Shown piece by piece: positions 1 through 64,000 of a DNA stretch of 64,000 nt. Origin of the DNA: Rhizobium phaseoli (GTDB lineage: Bacteria > Pseudomonadota > Alphaproteobacteria > Rhizobiales > Rhizobiaceae); the NCBI RefSeq assembly GCF_010668805.1, contig NZ_WUFT01000018.1, positions 1 through 64,000 on the forward strand, in the 5' to 3' direction. A program made the position numbers and the translations under genes. Below the pieces are notes generated by a model that saw only the letters and a program-made list of their open reading frames with translations, ran no database searches and was not told where the DNA came from. The number at the start of each line of letters is the position of its first letter. Position 1 is the stretch's first letter.

Positions 1-127
1 TGCCATTGTGGTTCGAGCATTACAACACGCTTCACCCGCACAAAGCTTTGGGATATCGATCTCCCCGCGAGTTCTTAAACCGTCAAACAGAAATCTGATC
101 CTGTCCGGTTTTTATGGGGCAACTCCA
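1..127 (+). mobile_element. Right end of an IS3-family (IS150-like) insertion sequence
   Basis: The window opens inside an insertion sequence. The last 31 codons of a transposase are followed by a short non-coding end, and the element probably stops near base 127, where the sequence ends in CA (it begins with TGGAG when read from the other strand), as IS3 elements usually do. The boundary is inferred: the left end and the target duplication lie outside the window. The element sits inside an RTX protein gene on the opposite strand and supplies that gene's new stop codon. Confidence 0.7.
3..98 (+). CDS. IS3-family transposase OrfB, C-terminal fragment
   Basis: Frame 3 reads without interruption from the window edge to a TGA at 96-98. 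The residues include [19 protein letters not shown], the C-terminal signature of IS3-family DDE transposases (integrase core rve domain), in which a Tyr-Asn-x-x-(R/H)-x-H stretch precedes L-G-Y-x-S/T-P. Only about 31 residues are visible, so the integrity of the catalytic domain cannot be judged. The protein would cut and join the ends of its own element. The TGA is followed at once by the terminal inverted repeat region, which is normal for this family. Confidence 0.8.
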
Positions 128-882
128 GCATTGCCGTGTAGCTTATCGGTTCCCGTCCCTCCAATAAGGGTGTCGTCCAGAGTGCCACCATAAAGGTAGT
201 CATTTCCAGAGCCGGCTCGGATCTGATCGGAGCCAGTCATTCCCATGAGCAGAACGTCATCGGTCCTATCACTGGTGTCGATTTTGTTAGCGCCTGGATG
301 GTTGTAGGGAAGCTGATCTTCTAGAACGAGGCCAACATGATGTCCGTCCGTCAAACTGTGCTGAAGATCGGTATCAAGCTGCTGTTCGACCTCGTACTTA
401 TATAATGTAGAATAGTAGGATGCACGATCTTTGGTTTGTTCACCATACACGTCCACGTAGATTGCGTTCTCAATTGGGACCGTATCGCCAACGTAGTCGT
501 AGTGTTGGGTAGTCAGATTTGCCGGGGTTCCTTTGAACTCCCCGTTAGCAAGGAGAACTCCGTCGCCCGTACCTAGAACTGCATGAATCATCTCGTGCAT
601 AAGTCCCTTTTGGAGGGTGTAAGCGGAGAAGGTTCCATCGCTGGCGATATAGTATTTTTCGTCGAATTCACCTGTGTTGTAATATACTTTAAAGTCTCCT
701 GGGTCTGCCTTTGTTCGTTCGCCGGGGGTGAATTCCAGAGTCTTGTTTTGAGATACTATAAAATCAAAGATGTCTCGGGCACTGTTGGAATGTGTATACC
801 AAAAAGTTACTGTGTCTCTGATGGTTTGCACGTCGTCAGAGTTGGTGATGACAAGCCGGTTCAGTACATCATTCAATTCCAT
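112..882 (-). pseudogene. RTX protein with HExxH metallopeptidase motif, 3' end lost to an IS
   Basis: The 256-codon frame starts at an ATG preceded by a good ribosome site (AGAGGGG). Around residues 95-99 it has HEMIH, a zincin HExxH motif, followed by a region with ENAIYVDVYGEQTKDRASYY. That arrangement resembles the M91 family (NleD-type effector peptidases). From about residue 215 there are calcium-binding RTX nonapeptides (GSGNDYLYGG, GGTGTDKLHG). The repeat block breaks off at the IS boundary, and the final residues and TAA come from the IS terminal repeat. RTX proteins are normally exported by type I secretion, whose signal is C-terminal, so the truncated product should no longer be exported. 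The family assignment rests on motifs only. The gene looks AT-richer than the core genes further right. Confidence 0.75.
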
Positions 883-1105
883 GATTACCCCTCTGTCGCT
901 CTGAAGTAGAATTCGCTTAATATTATTTTCGCATAGGTTGCTAATAATTAGTCAGGAGTCAATCAGAAGCGCAATAAATTTTGTGTCGCATCCTATGATT
1001 GCTAAATGCAATCTTGGGTTTGATGTTATTCCTATGGCTTTCTTTTGGTTGACTTTGCGGTAGAAGTGAGATTGAGTTTCGGCACAGATTGGCGGGCACA
1101 TAAAA

Positions 1106-1684
1106 ATGAAGCAGCGATCGGCATTCGTCGCCATTTTCTCAATCTTTTTTGTCGTAACAAATGTCGTCGCGGAGGACGAAATTAGGGCGCTGAGCGATGC
1201 GCTTAAAAAGCTTTCGCCGGAGCGAGAGGCTTTCTTTAGATGTGCAACGGCGATCAGGGTCTTAAACGATACCGATCATCCCGCATGCCGCACAGGCGCG
1301 ATGTTGATTATCCTCGCTCAAGGCCAAGCCCGTCTTCCCAAGATCAAAATCTCAGACAACGCGGCGGTTCGTTCAATTGTCGAGGACGTCACAAGCGACA
1401 AATCTCCTCTTCGATTTGAACGCCCTGCAAAACCACACATCGATTCGATGGCCGAAGACGTTTCAAGCTCCTTGAAGCGATCTGGGCCTGATTACGATAT
1501 GATCGATTGTCTCTCAGAGCTAGAATACCAGCAGCGGCCAAATACCGCCGCCTGCAATTATGCTTATGCCAAGGTGGAGCTCATACTTTCCAAAATAGCG
1601 GATGTCGTCGGCTGGGGCGTCACGCGGGATGAATTCTCCTATGTGCTGCAACGCGGACTAGAGGATGCATACCGGGCCGAGTGA
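1106..1684 (+). CDS. Hypothetical secreted protein
   Basis: A 192-residue protein that I do not recognise. The first ~22 residues (basic start, hydrophobic FVAIFSIFFVVTNVVA, then AED) form a plausible Sec signal peptide. The mature part has four cysteines, which could pair in the periplasm, and is mostly predicted helix. It is flanked by the interrupted RTX gene and a convergent tetR gene, with no evident operon partner. The region is AT-richer than the genes further right, which suggests it belongs to an accessory island. The start codon was chosen because it begins the signal peptide; the ribosome site is weak. Confidence 0.6.
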   Translation: MKQRSAFVAIFSIFFVVTNVVAEDEIRALSDALKKLSPEREAFFRCATAIRVLNDTDHPACRTGAMLIILAQGQARLPKIKISDNAAVRSIVEDVTSDKSPLRFERPAKPHIDSMAEDVSSSLKRSGPDYDMIDCLSELEYQQRPNTAACNYAYAKVELILSKIADVVGWGVTRDEFSYVLQRGLEDAYRAE

Positions 1685-1744
1685 GTAAGGGCGCGAATTA
1701 GCTCTTCGCTTGTCACAGACACGGCCATGACATTTTATTGCCGG

Positions 1745-2365
1745 TCATGCCTCGGTAAGATCAATCAACTCCTGCAGCAGAACCGCATCGTCGGAACCGG
1801 TGTGGCCGTCAGGCCCGAGGATATGGGCAAGCCAGGCGCCGTCCGCCGCCAGGCGAACGATTTCGAGCCGCGTTCCTGCGTCGGTTCCGGCGTGCCTTAT
1901 AAGGCGGTCATTGATCCATTTGTGCCAGAGGCTCTTGGAGTAGGGGTCGGCAAGCACGGTCATGGTCTGCGCCGACCACGGGCTGCTGTTGAGGGCGCGG
2001 TCGGCAAACAGGGTGCGGACATAGGCGCGGGTGAATGTGCCGTGGCCGCCGCTATCCCTTTGCAGCTCTTCATCGATCTCGCGGTCGAAACTTTCCATCA
2101 TGCCGTCGAAGACGGCCTCCACCAGAGCCTGTTTATTCGGGAAATGGTGAAACAGACCTCCCTTGGTGACGCCGGCAGCACTGGCGACCGCCTGAAGGCT
2201 GACGGCGGCCAGACCATGCTCCAGCGCCAGCCTGGTGGCGCAATCGAGGAGAGCCTGCCGCACGACATCCGGCTGTTTCTTTCTGTTGCGGGGGCTATCT
2301 ACCAATGCATGACCTGTGTTCGAGATGAGATTCGTGACGGGGAGGCGGGAGGGGATCAATATCAC
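1745..2365 (-). CDS. TetR-family regulator of the divergent efflux operon
   Basis: Up to 206 residues. A TetR N-terminal helix-turn-helix (about residues 35-80: ALLDCATRLALEHG..., VTKGGLFHHFPNKQALVEAV) is followed by a C-terminal ligand-binding domain of the TetR_C type. It is transcribed divergently from the RND adaptor-pump genes, and a palindrome typical of TetR operators lies in the shared intergenic region. It is therefore very likely the local repressor of the pump and probably of itself, released by a pump substrate. The start is uncertain: the longest frame uses GTG at 2365, while homologous regulators usually begin close to the VDSPRNRKKQP segment, about 20 residues in. Confidence 0.85.
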   Translation of the reverse strand: MILIPSRLPVTNLISNTGHALVDSPRNRKKQPDVVRQALLDCATRLALEHGLAAVSLQAVASAAGVTKGGLFHHFPNKQALVEAVFDGMMESFDREIDEELQRDSGGHGTFTRAYVRTLFADRALNSSPWSAQTMTVLADPYSKSLWHKWINDRLIRHAGTDAGTRLEIVRLAADGAWLAHILGPDGHTGSDDAVLLQELIDLTEA

Positions 2366-2410
2366 TCCCTGGAGCGCGGGGCTATGTCGTCTCGAAAGGT
2401 GATGTCGCTA

Positions 2411-2432
2411 TCATACCAACCGGTAGGTATCT
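2411..2432. promoter_or_regulatory. Palindromic TetR-type operator
   Basis: Bases 2413-2430 read ATACCAACCGGTAGGTAT, an 18-bp near-perfect palindrome with one mismatched pair, centred on CCGG. Its form (ATACC...GGTAT arms) matches operators of TetR repressors that control RND pumps. It lies between the divergent tetR and adaptor genes. Confidence 0.7.
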
Positions 2433-2471
2433 TGCAAAGCGAAAAAAGATCGACTATCTGTCGGCTCAGGA

Positions 2472-2509
2472 GGCCCGCCGAACGTCATTTCGGCGGGCTG
2501 TGCTTTTTT
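2472..2509 (+). terminator. Intrinsic terminator in the leader of the RND operon
   Basis: A 10-bp perfect stem (GCCCGCCGAA with TTCGGCGGGC, 2473-2482 and 2489-2498) with a 6-base loop is followed by TGTGC and a run of six T. It sits between the operator and the adaptor start, with no recognisable gene upstream on this strand. It may be an attenuator or the end of a short leader RNA. Confidence 0.65.
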
Positions 2510-2538
2510 GGACCTCAGCGGGACCATCAGGAAGGCTT

Positions 2539-3717
2539 ATGAACATGTTTTTTCATACGAAATCATTGCGTTACGCGCTAACGCTGGCGCTGTTCCTCGC
2601 CGTTGACGTGCCGGCTTACGCGCAGGAAGGCGGCGCCATGCCGCCGGCCGCCGTCAGCGTGCTGACGCTGAACGCCCGTCCGGTTCCCGTTGTCAGCGAA
2701 TTGCCCGGCCGCATTGCCGCGACGCGTGTTTCGGAAGTGCGGGCCCGGGTTTCCGGTATCCTGCAGGAACGTGTCTTCGAGCAGGGCAGTCTCGTTCATC
2801 AGGGCGACGTACTCTATCGAATCGATCCGGCCCTGTTTCGGGTCCGCGCCGCCAGCGCAGAAGCCAGCCTTGAGCGCGCCAGGGCAACGCAGCTGAATGC
2901 CCGCCAGCAGCTGGATCGGCAGAAGTCGCTGCGCGACCGCGATGTCGCAAGCGGGGTCGAATATGATGCGGCGGCCGTTGCCCTTGCCCAGGCCGACGCC
3001 GATGTCGCGCTGGCGCAGGCAGCACTCGACGAAGCGCAGATCAATCTCGGCTATACCGAAGTCCGGGCGCCGATTTCAGGCATTATCGGCGGCGCGCTGG
3101 TGACGGAAGGCGCGCTGGTGACGGCTGATGCCGGCGATGCGCTGGCGATGATCCAGCAGATCGACCCCGTCTATGCCGATTTCACGCAATCCTCCGGCGA
3201 CTTGCTGGCGCTGAAGCGGGCGGTCGAGAACGGCAGCCTCGCTTCGACGGAACCAGGCAAGGCCGACATCAAGCTGGTCTTCGATGACGGCACGGTCTAC
3301 GCCCAGGCCGGAAAACTGCTGTTCCGCAGCGCCAGCGTCGATGCGACGACGGGCCAGGTCACCCTGCGCGGCGAATTCCCCAATCCGAAGGGCGATCTGC
3401 TGCCGGGTCTCTACGTCAGGGTCCGCATCGAGCAGGCCGTCCGCGAGAAGGCTATCCTCATTCCGCAACGCGCCGTCATCCGCGCGGCCGATGGCAAGGC
3501 GCAGGTCTATGTCATAGAGCAGGGAGACGTGGCGCAGCCGCGCGATGTCGAGCTCGGTCAATCCTCCGGCAATGAATGGGTGGTCGAAAGAGGCCTGTCG
3601 GCGGGCGAACGCCTGGTCGTCGACGGCGTGCAGAAACTGCAGCCGGGCGCCAAGGTCGCGCCGGAAGCATGGCGGGATGGCGAAGTCGCGTCCGGCGACG
3701 CCAAGAAGCCGGAGTAA
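2539..3717 (+). CDS. RND efflux periplasmic adaptor (membrane fusion protein)
   Basis: About 392 residues from the ATG at 2539, which has AGGAAGG a few bases upstream; the frame is open from 2500 but that extension has no ribosome site. A signal peptide ends at AYAQ. The mature protein shows the HlyD/AcrA order: a lipoyl half-motif (GRIAATRVSEVRARVSGIL), a long Ala/Gln-rich helical hairpin, the second lipoyl half (NLGYTEVRAPISGIIG), beta-barrel and membrane-proximal domains (LLPGLYVRVRIEQ). There is no lipobox cysteine, unlike AcrA. It would link the inner-membrane pump encoded next to it to an outer-membrane channel, which is not encoded here. Its stop is 5 bp before the pump gene. Confidence 0.92.
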   Translation: MNMFFHTKSLRYALTLALFLAVDVPAYAQEGGAMPPAAVSVLTLNARPVPVVSELPGRIAATRVSEVRARVSGILQERVFEQGSLVHQGDVLYRIDPALFRVRAASAEASLERARATQLNARQQLDRQKSLRDRDVASGVEYDAAAVALAQADADVALAQAALDEAQINLGYTEVRAPISGIIGGALVTEGALVTADAGDALAMIQQIDPVYADFTQSSGDLLALKRAVENGSLASTEPGKADIKLVFDDGTVYAQAGKLLFRSASVDATTGQVTLRGEFPNPKGDLLPGLYVRVRIEQAVREKAILIPQRAVIRAADGKAQVYVIEQGDVAQPRDVELGQSSGNEWVVERGLSAGERLVVDGVQKLQPGAKVAPEAWRDGEVASGDAKKPE

Positions 3718-3722
3718 GATCG

Positions 3723-6700
3723 ATGGCACGTTTCTTTATCGATCGCCCAATCCTGGCCTGGGTCTTTGCGATCTTCATCTCCATCGCCGGGCTGATCGCG
3801 CTGCCGTTCCTGCCAGTCGCGCAATATCCGAAGGTCGCACCGCCGCAGCTCAGCATCACCACCAGTTATCCCGGCGCATCGCCACAGGACATCTATCAGG
3901 GCGTCACCCGGCAGATCGAGGAAGAGCTGAACGGGGTCGAGCACCTTTCCTATTTCGAATCGACCTCCGACACCTCGGGCGCAATGACGATCACTGCGAC
4001 CTTTGCGGCTGGCACCGATATCGACCAGGCATCCGTCGACGTTCAGAATGCCATCCGGCGCGTCGAACCGCGGCTGCCGCAGTCGGTCAAGGATCAGGGC
4101 GTCACGGTCGAGGAGGCGTCCTCAGGCTTCCTGATGTTCATCTCGCTGACATCGACGGACGGGAAGACCGACGAGGTGGCGCTCGGCGACTATCTCAACA
4201 GAAACGTCATCGGCGAGCTGCGCCGTCTTGACGGCGTCGGCCGCGCGCAGCTGTTTGCCTCGCAGCGGGCGATGCGCATCTGGATCGATCCCGACAAGAT
4301 GGTCGGCCTGAACCTCACGGCATCCGACATCAGCACGGCGATCTCGGCGCAGAATGCCCAGGTCGCGGCAGGTCAGATCGGCGCTGCACCCAATCCGATC
4401 TCGCAGGACCTGACGGCGACGGTGCTGGTCAAGGGTCAGTTGACCGACAGCAAGGAGTTCGGCGACATCGTTCTGCGCGCCAATGCGGACGGGTCGAATG
4501 TCCGGCTGCGCGACGTCGCGCGGATCGAAGAGGGCAGCGAAAGCTACAGCTTCTCCACCCGGCTGAACGGGCAACCGAGCGCTGCCATCGCCATCCAGCT
4601 GTCGTCGACCGGCAATGCCGTCAACACGTCCAATCTGGTCAAGGCGAAGATGGAGGAGCTTTCGCGCTTCTTCCCTAGTGGCGTCGAATATTCGGTTCCC
4701 TACGACACCAGCCCGTTCGTCTCGGCATCAATCGAAAAGGTGGCGCATACACTTGCAGAAGCCGTCGCCCTCGTCTTCGTCGTCATGCTCGTCTTCCTGC
4801 AGAGCTTCCGCTACACCATCATTCCGACGCTTGTCGTGCCCGTCGCGCTGCTCGGCACGCTTGCGGTGATGTTTGCCGCCGGCTTCTCGATCAACGTGCT
4901 GACGATGTTTGCGATGGTGCTTGCCATCGGCATTCTGGTCGATGACGCCATCGTCGTGGTCGAAAACGTCGAGCGGCTGATGGCGGTGGAAGGGCTGTCG
5001 CCGAAGGAGGCGACCAAGAAGGCGATGCGGCAGATCACCGGCGCAATCCTCGGCATCACGCTGGTGCTTTCCTGCGTCTTCGTGCCGATGGCGTTCTTCC
5101 CGGGCTCGACGGGCATCATCTACCGCCAGTTCAGTCTGACCATGGTCGTCTCCATCCTGTTTTCGGCCTTCCTGGCGCTGTCGCTGACGCCGGCGCTCTG
5201 CGCCACTTTCCTCAAGCCGATCAACGGCCATCACGAGAAGAAGGGCATTGCCGGCTGGTTCAACCGCAAGTTCGACCGGCTGACCGGCCGTTACGCCCGC
5301 ACCGTCGAGGGGCTGGCCAAGCGCGCCTGGCGGGTCATGGCCGTCTATGTCGCGGTCGTCGTCGGTCTCGGTTATCTCTTCGTCAACCTGCCGAGCAGTT
5401 TCGTGCCGGATGAGGACCAGGGCTTCCTGATCGTCGACGTGCAGGGGCCGCCTGAGGCGAGCCGCAACCGCACGGTCGCCTCGCTCGAAAGCATCGAGGC
5501 GATCTTCAAGAAAGAGCCGGCGGTTGCCAACGTCGTGGCGATCCAGGGTTTCAGCTTTTCAGGGCAGGGGCCGAATGCCGCCCTGGTGTTCGTCACCCTC
5601 AAGGACTGGGCCGAGCGCGGCGCCGGCAATTCGGTGCAGGAGATCTCCAACCGCGTCAATATGCAGCTGTTTGCGTTGAAGGATGCGACATCCTTCGCAC
5701 TGTCGCCGCCGCCGATCGAAGGCTTCGGCACGACCAACGGCTTCACCTTCCGCCTTCAGGATCGCGGGGCAAAGGGCCAGGCGGCCCTGACCGAAGCGGC
5801 GGGAATGCTGCTCGGCAAGGCATCGCAGAATCCGATCATCGCCGGTGTCCGGCCGGAAGGCATGCCCGACTCGGCCCAGCTGGTTCTCGTCATCGATCGC
5901 GAAAAGGCCAATACCTTCGGGGTCGCCTTCGCCGACATCAACAGCACGATCACCGCCAATCTCGGTTCGAGCTACGTCAACGACTTCCCGAATTCCGGCC
6001 GCATGCAGCGCGTCATCGTGCAGGCACAGGACAAGAGCAGGCTTCAGGCGGAAGACCTGATGAAGCTCAACGTCCGCAATGCGAGCGGCGGCATGGTGCC
6101 GCTTTCGTCCTTCGCGGTCGCCGAGTGGCAGAAGGGGCCGGCACAGATCGTCGGTTACAACGGCTATCCCTCCGTTCGCATTTCGGGCGCTCCGGCGCCG
6201 GGATATTCATCGGGCGCGGCGATTGCCGAAATGGAACGGCTGGCCGCCGAGCTTCCCGACGGTTTCGGCTTCGAATGGACCGGCCAGTCGCTGGAGGAGC
6301 TCAAATCGGGATCGCAGGCGCCCTTCCTGTTCGGCCTCAGCATCCTTTTCGTCTTCCTGCTGCTGTCGGGGCTCTACGAGAGCTGGTCGATCCCGTTGTC
6401 GGTGATGCTGGTCGTGCCGCTTGGCGTCATCGGCTGCGTGCTCGCGGTGATGAGCCGCGACATGTCCAACGACATCTACTTCAAGGTTGGCTTGATCGCG
6501 ATCATCGGCCTGTCGGCGAAGAACGCCATCCTGATCGTCGAATTCGCCAAGGACGGCTTTGCCGAGGGGAAATCGCTGATGGATGCCGCGATCGAAGGCG
6601 CTCGTCTGCGCTTCCGGCCGATCATCATGACCTCGCTCGCCTTCACATTGGGTGTGGTCCCTCTGGCGATCGCCACCGGCCCAAGTGCCGCCAGCCAGAA

Positions 6701-6875
6701 TGCGATCGGCACCGGCGTGCTCGGCGGCATGGTCTCGGCGACGGTGCTGGCGATCTTCTTCGTCCCCGTCTTCTTCGTCTTCGTGCTGCGCCTGTTGCGG
6801 ACGAAGCGGCCGGAGACTGTCAACGAGGAGGCTCCCGCCGGGCAAGAGCCGGCAACGGCGACGTCGCCGACATAG
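3723..6875 (+). CDS. RND multidrug efflux pump, HAE-1 family (AcrB/MexB-like)
   Basis: 1050 residues from the ATG at 3723 (MARFFIDRPILAWVFAIF), the usual N-terminus and length for HAE-1 pumps; the frame is open further upstream inside the adaptor gene. Two repeats each carry a large periplasmic loop and a membrane bundle. The proton-relay motif in TM4 is present (GILVDDAIVVVENVER, two adjacent Asp), and a second-half TM10 has GLSAKNAILIVEFAKD with the Lys. It exports hydrophobic drugs or plant compounds from the inner membrane or periplasm using proton flow, together with the adaptor upstream. Expression is probably controlled by the divergent TetR protein. Confidence 0.95.
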   Translation: MARFFIDRPILAWVFAIFISIAGLIALPFLPVAQYPKVAPPQLSITTSYPGASPQDIYQGVTRQIEEELNGVEHLSYFESTSDTSGAMTITATFAAGTDIDQASVDVQNAIRRVEPRLPQSVKDQGVTVEEASSGFLMFISLTSTDGKTDEVALGDYLNRNVIGELRRLDGVGRAQLFASQRAMRIWIDPDKMVGLNLTASDISTAISAQNAQVAAGQIGAAPNPISQDLTATVLVKGQLTDSKEFGDIVLRANADGSNVRLRDVARIEEGSESYSFSTRLNGQPSAAIAIQLSSTGNAVNTSNLVKAKMEELSRFFPSGVEYSVPYDTSPFVSASIEKVAHTLAEAVALVFVVMLVFLQSFRYTIIPTLVVPVALLGTLAVMFAAGFSINVLTMFAMVLAIGILVDDAIVVVENVERLMAVEGLSPKEATKKAMRQITGAILGITLVLSCVFVPMAFFPGSTGIIYRQFSLTMVVSILFSAFLALSLTPALCATFLKPINGHHEKKGIAGWFNRKFDRLTGRYARTVEGLAKRAWRVMAVYVAVVVGLGYLFVNLPSSFVPDEDQGFLIVDVQGPPEASRNRTVASLESIEAIFKKEPAVANVVAIQGFSFSGQGPNAALVFVTLKDWAERGAGNSVQEISNRVNMQLFALKDATSFALSPPPIEGFGTTNGFTFRLQDRGAKGQAALTEAAGMLLGKASQNPIIAGVRPEGMPDSAQLVLVIDREKANTFGVAFADINSTITANLGSSYVNDFPNSGRMQRVIVQAQDKSRLQAEDLMKLNVRNASGGMVPLSSFAVAEWQKGPAQIVGYNGYPSVRISGAPAPGYSSGAAIAEMERLAAELPDGFGFEWTGQSLEELKSGSQAPFLFGLSILFVFLLLSGLYESWSIPLSVMLVVPLGVIGCVLAVMSRDMSNDIYFKVGLIAIIGLSAKNAILIVEFAKDGFAEGKSLMDAAIEGARLRFRPIIMTSLAFTLGVVPLAIATGPSAASQNAIGTGVLGGMVSATVLAIFFVPVFFVFVLRLLRTKRPETVNEEAPAGQEPATATSPT

Positions 6876-6878
6876 GGT

Positions 6879-6926
6879 GTCACCCGGGGTGACCAGTCCC
6901 CGGGGTGACCAGTCACCCGGGGTGAC
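6879..6926. repeat. Three tandem palindromic GC repeats
   Basis: Starting 4 bp after the pump stop codon, GTCACCCGGGGTGAC (6879-6893) occurs again at 6912-6926, and a variant (GTCCCCGGGGTGAC) starts at 6896. The period is 16-17 bp. Each unit is itself almost a perfect palindrome. The function is unknown. Confidence 0.8.
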
Positions 6927-6946
6927 GAATGATCTGAACTGAAGAG

Positions 6947-6976
6947 TTGGCGGGTTGCCTTGTGTAACCCGCCGAA
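6947..6976. terminator. Hairpin between the convergent pump and phosphatase genes
   Basis: GGCGGGTT and AACCCGCC form an 8-9 bp stem with a 9-base loop. It lies between two convergent genes and could end transcription from either side. No strong T-run follows on the plus strand, so this is a moderate call. Confidence 0.45.
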
Positions 6977-6978
6977 AC

Positions 6979-7728
6979 CTACCGGCCGGGCTTCGGCGTG
7001 ATAGTCACGTCGGCGCCATAGGCATCGCGCAGCTCACCTTCCTGTCCCGGCTGCCGGTCGGCGGCCTGGTGCAGCAGGGTCGACTCGTATCCTTCTGAGC
7101 GTGTCCCCTCGATCAGCGTGATATCGGCATTTCCAGGATTGTCTGAGCGTTCGAACCACTCGACGGGGCGGTGCAGAAAATTCATTTCGACCGCCCGGTT
7201 GGTGACGCCGTGACCGACGATGACGACGTTGTGGCTGCTATTTTCGGCGTCGCGCATGACCGTCTGGAGGAAGAGGCGGACACGCTGGGCCACATCCGCC
7301 CGGCTCTCGCCATCCGGCGGCCGCGCGTAGAACTTGCCGCTGTTGCTGCGTAGCCTCGCCCATTTTTCGAATTCCTCGGGAAACTTCTGCTTCTGTTCGG
7401 CATGGTCATAGATTTCGGTGAACAGACCGAAGTCCTGCTCGCGCAGCAGGTAATCCTCCCTGATCTCGCCGACAAAGCTCTCCGGCAGAGCTGTGAGCAA
7501 GGCATCCTTGCTCTGCCGTGTTCTGAGGAATGGCGAGTACCAGATCTGCAGCCTGCCGAAATCGGCGCTCGGCAGTGCCTTCAAATAGGAGGCGATGGCG
7601 CTGCCGGCTTCCACCGCCTGGCGGTGACCCCACTCAGTCAGCGGCACATTGTGATCGCCGAATTGGCGATAGGCCTGTTCGTTGAGGTTGCCGAGAGATT
7701 CGCCGTGGCGAACGAGAAAGAGACGCAT
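6979..7728 (-). CDS. Histidine phosphatase family protein (phosphoglycerate mutase-like)
   Basis: 249 residues. The N-terminus MRLFLVRHGESLGN carries the RHG(E) catalytic signature. A second catalytic His occurs in VVIVGHGVTNRA, followed by the family's C-terminal part. The reaction passes through a phospho-histidine on the first RHG His. The substrate cannot be deduced: the protein is longer than SixA and lacks features that would fix it as GpmB or CobC. It is convergent with the efflux operon and stands 5' to 5' with the metallophosphoesterase gene. Confidence 0.85.
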   Translation of the reverse strand: MRLFLVRHGESLGNLNEQAYRQFGDHNVPLTEWGHRQAVEAGSAIASYLKALPSADFGRLQIWYSPFLRTRQSKDALLTALPESFVGEIREDYLLREQDFGLFTEIYDHAEQKQKFPEEFEKWARLRSNSGKFYARPPDGESRADVAQRVRLFLQTVMRDAENSSHNVVIVGHGVTNRAVEMNFLHRPVEWFERSDNPGNADITLIEGTRSEGYESTLLHQAADRQPGQEGELRDAYGADVTITPKPGR

Positions 7729-7871
7729 CAGCCATCCCGCATTGTCGGATATGAGTCGCCTTCATCATGAACGGGCTCGATGGAGAGGGCAATATTGCCG
7801 GCGCGCCGGGCTTTTCCCCAGTCTGTCATCTTCCTGAAACACGAGTCTGGTTTTGGAAGGCTAGATGAAAG

Positions 7872-8714
7872 ATGGGGCATGAGCGACAGCTCGTGATAGA
7901 CATGATGGAACCCAGACATTTCCGCACGCTCTTCATTTCCGATGTCCATCTCGGCTCGAAGGCCGCGAAGGCGGATTTCCTCCTGGATTTCCTGCGCCAC
8001 CATGAGGCCGATACGATCGTGCTCGTCGGCGACATCGTCGACGGCTGGCGTCTGAAGCGCAGCTGGTACTGGCCGCAGGTCTGCAACGATGTCGTTCAGA
8101 AGCTGCTGCGCAAGGCCCGCAAGGGCACGCGGGTCGTCTATATCCCCGGCAATCACGACGAATTCCTGCGCGATTTCCCAGGAATGCATTTCGGCGGCAT
8201 CGAGGTCGTCGACCGCATGATGCATGATGGCGCCGACGGCAAGAAATACCTGATTCTGCACGGCGACGAGTTCGACGTGGTCGTCCGCAACGCGCGTCTG
8301 CTCGCCTATCTCGGCGACTGGGCCTACGATACGGCGATCCGCATCAACATCCTCCTGGCGGCCGTGCGCCGCCGTCTCGGCATGCCCTACTGGTCGTTCT
8401 CGGCCTGGGCGAAGCTGCAGGTCAAGCATGCCGTGAACTTCATCGGCGAGTTCGAGCGCGTCGTGACAGAGGAAGCCCGCAAGAGCGGCGCCGACGGCGT
8501 GATTTGCGGGCACATCCATCATGCCATCATTCAGGACATGGACGGCATCCGCTACATCAATACGGGCGATTGGGTGGAAAGCTGCACCGCAGTCGCCGAG
8601 CACGACGACGGCACGTTCGAACTGATCACCTGGCGGGCGCTTGCCAGCAGCGTGCCGGCGCTTGCGGCCATCGAAATGCATGACCAGGGCGAGTTCGCCC
8701 CGCAGGCCGCCTAA
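7872..8714 (+). CDS. LpxH-like metallophosphoesterase (UDP-2,3-diacylglucosamine diphosphatase family)
   Basis: 280 residues with the complete calcineurin-like metal site in order: FISDVHLG, LVGDIVDGW, GNHDEF, LHGDEFD and CGHIHHA. This spacing is that of the LpxH-type group, often annotated as UDP-2,3-diacylglucosamine diphosphatase. Alphaproteobacteria generally use LpxI for that lipid A step, so this paralogue may act on another phospholipid or nucleotide; the substrate is not fixed by the sequence. Two starts are possible, 7872 and 7902 (MMEPRHFRTL). The second begins close to the conserved core. The gene stands alone. Confidence 0.82.
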   Translation: MGHERQLVIDMMEPRHFRTLFISDVHLGSKAAKADFLLDFLRHHEADTIVLVGDIVDGWRLKRSWYWPQVCNDVVQKLLRKARKGTRVVYIPGNHDEFLRDFPGMHFGGIEVVDRMMHDGADGKKYLILHGDEFDVVVRNARLLAYLGDWAYDTAIRINILLAAVRRRLGMPYWSFSAWAKLQVKHAVNFIGEFERVVTEEARKSGADGVICGHIHHAIIQDMDGIRYINTGDWVESCTAVAEHDDGTFELITWRALASSVPALAAIEMHDQGEFAPQAA

Positions 8715-8912
8715 TTTGAGAGGCGCGTGATTTTGAGGGCCGTCTGATTTTTGGAGCGGCGCACCCGCGCCGCGCGCTCTGGGAATTTAGCCGTTACCGT
8801 CAGGCGACAGGCACTATTTATTTTCTAAAACGTTTCAGTAGGGCTATTTCTCGCAATGGTCGCCTCCAGGGTGGTGTGTTAGGACAACGATCAGTTTCCT
8901 TCAGGTCCACCG

Positions 8913-10130
8913 ATGATTCCCGCTCAACATTCCCCGAGTGAGGGAGCGCCTCCGCGCTTCCGGCTGCTCAGCGCGCTTTCCTATTGCGCGCCACTGCTCG
9001 TCAACGGCATCGTACTGCCGTTCTTTCCGGTGTGGCTCGCAACCCACAGCTTCAGCGACCACGAGATCGGCATTATCCTTGCCATACCGATGGTGGTTCG
9101 CGTGTTGGTGGCTCCTGTCGTCGCCATGATCGCCGACCGTCTGAAGGAGCGCGCCGACGTGCTGCTCTGGTCGGGTAGCCTGTCGCTGCTGACGGCGGTC
9201 GCCCTCTTCTGGACGACGAGTTTCTGGCCGGTGACGATCGTCTATGCACTGCAGGGCGCCACCTTCGCGCCCTATGTGCCCGTCGTCGAATCGATCGTCA
9301 TCTCGGGCGTGCGCCGCTGGGGGCTCGATTACGGATCGATGCGCGTTTGGGGTTCGATTGCCTTCATCGTCTCGACGCTGGTCGGTGGCCAGCTGATCAG
9401 CCGGTGGGGCGGCGGGATGGTGCTTGATATCATGGTGTTCGGCTTTGCCATGACCGTCGTCATGGCGATCTTCTGCCCGCGCATCGGCCCGACGCGACGG
9501 CGCGGCCAGCCGATCAACATTCCAGCCGCCACTGGCAGCGGGCTGCGCGAGCCGCATTTGCTGCTGCTGTTGATCGGTGTCGCCATCCAGCAGTCGAGCC
9601 ACGCGGTGCTCAACGCGTTTTCGTCGATCTACTGGCATCATCTCGGCTTTTCCGGCACCGAGGTCGGCCTGCTCTGGAGCGCCGGCGTCGCTTCGGAAGT
9701 GACGGTGTTCTTCCTGTCGAAGCGTCTCAACCGGCGCTTCGACGCCTGGACGCTGATCCGCTTCGGCTGCGCCGTCAGTGTCTGCCGCTGGATCCTGTTT
9801 CCGATGAACACCGGCTTTGCCGGTTTTTTCCTGCTGCAATGTTTCCACGGCTTCACCTATGCCTTCGTGCATACCGGGGTGCAGCGGCGGATCATGGCGA
9901 CGGTGCAGGAGACGCAGGAATCCTCGGCGCAAGGGGCCTACTTCTTCTATGTCGGCATGGCGATGGCGCTGATGACGCTCGCGTCTGGTTATCTCTATGC
10001 CTGGCTCGGCGTCGTCAGTTATTACGTCATGGCGCTGGTCGCGTTCTCCGGCCTCGGCCTCGTCATTTCAGCCTACTACCTTCAGCCCCAAAGCGTGCTT
10101 TCGGGCGGAAAGACCAGGGAAGCGGCGTAG
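8913..10130 (+). CDS. MFS transporter of the PPP/HcaT-like family
   Basis: 405 residues with about 12 hydrophobic segments. The first helix region reads SYCAPLLVNGIVLPFFPVWLATHSFSDHEIGI, typical of MFS_1-like (HcaT, 3-phenylpropionate permease) members, which share the loop pattern DYGSMRVWGSIAFI seen at about residue 140. It is an inner-membrane proton-linked carrier; the substrate is unknown. Its last 49 bp overlap the 3' end of the convergent epimerase gene. An AT-rich leader of about 200 bp precedes it. Confidence 0.87.
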   Translation: MIPAQHSPSEGAPPRFRLLSALSYCAPLLVNGIVLPFFPVWLATHSFSDHEIGIILAIPMVVRVLVAPVVAMIADRLKERADVLLWSGSLSLLTAVALFWTTSFWPVTIVYALQGATFAPYVPVVESIVISGVRRWGLDYGSMRVWGSIAFIVSTLVGGQLISRWGGGMVLDIMVFGFAMTVVMAIFCPRIGPTRRRGQPINIPAATGSGLREPHLLLLLIGVAIQQSSHAVLNAFSSIYWHHLGFSGTEVGLLWSAGVASEVTVFFLSKRLNRRFDAWTLIRFGCAVSVCRWILFPMNTGFAGFFLLQCFHGFTYAFVHTGVQRRIMATVQETQESSAQGAYFFYVGMAMALMTLASGYLYAWLGVVSYYVMALVAFSGLGLVISAYYLQPQSVLSGGKTREAA

Positions 10131-11065
10131 CGCAGGCCGGGTTCGCGATCGCGGGCAAGCAGCAGCGGACCGTCGAGATCGACGAAATCGGCATTCTGAG
10201 CGAGCAGTACGGCCGGCGCCATGGCGAGCGAGGTGCCGACCATGCAGCCGATCATGACGCTGAAACCGAGCCGTTCGGCCTCGGCCTTCATCGCCAGGGC
10301 CTCGGTCAGGCCTCCCGTCTTGTCGAGCTTGATGTTGATGGCGTCATAGCGGTCGGCAAGACTTGCGAGATCGCCGGTGTGGTGGACACTTTCGTCGGCG
10401 CAGACGGGAAGTGGACGACGGATTTCGGCAAGCAAAGCGTCGCGGCCGGCCGGCAGCGGCTGCTCGACGAGAGCCACACCCGCTTGCGCCGCGATGTTGA
10501 GATGACGCTCCAGCACGGCTTCCGGCCAGCCCTCATTGGCGTCAAGAATGATGGCGGCATCGGGTGCGGCCGCGCGGACGGCGCGGATACGGCTCTCATC
10601 GTCGCCGGTTCCGACCTTGACCTTGAGCAGCGCGCGGCCTGCATGTTCACGCGCTTGGGTGGCCATCACCTCCGGCTCACCGAGCGAGATGGTGTAAGCG
10701 GTGGTGAGCGGCTTCAGATTGGTAAGGCCGAGACGGGCCGCGACGCGTTCACCCGTTTGTTTCGCTTCCAGGTCCCAGAGGGCGCAATCGACGGCGTTGC
10801 GGGCAGCGCCCGGCGGCATGGCGGATAAGAGGTCGCGGGGGGAAATTCCGGCCTCGATCAGCGGACGCGCCGCCTCGATCTGGGCGAAAACGCTCTCCAT
10901 CGTCTCACCGTAGCGGAGATAGGGCACGCACTCGCCAAGCCCCCGCGCACCGTTTTCGGCGAGCGTGCAGGTAATCACCTCGGCCTCGGTCTTTGCGCCA
11001 CGCGAGATGGTGAAGGTCCCGGCAATCGGAAATGAATTCATCTGGATATCGAGGGTGCGCGGCAT
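10082..11065 (-). CDS. Enolase-superfamily epimerase (dipeptide epimerase / DgcA-like)
   Basis: 327 residues from the ATG at 11065 (MPRTLDIQMNSFPIAG); the frame stays open upstream but this start fits the family. The muconate-lactonizing-enzyme fold is clear: substrate-side FTISRGAKTEA near the N-terminus, catalytic Lys pair in ALLKVKVG, metal ligands in ILDANEGW, VEQPL and CADES, and the opposite-face Lys in INIKLDKTGG. Such enzymes epimerise L-Ala-D/L-Glu dipeptides from peptidoglycan or racemise N-acetyl-glutamate (DgcA). I lean to a role in recycling D-glutamate units. A DgcN partner, often adjacent, is not seen here. The 3' end overlaps the MFS gene. Confidence 0.87.
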   Translation of the reverse strand: MPRTLDIQMNSFPIAGTFTISRGAKTEAEVITCTLAENGARGLGECVPYLRYGETMESVFAQIEAARPLIEAGISPRDLLSAMPPGAARNAVDCALWDLEAKQTGERVAARLGLTNLKPLTTAYTISLGEPEVMATQAREHAGRALLKVKVGTGDDESRIRAVRAAAPDAAIILDANEGWPEAVLERHLNIAAQAGVALVEQPLPAGRDALLAEIRRPLPVCADESVHHTGDLASLADRYDAINIKLDKTGGLTEALAMKAEAERLGFSVMIGCMVGTSLAMAPAVLLAQNADFVDLDGPLLLARDREPGLRYAASLVFPPESTLWG

Positions 11066-11163
11066 TATTGCTGTCCTGTGAGCATGGAATTCGCACGTTG
11101 CTTCTGTATATTGACGCGCCGGGCGAAGAACGACCCGCCGAGTCGGCAATGTCACCGTAAGCC

Positions 11164-12333
11164 TTGAAAGACATAAGTATCTTGAACGCCGAGAATCGCA
11201 ACGTTGCCTCACTTGACGTGGACGACCAGTCGGATGGCTCGGGGCAGCATGTGCGTCTCAGAGGCAGCTGGCGCAGCGCCTATGTGCATTTCGTGCTGCG
11301 TGACTTCGAGAAGCTGCTGCACCAGAAGGCCGGCGACCTGACGGTCGATCTTTCCGACGTTACGGATATCGATACCGCCGGGATCTGGCTGCTGTGCCGG
11401 CTGAAGAAGGAAGAGGAGGCGGCCGGACGGTCGGTCCGCTTCGAAGGCACCAATCAGCATATCGACGAAATGCTGGCGATGTTTTCCGAGGAACCGGCCA
11501 AATCGGAGCCGGAGCTGAAGGAGAAGGTCTCGCTTGCTGGCCGCATCTTCGCGCCGGTCGGCAAAATGGCCTACGACGTCTGGGATAATTTCGCCGCCGC
11601 CATGTATATTCTCGGCTCGGCGGTGCGCGGCGCGCAGATGAAGTTCGGTCGCGGCAGCGGCGTTTCGCCGGCCTCGATCGTCAACCAGATCGACAATATG
11701 GGCGTTCGCGCCGTTCCGATCATCCTTCTTATGTCGTTTCTGATCGGGGCGATCATTGCCCAGCAGGGCGCTTTCCAGCTGCGTTACTTCGGTGCGGAGG
11801 TCTTCGTCGTCGATCTCGTCGGCATCCTGCAATTGCGCGAAATCGGCGTGCTGCTGACCTCGATCATGATCGCCGGCCGTTCAGGCAGTGCGATCACCGC
11901 CGAGATCGGCTCGATGAAGATGCGCGAGGAGATCGATGCGCTGAAGGTGATGGGGCTCAACCCGATCGGCGTACTGATCTTCCCGCGGCTGGTGGCGCTG
12001 ACCATCGCGCTGCCGCTTTTGACGGTGCTGGCAAATTTCGCCTCGCTCGGTGGTGCGGCCGCCGTCGCCTGGGGTTATTCCGGCATCACCTTCGCCAACT
12101 TCCTGTCGCGCCTGCACGAGGCGGTGACGCTGTCGACGGTGCTCTCAGGCATGATCAAGGCGCCGTTCATGGCGCTGGTCATCGGCATCGTCGCCGCCGT
12201 CGAAGGGCTGAAGGTCGGCGGCAGCGCGGAATCGCTCGGCCAGCACGTGACGGCCGCGGTGGTGAAGGCGATTTTCGTCGTCATCCTGATGGACGGGCTT
12301 TTTGCGATGTTCTATGCAGCGATCGACTTCTAG
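11164..12333 (+). CDS. MlaE-type lipid ABC permease with N-terminal STAS domain
   Basis: Up to 389 residues. Residues ~20-120 form a STAS/MlaB-like domain (GDLTVDLSDVTDIDTAGIWLLCRLKKEEEAAG, with the conserved D-T/S-A-G). The remainder is an MlaE/YrbE permease with about five membrane segments and the signature REIGVLLTSIMIAGRSGSAITAEIGSMKMREEIDALKVMGLNP. In enterobacteria MlaB and MlaE are separate proteins; fused forms are common in alphaproteobacteria. The longest frame starts at a TTG with no clear ribosome site, so the true start may be some codons downstream. First gene of a four-gene operon for phospholipid movement across the periplasm. Confidence 0.9.
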   Translation: MKDISILNAENRNVASLDVDDQSDGSGQHVRLRGSWRSAYVHFVLRDFEKLLHQKAGDLTVDLSDVTDIDTAGIWLLCRLKKEEEAAGRSVRFEGTNQHIDEMLAMFSEEPAKSEPELKEKVSLAGRIFAPVGKMAYDVWDNFAAAMYILGSAVRGAQMKFGRGSGVSPASIVNQIDNMGVRAVPIILLMSFLIGAIIAQQGAFQLRYFGAEVFVVDLVGILQLREIGVLLTSIMIAGRSGSAITAEIGSMKMREEIDALKVMGLNPIGVLIFPRLVALTIALPLLTVLANFASLGGAAAVAWGYSGITFANFLSRLHEAVTLSTVLSGMIKAPFMALVIGIVAAVEGLKVGGSAESLGQHVTAAVVKAIFVVILMDGLFAMFYAAIDF

Positions 12334-12334
12334 C

Positions 12335-13177
12335 ATGGCGAATCGCGTGGACGAGAAACCAATCGATACGGAAGACAGGAACGAGAGAGACATCGTGCTC
12401 TCGGCGCGCGACGTCACCGTCGCCTTCGGCTCCAAGGTGGTGCTCGACAATCTCAACCTCGACATCTATCGCGGCGAAATCCTCGGCTTCGTCGGCGCGT
12501 CGGGCACCGGCAAATCGGTGCTGATGCGCACGGTGCTCCGGCTCTTGCCGCGCCGCTCCGGCACGATCAAGATCCTCGGCCAGGATTTCGACGAACTCGA
12601 CGAACCGCAGCGCAACGCGCTCGACATGCGGCTTGGCGTGCTGTTCCAGCAGGGCGCCCTGTTTTCGTCGCTGACGGTCAAGGAAAACATCCAGGTGCCG
12701 ATGCGCGAATATCTCGACCTGCCGCGCTCACTGATGGACGAACTGGCGCATCTGAAGATCCGCATGGTCGGGCTCGCAGCCGATGCCGCCGACAAATACC
12801 CGTCCGAACTGTCGGGCGGCATGATCAAGCGCGCCGCGCTTGCCCGTGCGCTCTCGCTCGATCCGGAACTCGTCTTCCTGGATGAACCGACCTCGGGTCT
12901 CGACCCGATCGGTGCTGCCGAATTCGATGAACTGATCGCCAACCTGCGCGATAGTCTGGGACTGACGGTCTATATGGTGACGCACGACCTCGACAGCCTG
13001 TTTTCGGTCTGCGACCGTATTGCCGTGCTCGGAAAGAAACAGGTAATGGTTGAAGGCACGATCAACGACATGCTGGCCTACGACGATCCGTGGGTGCAAG
13101 CCTATTTCAAGGGTAAGCGGGCGCGCTCGATCGTGCCGCAGGATGATGGCGCGCGGCACGGCAGCAGCGGGAAGTGA
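12335..13177 (+). CDS. MlaF-type lipid ABC transporter ATPase
   Basis: 280 residues from the ATG at 12335, one base after the permease stop; the frame is open 33 bp further but that part overlaps the permease. Walker A GASGTGKS, Q-loop FQQGALFSSLTVKENI, signature LSGGMIKRAALARAL, Walker B LVFLDEPTSGLDPIG and the H-loop VTHDLDSLF are all present. The short C-terminal tail follows the MlaF pattern (VQAYFKGKRAR). It would energise the MlaE-type permease and the MCE protein encoded on either side. Confidence 0.93.
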   Translation: MANRVDEKPIDTEDRNERDIVLSARDVTVAFGSKVVLDNLNLDIYRGEILGFVGASGTGKSVLMRTVLRLLPRRSGTIKILGQDFDELDEPQRNALDMRLGVLFQQGALFSSLTVKENIQVPMREYLDLPRSLMDELAHLKIRMVGLAADAADKYPSELSGGMIKRAALARALSLDPELVFLDEPTSGLDPIGAAEFDELIANLRDSLGLTVYMVTHDLDSLFSVCDRIAVLGKKQVMVEGTINDMLAYDDPWVQAYFKGKRARSIVPQDDGARHGSSGK

Positions 13178-13186
13178 CCGGATAAG

Positions 13187-14557
13187 ATGGAAACCAAAGC
13201 CAATTACACGATTGTCGGTTTTTTCACGGTGCTGGTGATCGCGGCGGCCTTCGGCTTCGTCTACTGGATGGCCGAATATGGCCGCGGTGGCCCGATGACC
13301 GAGCTGATCGTGCGTATTCCGGGTTCGGCCAACGGCCTCAGCGTCGGCTCGCCGGTGCGCTTCAACGGCATTCAGATCGGCTCGGTGCAGACACTGTCGA
13401 TCGATGCCGACGATCCGCAATATTCGCTGGCTTTCACCCAGGTGCGCACCGATGCGCCGATCTACCCTTCCACCAAAGCCGCCCTTGAAATCCAGGGCCT
13501 GACCGGGGCTGCCTATATCGAACTTTCAGGCGGCCGCAAGGGCGAGGAAAGCATCCTCCAACATGCGCTCGACAACGGCAAACGCGCCGTCATCGTCGCC
13601 GACCAGTCGAGCGTCACCAATCTTCTGGCGACCGCCGACAAGATCCTCGATCGCGCCAACGACGCGGTCGGCGAACTCCAGGGTTTCATCGAGGATTCGC
13701 GCGCGCCCCTGACCCAGACATTCAAGAATGCCGAGACGTTCTCGGATGCGCTTGCCAAGAATTCCGGTAATATCGATGCCTTCCTGCAGAGTGTGGGTGA
13801 GCTTTCCAATACGGTGAAGGCGGTCTCCGGCCGTGTCGATTCGACGCTTCAAGCTGTGGAATCGCTGGTCAAAGCGGTTGACGCGAAGAAGATCGACAAC
13901 ATCGTTTCCAACGCCGACAAGATCACCGCCAATGTCGCCGATGCCTCCGGCGATCTGAAGGGGGCGATCCAGAAGTTCGACCAGACTGCCACCACTTTCA
14001 ACGATTTCGGCAAACAGGCACAGGCGACGCTCGACCGCGTCGACACGCTTGTCGCGCAGATCGACCCGGCCAAGCTGAAGGGCTCGGTCGACGATATCTC
14101 GCAGGCGACCAAGGATGCGCGCGCCGCGGTCGCGTCCATCCGCGACGTCGCCAACACGGTTTCGGGGCGTCAGAAAGATATCGACCAGACGATCCAGGAC
14201 GTCTCGCAGCTTGCCAACAAGCTGAATTCGGCCTCGACCCGCATCGACGGCATTCTCATCAAAGTCGATGCCTTGCTTGGAACCGACAACACGCAATCGC
14301 TGTTTACCGAGGCGCGCGATACGCTGGAATCCTTCAAGAAGGTCGCCGACAACCTGAATGCGCGCATCGGGCCGATCGCCGACAATCTGCAGAAATTCTC
14401 AAGCGGCGGCTTGCGCGACGTGCAGACGCTCGTCAACGACATGCGTGGAACCGTCAACAATCTGAACGATACGATCACCAACTTCGACCGCAATCCGCAA
14501 CGGCTGATCTTCGGCGGGGACACGGTGAAGCAATATGACGGCCGGACGCGGCGTTAA
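13187..14557 (+). CDS. MlaD/MCE-domain periplasmic lipid-binding protein
   Basis: 456 residues. One N-terminal membrane anchor (YTIVGFFTVLVIAAAFGFVYWMAEYG) is followed by an MCE domain at about 40-120 (GLSVGSPVRFNGIQIGSVQTLSI, then LTGAAYIELSGG). The last 300 residues are long alpha helices with heptad character (LLATADKILDRANDAVGELQGF...). Enterobacterial MlaD is about 183 residues; the long tail here resembles PqiB/YebT- or Mce-type needles, which may span more of the periplasm. It is 9 bp after the ATPase gene and is part of the same operon. Confidence 0.9.
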   Translation: METKANYTIVGFFTVLVIAAAFGFVYWMAEYGRGGPMTELIVRIPGSANGLSVGSPVRFNGIQIGSVQTLSIDADDPQYSLAFTQVRTDAPIYPSTKAALEIQGLTGAAYIELSGGRKGEESILQHALDNGKRAVIVADQSSVTNLLATADKILDRANDAVGELQGFIEDSRAPLTQTFKNAETFSDALAKNSGNIDAFLQSVGELSNTVKAVSGRVDSTLQAVESLVKAVDAKKIDNIVSNADKITANVADASGDLKGAIQKFDQTATTFNDFGKQAQATLDRVDTLVAQIDPAKLKGSVDDISQATKDARAAVASIRDVANTVSGRQKDIDQTIQDVSQLANKLNSASTRIDGILIKVDALLGTDNTQSLFTEARDTLESFKKVADNLNARIGPIADNLQKFSSGGLRDVQTLVNDMRGTVNNLNDTITNFDRNPQRLIFGGDTVKQYDGRTRR

Positions 14558-14581
14558 CTGGGAAGTCAGGGGTAGCCTAAT

Positions 14582-15193
14582 ATGGTCGCATCGCATCTGT
14601 TGTCGCGCCGTTCATGGATCAGAAGAACGGTGATCGCGCTGCCGCTGATGGCGCTGATCCTTTCCGGGTGCGGCACTGCGGCCAAGAACGATACCTATGA
14701 CCTGTCCGCCGCCGTCGACGGCGACGGACCGGCGGCCAAATCCCGCCAGATCCTGATCGCACCGCCAACGGCGCTGAGTGCGCTCGGCAGCGAGCAGATC
14801 GTCATCCGCGTCTCGTCCTCGGAAATCCAGTATCTCTCGCGGGCGCAATGGGGCGACAAGCTGCCGCGCATGGTGCAGTCGAAGCTGGTGGAAGCCTTCG
14901 AGAACTCCGGCAAGCTCGGTGGCGTCGGCATGCCGGGGCAGGGACTGGCGATCGACTATCAGGTCGTCACCGATATCCGCTCCTTCGAGATCGACGCTTC
15001 GAACGGCAACCAGGCGGTGGTCGAAATCTCCGCCAAGATCCTCAACGACCGCAACGGCTCGGTGCGCGCCCAAAAAGTGTTCCGCGCCACGGCGCCGGCC
15101 GGCGGCGATAATGGCGGCTTCGTCAAGGCACTCGACCGCGCCTTCTCGACTGTTGCCTCCGAGATCGTCAACTGGACGCTACGCTCAATCTGA
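14582..15193 (+). CDS. ABC-transport auxiliary lipoprotein (PqiC-like)
   Basis: 203 residues. A basic N-terminus, a hydrophobic stretch and LSGC form a lipoprotein signal with the modified Cys at about 29. The mature part matches the ABC_trans_aux/PqiC family (QILIAPPTALSALGSEQIVIRVSSSEIQYLSRAQWGDKLPRMVQSKLVEAFENSG). Members sit in the outer membrane and dock the MCE tube. It is the last gene of the Mla-type operon, 24 bp after the MCE gene, and a hairpin follows. Confidence 0.88.
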   Translation: MVASHLLSRRSWIRRTVIALPLMALILSGCGTAAKNDTYDLSAAVDGDGPAAKSRQILIAPPTALSALGSEQIVIRVSSSEIQYLSRAQWGDKLPRMVQSKLVEAFENSGKLGGVGMPGQGLAIDYQVVTDIRSFEIDASNGNQAVVEISAKILNDRNGSVRAQKVFRATAPAGGDNGGFVKALDRAFSTVASEIVNWTLRSI

Positions 15194-15248
15194 GATGGCG
15201 TTTCGTGACCGCTGCGCCGACATCGAGGGTTGTCGATTCGGAGAAATA

Positions 15249-15272
15249 ATTGGCCCCGTGACGTCGGGGCCG
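15249..15272 (+). terminator. Hairpin after the lipid-transport operon
   Basis: GGCCCCG (15251-15257) and CGGGGCC pair with a 6-base loop. A T-rich stretch begins about 10 bases later, not directly at the stem, so termination efficiency is uncertain. Confidence 0.45.
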
Positions 15273-15340
15273 TCATCGTATTCAATTTCTTCACGAATTT
15301 GTGGAACGCATCATGTTGTCGCTGTCAGGAGGCAAGCTGC

Positions 15341-16594
15341 ATGGTGGTCGCACGAGTATTCGGAAAGTCGTCGTCGGAGGTGTTGCAGCGCGAAAACGAC
15401 CGCCTGGCTGCGCTGCACCAGCTCGACCTTCTCGACACTCCAAGGGACGAAGGTTTCGAACGCATCGTCCGCCTGATAAAGCAGATTTTTTCCATCGACA
15501 TCGGCATCGTGTCCCTGATCGATGCGCACCGGCAATGGTACAAAGCCTGCTCCGGCCTCTCAGGCGACGAGGTGTCGCTCGAAGACACGTTCTGCCGCTG
15601 CGTGGTGGACTGTGACGAGCCTGTCATCGTGGAGGACGCCAGCAAGGATGCACGCTTTTCAAAACATTCAGCGGTGACCGGCGAGGACCATATCCGCTTT
15701 TACGCCGGTGTGCCTTTGAGGACGAAAGCCGGGCACATGATCGGCACGGTCTGCGCGATCGATCGCCGGCCTAGATCGTTCGGCAGCAGAGATCTCGACA
15801 TTCTTCAGGAGCTGGCGGGGGCGGCGATGGACCGCATCGAACTGATGCAATCGGCCGCCACCGACAGCCTGACCGAGGCGATGACGCGGCGCGCTTTCAA
15901 GCAGGAGGCCGATCAGTTGATTTCGCTCGCTCTGCGCCACCAGCATGACCTGTCCTGCATCGTCTTCGATATCGACCACTTCAAGACGGTCAACGATACG
16001 CACGGGCATGCCGCAGGCGACGACGTCCTCAAGGCGGTCGCCTCGATCTGCAAGGCGACCCTTCGCGCCGGTGATCTGTTCGGGCGTATCGGGGGCGAGG
16101 AATTTGCCGTCATCCTGCCGCATGTCGATCGGGAAGGGGCCGTTGCCGCCGCCGAGAAACTGAGAGCCGCTGTCGCCTCGCAGCCCATTTGCGGCGATCA
16201 CGGCGCCTTGAATGTCACGGCGAGCTTCGGCACCTCGGCGCTCTCGATCGTCAGCAAGGAGATCGAGACGCTATTGGCTCAGGCGGATGCCGCTATGTAT
16301 CAGGCCAAACATGCGGGACGGAATCGTTGCGTGTCGTGGAGCTCCATCCACGCCGATCACGGCATCGGAGCGCGACGGCGGGTGCTGAAGGCGGGTTCGA
16401 TCCTGTTCAACGAGCGACGCTCGACCATCGATTGCACCGTCAAATCCATCGGCTCGGAGAGCGCCGGGATTTCAGTTTCCAATTCGGCCGGCATTCCCGC
16501 GGAATTCATTCTTGCCATCAAAGGCGAAGGCTTCGAAACCAATTGCCGAGTGATCGCCCAGGACCGGCAGCACCTGGAAGTCGCTTTCAGATAG
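15341..16594 (+). CDS. GAF-GGDEF diguanylate cyclase with C-terminal PilZ-like domain
   Basis: 417 residues from the ATG at 15341, which has AGGAGG eight bases upstream; the frame is open from 15230. Residues ~15-165 are a GAF domain of the DUF1-type start (RLAALHQLDLLDTPRDEGFERIVRL). Residues ~170-340 are GGDEF: the active site reads GRIGGEEFAVILP, and an inhibitory RxxD site (RAGD) is five residues before it, so it should make c-di-GMP with product inhibition. The tail from ~345 (RRRVLKAGSILFN...STIDCTVKSIGSESAGISV) looks like a PilZ domain, but the N-terminal RxxxR part is poorly conserved. A soluble sensor with no membrane segment. Confidence 0.88.
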   Translation: MVVARVFGKSSSEVLQRENDRLAALHQLDLLDTPRDEGFERIVRLIKQIFSIDIGIVSLIDAHRQWYKACSGLSGDEVSLEDTFCRCVVDCDEPVIVEDASKDARFSKHSAVTGEDHIRFYAGVPLRTKAGHMIGTVCAIDRRPRSFGSRDLDILQELAGAAMDRIELMQSAATDSLTEAMTRRAFKQEADQLISLALRHQHDLSCIVFDIDHFKTVNDTHGHAAGDDVLKAVASICKATLRAGDLFGRIGGEEFAVILPHVDREGAVAAAEKLRAAVASQPICGDHGALNVTASFGTSALSIVSKEIETLLAQADAAMYQAKHAGRNRCVSWSSIHADHGIGARRRVLKAGSILFNERRSTIDCTVKSIGSESAGISVSNSAGIPAEFILAIKGEGFETNCRVIAQDRQHLEVAFR

Positions 16595-16605
16595 CGGACA
16601 AGGGC

Positions 16606-17502
16606 CTACTTCGTCGGCTGCGAATCCGTCATCGTCGCTCCCGGCTGGTTGCCTGGAACAGCGGAGGCTGTCGCGCTCGATGACGATGACAGGGTGCTGT
16701 CCAGCAGGCCTGCCATCTTGTCGTCGCGCAGGCTTGCGGTCTTTTCGCCCATGACGACGCCGACGACACGGCGGCCATCCTTCAGCGCCGATGTCACGAC
16801 ATTGTAGCCCGATGCATCGGTAAAGCCGGTCTTGATGCCGTCGACGCCGTCATAGCGATACATGAGGTTGTTGTGGCCGCGCAGCTTCATGCCGCGGAAC
16901 TGGAAGCCGCGCATGGAGAACAGCTTGAACTCTTCCGGGAAATCCCGCATCAGCGAAACGCCGAGGGTCGCCATATCACGCGCCGTGGTGACCTGCTCGG
17001 GATCGGGCAGGCCGGAGGGGTTCTTGAAGACAGTATCCTTCATGCCGAGCTGGTGTGCCTTGTCGGTCATCGCCTTGGCGAAAGCCTGTTCGGAGCCGCC
17101 GAGCTGCTCGGCGATCGCCACAGCCGCATCATTGGCGGACAGCACGACAATGCCTTCCACCGCTTCACGCAGGGTCACCTTGCGGCCGGCGCCGACAGCG
17201 AGCTTGAATGGCTCCTTGCTCTCGGCATTTTCCGACATGGTCAGTTTCTGGTCCCAGTTGAGGCGTCCGTCGTGCAGGGCCTCGAAGGCGAGATAGAGCG
17301 TCATCATCTTGGTCAACGACGCCGGATAGTTCAGATCATCCTGATTGGAGCCTTCAAGGACCTGACCGGAGTGCGCATCGATGACGAAGCTTGCCTGGCC
17401 GGCTTCGGCCAGAGTGAAAGCGCCCATCAGTAAGGCGGACGAGAGCGCGGTGGCAAGGAGCCGGGAAGTCGTCTTGGTCATCGATGTTACTGTCTCTGTC
17501 AT
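16606..17502 (-). CDS. D-alanyl-D-alanine carboxypeptidase (PBP5/DacA family)
   Basis: About 298 residues from the ATG at 17502 (MTETVTSMTKTTSRLL); 17481 is an alternative, and neither has a strong ribosome site. A signal peptide ends near AEAG. The three penicillin-binding motifs are present: SLTK (nucleophile Ser), SAN and KTG (DGIKTGFTDASG). It would trim the terminal D-Ala of peptidoglycan pentapeptides in the periplasm. It is shorter than E. coli PBP5 (403) and lacks that protein's C-terminal beta domain; the end is a Ser/Thr/Pro-rich tail. It is convergent with the GGDEF gene, 11 bp apart. Confidence 0.92.
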   Translation of the reverse strand: MTETVTSMTKTTSRLLATALSSALLMGAFTLAEAGQASFVIDAHSGQVLEGSNQDDLNYPASLTKMMTLYLAFEALHDGRLNWDQKLTMSENAESKEPFKLAVGAGRKVTLREAVEGIVVLSANDAAVAIAEQLGGSEQAFAKAMTDKAHQLGMKDTVFKNPSGLPDPEQVTTARDMATLGVSLMRDFPEEFKLFSMRGFQFRGMKLRGHNNLMYRYDGVDGIKTGFTDASGYNVVTSALKDGRRVVGVVMGEKTASLRDDKMAGLLDSTLSSSSSATASAVPGNQPGATMTDSQPTK

Positions 17503-17850
17503 TGGACGGGCGGGTGAGCCATTGGCTAAACGCAAGCGAATCCAGAAAGTTTGTGACGAAATGAAGGACAGGCAGCAATAAAGAGGCCCCATCCACAGCT
17601 GATTGTTTTTGTCTCACCGTCTTCGGTTTTGACAATGGCGTGCAAGGCCCATAGAAATTAAGCATGAGCATGAAGCGCGCGCCTTTCTCCGGCCATATCA
17701 GCACCTGCCTGCAGGCTGCGATTGCGCGCGCTTTTGACGGACGAGGTCTCTGCGTCCTGCTGTGACGTTGGGGCGCTCTCTGCGTCCGGCGCGCGGCTGG
17801 ACGTAAAGCCCCTCACCACGTCAATCCAGGCTGCCAGGGAGACAGGCACC

Positions 17851-18600
17851 GTGCTCAATCTTTATCATGTCAATTCGCTCGTCCATTGGGAGGAGCGCGA
17901 GATCCATCTGCGCGATCATATGATCAGCTTCTTCTCGCAAGAGGTCCGCAGCTTTCTCAGATTCGTCAATCCGGCCTGGGATGTTCGAAGGGTCGAGGCT
18001 CCCGCCTTGATGCCGCGATCAGTGGTTTCGAGCGCCTATTCGAATGCCGACCTCTGGGTCCAGGAACAGCTGTCAGCCGGTGATGCCGCGCTGATACTGA
18101 GGCCGGAGACCACGCCATCGACCTATGCCTACATGCAGCATATTCTCGGCAATCACTCGAAGACGCGGCTGCCGCTCTGCGTCTGGCAGGCCGGCAGATC
18201 CTATCGCCGTGAGCAGGAGCAGCCGATCAAACACATGCGGCTGAAGGAGTTCTGGCAGCTCGAATTCCAATGCGCCTTCACCGCCGACAGCGGCAACGAC
18301 TATCACGCCGCCTGCCTCGAACCGGTGCGCCGCATGATCGCCTCGCTGATCCCCCTGCCGACGCGGATCGTGCCCTCCGACCGGCTGCCGGCCTATTCCG
18401 AGGTGACGATGGATATCGAGGTCGACAATGGCGACAAGTGGATGGAGGTCTGCTCGATCTCGCGGCGCACCGATTTTCCGCAGCGTTACCGATCGCAGCC
18501 GAAGAAGGGAGCTGCCGTCGACGATGATGTCTTCGTGCTCGAGATCGCCATCGGCCTCGATCGGTGCGTCTACAATTGGGGCGTAGCAACGGATCGTTAG
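17851..18600 (+). CDS. Stand-alone class II aminoacyl-tRNA synthetase catalytic core, GlyRS-like
   Basis: 249 residues from GTG 17851, which has AGGGAGA upstream; the frame is open from 17722 but that extension has no family character. It carries the class II core: LRPETTPSTYAYMQ (83-96), motif 2 YRRE (118-121) with MRLKEFWQLEF, WMEVCSISRRTDF (197-209, like the GlyRS EL-x-G-I-A-x-R-T-D-Y stretch) and motif 3 EIAIGLDR (231-238) with its Arg. It ends soon after motif 3, so it has no anticodon-binding domain. A true GlyRS needs that domain, so this is a paralogue that may load an amino acid on a carrier or another molecule. The product is unknown. Confidence 0.75.
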   Translation: MLNLYHVNSLVHWEEREIHLRDHMISFFSQEVRSFLRFVNPAWDVRRVEAPALMPRSVVSSAYSNADLWVQEQLSAGDAALILRPETTPSTYAYMQHILGNHSKTRLPLCVWQAGRSYRREQEQPIKHMRLKEFWQLEFQCAFTADSGNDYHAACLEPVRRMIASLIPLPTRIVPSDRLPAYSEVTMDIEVDNGDKWMEVCSISRRTDFPQRYRSQPKKGAAVDDDVFVLEIAIGLDRCVYNWGVATDR

Positions 18601-18790
18601 GAATGGAGCCGGGGCCGCTGGTGGCGGTTCCGGCTCTCCGCGATGGCCATGGCCTGGTAGCGGGATCCTGTCGGCGCTTGTGCGTTGAACCTTCGAGCAT
18701 CTCGTTGGTAAGAGTCATGATCAGCGAAGGGGCACGATTGTCGTTCTCCTTCGCTCGAGATGGAATCACTGAACAATGGTAGGAGAAACC

Positions 18791-19309
18791 ATGCTGATTA
18801 TCTTTGGCGGCTTGCCGGGGAGTGGAAAAACAACCCTTTCCCGCGCGCTCGCGAAACGGCTGGAAGCCGTGTATGTGAGGGTCGACACCATCGAGCAGGC
18901 GATCAGAGCGTCGGGCGTCCCTTCAACAGACGTCGGCCCGGCAGGTTATGTCGTCGCCTATGGGGTTGCCGAGGATAATCTCACGCTTGGCCGTATGGTG
19001 ATCGCCGACTCGGTCAATCCTCTTCACATAACGCGCGACGCCTGGCTGGCAGTCGCGGCGCGATCTGCGGTGACCGCTGTCGAGGTCGAGGTGATTTGTT
19101 CCGACAAGATCGAGCATCGCCGCCGGGTCGAGACGCGTAAAACCGACGTCGAAGGACTTGTCAAACCGACGTGGCATGAAACCGTCGAGCGGGTGTATGA
19201 CCATTGGGAGCGGAAGCCGATCGTTGTCGATACGGCCGCGAAGGGTGTGCAAGAGATCGTCGACGCGTTGATCGTCAGGCTGGGTATTGATCGTCCGCTT
19301 TCGACTTGA
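18791..19309 (+). CDS. P-loop kinase (AAA_33 / zeta-toxin-like fold)
   Basis: 172 residues from the ATG at 18791, which follows TAGGAG with good spacing; the frame starts 15 bp earlier. Walker A is GGLPGSGKTTLSRALA at the N-terminus. DTIEQAI and a later RRRVETR lid-like segment fit small-molecule kinases of the AAA_33 group. There is no antitoxin gene next to it, so a toxin role is not indicated. Substrate unknown. It lies on the same strand as the GlyRS-like gene, 190 bp downstream. Confidence 0.75.
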   Translation: MLIIFGGLPGSGKTTLSRALAKRLEAVYVRVDTIEQAIRASGVPSTDVGPAGYVVAYGVAEDNLTLGRMVIADSVNPLHITRDAWLAVAARSAVTAVEVEVICSDKIEHRRRVETRKTDVEGLVKPTWHETVERVYDHWERKPIVVDTAAKGVQEIVDALIVRLGIDRPLST

Positions 19310-19324
19310 TGTCGAGTCTTAAGA

Positions 19325-19412
19325 GAGACCCCTTCTGCCCTGCCGGGCATCTCCCCCACAAGGGGGGAGAATGGCAGGGGGCTCGACCGTCGGTCCCTCC
19401 CTGCCGGCGACG
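19325..19412. repeat. RIME-like rhizobial intergenic palindromic element
   Basis: The region CTGCCCTGCCGGGCATCT, then CTCCCCC-ACAA-GGGGGGAG (around 19350-19368), has the form of the Rhizobium-specific intergenic mosaic element, a roughly 100-bp palindromic repeat. This copy looks incomplete on the right. It lies between convergent genes. Confidence 0.65.
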
Positions 19413-19461
19413 ATATCACAATGCCGCTATGGTTTGGGCCGCAGTGGTTGCTGCCGGCGTT

Positions 19462-20022
19462 TTATGAAAAGGCAATGTCGGCGGCGGCGCGGATATCCAC
19501 CGTCGCCTTGCCGGCGTCGAAACCGTCGAGCGTTTCATTGTGGTGGGCGATGATCTCGGAGAAGGTGAGGGTCGCCGTATCGCCGGTGGTGTGGCCATCG
19601 GCAATCAAAGTCACATCATATCCGAGGGAAACGGCGCGCCTGACTGTCGCGTCGACGCAAAATTGCGACATGCAGCCGCCGATGACGAGGTGGGTGACTG
19701 AGTGTTCGTCCAGGCGTTCGGCAAGGTCGGTCTCGAAGAAGGAATCGGCGCTTTTCTTGCGCACGACGACCTCGCCTGGTTTCGGCGCAATCTCCTGGCG
19801 CAGCGCCCATCCTTCCGTGCCGACGGCCAACCGGTGACCACTGTCGCCGGCATGTTGGATCAGCACGACCGGCGCGCCCGCATTCCGGGCTTTTTCTTGA
19901 AGCGACGCCAGCCGCGCGACGGTCTCGTCGAGTGCGGCATCAATCTCGGGCTGCCGCTCCGGCGAGGCTTTTCCGGAGAGGATCGCATTCTGCACGTCGA
20001 TGATCAGAAGGGCCTGGGTCAT
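19462..20022 (-). CDS. Isochorismatase-family cysteine hydrolase
   Basis: 186 residues from the ATG at 20022 (MTQALLIIDVQNAIL), the usual family start; the frame continues 18 codons further. The Asp-Lys-Cys triad is visible: IIDVQNA (Asp), VRKKSADSFFETDL (Lys) and VIGGCMSQFCVDATVRRA, where the conserved cysteine of the second box is catalytic. Members hydrolyse amides or vinyl ethers such as nicotinamide or isochorismate; the true substrate cannot be told from the sequence. It stands alone, downstream of and in the same direction as the giant gpr gene. Confidence 0.85.
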   Translation of the reverse strand: MTQALLIIDVQNAILSGKASPERQPEIDAALDETVARLASLQEKARNAGAPVVLIQHAGDSGHRLAVGTEGWALRQEIAPKPGEVVVRKKSADSFFETDLAERLDEHSVTHLVIGGCMSQFCVDATVRRAVSLGYDVTLIADGHTTGDTATLTFSEIIAHHNETLDGFDAGKATVDIRAAADIAFS

Positions 20023-20118
20023 GCGGGGAGGTTTTCCGTGGCTATGGGGCTGGGTGCTTGCGAATGACTGCAACATCGGAGTTCGTGTCGCCGGAAAGGT
20101 CGCACCGGCATCTTACGA

Positions 20119-20153
20119 GAAAAGCCGCCTGACACATGTTCAAGCGGCTTTCC
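20119..20153 (-). terminator. Intrinsic terminator of the gpr gene
   Basis: On the minus strand AAAGCCGC and GCGGCTTTT form a stem with a 15-base loop, ending in a T-run, 27 bp after the gpr stop codon. Confidence 0.7.
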
Positions 20154-20179
20154 GTCAACGTCAATTCAGATCAGCGAAC

Positions 20180-23100
20180 TCAGCTGAGCCTGCCGGCGGC
20201 GTGGGCGAGCATGGTGTAGACCTTGCCGGTATCCGAGGTGAGGTAGGACTGCGTCACCGTCCGGTTCGGGTCGGTGCGTGCAACATCGGCAAGCAGCTTT
20301 TCGAAGTCACCGATGTAGCGATCGACAGCGGTGCGGAATTCCGGTTCGCGGTCATATTTGCGCTTGATCTCGTCGAAGGTCTGCTGGCCCTTCAGCGTGT
20401 AAAGGCGACGGGTGAAGACGTCGCGCTCGCCGCGCTGGTAACGGCGCCAGAGATCGACCGAGGCGTCGTGGTCGATGGCCCGGGCAATATCGACCGAGAG
20501 CGAGTTCAGCGATTCGACGACGTGGCGCGGATTGCGGCTGTCATTGCTGCGCGCGGCCGGTGCGGCGGTTTCCGCCGGCCGGGCCGGAGCGCGGGCAGAC
20601 GCCTCGTCGGCGGCCTCCTCACGCGATGCGCCGCGCAGCAGATCGCTGATCCAGCCGCCGCCTTCCGGGGGAGCCGGCTCCTGGCGTCCTGTGTCCTGGC
20701 GCCCTGTGTCTTGGCGAAGGACGGCAGGCTGCGCGGTGGCGCGTTGAGGGGCGGCAGCGGCTGCCGGCGCGATCGTTCCACGCAGGCCCGTTGCTTCGAT
20801 CGGTGCGGGCGCTGCCGGCTGCGGCGCCTGGGCTGCGACCGGTTGACTTATGACCGGTTGACTTATGATCGGCTGACTTGCAACCGGCCGGGTTGCGACC
20901 GGCTGGGCGGCACGCGGGGCCGGCTGCGCCTGGGCGAGCGTGCGGGCGACGGGCTCGGAGATCTCAAGCTGCTGGCTGGAGCGGCCGACAAGCTGGGAAA
21001 TGTCCTGCAGCGCCTTGATCTGCTCGGCGACGGCCCGGCGCATGGCCGAGGCGCTTTCCTTGGCTTCCTCGGGAAGATCGAAGGCGCCGCGCTTCAGTTC
21101 GGCGCGGGTGGCGTCGAGCTCGTTGCGGATGTCGGCGGCGGAGCGGCGGATATCATCGGTGGCGCCGGAGAAGCGGCCGACGGCATCATCGATCGCCTCG
21201 CGCAACGCTTCCCGCATGTTCTGGGCGGCGCCGTCGGAGGCGCGGCCGGCTTCGCCGAGCATGCGCTCGACTTCCGACAGCGAGGCCGTCAGACCGCCGC
21301 GAATACGGTTGGAGAGATCGCCGGAACGACGCTCGACATTGGCGAAGGTGCCGTCGATCGTCGTATTGGCTTCGTCGCCGGCGCGGGTGATTGCCTCGCG
21401 CATCGTCTCTGCCGCTTCCTGGGCACGCTTCTCGGTTTCGGTGAGAATGCGGCCGATATCGGCGAAGGAGGATTGCACGCCCTGGCGCAGATTGCCGGTC
21501 ACCTGGCTGGAGCGTTGCTCTGCCCGCTCGAACACGGTCTCGATCATGCCGCCGAGGCCGAGCATGGTCTTTTCGATCTCGGCGGAGCGTTGGACGAGGC
21601 CGACGGAGAGCGTCTGCAGCGCGCTTTCGCGCTCCTCGAGCGTCGAAGCGAGGTTGGACTGGGCGGCGCCGAGGAGCTGCGAGGCCTGAGTGAGGACCTT
21701 GGAGTGTTCGTCGAAGCGGCCGATGATGCCGCCGACCTGCGACAGCGTCTGGCCCGAGATGTCGGAGAGGCGGTCGACCTTGCCTTCGAGCAGCCTGGTC
21801 GAGGCCGAGACCATTTCGGCGGCCCTGTTGGCGGATTCGGCAAAACGCGTGGTGGTGTCGCCGAGACGGCCGTCGACGCTGGTCAGCTGCTCGGCGGCGC
21901 GGTTCATCATCATCGCCATCGCCGCGCTGCTTTCCGCCATGCGCTCGACGAGGCCGTTGACGTTGCCGACCAGGCTGTTTTCGATGGCGCTGACGGCATT
22001 GGCGACATTTTCGGTACGGGCGGCAACGGCGCTGGCGAGCGCTTCGTTTTCGGTGCGCAGACGGTCGGCGCTGAGATTGGCTGCAGCGGTGATGCGGGCG
22101 GCGGCCTGCTCGCCGGCATCGGTATACCGGTCGATGAGCGGACGCGCGGTTTCGTCGAGGATGCGCGTCAATTCGACCGTACGGCCTGACAGCATCGAGT
22201 TGAGGTCGCGGGTGCGTTCGTCGAGTGTCGAGCGGATCGAATTGCCGCGCGCTTCGAGCGCTCGGTCGATCTCGGAGAAGGTCGTATCGATCTCGCGGGC
22301 ATGCGCCTCGAGATTGGAGCGGATAGCGCTGCTGCGGGCTTCGAGCGCCCGGTCGACATCCGCCATGGTAGCGGAAATCTCGCTTCCGGCCCCCGAGAGC
22401 GTCGAGCGGATAGCGTCGCCGCGCGTTTCCAGAGACTGGCCGGCATCCGACAGCGCCTTGGAGATGGCATTGACCTGCGTGCCGACGATGGTCTCGGCCT
22501 CGGCGACCTTGTTGACGATGGCGTTGCCGGCTTCCGAAAAGGTCTGGGCGACCGCAGCGGCCTGGCTTGCCAGCCGGCTCTGGGCTTCGGCGACGCGGGT
22601 GACGATCTGCGACGAGCGTTCATCCATGGTCCGGGTGAATTCATCGCTTTTTGCGTTGAGATCCACAGCGAATTGCTGGCCGGTCTTGCCGAGCAGTTCG
22701 GTGGTCCTCGTTGCTTCGCCTTCCATTCCCTGAGCGGCTTCGGCAACCGCGCTGCGCAGCGTCGAGGCGAGGCCGACGGCCTTGCCTTCGATGGTGCGGT
22801 TGACGGCCTCAAGGCCGACAGTCAAGGCGCGATCCATGGTGGAGAGGCGTTCCTCGATGCGTTCATTGCCGCGGTCAAGGGTTTCGCCAAGGGTCACGGT
22901 GCGGCCGTCGATAGCGCCAGTCAAGGTCGTGGCGCGGCTGTCGAGCGTCTCGGCCAGGTTGGCGGTGCGGCTGTCGATCGCCTGGGTGAGGTTTGCGGCG
23001 CTGCCTTGGAGCGTTGCCGAGATGCGCTGCGCGGCGTCGTCGCTGAGCGTGCCGATACGGGATATGCCGTCGGACAGCACGCCGGACAGGTGGCCGCTGG

Positions 23101-26100
23101 CGGCTTCAACCTTTTCGGCGACGCCGCCAACACCGTCGCGGATACGGGTTTCGATGGCCGCAAGACCGGCTTCCACACGCGATCCGGTTTCTTCGACCCG
23201 GCCCGTCAGGCTTTCGACCGATTGGTCGAGATGAGCGGAGAAGTTCTGGGTGGAGCTGGAAATCGCAGTCGCCGCCTCCTGAAAGCGGCTGGCGATCTGG
23301 CCGGCGCCGGCATGCATGCGATCTTCCAATGTCTGGGCGCTGGCATCGATGGCCTGACGGATCGAGGCTTCGCGGTCCTCCAGCGACATTTCGAGCATGC
23401 TGACGCTCGTTGCCACCGAGGTGCCGATGCTGGTCGCGTGTTCGGTCAGCGTATCGTTGATCAGCGCATGGGCCTGGTTCAGCGACAGGTCGATGGCGTT
23501 GGCACGATCCTCAAGCGTGGTGCGGATGCGCTCATGGGCAGAGGTGAGCCCGCCTTCGATGCGTGCCGCGGCCTCGTCGGCAAGGCCGCCGAGCCGAACA
23601 TGGGCATCGGTCAGGCGACCTTCGATGCGGCCGGTCAAGCCGCCGACGAGATCCTCGAAGCGGGCGCCGCCGGCATCGAGAACGCCGGAAAGGGCGGCGC
23701 TATGCTCTGAAAGCGCATTTTCGAGCCGCTGCTGATTGTCGGTGTAAGCGGCGCGGATGGCATCGGTCTTGTCGGTGAAGGCGCCGGCGACGCGTGACTC
23801 GGCGCCGGAGACAGCCTCCATGATGGCATTGCTGCGCGCTTCAAGCACACTGTCGAAGCGGCTCTGGTTGTCGTCGAGCGAAATGGCGAGCGCCATGGTC
23901 TTTTCGTCGAGCGTATCGGTGAGCCGGTCGTGCGTTGCCGTTACGGCACCGATGATTGCCGCGGTGCGGTGCCCCAGGGCTTCCTCAAGGCGGGCCTGGC
24001 CTTCGTTCAGCGAGGTGGCAAGGGCGGCGGCCTTCTGGTCGAGCACACCGTTCACGCCTTCATGCGTGCCGGAGACGGCATTGATGATCGCATCGGCGCC
24101 CGATGTCAGCGTCTCTTCGAGACGGCTCTGGCTCTCGTTCAGCGAAATGGCAAGCGCCATTGCCCGGTCGTCGAGTGTCTCGGACAGGCGGTCGTGGGTG
24201 GCGGAGACCGCAGTGAGGAAGGATTCCGAGCGGCTCTCCAGCGTATCCTGCAGGCGGCTCTGACCCTCGTTCAGAGAGGCGGCGATTGCCGCCGACTTTT
24301 GGTCGAGGGTTTCGGAAAGACGGTCATGCGTGCCCGACACGGCCTTGAGGAAGGCTTCGGAGCGCGCTTCAAGCGTGTCTTCGATCCGCGACTGGCTCTC
24401 ATTGAGCGAGATGGCGAGCGTCATCGCCTTCTCGTCCAGGGTTTCGGACAGACGATCATGCGTGCCGGAGACAGCATTCAACAGGGCTGCGGAGCGGGTT
24501 TCGAGCGTCTCCGCGATACGGGCCTGGCCTTCGCTCAGCGCGGTGGCAAAAGCTGCCGCTTTGCCGTCCAGCGTTTCGGAGAGGCGCTCGTGAGTGCCCG
24601 AGACGGCGTTCAGCAGCGCCTCGGCACGCGTTCCAAGCGCACCCTCGATGCGGGCGCTGCGCTCGTCGAGCGAGGTGGTCAGGGCGGCTGCCTTGCTGTC
24701 CAGTGTTTCGGACAGGCGGTCATGCGTGCCGGAGACGGCGTTCAACAGGGCTGCGGAGCGGGTCTCGAGCGTATCCTCGAGGCGGGACTGGTTTTCGTTG
24801 AGCGAAATGGCGAGCGCCATCGCCTTTTCATCGAGCGTCTCGGAGAGGCGGTCATGCGTGCCGGATACGGCGCTCAGCAGCGCTTCGGAGCGGGTTTCGA
24901 GCGTATCCTCGATCCGGGCCTGGCTTTCGTTCAGAGAGATGGCGAGCGCCATCGCCTTTTCGTCGAGCGTCTCGGCAAGACGCTCATGAGTGCCGGAGAC
25001 GGCGTTGATGATGGCGTCGGAACGGGTCGTCAGCGCTTCCTCGAAGCGGCCGTGATGGGTGGTGAGCGCCTCGACCAGCGCGCCGCCGCGTTCTGCCATG
25101 ACGCTGTCGATGCGGCCGTGGGCCGTGCCGAGCGCCTCGCTGATTTCTGCTGCACGGGCTGCAAGCGCGCCGCTCAGTTCCTCGGCGCGACCGCCGAAGG
25201 CAGCGGTCACCTGCTCGGTGCCGGCGGCAACGGCCGTGGTCAGATCGGTGGTGGTGGTGCGCAGCGTGTCGCGGAATTCGGCCGTGCGTGTCTGCAGATT
25301 GTTCTGCAGCTCGGAGGTGCCGGATGCAAGCGTCAGCGCGATTTCCGAGGTGGCGCTCTGCAGCGCCGAGGTCAGCTCGCCGGTCCGGCTGGAGAGCGCG
25401 GCGGTGATTTCGTCCGCCCGGGTGCCGAGCGTGCTTTCCAGCACTTCGTGACTGGTGGCGAGCGTGGTGGCGAGCGCCAGCGACTGATCGGTCATCGACA
25501 AACCGAGCCGGTCGATTCCGGAACTCAGGATGCCGTCGATCGAGTCCGAGCCGCCGGTCAGCGTCTCGTTGATGCGGGCGAGGCTCTCCATCAGCTTGGT
25601 GTCGAGCGAGCCGGTCCGTTTGTCGAAGGCGCTGGTGAATTCGGCGACGCGTTCGTCGAAGGCGGTCGACAGCTGGGCGACGGTCGTCTGCAGCCGTTCT
25701 TCGAAGAAGCCGGAGCGCACGTCGAGATCCATGACGGCGTCGTCAGCGGTGGTCTGCAGGCTCTGGCGGAAGCTCGCGCCCTTTTCGTCGAGCGCGCTGT
25801 TCAGCTTCGACAGCACGTCGTCGAGCGTACCGCCGATGGTGCGTTCGCCTGATTTCAGGCTCTCATTGATCTCGCGGGTGCGGGCGATCAGGATCTCGCT
25901 GAGCTGATGCGTGCGTTCGTTCAGCGCCGCATTCAGCTTCTCGGTGCTGCTGTCCATGGTCGAGGCGCGCGTCTCGAATTGGCTGAGCAACCTTTCGCCA
26001 TGGTCGTTGAGATTGACGGAGAGCGCTTCGAGGCGGCTGTCGAATTCGGTGGCGAGCGCGAAACCCGATGCGTTCAGTGTCTGCAACAGGCTGTCTGTCT

Positions 26101-27097
26101 TGGCGGCGAGCAGGCTGCCCATAGACTGCAGGGCGTTGTCCGATCGTTCCAAAATCGTCGCGGCGCGTGTGTCGATCAGCGAGGCGAAGGCTTCGCCCGA
26201 TGTGGAGAGCCGCACCGCGATCTCTTCGGTCGCAAGCGACAGCTCTTCCTTCAGCTGGTCGTGGACGCTGCCGATCGAGGTGCGGATGCGGTCGGCATGG
26301 TTGACGATCGCCTCGCGCTCGGAGCCCAGTTCGTGGACGAGACCACGGACGCGCAACTCGTTGTCGGCATAGGAACGTTCAAGTGCATTGACTTCGGAAT
26401 GGACGAGCGTTTCCAGCTCGGACGCACGCGCGATGGTGCGCTCGATGCCTTCATTCATCGCCGAGACCTCACGGCGGACGGCCTGGCCGACGGTCATGAT
26501 GCGCTCGGAGGCGATGGTTTCCGGCTCCGCCAGGCGCAATGCCACCTCCGCCATGGAACGGGCGGCGTTGCGCATGTCCTGGGCGCGGGCGATCATGATG
26601 GCGAAAGCATAGAACATCATGACGGGAATGATGATGCCGATGAGGCCGGCGATGACGCCGGGCAGGGCGACGAGATCGGCGAGCGAACGGATCTGCCAGA
26701 TCTGAGGCGCATAAAGCAGCGACATCAGGCCGAGCCCGCCCATGACCCAAAGTACCGAGAAGAGGGTGGCGGTGCGCACCGCCGAGCGGCTGGAGGCGCC
26801 GTCGAAGGATTTCAGGATCGAGGCGGGCGTATTGCGGCTGGCATCGTTTGCGGGCGCGAAGGCCGGCCCCCGGGATGTCTGCTCGCCGGCCCCGGCGCGG
26901 CGGCTACGGCGCTGCGCTTCTTCCTGGGCCTGCTGGTTACGCGCGTTCACTGGATCAGACACATTAGCCTCCGGGGCCTCAGGCGCGTCGCCGCGGCGAG
27001 ACGGCACGTTATCTTTGCCGAAGTCGATCTGGAGCGCCTCGTCCAATGCCTTGAACGCCTTGTCCTCAACCGACTCGTTATATTTGTTGTTCGCCAT
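20180..27097 (-). CDS. gpr: Giant polar growth protein, GPR/RgsE family (apolipoprotein-like)
   Basis: 2305 residues. A charged N-terminus is followed by two membrane helices (~109-130 and ~144-170). Then comes a very long Ala/Glu/Leu-rich helical region made of 11-residue-based apolipoprotein-like repeats, including about nine near-identical 44-residue units at ~690-1100. A Gln/Pro-rich linker (~2070-2180) and a conserved last ~110 residues (DLWRRYQRGERDVFTRRLYTLKGQQTFDEI) complete it. This matches the Growth Pole Ring protein of Agrobacterium tumefaciens (about 2115 residues) and RgsE of Sinorhizobium meliloti, which form a ring at the growing pole and are needed for unipolar growth and rod shape. 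The name rests on architecture and recall, not on an alignment. The upstream region carries CtrA-type boxes. Confidence 0.85.
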   Translation of the reverse strand: MANNKYNESVEDKAFKALDEALQIDFGKDNVPSRRGDAPEAPEANVSDPVNARNQQAQEEAQRRSRRAGAGEQTSRGPAFAPANDASRNTPASILKSFDGASSRSAVRTATLFSVLWVMGGLGLMSLLYAPQIWQIRSLADLVALPGVIAGLIGIIIPVMMFYAFAIMIARAQDMRNAARSMAEVALRLAEPETIASERIMTVGQAVRREVSAMNEGIERTIARASELETLVHSEVNALERSYADNELRVRGLVHELGSEREAIVNHADRIRTSIGSVHDQLKEELSLATEEIAVRLSTSGEAFASLIDTRAATILERSDNALQSMGSLLAAKTDSLLQTLNASGFALATEFDSRLEALSVNLNDHGERLLSQFETRASTMDSSTEKLNAALNERTHQLSEILIARTREINESLKSGERTIGGTLDDVLSKLNSALDEKGASFRQSLQTTADDAVMDLDVRSGFFEERLQTTVAQLSTAFDERVAEFTSAFDKRTGSLDTKLMESLARINETLTGGSDSIDGILSSGIDRLGLSMTDQSLALATTLATSHEVLESTLGTRADEITAALSSRTGELTSALQSATSEIALTLASGTSELQNNLQTRTAEFRDTLRTTTTDLTTAVAAGTEQVTAAFGGRAEELSGALAARAAEISEALGTAHGRIDSVMAERGGALVEALTTHHGRFEEALTTRSDAIINAVSGTHERLAETLDEKAMALAISLNESQARIEDTLETRSEALLSAVSGTHDRLSETLDEKAMALAISLNENQSRLEDTLETRSAALLNAVSGTHDRLSETLDSKAAALTTSLDERSARIEGALGTRAEALLNAVSGTHERLSETLDGKAAAFATALSEGQARIAETLETRSAALLNAVSGTHDRLSETLDEKAMTLAISLNESQSRIEDTLEARSEAFLKAVSGTHDRLSETLDQKSAAIAASLNEGQSRLQDTLESRSESFLTAVSATHDRLSETLDDRAMALAISLNESQSRLEETLTSGADAIINAVSGTHEGVNGVLDQKAAALATSLNEGQARLEEALGHRTAAIIGAVTATHDRLTDTLDEKTMALAISLDDNQSRFDSVLEARSNAIMEAVSGAESRVAGAFTDKTDAIRAAYTDNQQRLENALSEHSAALSGVLDAGGARFEDLVGGLTGRIEGRLTDAHVRLGGLADEAAARIEGGLTSAHERIRTTLEDRANAIDLSLNQAHALINDTLTEHATSIGTSVATSVSMLEMSLEDREASIRQAIDASAQTLEDRMHAGAGQIASRFQEAATAISSSTQNFSAHLDQSVESLTGRVEETGSRVEAGLAAIETRIRDGVGGVAEKVEAASGHLSGVLSDGISRIGTLSDDAAQRISATLQGSAANLTQAIDSRTANLAETLDSRATTLTGAIDGRTVTLGETLDRGNERIEERLSTMDRALTVGLEAVNRTIEGKAVGLASTLRSAVAEAAQGMEGEATRTTELLGKTGQQFAVDLNAKSDEFTRTMDERSSQIVTRVAEAQSRLASQAAAVAQTFSEAGNAIVNKVAEAETIVGTQVNAISKALSDAGQSLETRGDAIRSTLSGAGSEISATMADVDRALEARSSAIRSNLEAHAREIDTTFSEIDRALEARGNSIRSTLDERTRDLNSMLSGRTVELTRILDETARPLIDRYTDAGEQAAARITAAANLSADRLRTENEALASAVAARTENVANAVSAIENSLVGNVNGLVERMAESSAAMAMMMNRAAEQLTSVDGRLGDTTTRFAESANRAAEMVSASTRLLEGKVDRLSDISGQTLSQVGGIIGRFDEHSKVLTQASQLLGAAQSNLASTLEERESALQTLSVGLVQRSAEIEKTMLGLGGMIETVFERAEQRSSQVTGNLRQGVQSSFADIGRILTETEKRAQEAAETMREAITRAGDEANTTIDGTFANVERRSGDLSNRIRGGLTASLSEVERMLGEAGRASDGAAQNMREALREAIDDAVGRFSGATDDIRRSAADIRNELDATRAELKRGAFDLPEEAKESASAMRRAVAEQIKALQDISQLVGRSSQQLEISEPVARTLAQAQPAPRAAQPVATRPVASQPIISQPVISQPVAAQAPQPAAPAPIEATGLRGTIAPAAAAAPQRATAQPAVLRQDTGRQDTGRQEPAPPEGGGWISDLLRGASREEAADEASARAPARPAETAAPAARSNDSRNPRHVVESLNSLSVDIARAIDHDASVDLWRRYQRGERDVFTRRLYTLKGQQTFDEIKRKYDREPEFRTAVDRYIGDFEKLLADVARTDPNRTVTQSYLTSDTGKVYTMLAHAAGRLS
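23805..25020 (-). repeat. 132-bp tandem repeats inside gpr
   Basis: About nine direct repeats of 132 bp encode 44-residue units of the form AVSGTHDRLSETLDEKAMAL followed by AISLNESQSRLEDTLETRSEALLN. Neighbouring copies differ at scattered sites, and DNA identity is highest around 24450-24900. The unit equals four 11-residue helical turns. Confidence 0.85.
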
Positions 27098-27376
27098 TGG
27101 TTACGCCTCGTTACTGTCGGCCGGTCTGGCAGCGCATCCCGGGCTTCCGCCTCACCCGGGGAACAACTTTGCCGTTCCAGCCTTCCATCCCAACGACGGA
27201 CGGATTAAGCATGTCATTTCAGAGTAGATAGCCGCTTTTTCAAACGGAAGGTATCAAAACACTACCATTATCCACTCACTCGGCAAAGGCGCGTACCATA
27301 AACCCGCCCCACCAGTATCGTAGTGACACATCTGGGCTCTTCACACAATTAATGAAGGCTTGAGATTTGAGGCTCA

Positions 27377-27391
27377 TTAACCTGTTGTTAA
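27377..27391. promoter_or_regulatory. CtrA-type box, TTAA-N7-TTAA
   Basis: TTAACCTGTTGTTAA is an exact match to the alphaproteobacterial CtrA consensus (two TTAA half sites 7 bp apart). It lies between the divergent gpr and hpt genes, 280 bp from the gpr start and 171 bp from the hpt start. Binding is inferred from the sequence only. Confidence 0.65.
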
Positions 27392-27439
27392 CATCTTTAA
27401 ATCCGTAGCACCGCTTAAAAACCAATAATTTAGCGATAT

Positions 27440-27453
27440 TTAACGGACGTTAA
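27440..27453. promoter_or_regulatory. Second CtrA-like site, TTAA-N6-TTAA
   Basis: TTAACGGACGTTAA, followed by CCAT, contains two half sites 6 bp apart; the second half extends to TTAACCAT, a strong CtrA half-site form. It is 109 bp before the hpt start. The spacing is one base short of the consensus. Confidence 0.45.
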
Positions 27454-27561
27454 CCATGTGGCGAGATTTCCGCCCTGAATGTGCCGGAATTTAACGTGAT
27501 GGCCACCCTCCTGACGCAGAACTGTTGGAACTGCGCACGACACGAGACGGGAGAATTGGCA

Positions 27562-27945
27562 ATGGCAGCTCAGATGGCAGCATTGAACATCGTATTCGAG
27601 GCGCCGGATAATGCAAAGGGACCCTGTCCCTCGAAGGTCCGGCCAATCGATCTGGTTCATCTCGCCAAGCAGACGATGGGCGACAAGACGTTGGAAATCG
27701 AAGTCCTTCAGATGTTTGCGCGCCAGGCTCGCGCATGTCTGCAGGATATTGCGAGCGGCGAAACCATCCGCGTCGGCGCGGCCGCGCATCGCCTGAAGGG
27801 CGCGGCAAGTTCGGTCGGTGCGTTCCGCGTGTCGCAGACGGCTGAGGCCGTCGAGGAAAACGGCGGCGATGCCGGTGCGACGGCAGCGCTTGGTGCCGCC
27901 GTCATCGACGCCGAGAATTTCATCCTGAAGCTCTGCCGCGGCTGA
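27562..27945 (+). CDS. Hpt (histidine phosphotransfer) domain protein
   Basis: 127 residues from the ATG at 27562, preceded by GGGAGA; the frame begins 27 codons earlier without a ribosome site. The Hpt motif is AAHRLKGAASSVGA at about residues 74-87, where the His accepts phosphate in a phosphorelay. The flanking helices (VLQMFARQARACLQDI and VSQTAEAVEENGG) complete a four-helix bundle. It is divergent from gpr, and the shared region carries CtrA-type boxes. Hpt proteins pass phosphate between a hybrid kinase and a response regulator; its partners are not encoded next to it. Confidence 0.85.
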   Translation: MAAQMAALNIVFEAPDNAKGPCPSKVRPIDLVHLAKQTMGDKTLEIEVLQMFARQARACLQDIASGETIRVGAAAHRLKGAASSVGAFRVSQTAEAVEENGGDAGATAALGAAVIDAENFILKLCRG

Positions 27946-28146
27946 TTTCTTTCTCGATACCGTTCAAACGAGGCCCGTTGTTCCATTGCGGAACCACGGG
28001 TCTTTTTGCGACCTGCGGTATGACGCTTTGGAGACGGCGGGCGAAACCCCAATCTGCGAGGCTATGGTGAATTTCCCGATGTTGACTGAAGCGTCGAATT
28101 GTCGGAAGAAAATCCGCCCATCATCTGAAGACCGGAAATAGCCCTG

Positions 28147-28467
28147 ATGCCCAAACTTACCATTGTCGCCTTCGACGGCACGCGCTTCGACCTCGACGTC
28201 GACCAAGGCTCCACCGTGATGGAGAATGCCGTGCGCAATTCGGTGCCCGGCATCGAGGCCGAGTGCGGCGGCGCCTGCGCCTGCGCGACCTGTCATGTCT
28301 ATGTCGACGAGGCATGGACCGAACAGGTCGGCCAGCCCGAAGCGATGGAAGAGGATATGCTCGATTTCGCCTTCGATGTCCGCCCGACCTCGCGGCTGTC
28401 CTGTCAGATCCGCATGAAGGCTGTCTATGACGGTCTCGTGGTCCACGTGCCGGAACGCCAGGCTTAA
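28147..28467 (+). CDS. Adrenodoxin-type [2Fe-2S] ferredoxin
   Basis: 106 residues. The cluster ligands are seen in [15 protein letters not shown] (C-x5-C-x2-C) and the fourth Cys in RLSCQIRM, the pattern of vertebrate-type/ISC ferredoxins. [18 protein letters not shown] is the usual N-terminal beta-grasp. It would carry single electrons in the cytoplasm, for example for Fe-S assembly or a P450-type oxidase. No redox partner gene is adjacent. It lies 200 bp after hpt on the same strand. Confidence 0.93.
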
Positions 28468-28782
28468 GCGCGCTGCGCTTTAACGTCGCTCAAACAGTCG
28501 GTACCAAAAAAGACGCCTCGCGCGCTTGAGCGAGCGAGGCGAGGCGGGCGCATTACCTACGGATGAGGGAGGACCATCCGCGGCTTCGGAACGCGCCAGG
28601 AGAACCCAGCGATGAAAGTGCAGATGCCGTACCTGAACTTTCGAATGTGTTCATATTAACGCGTTCCGGTTGAGTCTGCCAGGATGAAAAATGACCACTA
28701 AATCACTGGGGAGGGGTGCAGGTTTCGCACAAGTTTCGTTGTGCAGCTAAGGTTTTTCGCTCGCAACCAGACTGAAAAAGCC
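28468..28782. other. Intergenic region with hairpins, no gene seen
   Basis: 315 bp between the ferredoxin stop and the DUF922 gene. A stem CGCCTCGC with GCGAGGCG (28514-28541) lies near the ferredoxin and may end its transcript, though no T-run follows. A second perfect stem GCACAA with TTGTGC (28727-28744) has a T-run about 7 bases later. A small RNA is possible but cannot be identified. Confidence 0.4.
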
Positions 28783-29409
28783 TTATTTTTCGCCGGCTCG
28801 GCCGTTGATTCGATTGTTCAGCAATCTCAGCATGCGCTTCTGGAAATTGACCGCCTCGACCCGGTCGAATCGCGCCTGCAGCCGATCGTGCTCGTCTATA
28901 CCGCGAGCTGATTCGCCGGAGACGAGTTCCTGCATGGCTTCGCAGCTGCGCTGCTGCGGCAGCGCGCGAATGGCGCGTTCCATGGCGCGGGCCTGATCGC
29001 GGGCGATTTCGGCATGGCGCTCCTCGTGGCGCTTGATATCGCTCGACAGGGCGTCCCAGATCATCGACAGCTCCTTGCTGGCGCCCTTGCGGCTGTTCCA
29101 GCGCGGCAGGATGATCTGAGTGTGGACCGTGACCTTGACGTTGCCAACGCGGCAGCGGCCGTTATCCTGGATATAGGTGGCTTCACCGCCAAAGCGGATC
29201 TTCGTTGCGCCGGGATGGCGCGCCGAGGAGCCGCTCGACGTCGGGCCGCGCCGGCTGAGTTCGCGGTCGAGTTCATCCGCGGTTTTGCCGCGGATGTCGA
29301 AATAGGAGTAGCTTTTCGATGCGACCACCTCTGCTGCCGCTGGGCTGCAGACGGAAAGAGCAATGGAAAAGGCGATAGGAAGGAGCATATAACGCACTGC
29401 AAGCGGCAT
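28783..29409 (-). CDS. Secreted DUF922 putative zinc protease
   Basis: 208 residues from the ATG at 29409 (MPLAVRYMLLPIAFS...); the frame starts 20 codons earlier. A signal peptide ends near SPAAAEV. The mature protein matches DUF922: YSYFDIRGKTADELDRELSRRGP at its start and a zincin-like HEERH in SDIKRHEERHAEIARDQA. DUF922 members are predicted periplasmic or outer-membrane-associated Zn-dependent peptidases; activity has not been shown here. The gene is divergent from folP, about 100 bp apart. Confidence 0.82.
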   Translation of the reverse strand: MPLAVRYMLLPIAFSIALSVCSPAAAEVVASKSYSYFDIRGKTADELDRELSRRGPTSSGSSARHPGATKIRFGGEATYIQDNGRCRVGNVKVTVHTQIILPRWNSRKGASKELSMIWDALSSDIKRHEERHAEIARDQARAMERAIRALPQQRSCEAMQELVSGESARGIDEHDRLQARFDRVEAVNFQKRMLRLLNNRINGRAGEK

Positions 29410-29510
29410 TCTGAACGCAACCCGTGTTGAAATCGACCGGAGCTTGGGGCATAGCCACCACAAGCGCAATATCGGATGGCGCTTTTTTCGCGATCGATGG
29501 GATAAGTCTG

Positions 29511-30380
29511 GTGACAGGGCTCGAAGGCAGTTTATGGCGTGTGGGCCATGGCCGGCAGATCGAACTCGGCCGTCGTTCTCTCATCATGGCGATCATCAAC
29601 GTGACGCCGGACTCCTTTTCCGACGGTGGACGTTTTGAAACCGTCGAGGCGGCGGTCGAACACGCGCTGCGGGCAGTGAGCGAGGGTGCCGGGATTGTCG
29701 ATATCGGCGGCGAATCGACCCGGCCGAACGCAGCATCCGTCAGCCCGTCCGAGGAGCAGGCGCGCGTGCTGCCCGTCATCGAGGCGCTGCGCGGGCGCAC
29801 CCAGGCACTGATTTCGATCGACACCTATCGCGCCGAGACGGCGCGGCTGGCGGTCGGTGCCGGGGCCCACATCGTCAACGACGTCTTCGGGCTGCAGAAG
29901 GAGCCCGATATCGCCGACATCGCCGCAGCGACCGGGGCCGGGCTCTGCATCATGCATACAGGCCGCGACCGGGCGAAGCTTCCCGATGTGATCGCCGACC
30001 AGGTGCATTTTCTGAAACGGTCGCTTGCGATCGCCCAGGCCGCCGGCGTCAACAGCGATCGCATCGTGCTCGATCCGGGCTTCGGCTTCGCCAAGGAGAC
30101 GGCGGAGGAGAATCTCGAACTGATGGCGCGGTTTTCCGAGCTTTCGCGCTTTGGCCTGCCGCTGCTCGCCGGCACGTCACGCAAGCGCTTCCTCGGCGTG
30201 GTGACGGGGCGTGAGGCGCCGGACCGAGACGCGGCGACGGCTGCAACCAGCGCCCTGCTCAGACTTCAAGGCGCTGCGGTTTTCCGCGTGCACAATGTCG
30301 CAATCAACAGGGATGCGCTCGACATCGCCGATGCTATGCTGAATGCGCGCCAGGAATTCGAGAGGAAGCGGCCGACATGA
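29511..30380 (+). CDS. folP: Dihydropteroate synthase
   Basis: About 289 residues from a GTG at 29511; the frame is open from 29424. The pterin-binding TIM barrel is clear: MAIINVTPDSFSDGG, GAGIVDIGGESTRPNA, ISIDTYRAETARLA, HIVNDVFGLQ, VLDPGFGFAKETAEENL and AGTSRKRFLG. It joins dihydropterin pyrophosphate to p-aminobenzoate in folate synthesis and is the sulfonamide target. First gene of a folP-folB-folK operon, overlapping folB by 4 bp (ATGA). The start is uncertain because the ribosome site is weak. Confidence 0.95.
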   Translation: MTGLEGSLWRVGHGRQIELGRRSLIMAIINVTPDSFSDGGRFETVEAAVEHALRAVSEGAGIVDIGGESTRPNAASVSPSEEQARVLPVIEALRGRTQALISIDTYRAETARLAVGAGAHIVNDVFGLQKEPDIADIAAATGAGLCIMHTGRDRAKLPDVIADQVHFLKRSLAIAQAAGVNSDRIVLDPGFGFAKETAEENLELMARFSELSRFGLPLLAGTSRKRFLGVVTGREAPDRDAATAATSALLRLQGAAVFRVHNVAINRDALDIADAMLNARQEFERKRPT

Positions 30381-30742
30381 CCACCTACACGATCACGCTG
30401 CAGAACTGCGCCTTCTTTGCGCGCCACGGCGTGCATGACGAGGAGGAATTCCTCGGCCAGCGCTTCTTCGTCGATGCCGAGCTCGATGTCGTTGCCGGCG
30501 AGGCGCTGGAAAGCGATTCGATCAACGATACCGTCAATTACGGCATCGCCTTCACGGTGATCGAGCAGATCGTCACCGGCAAGCGACGCTACCTGATCGA
30601 GGCCCTTGCGCTCGATATCGCCAAGGGGCTCTGCGAGACATTCCCGCAGGTCCGGCGGGCGAAGATCACGGTGCGTAAGCCGAACGCGCCGGTGCCCGGC
30701 GTGCTCGATTTCGTGCAGGTGAGTGTTGAGCACTTTGCCTGA
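30377..30742 (+). CDS. folB: Dihydroneopterin aldolase
   Basis: 121 residues, the usual length. FFARHGVHDEEEFLGQRFFVDAEL contains the conserved G-(V/A)-x-x-x-E and the Lys-equivalent region; DTVNYGIAFTVIEQIV and LIEALALDIAKGL with VRKPNAPVPGVLDFVQV complete the FolB tunnel fold. It cleaves dihydroneopterin to 6-hydroxymethyldihydropterin plus glycolaldehyde, the step before FolK. Translationally coupled to folP (ATGA overlap). Confidence 0.95.
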   Translation: MTTYTITLQNCAFFARHGVHDEEEFLGQRFFVDAELDVVAGEALESDSINDTVNYGIAFTVIEQIVTGKRRYLIEALALDIAKGLCETFPQVRRAKITVRKPNAPVPGVLDFVQVSVEHFA

Positions 30743-31253
30743 GGCCGCATGGCAATCCGCCACACTCGGCCTCGGCGGCAATGTCGGCGATCCCGTCAAG
30801 GCGATGGCGGCCGCACTGCAGAGGCTGGACGAACGAGATGACTGCCGGGTGACGGCGGTCTCCCGGCTCTATCGCACGCCGCCCTGGGGCAAGACCGACC
30901 AATCCTTCTTCTTCAACGCCTGCGCCGCCGTCGAGACCCGGCTGGAACCCGAGGCTTTGCTCGACGTCTGCCTGTCGATCGAACGGGAGATGAAACGCGA
31001 GCGCATCGAGCGCTGGGGTCCGCGCACGCTCGATATCGATGTGCTGACCTATGGCGACGTCATTCAGGAGGCGCCGCGGCTGGAACTGCCGCATCCGCGC
31101 ATGACCGATCGCGGTTTCGTGCTGATGCCGCTCGCCGATATCGCCCCGGGCCTTTTCGTCAAGGGCAGGGCGATCAGTGATTGGCTTGAAGATGCTGAGG
31201 TGGCGGGCATCGAAGTCGCCGATATCAGCCGCGACTGGTGGCTCCAAAGCTGA
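30723..31253 (+). CDS. folK: 6-hydroxymethyl-dihydropterin pyrophosphokinase
   Basis: 176 residues from a GTG at 30723 that overlaps folB by 20 bp. HPPK features: LGLGGNVGDPVKAMAAAL at the N-terminus (ATP/pterin binding), SRLYRTPPWGKTDQSFFFNACAAVET, ERIERWGPRTLDIDVLTYGD (catalytic Arg and the metal DIDV Asp pair) and LPHPRMTDRGFVLMPLADIAP. It transfers pyrophosphate from ATP to the pterin, feeding FolP. Last gene of the folate operon. An alternative TTG start lies at the next codon. Confidence 0.95.
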   Translation: MLSTLPEAAWQSATLGLGGNVGDPVKAMAAALQRLDERDDCRVTAVSRLYRTPPWGKTDQSFFFNACAAVETRLEPEALLDVCLSIEREMKRERIERWGPRTLDIDVLTYGDVIQEAPRLELPHPRMTDRGFVLMPLADIAPGLFVKGRAISDWLEDAEVAGIEVADISRDWWLQS

Positions 31254-31272
31254 GGCGGAGATCCTGAAACGG

Positions 31273-31333
31273 AAAACGGCGGGAAACCCGCCGCTTCAGG
31301 AAAATGCGCTGTCGCTTCAGGAAAATCCGCTGG
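31273..31333 (+). terminator. Hairpin and 21-bp direct repeat after folK
   Basis: GGCGGG-AAA-CCCGCC (31278-31292) forms a short GC stem 24 bp after the folK stop. It is followed by two copies of CGCTTCAGGAAAAT (31292 and 31313, period 21 bp). There is no clear T-run, so the terminator call is weak; the repeat is plain to see. Confidence 0.4.
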
Positions 31334-31342
31334 GCGATTTAT

Positions 31343-31894
31343 CTATTCGATAGAACCGACGGCCATCTCGTCGACCTGACGGGTCAGCGTCAGGCCGATG
31401 ACCGGGATCATCTGGCTTTCGACCTTGACGGAAACGGTGACGTTCATCGTCTTGTCATCCCGCACCCGGGCGATCATCGCGCCGTTCAGCTTGGCGCGGT
31501 TGATGCCGACGACGACGGTGTCCTCGCTAACGGCGCCGGAGACTACGTCGAGCCCCTTGCCGGCGGCGCCGTCGAGGAACTTGCCCTTGTAGGTCGAGCC
31601 CGACTGCGAGATGACGGCGGTCATCGGCTGCTTGAAGACGCCGACGCGGCAGGTGCCGTCGAGCTTGATGCCGGCGCCGCTGTCGCCGGTCGGCTCACCG
31701 ATCAGGTTGCAGGTGAATTTGGTGCCCTTGTACTTGCCGGCGACGATTTCGCCCGGGCCCTTCCAGGAGCCGGTGACGGAATCGAAGAACGCCTTGTCAC
31801 GGGTTGCAGCGGTGGCTGTCGGAGCGACATCTGCGACGGGAGACAATGCCGCGGCGGCCAGACCGCATATAATGAGAAACTTGCGCGAATACAT
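31343..31894 (-). CDS. Hypothetical secreted protein
   Basis: 183 residues from the ATG at 31894 (MYSRKFLIICGLAAAALS), preceded by an AAGGAAAA-type ribosome site; the frame opens 9 codons earlier. A signal peptide ends near TATAATR. The mature protein has two cysteines and repeated beta-strand patterns (GSWKGPGEIVAGKYKGTKFTCNLIG, MTAVISQSGSTYKGKFL), suggesting a small beta-barrel or lipocalin-like fold in the periplasm. No family name can be given with confidence. It is convergent with folK. Confidence 0.8.
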   Translation of the reverse strand: MYSRKFLIICGLAAAALSPVADVAPTATAATRDKAFFDSVTGSWKGPGEIVAGKYKGTKFTCNLIGEPTGDSGAGIKLDGTCRVGVFKQPMTAVISQSGSTYKGKFLDGAAGKGLDVVSGAVSEDTVVVGINRAKLNGAMIARVRDDKTMNVTVSVKVESQMIPVIGLTLTRQVDEMAVGSIE

Positions 31895-32104
31895 GGATTT
31901 TCCTTGGCAAACACCACTCACGAACTGGCTGCAAGTTTTGCCTGGGAATGGTTAATCCTTCCTTTCGATCGTGTCGAAATGCGGTGCAGGGCAGGGCTAT
32001 CGCGCGGTTAAAATTTTAGCGTGCTGCCATTATAGCTTTGAATCCGCTGCAATTTCCCTCGCTTTACGCAGGGGGAGGAGAAGCCCGCGGAATCACTGCT
32101 TCGT

Positions 32105-33184
32105 TCAAGGAGTGTTGCCGCGCGGCGACATGGAGGGGACGAGATCGCCGATGAAATCACCGATTCCCGGACGCTTCAGGGCGTGGAAGGCGAGCGGGCG
32201 GCAGAGATCCATCGCCGCGATTCCGATGCGGGCGGTCATCAGGCCGTTGATGACACCTTCGCCGAGCCGGGCCGAGAGCTTAGAGGCCAGCCCATGGCCG
32301 AGCACCTGCTGGACGAGGCTGTCGCCGACGGCGATCGAGCCGGTGACCGCCAGATGCGCCAGCACGTCGCGCAGCAGGCGGAACATGCCGAGCGTGCCGG
32401 GGCGACCGCCGTAAAGCTCGGCCATGGCGCGGATCAGCCGCACGGCCTCATAGAGCACATAGAGCAGATCGACCACGGCGCGCGGGCTGACGGCGGTGAC
32501 GATCGAGACGCGCTTCGAGGCGTTGACGATCAGGGCGCGGGCCTTGCGGTCGAGCGGAGCGAGCAATTCCCGTTCGGCAAGCGCAATCAGATGCGGAGGA
32601 TCGATGACCTCGCCCTCGGTCGCCTTCAGCGTGGCGCGTCCCTTCGATGTCTCCGGATTGGCGGACAGCAGCGTGATGAGGCGGCCGACGACGGCGCGCG
32701 ACTTTGCCGGCCGGGTTTCGACCATCGCGGCTTCCGCTTCGGCCTTGATCGCCTGGACGGCGGCAAGGCGCATCATTCCTAATGTCTCGCGGATGACGAG
32801 GGCAAACACGGCGAGAATGCCGACCGCGAGCACGGCAAGGGCCACATAACCCAACCAGTCGGCGCGGGTGAAGAGATCGCGGATCAGGCTGTCGGTCCAG
32901 AGGCCGAGGCCCAGCGACAACAGGATGCCGAAGGCGCCGGCGGCGATCTTGCCGAAGGAGGTCCGACGTCTCAGCGGCGTTGCCACCGGCACTGCGCTCA
33001 GATCCTTGTCGGGATTGAGAAAGGGATCGTCTTCATCGGCCGTCACGACGATGTTTTCGGAGAAGCTTTCCGGCCTGCGCCGCTGCTCTTTTTGGCGGCC
33101 GTTGTCATGGCGCTCGGTGGCCTCGTCCTCATAGCTAAAGACGGCGGGTGGGCGGCGTGGCGGCCCGGAGGGGGGCTTGCTCAT
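32105..33184 (-). CDS. ycjF: YcjF-family (TIGR01620/DUF697) membrane protein
   Basis: 359 residues. A proline- and charge-rich N-terminal ~90 residues precede two membrane helices (AAGAFGILLSLGLGLWTDSLI and WLGYVALAVLAVGILAVFALVI), then a DUF697-type helical domain ending in a Gly-rich hydrophobic tail (GDSLVQQVLGHGLASKLSARLGEGVINGLMTARIG). It overlaps ycjX by 4 bp (ATGA), as in the pair found in many proteobacteria, where the genes are linked to envelope stress. The biochemical role is unknown. Confidence 0.88.
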   Translation of the reverse strand: MSKPPSGPPRRPPAVFSYEDEATERHDNGRQKEQRRRPESFSENIVVTADEDDPFLNPDKDLSAVPVATPLRRRTSFGKIAAGAFGILLSLGLGLWTDSLIRDLFTRADWLGYVALAVLAVGILAVFALVIRETLGMMRLAAVQAIKAEAEAAMVETRPAKSRAVVGRLITLLSANPETSKGRATLKATEGEVIDPPHLIALAERELLAPLDRKARALIVNASKRVSIVTAVSPRAVVDLLYVLYEAVRLIRAMAELYGGRPGTLGMFRLLRDVLAHLAVTGSIAVGDSLVQQVLGHGLASKLSARLGEGVINGLMTARIGIAAMDLCRPLAFHALKRPGIGDFIGDLVPSMSPRGNTP

Positions 33185-34686
33185 GCGAGACGGTCTCCGA
33201 ACAGGAACTGCATGGCGCGGTCGAGGCGGATATGCGGCACCGACAGCTTGATGCCGCCGCCGGTTTCCTCAAGCTGCGGCGGGCGGAACCTGACGACGTT
33301 GACATCGGGCAGCTGCAAGCCGGTCTCGCCCGAGGCGATGCGATCGAAAAGGCTTTCCGGATCCTCCGGCAGGTCGCCGGGAAAGATCGCGGTCTTTCTC
33401 TGGCCGTCGAAGCGCTCGCCGGCAATGGTTTCGCCTTCCATCGGCGTGCCGACGATGACCGGCAGTTCATGACCGTCACGCTTGACCGACGCCTCGCGGG
33501 TGGCGCGCACCGAGGCCAGTGCCATGACGTCGATGCCGGCACCGGCCATGCCGATGCGGTCGATGGCACGATCGACCAGGCGGCGGGTCAGCGCATCGAG
33601 CCGGTCGTGGCTTTCATGGTGGAGATGATCGGCCTTGGTGGCGGCAACCAGCACGCGGTCGATGCGGCGCCCGAGCAGCGAGGAGAGCAGCGAATTGGTG
33701 CCGGGGCGGAAACAGGCGAGCACATCGGTCAGCGCGCGTTCCAGATCCTGCACGGCTTCAGGGCCGCGGTTCATCGCCTGTAGTGCATCGACCAGCACGA
33801 TCTGGCGGTCGAGCCGGGCGAAATGCTCGCGGAAGAAGGGTTTGACGACGACCGATTTATAGGCCTCGTAACGCCGTTCCATCATCGTCCAGAGCGAGCC
33901 GCGGCCGGGACGCCCGTCCGGCGGCAGAGCCAGCGGTGCGAAGGTCAGCGCCGGCGACCCGTCGAGATCGCCGGGCACCAGCAGACGGCCGGGCGGCAGA
34001 GTGGAGAGCGAGCGTTCGTCGGCCTTGCAGGCCTTGAGATAATCGGCAAAGGCGGTGGCGAGGTCGCGGGCGACCATTTCGTCGGCGCCGGCCTGGATAT
34101 CGGCGGCATGAGTCAGCGCCAGCCATCCGCGCGACAGTTCGGAGCGGACGCCGGTTTGCGCCAGCGCGGTCGTTTCCTCACTGAAGGTGCGGTAATTCTT
34201 GCCGAGCAGCGGCAGGTCGAGCAGCCATTCGCCGGGATAATCGACGATGTCGATCGACAGGCGGCCGGGCGAAAACAGCCGGTTCCAGCCGCTGGCGCTC
34301 TGATAATCCAGGGTGATGCGCAGTTCGGAAATGGCGCGGGTCGAATCCGGCCAGATACGATCCTTCACCAGCGCGCGGATATGGTCCTCGTACTGGAAGC
34401 GCGGCACGGCATCGTCGGGCTGCGGCTCCAGTCGCACCGCCGAGACGCGGCCGGATTGTACCGGCTCGAACAGCGGCAGGCGGCCGCCATGCAGGAGATT
34501 GTGAACCAGCGAGGAAATGAACACCGTCTTGCCGGAGCGGGAGAGGCCGGTGACGCCGAGCCGCACGGTCGGATTGACGAGGCCGCTCGCCCGATCGGCG
34601 AGATTGTCGAGGGCGATGCGGGCGTCATCGGCAAAGGATGTCAGGCGTGGCGGCAAGGCGCGATTCCGGTTGGTGACTGCCGGCAA
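33181..34686 (-). CDS. ycjX: YcjX-family GTPase-like protein (DUF463)
   Basis: 501 residues. The P-loop GLSRSGKTVFISSLVHNLL (about 45-63) is followed by the DUF463 body: IDIVDYPGEWLLDLPLL as the G3-like element, then VLVAATKADHLHHES as the NKxD-like element. The E. coli homologue is about 465 residues. The longest frame starts at TTG 34686, and the exact start is uncertain. Together with ycjF it forms an operon whose products probably act at the inner membrane. It is preceded by the sixA-like gene on the same strand, 45 bp away. Confidence 0.88.
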   Translation of the reverse strand: MPAVTNRNRALPPRLTSFADDARIALDNLADRASGLVNPTVRLGVTGLSRSGKTVFISSLVHNLLHGGRLPLFEPVQSGRVSAVRLEPQPDDAVPRFQYEDHIRALVKDRIWPDSTRAISELRITLDYQSASGWNRLFSPGRLSIDIVDYPGEWLLDLPLLGKNYRTFSEETTALAQTGVRSELSRGWLALTHAADIQAGADEMVARDLATAFADYLKACKADERSLSTLPPGRLLVPGDLDGSPALTFAPLALPPDGRPGRGSLWTMMERRYEAYKSVVVKPFFREHFARLDRQIVLVDALQAMNRGPEAVQDLERALTDVLACFRPGTNSLLSSLLGRRIDRVLVAATKADHLHHESHDRLDALTRRLVDRAIDRIGMAGAGIDVMALASVRATREASVKRDGHELPVIVGTPMEGETIAGERFDGQRKTAIFPGDLPEDPESLFDRIASGETGLQLPDVNVVRFRPPQLEETGGGIKLSVPHIRLDRAMQFLFGDRLA

Positions 34687-34731
34687 TATAGGAAGGGCAC
34701 GCCGCCCGAAAAAGACGCGGCGCGAAAGCTT

Positions 34732-35232
34732 TCAGACGATCACAAAATCGGCGAGGCGCCAGACGGCGGCGGAAGCGTCGTAATCGACGACGGCAAGGCC
34801 CGCCGTCGGGAAGCCGCCGGGAAGGGCGCCGACCATTGCCTCCTGGCCAATCAACGCCTCCAGCGTCTGCTCCATGGTCGGATTGTGGCCGACCAGCATG
34901 ACGGCCGCCTCATCCTGCGCATCGACGATCTCGAGATAGGTATCGACAGTGGCGTTGTAGAGCGCATCGACATAAAGCACGTCGAGTGCGACGCCCATTG
35001 CCCGATGCACGGCGCCGGCGGTGTCCCGGCAGCGCAGCGCCGTCGAACTGATCACAAGATCGGGACGGTAGCCCTTGTCGGCGGCCTTGTCGGCGATGAT
35101 TTCCGCACCGCCAAAGCCCTTTTCATTGAGCGGCCGGTCGAAATCACGCTGCCCAGGGTCGGCCCAGGCGGCCTCGGCATGACGCAGGAGATAGATGCGG
35201 TTGGGCGGAGGCAGCGGTACGGTCATGGGCAA
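34732..35232 (-). CDS. SixA-like phosphohistidine phosphatase
   Basis: 166 residues, close to SixA in length. IYLLRHAEAAW is the N-terminal RHA catalytic motif and VMLVGHNPTMEQTLEAL holds the second His. SixA in E. coli removes phosphate from phospho-histidine on Hpt or PTS-type proteins. This one could act on a histidine phosphotransfer protein, but nothing links it to the Hpt protein at 27.6 kb beyond being in the same region. Two starts 6 bp apart (35232, 35226) are possible. Confidence 0.85.
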   Translation of the reverse strand: MPMTVPLPPPNRIYLLRHAEAAWADPGQRDFDRPLNEKGFGGAEIIADKAADKGYRPDLVISSTALRCRDTAGAVHRAMGVALDVLYVDALYNATVDTYLEIVDAQDEAAVMLVGHNPTMEQTLEALIGQEAMVGALPGGFPTAGLAVVDYDASAAVWRLADFVIV

Positions 35233-35400
35233 ATCCAGGATCGGGTGGTTCTTTTCAGTAGCGGTTGCAATCGGCCGCCGTCAATCGCCAGCCATGCCGC
35301 AACGGCGCAAAACGTGGCTGACAACACGGCGTTTTGAAGGCGAAGAAAAAAACGCAAGCCGGAATAACCATGACAAAATAGATCGTTAGCCTAAAATTGT

Positions 35401-35420
35401 AACAGATTTAAAAATCTGTT
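35401..35420. promoter_or_regulatory. 20-bp perfect palindrome upstream of dksA
   Basis: AACAGATTTAAAAATCTGTT has 9-bp arms with a 2-bp centre and lies in AT-rich DNA 83 bp before the dksA start. It could be an operator or a weak terminator for leftward transcription. No regulator is assigned. Confidence 0.5.
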
Positions 35421-35502
35421 TACCTGTCGTATTTGGCTTGAATCGCGACTAGCGCTTGGGATATACACCCGGCCAGATGAGATGTTCTTCAGGAGAATCG
35501 CG

Positions 35503-35922
35503 TTGAGTGAGAAGATCGATCTTAGCAATTACGTTCCCTCGGAAGAGGAAGAGTTCATGAACGTAAACCAGCGTGCCTACTTCAGGACCAAGCTGGTTGC
35601 ATGGAGAAACGATATCCTTAGAGAAGCGCGCGAGACCCTCGACCATCTGGCCGAGGAAAGCGCAAACCATCCCGACCTCGCCGACCGGGCGTCGTCGGAA
35701 ACTGACCGGGCGATCGAACTTCGCGCCCGTGACCGGCAGAGAAAGCTGATTTCCAAGATCGACGCGGCACTGCAGCGCATCGAGGACGGTACTTACGGCT
35801 TTTGCGAGGAAACCGGCGAACCGATCGGCCTCAAGCGTCTAGACGCCCGCCCGATCGCGACGCTGTCGATCGAGGCGCAGGAGCGCCACGAACGCCGCGA
35901 AAAGGTCTATCGCGACGAATAG
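35503..35922 (+). CDS. dksA: DksA/TraR-family RNA polymerase-binding protein with a single-Cys zinc site
   Basis: 139 residues from TTG 35503, which lies 6 bp after AGGAGA; the upstream ATG at 35482 would place that ribosome site inside the coding part. The coiled coil carries the DxxDxA tip (HPDLADRAS) that enters the polymerase secondary channel. In the C-terminal globular part the sequence reads YGFCEETGEPIGLKRLDARPIATLSIEAQE: only one of the four zinc cysteines remains. This reduced form is common in alphaproteobacteria. It would act with ppGpp to adjust promoter choice in starvation and symbiosis. Confidence 0.92.
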   Translation: MSEKIDLSNYVPSEEEEFMNVNQRAYFRTKLVAWRNDILREARETLDHLAEESANHPDLADRASSETDRAIELRARDRQRKLISKIDAALQRIEDGTYGFCEETGEPIGLKRLDARPIATLSIEAQERHERREKVYRDE

Positions 35923-35949
35923 TGGTCTTCATGCAGACATGAAAACAGC

Positions 35950-35981
35950 AAGCGCCGCGATCCGATCGCGGCGCTTTTTTC
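35950..35981 (+). terminator. Intrinsic terminator of dksA
   Basis: AGCGCCGCGAT with ATCGCGGCGCT forms a strong GC stem with a minimal loop, followed by TTTTTT, about 30 bp after the dksA stop. It lies just before the convergent DUF1062 gene. Confidence 0.9.
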
Positions 35982-35986
35982 GTTGA

Positions 35987-36631
35987 TCACTGTTCTACGG
36001 CGTAATTGCCTGCCGCCAGCGGTTTCCACGATTGGTCCCGCTCGGTCTCCATGGAGAGGTCAATCACCACAAGGACGCCATTTCTGATCCGTCGCCGCAT
36101 GATGCCCGCCCGCTCAGGATCCGTCTGGACCATGCCTTTGTCGTGAAGAGCCTGCAGCCGAGAACGTGAAAGCCTCAGCTCCGAGGCCAGCAGACGGTCG
36201 AGGCGGGTGCTTGTTGGAAACGGCACCATCAGTTCGATTGCCAAGCTCGTCCAATTGGCGGTTTCCTGCCGCATTTCCTTCGCGATTCCAAATTCGGCAA
36301 ACTCATCCACACGCAGCGATTTGTGTCGCAGAGCATCGAGGTTGAAGCTTTCCGCGCGGATCCAGTCCGGATCGTTGGATTGCAGCGCGTTAAGAACGGC
36401 AGGATCGATGTCGCGGACATTCCGGCGCTCGAGGATCGGCCGGTTCCATGTCCTTTCGCAGGTCAGGCATTTGTAGATCAGCCAGGCGTCCAGCTTGCGA
36501 CCGTTGGCATTGAGCCGGATCTTGCCGCTGGACTGGAAGGCTCTCAGGCCTCCGCATCCGCCGCATGCAATCCAAGGCTCGGGCGCTGTCTTTGGAATAA
36601 TGGTCCATCGGACCCGAAGCGTCTTGCACAT
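35987..36631 (-). CDS. DUF1062 protein with zinc ribbon and S4-like segment
   Basis: 214 residues from the ATG at 36631 (MCKTLRVRWTIIP); a start 10 codons earlier (36661) is possible, and the frame runs further upstream. The N-terminal half has two Cys pairs (IACGGCGGLRAF and YKCLTCERTW), a likely zinc ribbon. The C-terminal half has TRLDRLLASELRLSRSRLQALHDKGMV, which looks like an S4 RNA-binding helix pair. DUF1062 has no proven function; the combination suggests an RNA- or ribosome-associated role, but this is inference. Convergent with dksA, and followed by a gene-poor stretch towards fliO. Confidence 0.75.
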   Translation of the reverse strand: MCKTLRVRWTIIPKTAPEPWIACGGCGGLRAFQSSGKIRLNANGRKLDAWLIYKCLTCERTWNRPILERRNVRDIDPAVLNALQSNDPDWIRAESFNLDALRHKSLRVDEFAEFGIAKEMRQETANWTSLAIELMVPFPTSTRLDRLLASELRLSRSRLQALHDKGMVQTDPERAGIMRRRIRNGVLVVIDLSMETERDQSWKPLAAGNYAVEQ

Positions 36632-37045
36632 ATCGTCTTGGTCTTCCGTTCGGAAGTCCATCGAGATGGTGCATGAGAGGACCCTTGCGGGCGCGGTGTG
36701 GCGATGTTGTGGGCGGCTGAAGAGCTGAGACAGCGGAGCTGCACATGGCACATTGTAACAATGCCAAACCGGTCTCTCGCCACCACCCGATGAACATGTT
36801 CGCATGCCGCCAGCGTGTCGCTATGCGGCAGTACGGGTGAAACTGGAGTGAGACCGGAATTTACTTAGGCAAAATGTAACCTCGAATGCGCCGACGCTCT
36901 TCACCCCGATCGATACCAAATGATCGGCATGATGGGGAGGCCGGAGGCATTCGGAAGCGGAAAAAGCCGCGGCATGCGGCTTTTGTGCAACTTGATGATG
37001 AAAGCGAAGGCGCGGCAACCCGGTTTCACGCGGACGCCGTTTGCC
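36632..37045. other. Region between the DUF1062 and FliO genes
   Basis: About 414 bp. The left part (to ~36805) is open in frame with the DUF1062 gene but lacks a convincing start. The right part has only the FliO-gene terminator at 36958-36985. No other gene is supported. Confidence 0.5.
36958..36985 (-). terminator. Intrinsic terminator of the FliO-domain gene
   Basis: AAAGCCGC and GCGGCTTTTT pair with a 5-base loop on the minus strand and end in a T-run, about 60 bp after the stop of the FliO-domain gene. The reverse strand also reads as a terminator. Confidence 0.75.
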
Positions 37046-38128
37046 TCATTTGTCGCGGTTGACGCTCATCTCGCCGAAGATGCGGGCGACTTCCTTCTGC
37101 AGCTCGGTATCAGCGCCGGTGATCGGCGCAAGATCGGGATCGCGGCGCGGCAGGTTGCCCGGCTGCGGCTGCGGCTGCGGTATGGCTTGGCGGGGGGCCT
37201 GGTTTCCCGGCACCGGGACGATGCGTTCGGCCGTCAGATTGTTCGACATCTCCTCATCCAGCACCCGCTGGAAATCACCGCGGATTGCCGCTGCCGACTG
37301 CGCAGCCGCATCGGCCTCTGCCGTACCAGGTGCGGCGCGGGCGGCGGCCGGCATGACGTGGACAGGCGGGGCGGAGATCTCGGGTTCGATGCGCTGCTGC
37401 GGCAGCACGCGCTGGCGGGCGGCATCGAGGATCTCGGCCGCACTTGCGGTATCGTGGAACGATACAGGCTGCGCGACCAGAGGAGCGACGGGACGCTCCA
37501 GCGGGCGCGGCTGCGGCGGGGCGGCAGGCACAGGAGTGTCGCGTTCGGCTGACAGCGGCGCCGTCACGGGGGTTGCCGGAAGAGGGCTCATCGCCACTGG
37601 CGGGGCGACGGCCGGCGGGGCAGGCGGTTCGGGGCGCGGGGGCGGCACCGGCGAAACCGGTGCGGAGAAGGAAGGCTCGGCCGTCGGCTCGATGCGGGCT
37701 GCAACAGGAGAGGCGACTGGGGCTGCAACTGGGACGCGGGGCGGAGAAACCGCCGGCGTTTCCGGGCGCGCTGGGGGTATTGGCCGCTGTTCTATGGGTT
37801 GCGGGCGGTCGCCGCTTTCCGGCTGTTGCGCCGCTCCCGGCAGGATACGGCTTTCGATGACGATATCGCTCGGGCCGCCGATCATGATCAGATGCTCGAC
37901 GTCATCGCGGCGCACCAGCACCAGCCGGCGACGGGTATCGACAGCCGCTGCATCCAGCACCTGCAGGCGAGGCTGGCGGTTGCGGCCGCCGCGCAAGAAG
38001 GGCGAGGGCGCCCGTCTGCGAATCACCCAGAGCACGAGGATGAGCAAGAGAAGCGCCAGACCGACGCCACCGGCCGCAAGCAGGAAACGGCTGCCATAAG
38101 CTCCGACAACATCACCCAACATAATCAC
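37046..38128 (-). CDS. FliO-domain membrane protein with long Pro/Ala-rich tail
   Basis: 360 residues. One membrane helix (FLLAAGGVGLALLLLILVLWVI) precedes a FliO-type cytoplasmic core (RLQVLDAAAVDTRRRLVLVRRDDVEHLIMIGGPSDIVIE). From about residue 105 to 290 the protein is rich in Pro and Ala and probably unfolded; the last part (EVARIFGEMSVNRDK) is helical. FliO helps assemble the flagellar type III export gate, but canonical FliO is about 120-130 residues and sits in flagellar operons. No flagellar gene is present here, so a flagellar role is not certain. Divergent from cckA. Confidence 0.75.
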   Translation of the reverse strand: MIMLGDVVGAYGSRFLLAAGGVGLALLLLILVLWVIRRRAPSPFLRGGRNRQPRLQVLDAAAVDTRRRLVLVRRDDVEHLIMIGGPSDIVIESRILPGAAQQPESGDRPQPIEQRPIPPARPETPAVSPPRVPVAAPVASPVAARIEPTAEPSFSAPVSPVPPPRPEPPAPPAVAPPVAMSPLPATPVTAPLSAERDTPVPAAPPQPRPLERPVAPLVAQPVSFHDTASAAEILDAARQRVLPQQRIEPEISAPPVHVMPAAARAAPGTAEADAAAQSAAAIRGDFQRVLDEEMSNNLTAERIVPVPGNQAPRQAIPQPQPQPGNLPRRDPDLAPITGADTELQKEVARIFGEMSVNRDK

Positions 38129-38429
38129 TCACTCCATTTCACATTTCGGCACATATTGACGACTTTTCCGTTCCTTAGGCAAGGGCCGCCGGTGCTGTCC
38201 AGTCACGGGAGAACGCGATTTCGTGTTTGGCTGCTTGGCGCCCGGCGACCATGGGCTCGGGTGGCCGGGTTGCGCTTCAGGGGCAGATGGCGCTGTTGCC
38301 TGTGAATTCAAGCAGTCTTGCCGGCCAGCGGTGTTTTTGCCGACGCAGCAAATTGCTAAGAAGGAAACAGTGCCTGATTCCCGCTTCGTGTTCGTGCTAC
38401 GAAGCTGGAGGGGCTTATGTGAGGAATAC
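38129..38429. other. Divergent promoter region of the FliO-domain and cckA genes
   Basis: 301 bp. A start-less extension of the cckA frame runs through part of it. No CtrA box of the TTAA-N7-TTAA form and no clear hairpin were seen. Confidence 0.5.
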
Positions 38430-41030
38430 ATGACGAAACCGCGTCAGGCCGACGAGTATAACGCACCGCTTGTGGATCGTGGGGGGCGTTCTGGCACGGT
38501 TTTGCGCATTCTTCTGCTGGCTCTCGTGCTGATCGCAGCCGCCGGCGGCTTTGTCGTCTTCAAAAGCTCGCTCGATAACGAGGTCGTGCTTGGCGGTCTC
38601 GGCGTGCTCGCCATGGTCGGCATCTTTTTCCTGGTCTCCTCGGTCATCGGTTTCATCGAGGTGATGCCGCAGCGCCAGTCCGACAGCCTAGCGCGCGCCT
38701 TCCTCAACAGCCATCCGGACGGCACGCTGATCACCGACGAAAAGGGCCGGATCATCTATGCCAATGCCGCCTATGGCGCGCTGACCGGTGCGCGCAAGGC
38801 GACCGAGGTGCAGACACTGGAAACCCTGCTGTCGCGCCACCGCGAATCGAACGAGGCACTCTACAGGCTGGTCAACGGCCTGCGCGAGGGTAAGGAAGGC
38901 CGGGAGGAATTCCGTCTGTTGCGCGCGGTCGGGCCTGGAAGCAACAGCTCCGGCGCACATTGGTACCGGCTGAAGGCGCGGCTGCTGCAGCCGGAGGAGA
39001 GCGGCGGCAAGCCGCTGCAGATCTGGCAGATCACCGACATCACCACCGAGCGCGACGACCAGGAGCGCTTCTTCAAGGAGTTGCAGAACGCGATCGACTA
39101 TCTCGACCATGCGCCGGCCGGTTTCTTCTCAGCCGGCAGGAAGGGCGAGATTTTCTATCTCAATGCAACACTTGCCGAGTGGCTGAGCCTCGATCTCACC
39201 AAGTTCGTGCCGGGCTCGATGACGATCGGCGACGTGGTGGCGGGCGAGGGACTGGCGCTGATCCAATCGGTGCAGGCCGAACCGGGCCTGAAAAAGACCG
39301 TGACGCTCGATCTCGACCTGCGCAAGACCAATGGCCAGAGCCTGCCGGTGCAGATCATTCACAGTGTCACCTCGATGCGCGACGGCGCACCCGGCGAAAG
39401 CCGGACGATCGTGCTCGGGCGTGAAAAGAGCGAAGCCGGCGGCCAGTCCGCGTCGGCTGCCGCGATGCGGTTCACCCGCTTCTTCAACAACACGCCGATG
39501 GCAATCGCCTCGGTCGACGGCGACGGGCGCATCCTGCGGACCAACGCGCCGTTCCTGAAGCTGTTCTCCAGCGTCGTCTCGCGCGACGATCTCGAAAAGG
39601 CGCCGCATCTCGAAACCATCGTCCAGGAGAGCGACCGGCCACAGCTGGCTGCGGCGCTGGCGGCGGCCAAGGACCGGCAGGGCGACATCGCGCCCCTCGA
39701 TACGCGCACGCCGACCGACGAGGCGCGCTATTTCCGCTTCTATGTCAATGCCGTCATAGACCAGAGCGACGAGGCGCCCGAGGAGGCGGCGATCGTCTAT
39801 GCCGTCGAGGTGACCGAGCAGAAGGCGCTGGAAGCGCAGATGGCCCAGACGCAGAAGATGAATGCTGTCGGCACGCTCGCCGGCGGCATCGCGCATGATT
39901 TCAACAATGTGTTGACGGCCATCCTGCTTTCCTCGGACCATCTGCTGCTGCAGGCGCGGCCGGCCGATGCCAGCTTTGCCGACCTGATGGAAATCAAGCG
40001 CAACGCCAACCGCGCCGCGGTGCTGGTGCGCCAGCTGCTCGCCTTCTCGCGCAAGCAGACGATGCGGCCCTCGGTGCTCAACCTCACCGATGTCGTCGGC
40101 GACCTGCGCATGCTGGTCGACCGGCTGCTCTCCGGCACCAACGTCAAGCTCGACGTGCAATATGGCCGCGACCTTTGGCCTGTCAAAACAGACCTTTCGC
40201 AGTTCGAGCAGGTGCTGATCAATCTCTGCGTCAATGCGCGCGATGCGATGCCCGAGGGCGGCACGCTCACGCTGCGGACCCGAAACCTGACTGCTTCAGA
40301 GGTCTCCGCCTTCAACTATTCCTACATGCCGGCCGAGGACATGGTGCTGATCGAAGTTGCCGATAACGGCACCGGGATCGCGCCTGAGATCATGGACAAG
40401 ATCTTCGAGCCCTTCTTCACTACCAAGGATGTCGGCAAGGGCACGGGACTTGGCCTTGCCATGGTCTACGGTATCGTCAAGCAATCGGGCGGCTACATCC
40501 AGCCGGAATCCGAAGTCGGCAAGGGCACGACCTTCCGGGTCTTCCTGCCGCGCCACATTCCGGAGCCGGTGGTTGCCGGCGAAGCAGGCTCGATCGACAG
40601 CGCCGTCGCCGAGATCGGTATGCGGCCGGAGTCAACGGCGCAGCAGCCGGAGGACCTGACGGGATCGGCGGTCATCCTTCTTGTCGAAGACGAGGAGGCG
40701 GTGCGCCGCGGCGGCAAGCGCATGCTGGAAACCCGCGGTTATACCGTGCACGAGGCGGGATCGGGCGTCGAGGCGCTCAACATCATGGAAGAGCTCGACG
40801 GCAAGGTCGACATCGTCGTTTCCGACGTGGTGATGCCCGAAATGGACGGCCCGACGCTGCTGCGCGAGCTGCGCAAGATCTATCCCGACATGAAATTCAT
40901 CTTCGTCTCGGGCTACGCCGAAGATGCCTTCGCCCGCAACTTGCCGCCCGAGGCAAAATTCGGGTTTTTGCCGAAGCCGTTCTCGTTGAAGCAGCTTGCT
41001 GTTGTGGTGAAGGAGACGCTGGATAGCTGA
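38430..41030 (+). CDS. cckA: Cell-cycle hybrid histidine kinase CckA
   Basis: 866 residues from the ATG at 38430, preceded by GAGGAA; the open frame extends to 38223. Order: two membrane helices (~24-44 and ~53-75), PAS-type domains (first starts [30 protein letters not shown]), HisKA with the phospho-acceptor His in [14 protein letters not shown] (~490), HATPase ([45 protein letters not shown]), and a C-terminal receiver domain with the Asp in [12 protein letters not shown] (~800). CckA phosphorylates CtrA and CpdR through ChpT in alphaproteobacteria and controls the cell cycle. It lies about 11 kb from the gpr-hpt pair, which has CtrA-like boxes. Confidence 0.96.
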
Positions 41031-41141
41031 CGCCCGGTGATTTGCTGGCTGGAGAGGGCTACGTGTGTGGTCCCCTTATGGCCGCAAATCATCTCCCCAA
41101 AAGGAGAGTGCTTACGCTTGGCAGGACCATGACCGCGTAAT

Positions 41142-41567
41142 ATGGTCTCTGCGATCCGGCAAAAGGAAACTGAGGGGCCGTCCATATATGAAGCACTATG
41201 GGTAGCTTCTATCATTGCCTTCCCGTTGATCCTGTTCGGACTTCGGGTCCGGCAGATATATCTGTCATATCGTTGGCGACCTGCAATAGCGCAAATCACG
41301 GCCTGCTACACAGGCACCATCGTCGATGTCGATAGTTTATTCGTGGATGCCGAATTTTCTGTCGACGGCGTGTCCTATCACAAGACGGAAATCAATACGC
41401 GCCAAATGCGCCGCGCTGGGTTCGAGCCGGGATCTCTTGTTTCCGTATTTGTTAATCCCGATGACCCCCACGACTTGATCCTCAATAAGCGCGATACCAA
41501 CCTGCTGGATGCTTTGGCGAGGTCCTTTGTTGTACGCTTTTTGCCGACATCATCTCGAAGCGCGTGA
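41142..41567 (+). CDS. Small membrane protein, DUF3592-like
   Basis: 141 residues. One N-terminal membrane helix (ALWVASIIAFPLILFGL) is followed by a short soluble part: TACYTGTIVDVDSLFVDAEFSVDGVSYHKTEI, then GSLVSVFVNPDDPHDLIL. The V-Y-V/F-N-P-x-x-P pattern is typical of DUF3592 proteins, whose function is unknown. It is less GC-rich than its neighbours, possibly an acquired gene. The ribosome site is weak and the start is uncertain. Confidence 0.65.
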   Translation: MVSAIRQKETEGPSIYEALWVASIIAFPLILFGLRVRQIYLSYRWRPAIAQITACYTGTIVDVDSLFVDAEFSVDGVSYHKTEINTRQMRRAGFEPGSLVSVFVNPDDPHDLILNKRDTNLLDALARSFVVRFLPTSSRSA

Positions 41568-41612
41568 CCCATCTCCCGCTCATGGGGCGGGACCAGCCCG
41601 CCCCATCAAAAA

Positions 41613-42539
41613 TCACTCGCCGAGCGCCACGGCAATCTCCGCCGCAAGTCTCGCATTATTCTCCACCAGGGCAATATTCGTCTTCAGGCTCTGGCCGTCC
41701 GTCAGGTCGAAAATGGTCGAGAGCAGATAGGGCGTCACAGCCTTGCCGGTGATTTCGTCGCGCTCGGCGCTGTCCAGCGCCCGCTCAATATAGATTTCCA
41801 TCTCCTCGCGGGCGATCTCGTCAGCCTCGGGCACCGGGTTGGCAATCAGCATGCCGCCGTCGATGCCGAGCTGTTCGCGCACCGTCTGGAAATTGGCAAT
41901 GGCGGCCGGGCTGTTCAGTGACAGCGGGCTGCGGATGCCTGAGGAGCGTGACCAGAAGGCGGGGAATTCTTCGCTCTCGTAAGTGACCACGGGGACGCCG
42001 CGGGTTTCCAGCACCTCCAGCGTCTTCGGAATGTCGAGGATTGCCTTGGCGCCGGCGCAGACGACGATAACGCCGGTGCGCGCCAGTTCCTCGAGATCGG
42101 CGGAGATGTCAAAGCTTTCCTCGGCGCCGCGGTGCACGCCGCCGATGCCGCCTGTGGCAAAAACCCGGATGCCGGCGCGGGCGGCGGCAATCATCGTCGC
42201 GGCGACTGTGGTAGCGCCGGTGCGGCGCTCGGCGATCGCGAAGGCGAGATCGGCGCGCGACACCTTCATCACTTCGGTCGCCTTGGCAAGCTGCTCCAGT
42301 TCGCCGGCTTCAAGGCCGACATGCAGCGTGCCGTGAATGACGGCGATCGTTGCCGGCACGGCACCCTGTTCGCGAATGATCGTCTCGACGCTGCGGGCCA
42401 TCTCGATATTGCCGGGATAGGGCATGCCATGGGTGATGATCGTCGATTCCAGCGCCACCAGCGGCGCGCCGCGCTGCTTGGCGCTGGCGACCTCTTTCGA
42501 ATAGGCGATCGGCAGAAGAGGCGAGATGGGCTTGGTCAT
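41613..42539 (-). CDS. psuG: Pseudouridine-5'-phosphate glycosidase
   Basis: 308 residues from the ATG at 42539 (MTKPISPLLPIAYS); the frame opens 23 codons earlier. PsuG signatures: LVALESTIITHGMPYPGN, VPATIAVIHGTLHVGL, ATTVAATMIAAARAGIRVFATGGIGGVHRGAE (containing the Lys/Asp region), KAILDIPKTLEVLETRGVPVVTYES. It cleaves the C-C glycosidic bond of pseudouridine 5'-phosphate to uracil and ribose 5-phosphate. It lies 87 bp after the kinase gene, so the two form a pseudouridine degradation operon. Confidence 0.95.
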   Translation of the reverse strand: MTKPISPLLPIAYSKEVASAKQRGAPLVALESTIITHGMPYPGNIEMARSVETIIREQGAVPATIAVIHGTLHVGLEAGELEQLAKATEVMKVSRADLAFAIAERRTGATTVAATMIAAARAGIRVFATGGIGGVHRGAEESFDISADLEELARTGVIVVCAGAKAILDIPKTLEVLETRGVPVVTYESEEFPAFWSRSSGIRSPLSLNSPAAIANFQTVREQLGIDGGMLIANPVPEADEIAREEMEIYIERALDSAERDEITGKAVTPYLLSTIFDLTDGQSLKTNIALVENNARLAAEIAVALGE

Positions 42540-42626
42540 GATTTGTCCTGTCGTCGATGGAGCATGATGCCGAAAAGTCTCAGCGGTTTCGGACGACATC
42601 ACGCTCAACTATTTAATTTCGCCGTT

Positions 42627-43571
42627 TCAATGCAGAATTCTGACCTTGGGAACAAGGGCAAGCGCCGCATTCAAGAGGTCCGGCGTCAGATTTTCGTTGA
42701 CGGCGTGCGGCGACTGCACGGTCAGCGTGGCGGCCGCGGTGCCGTGGCGGACGGCTTCCTCGAGCGGCAGACCGGCCATCAAGGCGGCGAGCGTGCCGGC
42801 CGCAAGAGAATCGCCGGCACCGGTGACATCGGCGACAGTGTCGGCGATCGGCGGCTGCAGCGTCATGGCGCGGCCCTCGCAAAGTGCGACGAGCTCGCGG
42901 CGGCCGCGGGTGACGACGGCGTTCCTGATGCCGATTTCGTTCAGGAGCGGCGGCCAGCCGGCAGCGTCTTCCGGCTGTTCACCGGCAAGGGCGGCGGCCT
43001 CGGCCTCATTCAGGAACAGGTAGTCGATATCCCCGATACAGGGTTTCAGCCTGACGACCTTGGCAGGCGAGATGGCGATCGCTGCGACCGGCTTTGCCAG
43101 GGAATGGGCCTTGGCAACGATCGCCGCGATCGTCTCTTCCGGCAGGTTGGCGTCGAAAAGAATGAGATCATGGGCGGCGAAGGCCTCCCGTACCCAGCGG
43201 ATCGACAGACGCCGCGGCACGAAGAAGCGGTAGAGATCCATGTCGGCAAGGGCAATCACCAGATTGCCGTCCTTCTCAATGATCGCCGTATAGCTCGGCG
43301 TCTTGCGGTCAAGGAAGACGAAAGGCCGGTCGTCGATGCCGGCGAAATCGGCGGCTTCGCCAACTACCTCGCCGATCGCATCGCCGCCGCGCGGCGAGAT
43401 CATCGTCACCTGAAAACCAAGCCTTGCGAGATTGCGCGCCGCATTGAAGCCGCCGCCGCCCGGCTCTTCGAACCAGGTCCCGGGATTGCTGGCCCCAGGC
43501 GCCGTCTCGCCCAAGATGCGGCCGCGTCTATCGATATGGGCACCGCCGAGAACGAGAATCTTTCTGTTCAT
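42627..43571 (-). CDS. psuK: PfkB-family kinase, probable pseudouridine kinase
   Basis: 314 residues. GGGGFNAARNLARLG is the first PfkB signature and DTVADVTGAGDSLAAGTLAAL the second, with the catalytic Asp in GAGD. Its position directly upstream of psuG supports phosphorylation of pseudouridine to pseudouridine 5'-phosphate; the sequence alone would allow other nucleosides or sugars. Gene order psuK then psuG, same strand. Confidence 0.88.
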   Translation of the reverse strand: MNRKILVLGGAHIDRRGRILGETAPGASNPGTWFEEPGGGGFNAARNLARLGFQVTMISPRGGDAIGEVVGEAADFAGIDDRPFVFLDRKTPSYTAIIEKDGNLVIALADMDLYRFFVPRRLSIRWVREAFAAHDLILFDANLPEETIAAIVAKAHSLAKPVAAIAISPAKVVRLKPCIGDIDYLFLNEAEAAALAGEQPEDAAGWPPLLNEIGIRNAVVTRGRRELVALCEGRAMTLQPPIADTVADVTGAGDSLAAGTLAALMAGLPLEEAVRHGTAAATLTVQSPHAVNENLTPDLLNAALALVPKVRILH

Positions 43572-43738
43572 TTCAGCCGCTTTCCCGGTGTTGAAAAAGC
43601 GAATCGATGCGATGCATTCTGATGGACGCGTGGTGGCATTTCATGCCTAAGCTGTTGCTTTGCATCGATAAAACAAAAATAGAACACGGGTCGTTTTACC
43701 TTTTTCTTTCAACTGTTTGATCGCCTATTGTGAGAGTG

Positions 43739-43753
43739 GAACAAATAGGGTAC
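43739..43753 (+). promoter_or_regulatory. LexA-type SOS operator upstream of recA
   Basis: GAACAAATAGGGTAC fits GAAC-N7-GTAC, the recA operator described for Rhizobium etli. The overlapping TTG-N11-CAA reported earlier for that gene is also present (TTGTGAGAGTGGAACAA). It lies 48 bp before the recA start codon. Binding by LexA is inferred. Confidence 0.85.
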
Positions 43754-43800
43754 AAACTCGACATTGCTTGGGCGGCTTCAATAACCTAAAGGTGGATCGG

Positions 43801-44889
<1,089 letters not shown>

Positions 44890-44928
44890 TCGCGCGGTCA
44901 GTTTTTCTCCCAATCCCTTAGAAAATTC

Positions 44929-44971
44929 AAACCGGCTGCATTCCCTGATCAGAATGCGGCCGGTTTTGTTT
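44929..44971 (+). terminator. Intrinsic terminator of recA
   Basis: AACCGGCTGCATTC pairs with GAATGCGGCCGGTT (one bulge) around a 7-base loop and is followed by TTGTTTG. It starts about 40 bp after the recA stop. Confidence 0.85.
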
Positions 44972-45054
44972 GTCTGCTGGACAGTGGCGGAGGCGAACGT
45001 TAAAAGCCGATGGATTTAGATTTACCTGCCTCCGGCAGCATTGAAGGGCATAGC

Positions 45055-47709
45055 ATGAGCGGTGTGAACGATATCCGGTCGACATTCCTCGACTATTTCA
45101 AGAAGAACGGTCACGAGATCGTCTCGTCGAGCCCGCTCGTGCCGCGCAACGACCCGACGCTGATGTTCACCAATGCCGGCATGGTGCAGTTCAAGAACGT
45201 CTTCACCGGCCTTGAGAAACGTCCTTATTCGACGGCAACAACGTCGCAAAAATGCGTGCGCGCCGGCGGCAAGCATAACGACCTCGATAATGTCGGCTAT
45301 ACGGCCCGGCACCTGACCTTCTTCGAAATGCTCGGCAACTTCTCGTTTGGCGACTATTTCAAGGAGAATGCGATCGAGCTTGCCTGGAAGCTGGTCACCG
45401 AAGGTTTCGATCTGCCGAAACATCGCCTGCTGGTGACCGTCTATTCCGAAGACGAAGAAGCAGCGACGCTGTGGAAGAAGATTGCAGGCTTCTCCGACGA
45501 CAAGATCATCCGCATCCCCACCTCGGACAATTTCTGGCAGATGGGCGATACCGGCCCCTGCGGCCCCTGCTCGGAAATCTTCATCGACCAGGGCGAAAAC
45601 GTCTGGGGCGGCCCTCCCGGTTCGCCGGAGGAGGATGGCGACCGGTTCCTGGAATTCTGGAACCTCGTTTTCATGCAGTTCGAGCAGACGGAGCCTGGGG
45701 TTCGCAACCCGCTGCCGCGTCCGTCGATCGATACCGGCATGGGTCTGGAGCGCATGGCCTGCATTCTGCAGGGCACCCAGAGCGTCTTTGATACGGACCT
45801 GTTCCGCACGCTGATCGGCACCATCGAGGAGACGATGGGCGTCAAGGCGGAGGGTAGCGCCAGCCATCGCGTCATCGCCGACCACCTGCGCTCGTCGGCC
45901 TTCCTGATCGCCGATGGCGTGCTGCCGTCGAATGAAGGTCGCGGCTATGTGCTTCGCCGTATCATGCGCCGCGCCATGCGCCATGCCGAACTGCTCGGCG
46001 CCCGCGAGCCGCTGATGTACAAGCTGCTGCCGACGCTGGTGCAGGAGATGGGCCGCGCCTACCCGGAACTGGTGCGCGCCGAAGCTCTGATCTCGGAGAC
46101 GCTGAAACTCGAAGAAGGCCGGTTCCGCAAGACGCTGGAGCGTGGCCTGTCGCTGCTGTCGGATGCGACCACAGATCTCGGCAAGGGCGACATGCTGGAT
46201 GGCGAGACCGCCTTCAAGCTCTATGACACTTACGGCTTCCCGCTCGACCTGACGCAGGATGCGTTGCGCGCTCGCGAGATCGGTGTCGATATTTCCGGCT
46301 TCACCGATGCCATGCAACGCCAGAAGGCCGAAGCCCGCTCGCACTGGGCCGGTTCCGGCGAGAAGGCGACAGAAACCATCTGGTTCGAGCTCAGGGAAAA
46401 GCATGGCGCAACCGAATTCCTGGGTTACGACACCGAAACCGCTGAAGGCGTGGTGCAGGCGATCGTCAAGGACGGCGCCGTCTCTGAAGAAGCCAAGATC
46501 GGCGACAAGGTGCAGATCGTCGTCAGCCAGACGCCGTTCTATGGCGAATCCGGTGGTCAGATGGGCGATACCGGCGTCATCTCGTCCGACCACGGCAAGA
46601 TCGAGATATCAGACACGCAGAAGAGGGGTGAAGGCCTCTTCGTACATTTCGGCGCCGTTATCGAAGGCGCGTTCAAGACCGGGGACGCGGTTGTTCTGAC
46701 CGTCGATCACGCACGACGCTCGCGGCTGCGTGCCAACCACTCGGCAACGCATCTGTTGCATGAAGCGCTGCGCGAGGTGCTCGGTACCCATGTGGCCCAG
46801 AAGGGTTCGCTGGTCGCGCCTGAGCGTTTGCGTTTCGACGTTTCGCATCCGAAGCCAATGTCGGCCGAGGAGCTGAAGATCGTCGAGGATATGGCAAACG
46901 AAATCGTGCTGCAGAATTCGCCTGTTACAACCCGGTTGATGAGCGTCGATGATGCAATCGCCGAGGGCGCGATGGCGCTGTTCGGCGAAAAATACGGCGA
47001 CGAAGTGCGGGTCGTGGCGATGGGCGAGGGTGTGCGCGGCGCCAAGGCCGGCAGGTCCTATTCGATCGAACTCTGCGGCGGCACGCATGTTGGGGCGACC
47101 GGCCAGATCGGCCTGATCCGCGTTCTCGGCGAGAGTGCCGTCGGCGCCGGCGTTCGCCGCATCGAGGCCGTCACCGGCGAATCGGCGCGAGAATATCTGG
47201 CCGAACAGGACGAACGCGTAAAGGCGCTTGCCACCTCGCTCAAGGTACAGCCGGCCGAAGTTCTGTCGCGCGTCGAAGCGTTGATGGACGAGCGCCGCAA
47301 GCTGGAGAAGGAGCTGGCAGACGCCAAGCGCAAGCTCGCCATGGGCGGTGGGCAGGGCGGCTCGGTCGATGCAGTGCGCGAAGTCGCCGGCGTCAAATTC
47401 CTCGGCAAGGCGATTTCAGGTGTCGATCCCAAGGATTTGAAGGGTCTTGCCGATGACGGCAAGGCCAGCATCGGCTCCGGCGTCGTCACCCTGATCGGCG
47501 TTTCCGACGACGGCAAGGCAAGCGCGGTCGTGGCGGTGACGCCGGATCTCGTGGATCGTTTCAGTGCTGTCGATCTGGTGCGCGTCGCCTCGGCCGCCCT
47601 AGGCGGCAAGGGCGGCGGCGGCCGCCCCGACATGGCCCAGGCCGGCGGTCCCGACGGCTCGAAGGCCGACGAGGCGATCGAAGCGGTGGCCCTGGCACTC
47701 GCTGGCTGA
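45055..47709 (+). CDS. alaS: Alanyl-tRNA synthetase
   Basis: 884 residues from the ATG at 45055 ([21 protein letters not shown]); the frame begins 15 codons earlier. Class II AlaRS features: [72 protein letters not shown], the editing-domain zinc motif ([17 protein letters not shown] and [13 protein letters not shown]), and a C-terminal domain ending in a Gly-rich [15 protein letters not shown]. It attaches alanine to tRNA-Ala and removes Ser/Gly errors. Follows recA, with the terminator between. Confidence 0.98.
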
Positions 47710-47735
47710 ACTGCCGGTTCATAAGAGAGTTTCGA

Positions 47736-47769
47736 AAGGCGGAGGCTCAGCTTCCGCCTTTTTCTTTTT
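47736..47769 (+). terminator. Intrinsic terminator of alaS
   Basis: AAGGCGGAAG-type stem (AAGGCGGAGG with CTTCCGCCTT) followed by TTTCTTTTTC, 27 bp after the alaS stop. Confidence 0.9.
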
Positions 47770-47850
47770 CGGTTTGCGCCGGCAACTCCGCAGGATTTGT
47801 CAAATCGGGATATGGTTCTCTTTAGCCGATCGATTTGCACGAGGTTTGAC

Positions 47851-48702
47851 ATGAACGGCGAAACGGCATGGGCACTGTATGAAAACCGTCTGAGACGGGT
47901 TTCTGCCTATATTCACGACCACCTTGATGAGGAGCTGGATATGGAGCGACTTGCCGAGATCGCCTGCATGTCGAGCTATCACTGGCACAGGATCTACCGG
48001 GCGATTTACCGCGAGACGCTGGCGGCAACCGTCAAGCGGCTCAGGCTGCATCGCGCGGCGGGCGAGATCGTCCGCACGGAGCTTGCGGTCAGCGAAATTG
48101 CGAAGCGATCAGGCTATCCCAATCTCCAATCTTTCAACCGCATCTTCAAGTCGGTCTACGGCATGCCGCCGGCCCGCTACCGGAAAGAGGGAAGCCACAC
48201 AGCCTTCCAACCCTCACCTAACGGAAAGACCAAAGCCATGTTCGACGTGACCATACGTGAGATCGCACCGACCGAACTGATCGGCGTCGCCCATACCGGC
48301 TCTTATATGGAGATCGGCAAGGCCTTCGAGACGTTGTTCGGCACGCTTTACGCCCGCGGACTTGCCAAGCCCGATATGCGGATGATCGGCGTCTATCTCG
48401 ACGATCCCGACATCGTGCCAGCCGAAAAACTGCGCTCGATCGCCTGTGTCACCGGCGTTTCTGAAGGTCCGACCGAGCCGCCGTTCGAGCGGCGCACAAT
48501 CGACGGCGGCGACTACGCTGTGCTGCGCCACAAGGGCCCCTATGCCAACATGCACAAGGCCTACCAATGGCTCTATGCCGAATGGCTGCCGAAATCCGGA
48601 CGGCAGCTAAAAGACAGCGTGATGTTCGAGGAGTATCTTAACAATCCGCGCGACGTGCCGCCAACCGAACTGATGACGGATATTCACATGCCGCTTGCCT
48701 GA
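47851..48702 (+). CDS. AraC-family regulator with GyrI-like C-terminal domain
   Basis: 283 residues from the ATG at 47851, with GAGG upstream. Residues ~10-110 hold the two AraC helix-turn-helices (DMERLAEIACMSSYHWHRIYRAIYRETL and LAVSEIAKRSGYPNLQSFNRIFKSVYGMPPARYR). From ~130 the domain is GyrI-like/AraC_E_bind (VTIREIAPTELIGVAHTGSYMEIGKAFETLF), a small-molecule binding fold found in Rob- and SbmC-type proteins. It is probably a regulator responding to a hydrophobic ligand. Targets are not evident from its neighbours. Confidence 0.93.
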   Translation: MNGETAWALYENRLRRVSAYIHDHLDEELDMERLAEIACMSSYHWHRIYRAIYRETLAATVKRLRLHRAAGEIVRTELAVSEIAKRSGYPNLQSFNRIFKSVYGMPPARYRKEGSHTAFQPSPNGKTKAMFDVTIREIAPTELIGVAHTGSYMEIGKAFETLFGTLYARGLAKPDMRMIGVYLDDPDIVPAEKLRSIACVTGVSEGPTEPPFERRTIDGGDYAVLRHKGPYANMHKAYQWLYAEWLPKSGRQLKDSVMFEEYLNNPRDVPPTELMTDIHMPLA

Positions 48703-48748
48703 AAACTGGCATCCCGGCGCGGTCATCTGAGACCCGCGCCGGTGACGA

Positions 48749-49375
48749 TCAGGCGGCCTGCATCGTCTTGCCGGCCTCGTCATCAAGCGCATTGGCGCGC
48801 TTGTAGGCCTCACGCTGGCTGATGCGGCCGAAATAGTCGACGAAGGCCTGTCGCTTCTCGATGGAGCCAAAACCGAGGCCCCAGCCGATATGCGAGCCGA
48901 CATAGACGTCGGCGGCGGTGAAGCGCTCGCCGGCAACATAGGTCGAGCCGGAAACGGCCATTTCGAGCGCGTTCATGACGTCGCCGAAACCGCCGCAGCC
49001 GGCCATGCGCAGGCGTTCCGTCGGAATTTCGAAGCCGAGAGCTTTCATCGTCACCGCCGATTCCAGCGGACCGGCGGCAAAGAACATCCAACGGTAATAG
49101 CGGGCGCGTTCCTCCGGCCTCGGCGCCAGCGCCTTTTCCGGGAAGGTCTCGGCCAGATAGGCGCAGATCGCCGCACTTTCAGTAACGACGGTGTCGCCGT
49201 GGCGGATCGCCGGCACCTTACCCATCGGATTGACCGAGAGATACTCGGGCGCCTTCATGGTTTGGTCAAAGGTCAGCAGTTCGGTGCGATAGGGCTGGCC
49301 GATCTCCTCCAGCATCCAGCGCACGATGCGGCCGCGCGACATCGGGTTCGTATAGAATACCAATTCCTCAGTCAT
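48749..49375 (-). CDS. Glutathione S-transferase family protein
   Basis: 208 residues. A thioredoxin-fold N-terminal domain (LVFYTNPMSRGRIVRWMLEEIGQPYRTELL, then MGKVPAIRHGDTVVTESAAICAYLAETFPEKALAP with the cis-Pro and the ES glutathione site) is followed by an all-helical domain. Ser in NPMSRGR is the likely thiol activator. It would add glutathione to electrophiles or act in stress defence. Convergent with the AraC-type gene, 46 bp apart. Confidence 0.93.
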   Translation of the reverse strand: MTEELVFYTNPMSRGRIVRWMLEEIGQPYRTELLTFDQTMKAPEYLSVNPMGKVPAIRHGDTVVTESAAICAYLAETFPEKALAPRPEERARYYRWMFFAAGPLESAVTMKALGFEIPTERLRMAGCGGFGDVMNALEMAVSGSTYVAGERFTAADVYVGSHIGWGLGFGSIEKRQAFVDYFGRISQREAYKRANALDDEAGKTMQAA

Positions 49376-49463
49376 GAGATCCTCCCTCGTGTCCCGTTAT
49401 TCAGCGGCCCGGCCGTTCCCGGGAATTAATAGTGCAGTGAGGCCTTAGTGCAACCCCCGGCTC

Positions 49464-49910
49464 TTAAAGCGCCTTGCGGTACTGGATGAAACCCGAGCGT
49501 TCGGCGATCTTGTCGTAGAGCCGCCGTGCCGTTGCATTCGTTTCGTGCGTCATCCAATAGAGCCGGCCTGCGCCATTCGCGCGGGCGAGATCGGCGACGG
49601 CGTCGATCAGTGCTGCACCCGTACCGAGGCCGCGCTGGCTGTTTTCGACATAGAGATCCTGCAGGTAGCAGGTCCATTGCGGCAGCCAGCAGGAGCGGTG
49701 AAAGATGGCGTGGACGATACCGACAAGGCGGCCGTCGTCGTCGAGGGCGCCGAGCGCGTGCATCGGTTCGTCCGGATCGTGGAAGCGGTTCCAGGTGAGG
49801 TCCGTGGTTTCGGGCGGGATGGCCACTTCATAGAAGCGCTGATAGGCCTCCCACAAGGGGTGCCAAGCGGCGCGGTCCGAAGGCTGCAGCGGTCTTAGGA
49901 TGGCCGTCAT
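49464..49910 (-). CDS. GNAT-family N-acetyltransferase
   Basis: 148 residues. The acetyl-CoA binding motif A is present in LYVENSQRGLGTGAALIDAVADLARANGAGRLYWMTHETN (Q/R-x-x-G-x-G/A), and the C-terminus ends in YDKIAERSGFIQYRKAL, the usual GNAT motif B. The substrate is not identifiable. It lies 88 bp upstream of the GST gene on the same strand; the icd terminator precedes it. Confidence 0.9.
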   Translation of the reverse strand: MTAILRPLQPSDRAAWHPLWEAYQRFYEVAIPPETTDLTWNRFHDPDEPMHALGALDDDGRLVGIVHAIFHRSCWLPQWTCYLQDLYVENSQRGLGTGAALIDAVADLARANGAGRLYWMTHETNATARRLYDKIAERSGFIQYRKAL

Positions 49911-49925
49911 CGTTCGCTCCCAAAA

Positions 49926-49957
49926 TGAAAAACGGCGGAGAATATCCCCGCCGTTTC
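49926..49957 (-). terminator. Intrinsic terminator of icd
   Basis: On the minus strand GAAACGGCGG and CCGCCGTTTTT pair around a short loop, followed by a T-run, about 25 bp after the icd stop codon. Confidence 0.85.
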
Positions 49958-49980
49958 AATGTTATCGCGAAAGGACTGGC

Positions 49981-51192
49981 TTACGCCATGGCCTTCTGCA
50001 GGTTCTGGTCGATCTTATCGAGGAAAGCGGTGGTCGACAGCCAGGGCTGATCAGGGCCGATCAACAGCGCCAGGTCCTTGGTCATGAAACCGGATTCGAC
50101 GGTGTCGACGCAGACCTTTTCGAGCGTTGCGGCAAAGCGGGCGAGCTCGGCATTGTCGTCGAGCTTGGCGCGATGGGCGAGGCCGCGGGTCCAGGCGAAG
50201 ATCGAGGCGATCGAGTTCGTCGAGGTTTCCTGGCCCTTCTGGTGCTGGCGGTAGTGGCGGGTGACGGTGCCGTGAGCGGCTTCGGCTTCGACAGTCTTGC
50301 CGTCGGGCGTGAGCAGAACCGAGGTCATCAGGCCGAGCGAGCCGAAGCCCTGGGCAACGGTGTCGGACTGGACGTCGCCATCATAGTTCTTGCAGGCCCA
50401 GACATAGCCGCCCGACCACTTGAGCGCCGAGGCGACCATGTCGTCGATCAGACGATGTTCGTAAGTGATGCCGGCTTCCTTGAACTGATCCTTGAATTCA
50501 GCCTCGAAGACTTCTTCGAAGATGTCCTTGAAGCGGCCGTCATAGGCCTTGAGGATGGTGTTCTTGGTCGACAGGTAGACCGGCCACTTGCGCATCAGGC
50601 CGTACATCATCGAGGCACGGGCGAATTCCCGGATCGATTCGTCCAGGTTGTACATGGCCATGGCGACGCCGGAGCCCGGCGCGTTGAAGACTTCCTTCTC
50701 GATGACGGTGCCGTCCTCGCCGACGAACTTGATTGTCAGCTTGCCCTTGCCGGGGAACTTGAAATCGGTGGCGCGGTACTGGTCGCCGAAGGCGTGGCGG
50801 CCGACGACGATCGGCTTGGTCCAGCCGGGAACCAGGCGCGGCACGTTTTTGCAGATGATCGGCTCGCGGAAGATGACGCCGCCGAGGATGTTGCGGATCG
50901 TGCCGTTCGGGCTCTTCCACATTTCCTTAAGGTTGAATTCCTTGACGCGTGCTTCATCAGGCGTGATCGTCGCGCACTTGATGCCGACGCCGTATTTCTT
51001 GATGGCGTTGGCGGCATCGACCGTCACCTGGTCGTTGGTGGCGTCGCGGTTTTCAACGGAGAGGTCGAAATAGTCGATATCGAGGTCGAGATACGGATGG
51101 ATCAGCTTGTCCTTGATAAGCTGCCAGATGATGCGCGTCATTTCATCGCCGTCGAGATCGGCGACGGGATTGGCGACCTTGATCTTGTTCAT
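49981..51192 (-). CDS. icd: NADP-dependent isocitrate dehydrogenase
   Basis: 403 residues, the eukaryotic-like (type II) form typical of rhizobia. Features: [41 protein letters not shown] (substrate Ser and Arg), [50 protein letters not shown] (metal Asp), and [35 protein letters not shown] for NADP. It oxidises isocitrate to 2-oxoglutarate in the TCA cycle and makes NADPH. Followed by its own terminator. Confidence 0.98.
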
Positions 51193-51379
51193 GTATCTGC
51201 CTCGTTCGAGCTTGAAGGGGGACGGGGTCCCAGGTGGGTGACGTGATGAGGAGCGCTATAGCATTGTGAACCTGGAACGCAAAGCTGCAACGGGTTTCAC
51301 AATGCGTTTTTGCAGGCATTGCCAAGCGCTCGAATCCGGCTAGTGTCCGCCTTGATTTGCCCGTCCGGAACATTCGACC

Positions 51380-51907
51380 ATGAAGACGATCGCCATTGTT
51401 ATCGCAAGCCTTATCGCGCTTTCAGGCGCCGCCCATGCGGCCGATGCCACCGCTCCGGTGAAGGAGATCATGGATGCGACCGGGAGCAACTGGGCCGACA
51501 ACAACAATGATTGGACCGACATCTTCGATGCGAGCCGGCTCGATCATCTCTACAGCAAGGACTTCGTCGCGCGATACCATGCGGCCGCGCAGTTTCCGGC
51601 AGCCGATGACGACGGCATATCGCCGTTCGACTATGACGTTATCGTCAACGGCCAGGATGCATGCCCGCTGGAGGACATAACCACAACGGCGGCACCGCCG
51701 GTCGATGGCACGACCGAGGTGACGGTGCGCTTCAAGAAGTCCGCCTGCTCGGACGCGCCCGATGCCAAAGACTATACGACCGTTCGTTTCGAGGTGGTCG
51801 AGGAGGCTGGCCAGGCGGTGATCGACGATATCGTCACCGAGAATATCGAAACGCAGGCACGTGATTCCCTGAAGGCGACGATGGCGCTGATTGCCAAGGG
51901 CCAATAG
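51380..51907 (+). CDS. Hypothetical secreted protein (DUF3828-like)
   Basis: 175 residues. A clear signal peptide (MKTIAIVIASLIALSGAAHAAD) is followed by an acidic mature domain with only two cysteines (ACPLEDI, SACSDAPD), which may pair. The order of an N-terminal D/W helix, a central FDYDVIVNGQDA and a terminal beta pattern (VTVRFKKSACSD, TVRFEVVEEAGQAVIDDIVTEN) resembles periplasmic DUF3828 proteins, but this is a weak match by eye. Divergent from icd. Confidence 0.75.
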   Translation: MKTIAIVIASLIALSGAAHAADATAPVKEIMDATGSNWADNNNDWTDIFDASRLDHLYSKDFVARYHAAAQFPAADDDGISPFDYDVIVNGQDACPLEDITTTAAPPVDGTTEVTVRFKKSACSDAPDAKDYTTVRFEVVEEAGQAVIDDIVTENIETQARDSLKATMALIAKGQ

Positions 51908-51920
51908 GCGCGCGACATTG

Positions 51921-51981
51921 GATTGATGTCGGGTGATTGATGACGGGCGATCGATGTCGGGGATTCGATCCCGGGCGATTG
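51921..51981. repeat. Degenerate 14-15 bp tandem repeat
   Basis: Four imperfect copies of GATTGATGTCGGG-type units lie between the secreted protein gene and the FUSC gene (units at 51921, 51935, 51949 and 51963, drifting in sequence). The function is unknown. Confidence 0.6.
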
Positions 51982-52057
51982 TTCCGATCGGTTCTCCGAT
52001 GGTTTGATTTCCGCTCTATCGGCGGTATCTGTCGATCCTTGCGTGGCATGAGGGCTC

Positions 52058-54097
52058 TTGCATTTGTTTTCCGGATTTCAGTTCCGCGACTGGCTGCTTG
52101 CCAACGATCCGGCGCTCTCGCGCCTGCGCATGGCATCGCGGGTGACGCTGACGATCGTCCTTTCATTTTTGATCCTGCTTGCCATCAAAGCTCTCATCCT
52201 GCCGCTGCCGACCGCGGCTTTCGGCCTCGGCATCGTGCTGTCGATCGAAGGCGGAATCGCCGTTCGCGACAAGGGCAATGCGCGCCAGCTGGTGACGCGG
52301 CTCTTCGGTTGTGCGGTGAGCCTTGCCGTCGTCGGGATCGCGGCCGGGCTTGAGGATCGCCGTTTCCTTTCCGATCTCGTCTTCCTGGTGGTGATCGCGC
52401 TTGCATCTGCGGGTCGCGTGTTCGGGCCGCGCGGTTTTGCGATCGGCATGTTCGCCTTCACGTCCTATTTCATGGGCGCCTATTTCCGGCCTTCGCTGGT
52501 CGATCTGCCTGATGTGGCGATCGGTCCCGTCGTTGCGGTGCTGCTCGGCCATCTGGTGAGGGCGGTGCTGCTGCCCGACGACTGGCGGCGCGACCTGCTG
52601 CGCGCACTCGAAAGCGTGCGCGGCCGGATCAACCAGATCCTCTTCAAACTTGCCGCGCTTGCCGGGAGTGCAGAGATTGGCGAAGCCGATCGGCAGGAAC
52701 TGCGCCAGCTGGAAGACCGGCTGAAGGAGGTGGTGCTGATGGCCGAAACCTTCATCCCGCGCCCGCCGGCAGGCGTCTTCGACGGTGCCGCCGACCCCGC
52801 CGCCGAACTGGCGATCCGGCTCTTCGATGCGCATCTTGCCGCCGAGAGCGCGATCGTGCTCAGCTTCCAGAGCCCGCCGCCATTCGCGCTCGTTCACGCC
52901 GTGATCGAGGCCGACAAATCGGAACTTGTAAGATTTGAGGGAATGGCCGAAACGATCAGGGATCAGCCGCAAGGCGAAACGGTGAGGGCGCTTCTCTGGC
53001 TCGGCGAGGCGCGGCAGCAACTGACGCAGGCGATCGACGAAGGACAGGCCAACGGTTTTTCCGGCATCTATACGGTCAGCGACACGGCGCAATCCCAGCC
53101 GATCGACTTTTCATTCGCCAATCCGCTGCTGCGCTTGGCGCTGCAGATTACGGTCGCCTCGGCAATCGCCATGAGCTTCGGCCTGCTCTTGTCGCGCGAA
53201 CGCTGGTTCTGGGCGGTGCTTGCTTCCTTCCTCGTCTTCACCAACACCAATTCGCGCGGCGACACGGCTATGAGGGCATTGTCGCGCTCGCTCGGTACCG
53301 TGTTCGGGATCGCGATCGGCCTTGTGCTGGCAACGCTGCTTTCAGGCGAGCCTGATATCGCCATTCCGGTTGCCGTCGTCTGCATCTTCCTCGCCTTCTA
53401 TTTCCTGCAGGTTTCCTACGCGACGATGACCTTTTTCATCTCGATCGTGCTCTGCCTGGTCTACGGCATGACCGGTGTGCTGACGCTCGATCTATTGAAG
53501 CTGCGCATCGGCGAGACCATGATCGGCGCGGCGGCCGGAACGGCGGTCGCCTTCCTCATCTTCCCCACGCGCACACGCGGCGCGCTCGATGCCGCACTCG
53601 CGCGCTGGTTCCAGGCTCTGCGTGAGCTGCTTGGCGCGATCGGCGAGGGCAAGAGCGGTTTCGAGCTGATCGCCCTGTCGCAGAAGATCGATGCCTGCTA
53701 CCGGGATGTGACGGTGACAGCACGGCCGCTCGGGTCTTCCTGGTCGGTGGTGACCCGGCCGGGCCAGATCCGCCAGACACTGGCGATCTTCCTGTCCTGC
53801 ACCTACTGGGCGCGCATCCTGGCGAAGAGCTACGACAGGCCGGCAGCGGATGAGACTCTGAAGACCTTGATCGCGGCGGAGCTGGCGATGATCGATACGG
53901 CAGCCCGGCGTGGTTCGAGCTGTTTCCTGATCGAGCGCAAGACATCGCGAACGACAGGCCGGCATCTGCCGCTGTCGCGGGAGGGTGCCAGGCTGGGGCT
54001 CGAGATGATCGGTTCGGCGTTGGAAAGGCTCTATCCGCAGGCCGACGTCTTGCCGTTTGCGGCGGGCAAGGCTATTGCGCGCTCGAAACAGGGATAA
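52058..54097 (+). CDS. FUSC-family inner-membrane transporter
   Basis: 679 residues from a TTG at 52058, which has a GAGGG close by; another TTG is two codons later. The protein has two blocks of six hydrophobic segments, each followed by a cytoplasmic helical part, as in fusaric acid resistance and AaeB-type exporters. Blocks start near VTLTIVLSFLILLAIKALILPLPTAAFGLG and ALQITVASAIAMSFGLLLSRERWFWAVLASFLVFTNTNSRGDTAMR. It probably exports aromatic acids. No MFP partner is next to it. trmJ follows 4 bp after the stop. Confidence 0.9.
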   Translation: MHLFSGFQFRDWLLANDPALSRLRMASRVTLTIVLSFLILLAIKALILPLPTAAFGLGIVLSIEGGIAVRDKGNARQLVTRLFGCAVSLAVVGIAAGLEDRRFLSDLVFLVVIALASAGRVFGPRGFAIGMFAFTSYFMGAYFRPSLVDLPDVAIGPVVAVLLGHLVRAVLLPDDWRRDLLRALESVRGRINQILFKLAALAGSAEIGEADRQELRQLEDRLKEVVLMAETFIPRPPAGVFDGAADPAAELAIRLFDAHLAAESAIVLSFQSPPPFALVHAVIEADKSELVRFEGMAETIRDQPQGETVRALLWLGEARQQLTQAIDEGQANGFSGIYTVSDTAQSQPIDFSFANPLLRLALQITVASAIAMSFGLLLSRERWFWAVLASFLVFTNTNSRGDTAMRALSRSLGTVFGIAIGLVLATLLSGEPDIAIPVAVVCIFLAFYFLQVSYATMTFFISIVLCLVYGMTGVLTLDLLKLRIGETMIGAAAGTAVAFLIFPTRTRGALDAALARWFQALRELLGAIGEGKSGFELIALSQKIDACYRDVTVTARPLGSSWSVVTRPGQIRQTLAIFLSCTYWARILAKSYDRPAADETLKTLIAAELAMIDTAARRGSSCFLIERKTSRTTGRHLPLSREGARLGLEMIGSALERLYPQADVLPFAAGKAIARSKQG

Positions 54098-54101
54098 GAC
54101 C

Positions 54102-54932
54102 ATGGCAGGCACGAACAGCGAGCGTCAACTTCTGGCAGAAGGGCCGGCCATCATTCTGGTCGAGCCGCAGATGGGTGAGAATATCGGCATGGTGGCGCGC
54201 GCCATGGCGAATTTCGGTCTTGCCGAACTGCGCCTCGTCAATCCCCGCGACGGCTGGCCGAACGAGAAGGCGCAGGCGACCGCCTCCAAGGCCGATCATG
54301 TGATCGCGGCGACCAAGGTCTACGATACGCTGGAGCAGGCGGTCGCCGATCTCAATTTCGTCTATGCGACGACGGCGCGTGAGCGCGACGGCTTCAAGCC
54401 GGTCCGCTCGCCGGTCATCGCCGCCGAAACGCTGCGGGCGAGGTTCCGGGCGGGCGAGGGGACCGGGATCCTCTTTGGGCGTGAGCGCTGGGGGCTAACC
54501 AATGAGGAGGTGGCGCTTGCCGACGAGATCGTCACCTTTCCCGTCAACCCGGCCTTTGCCTCTTTGAATATCGCCCAGGCCGTGCTGCTGATGTCCTATG
54601 AATGGATGAAATCCGGGATGGAGAATATCGGCGCGGTGCCCTTTCAGGCAATGGGACAGACGCCCTCGACCAAGGAACAGCTCTTTGGCCTGTTCGACCA
54701 ACTGGAAGAGGCGCTCGATGCCCGCGGATATTTCCATCCTGCCGGGAAAAAGCCCAAAATGATCGACAATCTGCGTGCGGTCCTATCTCGCCGGGCTTTC
54801 TCGGAGCAGGAAATCAGCGTGTTGCGCGGCGTCATCTCCTCCCTCGACCGTTTCTCGCGCAAGAGCCCGCGCGGCGGCCGGTTCCCGACAGCGGCCAAGG
54901 AAACACCGCCTGATGACAGCACCGACGCATGA
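54102..54932 (+). CDS. trmJ: tRNA (cytidine/uridine-32-2'-O)-methyltransferase
   Basis: 276 residues from the ATG at 54102, four bases after the FUSC stop. SPOUT methyltransferase features: [87 protein letters not shown], which forms the knotted AdoMet site. A C-terminal helical extension (about 180-276) is present, as in TrmJ. It methylates the ribose of residue 32 in the anticodon loop. Its 3' end overlaps murI by 20 bp. Confidence 0.93.
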
Positions 54933-55713
54933 GCTGAAACCGATCCTCGTCTTCGATTCCGGCATTGGCGGGCTGACCGTCCTGCGGGAAGCGCGCGTGC
55001 TGATGCCAGAACGCGGCTTCATCTATGTCGCCGACGATGCCGGCTTTCCCTATGGCGGCTGGGAGGAACAGGCGCTGAAGGAACGGGTGGTCGGGCTTTT
55101 CGGCAAGCTGCTGACGGATCACGATCCCGAGGTCTGCATCATTGCCTGCAATACCGCCTTCACGCTTGTTGGAGCCGATCTGCGCGCCGCCTATCCTCAG
55201 ATGACCTTCATCGGCACCGTGCCGGCGATCAAGCCGGCAGCGGAGCGGACGCGCTCGGGTCTGGTCTCGGTACTCGCAACGCCGGGTACGGTGAAGCGGG
55301 CCTATACGCGCGATCTCATCCAGTCCTTCGCGCAGCAATGCCACGTTCGCCTCGTCGGCTCGGAGAACCTGGCGCGGATGGCAGAAGCCTATATTCGCGG
55401 CGACGCCGTCTCCGACGAGGCCGTGCTTGCCGAAATCGACCAATGCTTCGTCGAGAAGGACGGTCGGAAGACCGATATCGTCGTGCTTGCCTGCACGCAT
55501 TATCCTTTCATGGCCAATCTATTCCGGCGGCTTGCGCCCTGGCCGGTCGACTGGCTCGATCCGGCCGAGGCGATCGCGCGCCGCGCCCGCACGCTGGTGC
55601 CGCTGGTCGCCGATGCCGTACATCCCGACAATTTCGACTTTGCCGTCTTCACCTCCGGCCAACAGGATTTTGCGACGCGGCGGCTGATGCAGGGTTTCGG
55701 GTTGAGGGCGTGA
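54913..55713 (+). CDS. murI: Glutamate racemase
   Basis: 266 residues from the ATG at 54913, which lies inside trmJ (20-bp overlap); the frame opens further upstream. The catalytic pair is visible: the first Cys in [11 protein letters not shown] and the second in [10 protein letters not shown], with the N-terminal [14 protein letters not shown]. It turns L-Glu into D-Glu for peptidoglycan. The coupling with a tRNA methyltransferase gene is unusual but does not imply a shared pathway. Confidence 0.93.
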
Positions 55714-55841
55714 GAGGAATTGTCCTGTGGGTTGGCGAAATCTGGCCCTGAAAATAAGCGCATTCTTTGATAGACGGGGCGCTGCCGTTTCGGAAGAATG
55801 GCGCTTCGTTCATGTGAGTCTCTTCGTCGCGAGGATCAGCA

Positions 55842-57353
55842 TTGCAGGTTGGCATCGATATGGGATTGGCGTCCGGCAGCCCGGCGGCGCTCGATATCGA
55901 GGAGCTGCTGGCGACCCGTCTGCTGGTGCAGGGCAATTCCGGATCGGGCAAGTCGCATCTGTTGCGCCGCCTGCTCGAACAATCCGCGCAATGGGTGCAG
56001 CAGGTCATCATCGATCCCGAGGGTGATTTCGTCACGCTCAGCGACAGGTTCGGCCATGTCGTCGTCGACGGGGAGCGCACCGAGGCGGAATTGGCCGGCA
56101 TTGCCAACCGTATTCGCCAGCATCGCGTTTCCTGCGTGCTGACGCTCGAAGGTCTCGACATCGAACAGCAGATGCGGGCTGCCGCAGCCTTCCTCAACGG
56201 CATGTTCGATGCCGATCGCGAATACTGGTATCCGGTTCTCGTTGTCGTCGACGAGGCGCAGATGTTTGCACCTTCGGTCGGCGGCGACGTCTCGGAAGAT
56301 GCGCGCAAAATGTCGCTCGGGGCAATGACCAACCTGATGTGCCGGGGCCGCAAGCGCGGGCTTGCCGGCGTCATCGCGACACAGCGGCTCGCCAAACTCG
56401 CCAAGAACGTCGCCGCCGAGGCCTCCAACTTCCTGATGGGCCGCACCTTTCTTGATATCGATATGGCACGCGCCGCCGACCTGCTCGGCATGGACCGACG
56501 CCAGGCCGAAATGTTCCGCGACTTAAAGCGCGGCAATTTCGTTGCGCTTGGACCGGCTCTTTCTCGCCGACCGCTGCCGATCCAGATCGGCGCGGTGGAA
56601 ACCTCGGCGCGTTCCTCCAGCCCGAAGCTGATGCCGCTGCCGGATGCACCGCAGGATGTCGAGGACCTGATTTTCACGCCCGATCCGGAGGAGTTTCTCC
56701 GTCCGCCGGTGCGCCGCGCGCCGCCGGCGCCGCGGCCAACGACCGACATTCTCGCTGAACTCTCGCGCTCGACGCCTGTGGCATCCGCAGCGCCGGCCGA
56801 GGTGAGGGCGAGCCAAATGGAGGTTTCCGCCGAGGAGCGGGAAGAGCGCCTTGCCGGGGTGTTTGCCGAAATACTCGACGATCCCACCTCTGCCTTCCGC
56901 ACCGATTCGGTGCTCTACCAGGATTTTCTCGTTCGGCTGCGAATGCGGCGCGTGCCGGGACCGCCGATCGCGCTGCCGGATTTCCGTCGGCGTGTGGCAA
57001 TCTCGCGCTCCGGCGTCGATGCGGAAACCGCAGTGAGCGATTCCTGGGCAACGGCGCTATCGCTGTCATCCAATGTCACCGACGACCTGCAGGGTGTCTT
57101 CCTGATGCTCGCCAAGGCGGCCGTCTGCGGCGAGCCATGCCCGTCGGACGCGCGCATTGCGCGCGCCTACGGCACCCATTCCGCCCGCCGTGCGCGGCGC
57201 CTGCTCGGGTATTTCGAGGAGCAGGGCAGCATTGTCGTGCACACGGATTTTTCCGGCAAGCGTATCGTGGCTTTCCCCGACATGAATTGCCAGACGGCGC
57301 CGGGCGACGCCAACGCGCCCGATACAGGCGATCGGCCGCTGGCTGCGGAATAG
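55842..57353 (+). CDS. HerA-like ATPase (DUF87) with winged-helix-like C-terminus
   Basis: 503 residues from a TTG at 55842, with GAGG a short distance before. Walker A is GNSGSGKSHLLRRLL (31-45) and Walker B VLVVVDEAQMFAP (~135). The central part (GAMTNLMCRGRKRGLAGVIATQRLAKLAKNVAAEASNFLMGRTFLDIDMARAADLLGM) matches HerA/FtsK-type hexameric ATPases. After a Pro-rich linker (~280-330) the last ~170 residues include an HTH-like segment (DARIARAYGTHSARRARRLLGYFEEQGSI). HerA pairs with NurA in archaea, but no nuclease gene is next to this one. Role uncertain: DNA processing or conjugative-type transfer. Confidence 0.85.
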   Translation: MQVGIDMGLASGSPAALDIEELLATRLLVQGNSGSGKSHLLRRLLEQSAQWVQQVIIDPEGDFVTLSDRFGHVVVDGERTEAELAGIANRIRQHRVSCVLTLEGLDIEQQMRAAAAFLNGMFDADREYWYPVLVVVDEAQMFAPSVGGDVSEDARKMSLGAMTNLMCRGRKRGLAGVIATQRLAKLAKNVAAEASNFLMGRTFLDIDMARAADLLGMDRRQAEMFRDLKRGNFVALGPALSRRPLPIQIGAVETSARSSSPKLMPLPDAPQDVEDLIFTPDPEEFLRPPVRRAPPAPRPTTDILAELSRSTPVASAAPAEVRASQMEVSAEEREERLAGVFAEILDDPTSAFRTDSVLYQDFLVRLRMRRVPGPPIALPDFRRRVAISRSGVDAETAVSDSWATALSLSSNVTDDLQGVFLMLAKAAVCGEPCPSDARIARAYGTHSARRARRLLGYFEEQGSIVVHTDFSGKRIVAFPDMNCQTAPGDANAPDTGDRPLAAE

Positions 57354-57377
57354 TAGCGCTTTCGGGCTTTGCCTCTG

Positions 57378-57406
57378 TTGACATTTTCATGACGGCCTTC
57401 TAAACA
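57378..57406 (+). promoter_or_regulatory. Sigma-70-type promoter upstream of rpsD
   Basis: TTGACA (57378-57383), a 17-bp spacer, and TAAACA (57401-57406) make a near-consensus -35/-10 pair about 170 bp before rpsD. Prediction from sequence only. Confidence 0.5.
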
Positions 57407-57441
57407 CCGCCCCAAGCACCGGGCAGCAATGTCCGGTGTTT
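57402..57441 (+). terminator. Hairpin in the rpsD leader, possible HerA-gene terminator
   Basis: AAACACCG (57402-57409) can pair with CGGTGTTT (57434-57441), and an alternative inner stem CACCGG/CCGGTG shares the right arm. Only a short T-run follows. It overlaps the predicted promoter region, so it may instead be a leader structure. Confidence 0.3.
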
Positions 57442-57577
57442 CATTTGACATGTCCCGTGGATCGTTCCTGTTCGCTAACCGGAACATCCTGTCAGATCTT
57501 GCAAGAGATCAGAGGAGGGCGTGTTTCCTTCGCGCGGTTTGGCAACAAACCGGCAGAAACCTTTGAAAGGAAATACG

Positions 57578-58195
57578 ATGAGCAAGCGCGAATCGTCCAA
57601 GTACAAAATCGACCGCCGTATGGGCGAAAACATCTGGGGCCGTCCGAAGTCCCCGGTGAACCGCCGCGAATACGGCCCCGGCCAGCACGGCCAGCGCCGC
57701 AAGGGCAAGCTTTCGGACTTCGGTGTGCAGCTGCGCGCCAAGCAGAAGCTCAAGGGCTATTACGGTGACCTGCGCGAAAAGCAATTCCGCGCGATCTTCG
57801 CCGAAGCCGACCGCCGCAAGGGCGACACCTCTGAAAACCTGATCGGCCTGTTGGAATCGCGTCTCGACGCAATCGTCTATCGCGCCAAGTTCGTTCCGAC
57901 GGTCTTTGCTGCCCGTCAGTTCGTCAACCACGGCCACGTCACCGTCAACGGTGTGCGCGTCAACATCGGTTCCTACCGCTGCAAGGCCGGCGACGTCATC
58001 GAAGTTCGCGAAAAGTCGAAGCAGCTGGTGACCGTTCTGGAAGCCGTGAGCCTCGCCGAGCGCGACGTTCCGGACTATATCGAAGCCGATCACCACAAGA
58101 TGGTTGCTACCTTCGGCCGCGTCCCGACGCTCAGCGACGTTCCGTTCCCGGTCGTCATGGAACCGCAACTGGTCGTCGAATTTTATTCGCGTTAA
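57578..58195 (+). CDS. rpsD: 30S ribosomal protein S4
   Basis: 205 residues from the ATG at 57578, preceded by GAAAGGAAA; the frame starts 19 codons earlier. [49 protein letters not shown] is the alphaproteobacterial N-terminus without the zinc Cys set. The S4 domain is [53 protein letters not shown]. It organises the 16S 5' domain. The gene stands alone, outside the alpha operon where E. coli keeps rpsD, and ends with a strong terminator. Confidence 0.98.
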
Positions 58196-58219
58196 TAAAA
58201 CCAGGCGTTTTCGCATATG

Positions 58220-58250
58220 GAAAAGCCGCTCTTTCGGGCGGCTTTTTTGT
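58220..58250 (+). terminator. Intrinsic terminator of rpsD
   Basis: AAAGCCG and CGGCTTT with a loop CTCTTTCGGG, followed by TTTTT, about 25 bp after the rpsD stop and just before the glutaminase gene. Confidence 0.92.
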
Positions 58251-58266
58251 TATCCGGAGAGAAGCG

Positions 58267-59196
58267 ATGGCGGATTTGCAGGCGACCCTCGATAGTATCT
58301 ACAGCGATATCCTGCCGCGCATCGGCGAGGGTAAGGTCGCAGACTATATTCCCGAGCTTGCCAAGGTCGATCCGAAGCAGTTCGGCATGGCGATCGTCAC
58401 CGTCGACGGCAAGGTCTATCGCGTCGGCGATGCCGATATCGCCTTTTCGATCCAGAGCATATCGAAGGTCTTCATGTTGACGTTGGCGCTCGGCAAAGTC
58501 GGCGAGGGACTCTGGAAGCGCGTCGGGCGCGAACCTTCCGGATCGGCTTTCAATTCGATCGTCCAGCTCGAGCACGAGGGCGGCATCCCCCGCAATCCCT
58601 TCATCAATGCCGGCGCGATCGCCGTCAGCGACGTCGTCATGGCCGGCCATGCGCCGCGCGAGGCAATCGGCGAGCTGCTGCGCTTCGTGCGCTATCTCGC
58701 CGATGACGAGTCGATCAGCATCGATGACAGGGTGGCGCGCTCGGAGACGCAGACGGGATATCGCAATGTCGCGCTTGCCAACTTCATGCGCGCCTACCGC
58801 AATCTCGACCATCCTGTCGACCATGTGCTCGGCGTCTATTTCCATCAATGCGCCCTGTCGATGAGCTGCGAGCAGCTGGCCCGCGCCGGCCTGTTCCTGG
58901 CGGCGCGCGGCAGCAATCCGATGACCGGCCATTCGGTGGTCTCGCCGAAGCGGGCGCGGCGCATCAATGCGCTGATGTTGACCTGCGGCCATTACGATGG
59001 CTCGGGCGACTTTGCCTATCATGTCGGCCTGCCCGGAAAGAGCGGCGTCGGCGGCGGCATCTTCGCGGTGGCGCCGGGCATTGCCTCTATCGCGGTCTGG
59101 TCGCCGGGGCTGAACAAAGTCGGCAACTCGCAGCTCGGTGCCGTGGCGCTGGAGATGCTGGCGGCACGCACCGGCTGGTCAGTTTTCGGCGATTGA
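58267..59196 (+). CDS. glsA: Glutaminase
   Basis: 309 residues, the usual length for bacterial glutaminase of the beta-lactamase-like fold. The Ser-x-x-Lys pair is in [16 protein letters not shown]; other landmarks are [43 protein letters not shown] and the C-terminal [15 protein letters not shown]. It hydrolyses glutamine to glutamate and ammonia. It follows the rpsD terminator directly, with a GGAGAG ribosome site, so a promoter must lie inside or after that terminator. Confidence 0.95.
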
Positions 59197-59253
59197 CGCT
59201 GTGTTACCGAACTCGTTTCTGCTAAGGCAGATAGATCTCGATAGGACGACGCA

Positions 59254-60123
59254 ATGAATATCGCAGCCAATATCGCCGACGAGTTGGAGAGTGGCGAGGC
59301 CGACATTGGCGGCCATGCGCCTTTTGCCGATGCGCCGCGCTCGGTCTCCTTCAACAAGCTGCGCAAGCGGCTGCTCAGGCAGGTGCGCCAGGCCTTCGAC
59401 GATTTCGACATGCTGAAAGGGCAGAGACGCTGGCTGGTCGGTCTTTCCGGAGGCAAGGACTCTTATGGGCTGTTGGCGCTGCTGCTCGATCTCAAATGGC
59501 GCGGGCTGCTGCCGGTCGAGCTCATTGCCTGCAATCTCGACCAGGGGCAGCCGAATTTTCCCAAACATGTGCTGCCGGATTATCTGACGAAGATCGGCGT
59601 CCGGCACCGGATCGAATATCGCGACACCTATTCGATCGTGAAGGAGAAGGTGCCGGAAGGGGCGACCTATTGCTCGCTCTGTTCGCGGCTGCGCCGCGGC
59701 AATCTTTACCGCGTCGCCCGCGAAGAGGGCTGCGACGCTTTGGTGCTCGGCCACCACCGCGAGGACATTCTCGAAACCTTCTTCATGAACTTTTTCCACG
59801 GTGGACGGCTTGCCTCGATGCCGGCGAAGCTTCTGAATGACGAGGGCGACCTGATGGTGCTGCGGCCGCTCGCCTATGCCGCCGAGGACGACCTGGCGAA
59901 ATTTGCCGCCGCCATGCAGTTTCCGATCATTCCCTGCGATCTCTGCGGCTCGCAGGACGGGCTGCAGCGCAATGCAATGAAAGATATGCTCGCCGATATC
60001 GAGCGGCGCATGCCAGGCCGTAAGGATACGATGCTGCGGGCGCTTTCACATGTGAACCCATCGCATCTGCTCGATCCAAAAATTTTCGACTTTTCCGCCC
60101 TTGGTGTCACCGATCCTTCATAA
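59254..60123 (+). CDS. ttcA: tRNA 2-thiocytidine biosynthesis protein
   Basis: 289 residues. The PP-loop is [17 protein letters not shown] (~66-82). Two CxxC sites, [14 protein letters not shown] and [16 protein letters not shown], are the ligands of the [4Fe-4S] cluster. [21 protein letters not shown] is the conserved downstream motif. It puts sulfur on C32 of some tRNAs, interestingly the same anticodon-loop position TrmJ methylates. Transcribed alone between the glutaminase and IMPase genes. Confidence 0.95.
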
Positions 60124-60169
60124 AAGTCCGGCTAAGCAGCTGGCTATTATATGAAGAGCAGGATTTCGC

Positions 60170-60997
60170 ATGAGCATTTCAGATCAGGATATTCTCTTTC
60201 TCGGCGATTGCCTCAAGGAGGCAGCGCGCGCTGAAATCATGCCGCGTTTCCGCAATCTCGGCACTGCCGATGTTTCGGAGAAGACCTCGGCAATCGATCT
60301 GGTGACGCAGGCGGACCTGCTTGCCGAACACAGGATTACCGCGACGCTGAAAGAGCGCTTTCCCGCGGCGCTTATCGTCGGTGAGGAAGCCTATGACGCC
60401 GACCGGTCCGTCGTGCCGGCACTTGCCGATGCCGAACTTGCCTTCGTTATCGACCCTGTCGACGGCACCTTCAATTTCGCCGCCGGGCTTCCTGTCTTCG
60501 GGACGATCCTTGCGGTGACAGTCAGGGGTGAAACCGTCGCCGGCATCATTCACGATCCCGTTCTCGGCGATACCGTGACAGCGATCAAGGGCGCGGGCGC
60601 CTTTCTGACGCGGCAGGATGGGCAGTCGACAAAGTTGAAGGTGGCGGAACCTGCTTCCTTGAACCAGATGGTCGGCGGCATCTCGTGGGGGCATATGGAT
60701 GATCCGGATCGTTCGCGCATCTCGGCCAACATGGCAAAGATCAAAATGACCTTTGCTTTCAACTGCTCGGCCTATGAATATTGGATGGTCGCCTCCGGCA
60801 AGCTGCATTTCATCGGCCATGCCAAGCTGATGCCCTGGGATCACCTGGCCGGCGTGCTCGCGCATCAGGAGGCCGGCGGCCATACGGCGAAATTCGACGG
60901 CACGCCCTATCGCCCCGGCGAGACCGCGGGCGGCATCATTTCTGCGCCCGATAAGGAAAGTTGGCAGTTGATCCGGCGCGAGATCATCGGCAACTGA
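60170..60997 (+). CDS. Inositol monophosphatase family protein
   Basis: 275 residues. The metal-binding motifs are present: GEEAYDAD (Glu pair), IDPVDGTFNFAAGLPVFGT, and the C-terminal MPWDHLAGVLAHQEAGG. It dephosphorylates inositol phosphate, histidinol phosphate or a similar monoester; sequence alone does not pick one. It is 41 bp upstream of a paralogue of the same length, so the pair probably arose by duplication. Confidence 0.92.
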   Translation: MSISDQDILFLGDCLKEAARAEIMPRFRNLGTADVSEKTSAIDLVTQADLLAEHRITATLKERFPAALIVGEEAYDADRSVVPALADAELAFVIDPVDGTFNFAAGLPVFGTILAVTVRGETVAGIIHDPVLGDTVTAIKGAGAFLTRQDGQSTKLKVAEPASLNQMVGGISWGHMDDPDRSRISANMAKIKMTFAFNCSAYEYWMVASGKLHFIGHAKLMPWDHLAGVLAHQEAGGHTAKFDGTPYRPGETAGGIISAPDKESWQLIRREIIGN

Positions 60998-61038
60998 TGT
61001 AAGGCCTTTCCCAAAAGGCCGGACCGAAAGGATTTGAC

Positions 61039-61863
61039 ATGACTGCGATTGTCGACGTGGCCGTTCTTGCCGACCTGCTGCGCCGCGCGGCGAAAGCGGA
61101 GATCCTGCCGCGCTTCCGTCGGCTCCGCCAGGATGAGGTGCGCGCCAAGAGCGAGGCGACCGATCTCGTCACCGAGGCCGACGAGCAGGCCGAGCGGATG
61201 ATCAAGACGGAAGCCGCACAGCTCTGGCCAGGCGCGCTGTTCGTCGGCGAGGAATCGGTCGCGGCCGACCCGGCGCTGCTCGGCAGGCTTGCCGATGCCG
61301 ATCTGGCGATCGTCGTCGATCCGGTCGACGGCACGTTCAATTTCGCCTCAGGCATCCCGGCGTTCGGCGTCATGGCCGCGGTCATATCAGGCGGCGAGAC
61401 CATTGCCGGCATCATCTACGATCCGATGGGCGACGACTGGGTGATGGCGGAAAAGGGCGGCGGCGCCTGGCTGCGCCGGCCGGATGGCGAGGCGCAGCGG
61501 CTGCGCGTGGCCGAGCCTGTCGCGCTCGAGCAGATGGTCGGCATGGCCTCGACCGGCTACCTGCCGCAGGAGAAGCGGGCCGAGGTGCTCGGCAATCTCG
61601 CCAAAGTGCGCTTCCTCACCAATTACCGCTGCGCCGCTCACGAATACCGCACCTTTGCCGGCGGCCATGTGCATTACCTGATGTACAACAAGCTGATGCC
61701 CTGGGATCACCTGGCCGGCACGCTGATTTCGCAGGAGGCAGGCGCCCATGCGGCGCGCGTCGACGGTTCGCCCTACCTGCCGCATCATCTCGATGGCGGG
61801 CTGCTGATTGCCCCCGACAAGGCCTCGTGGGACGTGCTGCGGCGTGAGGTCTTCACGGTCTGA
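61039..61863 (+). CDS. Inositol monophosphatase family protein (tandem paralogue)
   Basis: 274 residues. Same motifs as the gene before it: GEESVAADPA, VVDPVDGTFNFASGIPAFG and MPWDHLAGTLISQEAGA. The two proteins match over their full length (shared EILPRFR/EIMPRFR start and W-x-x-x-RRE end), with clear divergence in the substrate-side loops, so they may have different substrates. Preceded by a GAAAGGA ribosome site. Confidence 0.92.
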   Translation: MTAIVDVAVLADLLRRAAKAEILPRFRRLRQDEVRAKSEATDLVTEADEQAERMIKTEAAQLWPGALFVGEESVAADPALLGRLADADLAIVVDPVDGTFNFASGIPAFGVMAAVISGGETIAGIIYDPMGDDWVMAEKGGGAWLRRPDGEAQRLRVAEPVALEQMVGMASTGYLPQEKRAEVLGNLAKVRFLTNYRCAAHEYRTFAGGHVHYLMYNKLMPWDHLAGTLISQEAGAHAARVDGSPYLPHHLDGGLLIAPDKASWDVLRREVFTV

Positions 61864-61908
61864 AGGCATGAAAGGCCCGCTGCGGCATTTGTTCCACTTT
61901 GCCGAAAA

Positions 61909-62382
61909 TTATCCGCAGAGCTTCTCCATGAGGAAGTTCTCCAGGCTCTGCCCGCGTTTCTCGACGATCTGCTTCGTAACCACCCGGAAGCCTTTGCGCT
62001 CGAAGAACGGTCGGGCCGTTCGGCTGGCTTCCGTATAGATTCGGCCAAAGCCGAGCGTCAGCGCTTCATCCTCGACCCTGCGCAACAGACGGCTTGCGAT
62101 GCCGAGCCCTTGAAACTCGGGGTGCACGAACATCATGTCCAGGCAGCCGTCGCCAGTCAGATCCGAAAATCCTGCGGGCTTTCCGTCAAATTCCGCCATC
62201 CAGGCAGGCCTGCTGATCCTTCGCTCCGCCCATCTGTTCCGATCCTCGACATTTGCCCAGGCATCGATCTCAGTCGCTGAATAGTCCTTCGACGAGATTT
62301 CTCGGATGGCCCGCAGGAAAATGTCAATCGTTGCGCCCACGTCGCCTGGCGCGTAGGCCCTGATCAGAATTCTGTCGTTCAT
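61909..62382 (-). CDS. GNAT-family N-acetyltransferase
   Basis: 157 residues. Acetyl-CoA motif A is in MMFVHPEFQGLGIASRLLRRVEDEALTLGFGRIYTEASRTARPFFERKGFRVV (Q/R-G-x-G). The first helix region ATIDIFLRAIREISSKDYSATEIDAWANVEDRNRWAER is typical of a common YafP/PhnO-like group often annotated as GNAT. The acetyl acceptor is unknown. Convergent with the IMPase pair. Confidence 0.9.
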   Translation of the reverse strand: MNDRILIRAYAPGDVGATIDIFLRAIREISSKDYSATEIDAWANVEDRNRWAERRISRPAWMAEFDGKPAGFSDLTGDGCLDMMFVHPEFQGLGIASRLLRRVEDEALTLGFGRIYTEASRTARPFFERKGFRVVTKQIVEKRGQSLENFLMEKLCG

Positions 62383-62409
62383 CGAGAATGCCTTTCACGC
62401 ACACTTACG

Positions 62410-63255
62410 CTACAGGATCGCGAGAATTTGTTCCCACGCTTGCCGCCCTAATTCGGCATCGGCTTCATCACTTCCACCGTGAGCACGCAACGACGATCGG
62501 GGCGTGGTTTCGCCTGGTAGCAGAATGCGGTGGCCCGCATTTTTTCCGAGGACAAGCTCCGTAGCTAGGCCTGAGTCCGCGCGCCTTTGTACAATCGATG
62601 CGGCAAATCTGTCCGACGGCCAAAGGGCGTCATCGGATCCCGCTACAAGCAGAATTCGAGCATTGGTTCTCTCCAAGGGAATAGCCGCTGCCTCGATCTC
62701 GGATTGGTGCACATGGAGACATCGTTCAAACAGGCCGCGATAGGCGACGAGCCCGTCCCTGTATTCGCGCACCCAATCAGGGTCGGACGGTACGAAGGGA
62801 AGCGGCCTGCCTTGCAAAGTCCAGGACGAGCGTTCCGGCCAGTTGACGCCATCAGGACCCGGACCGATATTTCCCCATACGACTGAAGACGGGCTCATTG
62901 CGACGACTGCGCTGATGCGTGGATCGTGGACCGCCGCAAGCAGCGCGGCTTCGGCGCCTTTCGAGGTTCCGAGCAGGACGATGCGTTTGCAGCCGAGTTC
63001 CACGAGATAGTCGATGGCTGAGAAGAAGGTTTCCAGCGGCACCTCGCAAATGCCCGGCACCTGACCTTCGCCGCCGAACCAGCGAAGGGCAATTGCCGTT
63101 ACGCCTCGGCTGGCAAACAACCTGGCGCGGGCCGTATCGACCCGGCCGCTGGAGCCGGCAAGCACTACGACGCCGGTGCCATTGTCCGGTTCGGAATGAA
63201 AGACCTCGCCCTGCAGTTCCGGAGGGAGACGGTGATGTTCTGTATCCAAAACCAA
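62410..63255 (-). CDS. Acyl-CoA thioesterase/BAAT C-terminal-domain alpha/beta hydrolase
   Basis: 281 residues. The nucleophile Ser is in LLGTSKGAEAALLAA (G-x-S-x-G), the acid Asp in LLVAGSDDALWPSDR and the His in KNAGHRILLPG. This order matches the BAAT_C hydrolase domain, without the N-terminal domain of the animal enzymes. It may cleave an acyl-CoA thioester or a related ester. It is 27 bp upstream of the acetyltransferase gene and follows the MFS gene by 14 bp on the same strand, a likely operon. Confidence 0.85.
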   Translation of the reverse strand: MVLDTEHHRLPPELQGEVFHSEPDNGTGVVVLAGSSGRVDTARARLFASRGVTAIALRWFGGEGQVPGICEVPLETFFSAIDYLVELGCKRIVLLGTSKGAEAALLAAVHDPRISAVVAMSPSSVVWGNIGPGPDGVNWPERSSWTLQGRPLPFVPSDPDWVREYRDGLVAYRGLFERCLHVHQSEIEAAAIPLERTNARILLVAGSDDALWPSDRFAASIVQRRADSGLATELVLGKNAGHRILLPGETTPRSSLRAHGGSDEADAELGRQAWEQILAIL

Positions 63256-63269
63256 GCCCTCCGCTTAGG

Positions 63270-64000
63270 TCAGAAGTGGGCGGCACCCGGATCGAGCTGC
63301 GGGCTGTCGCCGGGATGGGTGAAGAGCTTGCCGTTCTCCGCCCAGAGTGTGGCCGCGATCGTCACCGCGCCAAAGAGCGCGAAGCCGCCGAAGAGCGGCT
63401 GCACCGTGCCGTTGAACATCTGGCCGACCAGGCCGCCGAGGATGGCGCCTGCTGTCGTCGAGACGAAGCCGGTGATGGCGGTGGCGGTGCCGGCGAGATT
63501 GCCCATCGGCTCGAGGCTGATGGCGGTGAAATTGGTGGCGATCACGGCAAACATCATCAGCACGATGGTAAAGATGCCATAGGCGATGGCGAAATCCGGC
63601 TTGCCGGCCAGCGAATAGAAGAAGCCTGCGGCCGACAGCGCCGTGAAGATCAGCAAAGCGGCGTGCGAGATGCGGCGCATGCCGAATTTGCGGACGAAGA
63701 AGCCGTTGGCGAAATTGGCCACAGCGATGCCGCCGGCGGTCGCCGCAAAGGCGATCGGTAGCCAGTCTCCAAGGCCATAGACCTCGCCGAACACCTGCTG
63801 CACCGAGATCACGTAAGCGCTGATGACGCCGGTAAACATGGTAAGACCGATCATGTAGCCGCAGGTGATGCGGTTGGTAAGCACGGTCTTGAAGCCGTCG
63901 ACGACAGAGCCGACCGACAGCGGCAGCCGCTCTTCCGGCGGCAGCGATTCTTTCAGCCGCAGAAAAGCCCAGACGAAGAGGATCATGGCGATGATGCCGA
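63270..64000 (-). CDS. MFS drug transporter, Bcr/CflA family, partial
   Basis: The C-terminal ~240 residues are inside the window; the frame is open at the right edge and the first half is outside. About six or seven membrane segments are visible, with GYMIGLTMFTGVISAYVISVQQVFGEVYGL and NLAGTATAITGFVSTTAGAILGGLVGQMFNGTVQPLF, which match the Bcr/CflA subgroup of 12-TMS proton antiporters. It is the first gene of a likely operon with the BAAT-type hydrolase and the acetyltransferase. Confidence 0.88.
   Translation of the reverse strand, partial: GIIAMILFVWAFLRLKESLPPEERLPLSVGSVVDGFKTVLTNRITCGYMIGLTMFTGVISAYVISVQQVFGEVYGLGDWLPIAFAATAGGIAVANFANGFFVRKFGMRRISHAALLIFTALSAAGFFYSLAGKPDFAIAYGIFTIVLMMFAVIATNFTAISLEPMGNLAGTATAITGFVSTTAGAILGGLVGQMFNGTVQPLFGGFALFGAVTIAATLWAENGKLFTHPGDSPQLDPGAAHF

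Follow-up and report, generated by a model that had tools for sequence, protein, structure and literature searches.

Conserved CtrA-type sites in the shared gap of gpr and hpt suggest cell-cycle control of the pair in Rhizobium phaseoli, more surely of hpt than of gpr

Introduction

In the CckA-ChpT-CtrA relay, the phosphotransfer step involves ChpT, which has the fold of a histidine-kinase-like dimer, and in Caulobacter stalk formation ShpA acts together with ShkA and TacA. How the CtrA circuit starts, stops or places polar growth in rhizobia and their kin is a question to which we know of no answer. The CtrA motifs used for Agrobacterium are TTAA-N7-TTAA and TTAACCAT (PMC11527210), and at Caulobacter podJ a TTAA-N6-TTAA site was also ranked as a full CtrA motif (PMC4287350). 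Direct CtrA targets described for Sinorhizobium meliloti include flaA, flaB, minCD, pilA1, divJ and ccrM (PMC4433202).

The growth pole ring protein GPR of Agrobacterium tumefaciens (Atu1348) and RgsE of S. meliloti (SMc00190) belong to a family of very long proteins that carry apolipoprotein-type domains (PMC7327166, PMC8262873). In the open-licence literature we found no CtrA link for GPR or RgsE and no report joining CtrA to gpr/rgsE or to the neighbouring hpt gene described below; the S. meliloti list of 198 CtrA peaks (PMC4433202, S4 Table) lay outside this search, so that the link may already stand there. Here, we describe the region between these two genes in Rhizobium phaseoli, which offers a precise, conserved promoter for testing a CtrA link to polar growth.

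Results

The window, i.e., the whole stretch of 64,000 nucleotides analysed here, contains gpr and hpt as divergent neighbours (Table 1). With more than 2000 residues and apolipoprotein-type PF01442 repeats over 11 stretches, the predicted gpr product can be likened by size and domains to the likewise very long GPR and RgsE. The start of hpt was placed at the ATG at 27574 from the conservation of the N-terminus (longer mechanical starts lie at 27481 and 27562), and the lengths of the Hpt protein and of the gap in Table 1 follow from this choice.

Table 1. Coordinates of the features in and around the gpr-hpt gap.
Feature	Position	Strand	Basis or remark
gpr (rgsE homologue), growth pole ring protein, 2305 aa	20180-27097	-	PF01442, 4.4e-70
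Shared control region of gpr and hpt, 476 bp	27098-27573		divergent arrangement
Second conserved block, TATCGTAGTGACACAT ... ACAATT	27316-27350		no known site or promoter recognised
TTAACCTGTTGTTAA, full CtrA-type box TTAA-N7-TTAA, palindromic	27377-27391	+	exact match
TTAACGGACGTTAACCAT, TTAA-N6-TTAA with second arm in TTAACCAT	27440-27457	+	exact match; predicted site
hpt, stand-alone histidine phosphotransfer protein, 123 aa	27574-27945	+	PF01627, 9.6e-10
cckA (context)	38223-41030	+	NF046020, 1467 bits

The Hpt protein has the PF01627 profile, a four-helix bundle in its AlphaFold2 model (pLDDT 85.3) and the phospho-histidine motif. Structure comparison assigned the model to the Hpt fold, with unrelated helical bundles mixed into the match list from rank 23 down, and the phospho-histidine is invariant in an alignment of 32 rows. 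Searched as a loose pattern, the motif recurs in 142 of 145 homologues; by the same pattern it is missing from L112, L116 and L125, which likewise adjoin gpr. The protein resembles Caulobacter crescentus ShpA (PDB 2OOC) and aligns to Pseudomonas aeruginosa HptB at a higher Z (15.3) than to ShpA, and an NCBIfam search for a more specific name gave just weak generic matches. As a canonical Hpt by profile and fold it is not ChpT, which is likewise a phosphotransfer protein.

The divergent arrangement is found throughout the order, in 141 of the 145 loci fetched, in all 83 named loci and in 25 of 28 loci of further families. These adjacency counts apply to the best hpt matches, to which genera other than the own one mostly contributed one or two each, and the motif counts for the gap leave out L029, L030, L038 and L132, where no divergent GPR was found (L030 lies near a contig end). 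An uncharacterised Hpt is thus a nearly constant divergent neighbour of a growth-pole gene across the order and a candidate partner of its product. Outside the order, gpr and a stand-alone ShpA-like hpt are also divergent neighbours in 7 of 28 loci from a class-wide search.

The first-pass annotation had noticed a TTAA-N7-TTAA and a TTAA-N6-TTAA site within 80 bp in the shared upstream region, and both are exact and occur only once in the 64-kb window, at dinucleotide-shuffle expectations of 0.02 and 0.08, respectively. The TTAA-N6-TTAA proper spans 27440-27453, and its second arm begins TTAACCAT at 27450-27457, a known CtrA 8-mer and the best-conserved portion of this second site. The CtrA consensus is therefore present upstream of hpt in both forms, the N7 box and TTAACCAT, at a spacing of 73 bp or about seven helical turns. 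The readings as an RNA element or as a repeat were both rejected: an Rfam search of 26900-28200 gave no match up to E 1, and the gap contains no repeat. Nor do the words reflect a conserved upstream reading frame from the ATG formed after TTAACC, as the base following TTAACCAT is not fixed (A 50, G 25, T 3, C 2 in 80 named loci).

Within the genus, both the N7 box and TTAACCAT stand in the gap of all 31 loci, the own one included. In the alignment of these 31 rows TTAACCAT is invariant, the first arm of the N6 box is 100, 100, 84 and 90% identical, and the N7 arms reach 97-100% per base around seven spacer bases at 29-90%; such invariant arms with a variable spacer are the footprint-like mark of a protein site. 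Among the best 80 named matches (Rhizobium, Metarhizobium, Gellertiella, Shinella, Neorhizobium and others), TTAACCAT is present in all 80 and the N7 box also in 66, with a distance between the two of 73 bp in 63 loci and 72 bp in three.

Beyond these loci, conservation is partial. In other genera of the family TTAACCAT was found in 38 of 89 loci and the N7 box in 12; the 77 loci without the N7 box and the 51 without an exact TTAACCAT count against a CtrA reading. In other families each was found in 6 of 21 loci, and the reversed N7 box and reversed TTAACCAT gave zero and zero hits in the genus, one and one in other genera, and none of either in other families. In Sinorhizobium, one of the relatives in which the first-pass annotation proposed to check both boxes, only the second site persists: TTAATGGCCGTTAACCAT occurs in S. 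meliloti Ak57, where the N7 box is absent, and Sinorhizobium sp. K101 likewise has the second site alone, with both N6 arms retained as in S. meliloti. The other relative proposed, Agrobacterium, did not appear by name among the loci obtained. In S. meliloti, moreover, TTAACCAT lies 242 bp from hpt compared with about 120 bp elsewhere, which also counts against a CtrA reading. Shinella sp. PSBB067 has both the N7 box and TTAACCAT.

The same words emerge without prior choice. In the 62 remoter loci of the family, the top 7-mer is GTTAACC, found in 51 loci compared with 2.6 in shuffles, and GTTAACG is found in 44 compared with 3.2; in the 21 loci of other families the top word is GTTAACG, with 13 compared with 0.7. 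Across 61 family genomes GTTAACC has 18 to 141 occurrences per strand. Any of four CtrA-type words is present in the 450 bp before hpt in 31/31 loci of the genus, 27/27 of the nearest genera and 58/62 of the remoter genera (a split by Hpt identity that was drawn after the search), and in 10/21 and 16/28 loci of two sets of other families. Outside the family the signal thus weakens to roughly half of the loci. Reversed words gave 0, 0, 6, 0 and 3 in these five sets, the alaS control had CtrA-type words in 0 of 30 loci, and among 140 further 450-bp bins from elsewhere in the window one had CtrA-type and seven had reversed words. The sites are thus conserved in relatives beyond background, the N7 box in some of them, with the caveat that relatives do not count as independent cases and that species recur between the 80 named loci and the other genomes counted. 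The cross-genus alignment was anchored on TTAACCAT and therefore provides no evidence for it.

Genome-wide, neither motif is in excess by itself, with 42 N7 sites compared with 59 reversed and 46 occurrences of TTAACCAT compared with 58 reversed; the signal lies in co-occurrence, place and conservation, not in motif number. At 12 of the 46 TTAACCAT sites of the own genome an N7 box lies no more than 100 bp away. The expectation is 0.06 pairs when sites are scattered at random, or 0.45 when all of them are restricted to 13% of the genome, with about 0.66 further pairs expected through a shared arm. The paired places adjoin two flagellins, minC, the pilus gene cpaB of a Flp pilus operon, a protein that matches LapG weakly, a PAS sensor kinase, an FtsK-type protein, a peptidase, an acetyltransferase, an unknown protein, a phosphatase/esterase region and hpt itself. 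Flagellin, min and pilus genes are among the kinds that CtrA targets directly in S. meliloti (PMC4433202). Among 20 proteins examined, plus ctrA, unpaired TTAACCAT also precedes two chemoreceptors, a MotA-like protein and BcsN; some copies precede genes without an evident CtrA link, e.g., alpha-amylases, and count against a CtrA reading.

The composite of an N7 box, 50-64 bp and TTAACCAT was found at 55 places in 39 of 40 genus genomes, compared with none for its reversed form in the 40 genomes. All 38 places at gpr-hpt are 81 bp long (36 matched to the mapped hpt coordinate with the contig not compared, G571 and G572 assigned by sequence and length), and 17 are flagellin-type places of 83-84 bp, of which the own-genome one was confirmed before a flagellin and the others were assigned by sequence likeness, G570 and G222 looking less alike than the rest. 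Widening the spacing to 66-96 bp gave nine places, five of them at gpr-hpt via another N7 box. Over the 50-96 bp covered in relatives, the arrangement thus appears nearly private, within the genus, to gpr-hpt and flagellin-type promoters. In the own genome, the flaA promoter has the composite arrangement of the gpr-hpt gap at 75 bp. Four of the five non-overlapping pairs of this genome (L004, L005, L010 and window 27377-27457) are spaced 73-76 bp start to start.

Of the two flanking genes, hpt starts 124 bp and gpr 353 bp away from TTAACCAT in the window. Over 143 cases TTAACCAT reads toward hpt, with a median distance of 117 bp to the hpt start (5-95%: 109-182) and of 354 bp to gpr. The TTAACCAT copies of ctrA, minC, cpaB and two flagellins in the own genome also read toward their gene, at 45-148 bp. 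Orientation is not strict, since four paired places among the 12 (L006, L008, L009, L010) have the likelier gene on the other side, at 37-79 bp; distance therefore favours hpt, and orientation is the weaker argument. Counting against an hpt-only view, the spacing between TCGTAGTG of the second conserved block and TTAACCAT is nearly fixed (131.8 +/- 0.6 bp; TCGTAGTG is present in 97 of 143 cases), and the distance of TTAACCAT varies less on the gpr side (SD 19) than on the hpt side (SD 31).

The genome has a ctrA gene (425 bits, cut-off 350), itself preceded at 93 bp by TTAACCAT with no N7 partner. As the first-pass annotation stated, cckA is located in the window, and the gene order around it is kept in S. 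meliloti. This nearness carries no information on the regulation of gpr or hpt.

Discussion

The site words in the gpr-hpt gap are identical to those of S. meliloti CtrA target promoters, and within the genus flagellin-type promoters have the same composite, an N7 box and TTAACCAT spaced by 73-75 bp. The gap differs from the S. meliloti target promoters in that its sites sit between two divergent genes, one of them for polar growth. Conservation, the rarity of the composite and the genes at which these motifs recur strongly support CtrA-type control of the gap, and on these comparisons of sequence we regard it as probable that the gap is a CtrA-bound control region with hpt as its main target. 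We infer the following course: CtrA would be phosphorylated through CckA and ChpT, CtrA~P would occupy the full box and TTAACCAT together, and it would most likely switch on hpt at the same cell-cycle time as flaA, while gpr, which is read out of this gap in the other direction, may come under the same control. The initial proposal that both polar growth and a phosphorelay protein belong to the CtrA circuit accordingly divides into two parts of different strength: distance fits hpt better than gpr, so that hpt is likely under CtrA control and the likeliest CtrA target, and for gpr such control is only plausible.

Alternatively, CtrA could control both genes, or mainly gpr, and hence time polar growth directly, which we hold to be possible though somewhat less than probable. 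The gap is common to gpr and hpt in nearly all loci fetched, the block at 27316-27350 keeps its near-fixed spacing to TTAACCAT as if the whole were one two-way unit, and the smaller distance spread toward gpr points the same way. The 353 bp to gpr, however, contrast with the 37-148 bp seen at the comparison genes (paired places and ctrA). In Rhizobium etli, GPR was named among the normally expressed genes upon RdsA depletion (PMC9022086); ctrA was likewise reported there as unchanged, and this study is therefore no test of CtrA acting on gpr. A further option, which we consider unlikely, is that CtrA binds here as a repressor of hpt or gpr, its site lying over a promoter. In Caulobacter, the sign of control is described as set by position, with sites over the -35 element activating and half-sites over the -10 element repressing (PMC4287350), and S. 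meliloti minCD is given as CtrA-repressed (PMC4433202). A search for sigma-70-like promoters in 27080-27600 found none (0.6 expected by chance) and thus no start that would fix the position of the sites, so that this search does not distinguish activation from repression. Activation is favoured by the report that about 86% of the CtrA-dependent genes of S. meliloti fall upon CtrA depletion, and by flaA, which bears the same composite and is an activated, proven CtrA target in that species (PMC4433202).

Far less probable is that these words are selected by a regulator other than CtrA whose motif is similar to, or overlaps with, that of CtrA, e.g., SciP, MucR or GcrA. A Caulobacter SciP ChIP study, as quoted in PMC4287350, gave words resembling CtrA half-sites, but the same article argues for a different SciP motif, and the words conserved here are the exact CtrA words, full and half. 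Chance AT-rich words, for which the lack of a genome-wide excess of either motif alone could be cited, are hardly credible: they are largely ruled out by the conservation across genera, the clean alaS and window-bin controls and the absence of the reversed composite.

With CtrA acting mainly on hpt as the preferred reading, the age and constancy of the gene pair raise a further, rather doubtful idea, namely that the Hpt protein could be a dedicated signalling partner of GPR in a growth-pole phosphorelay module timed by the CtrA composite element. It is the constant neighbourhood from which we infer that the Hpt might serve GPR. If this were true, one CtrA switch would set both motility and new-pole growth.

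In the own genome, TTAACCAT additionally precedes genes for an M23 peptidase (L347:128-1447), an L,D-transpeptidase (L369:838-1452) and an RlpA-like protein (L349:380-1492), which are possible further CtrA-controlled cell-wall genes. Among the records compared, CP090106.1 (PLSDB; L276) is titled as S. meliloti pSymB; as it carries petA, recA, alaS, dksA and a cckA-like gene, it looks like a chromosome instead.
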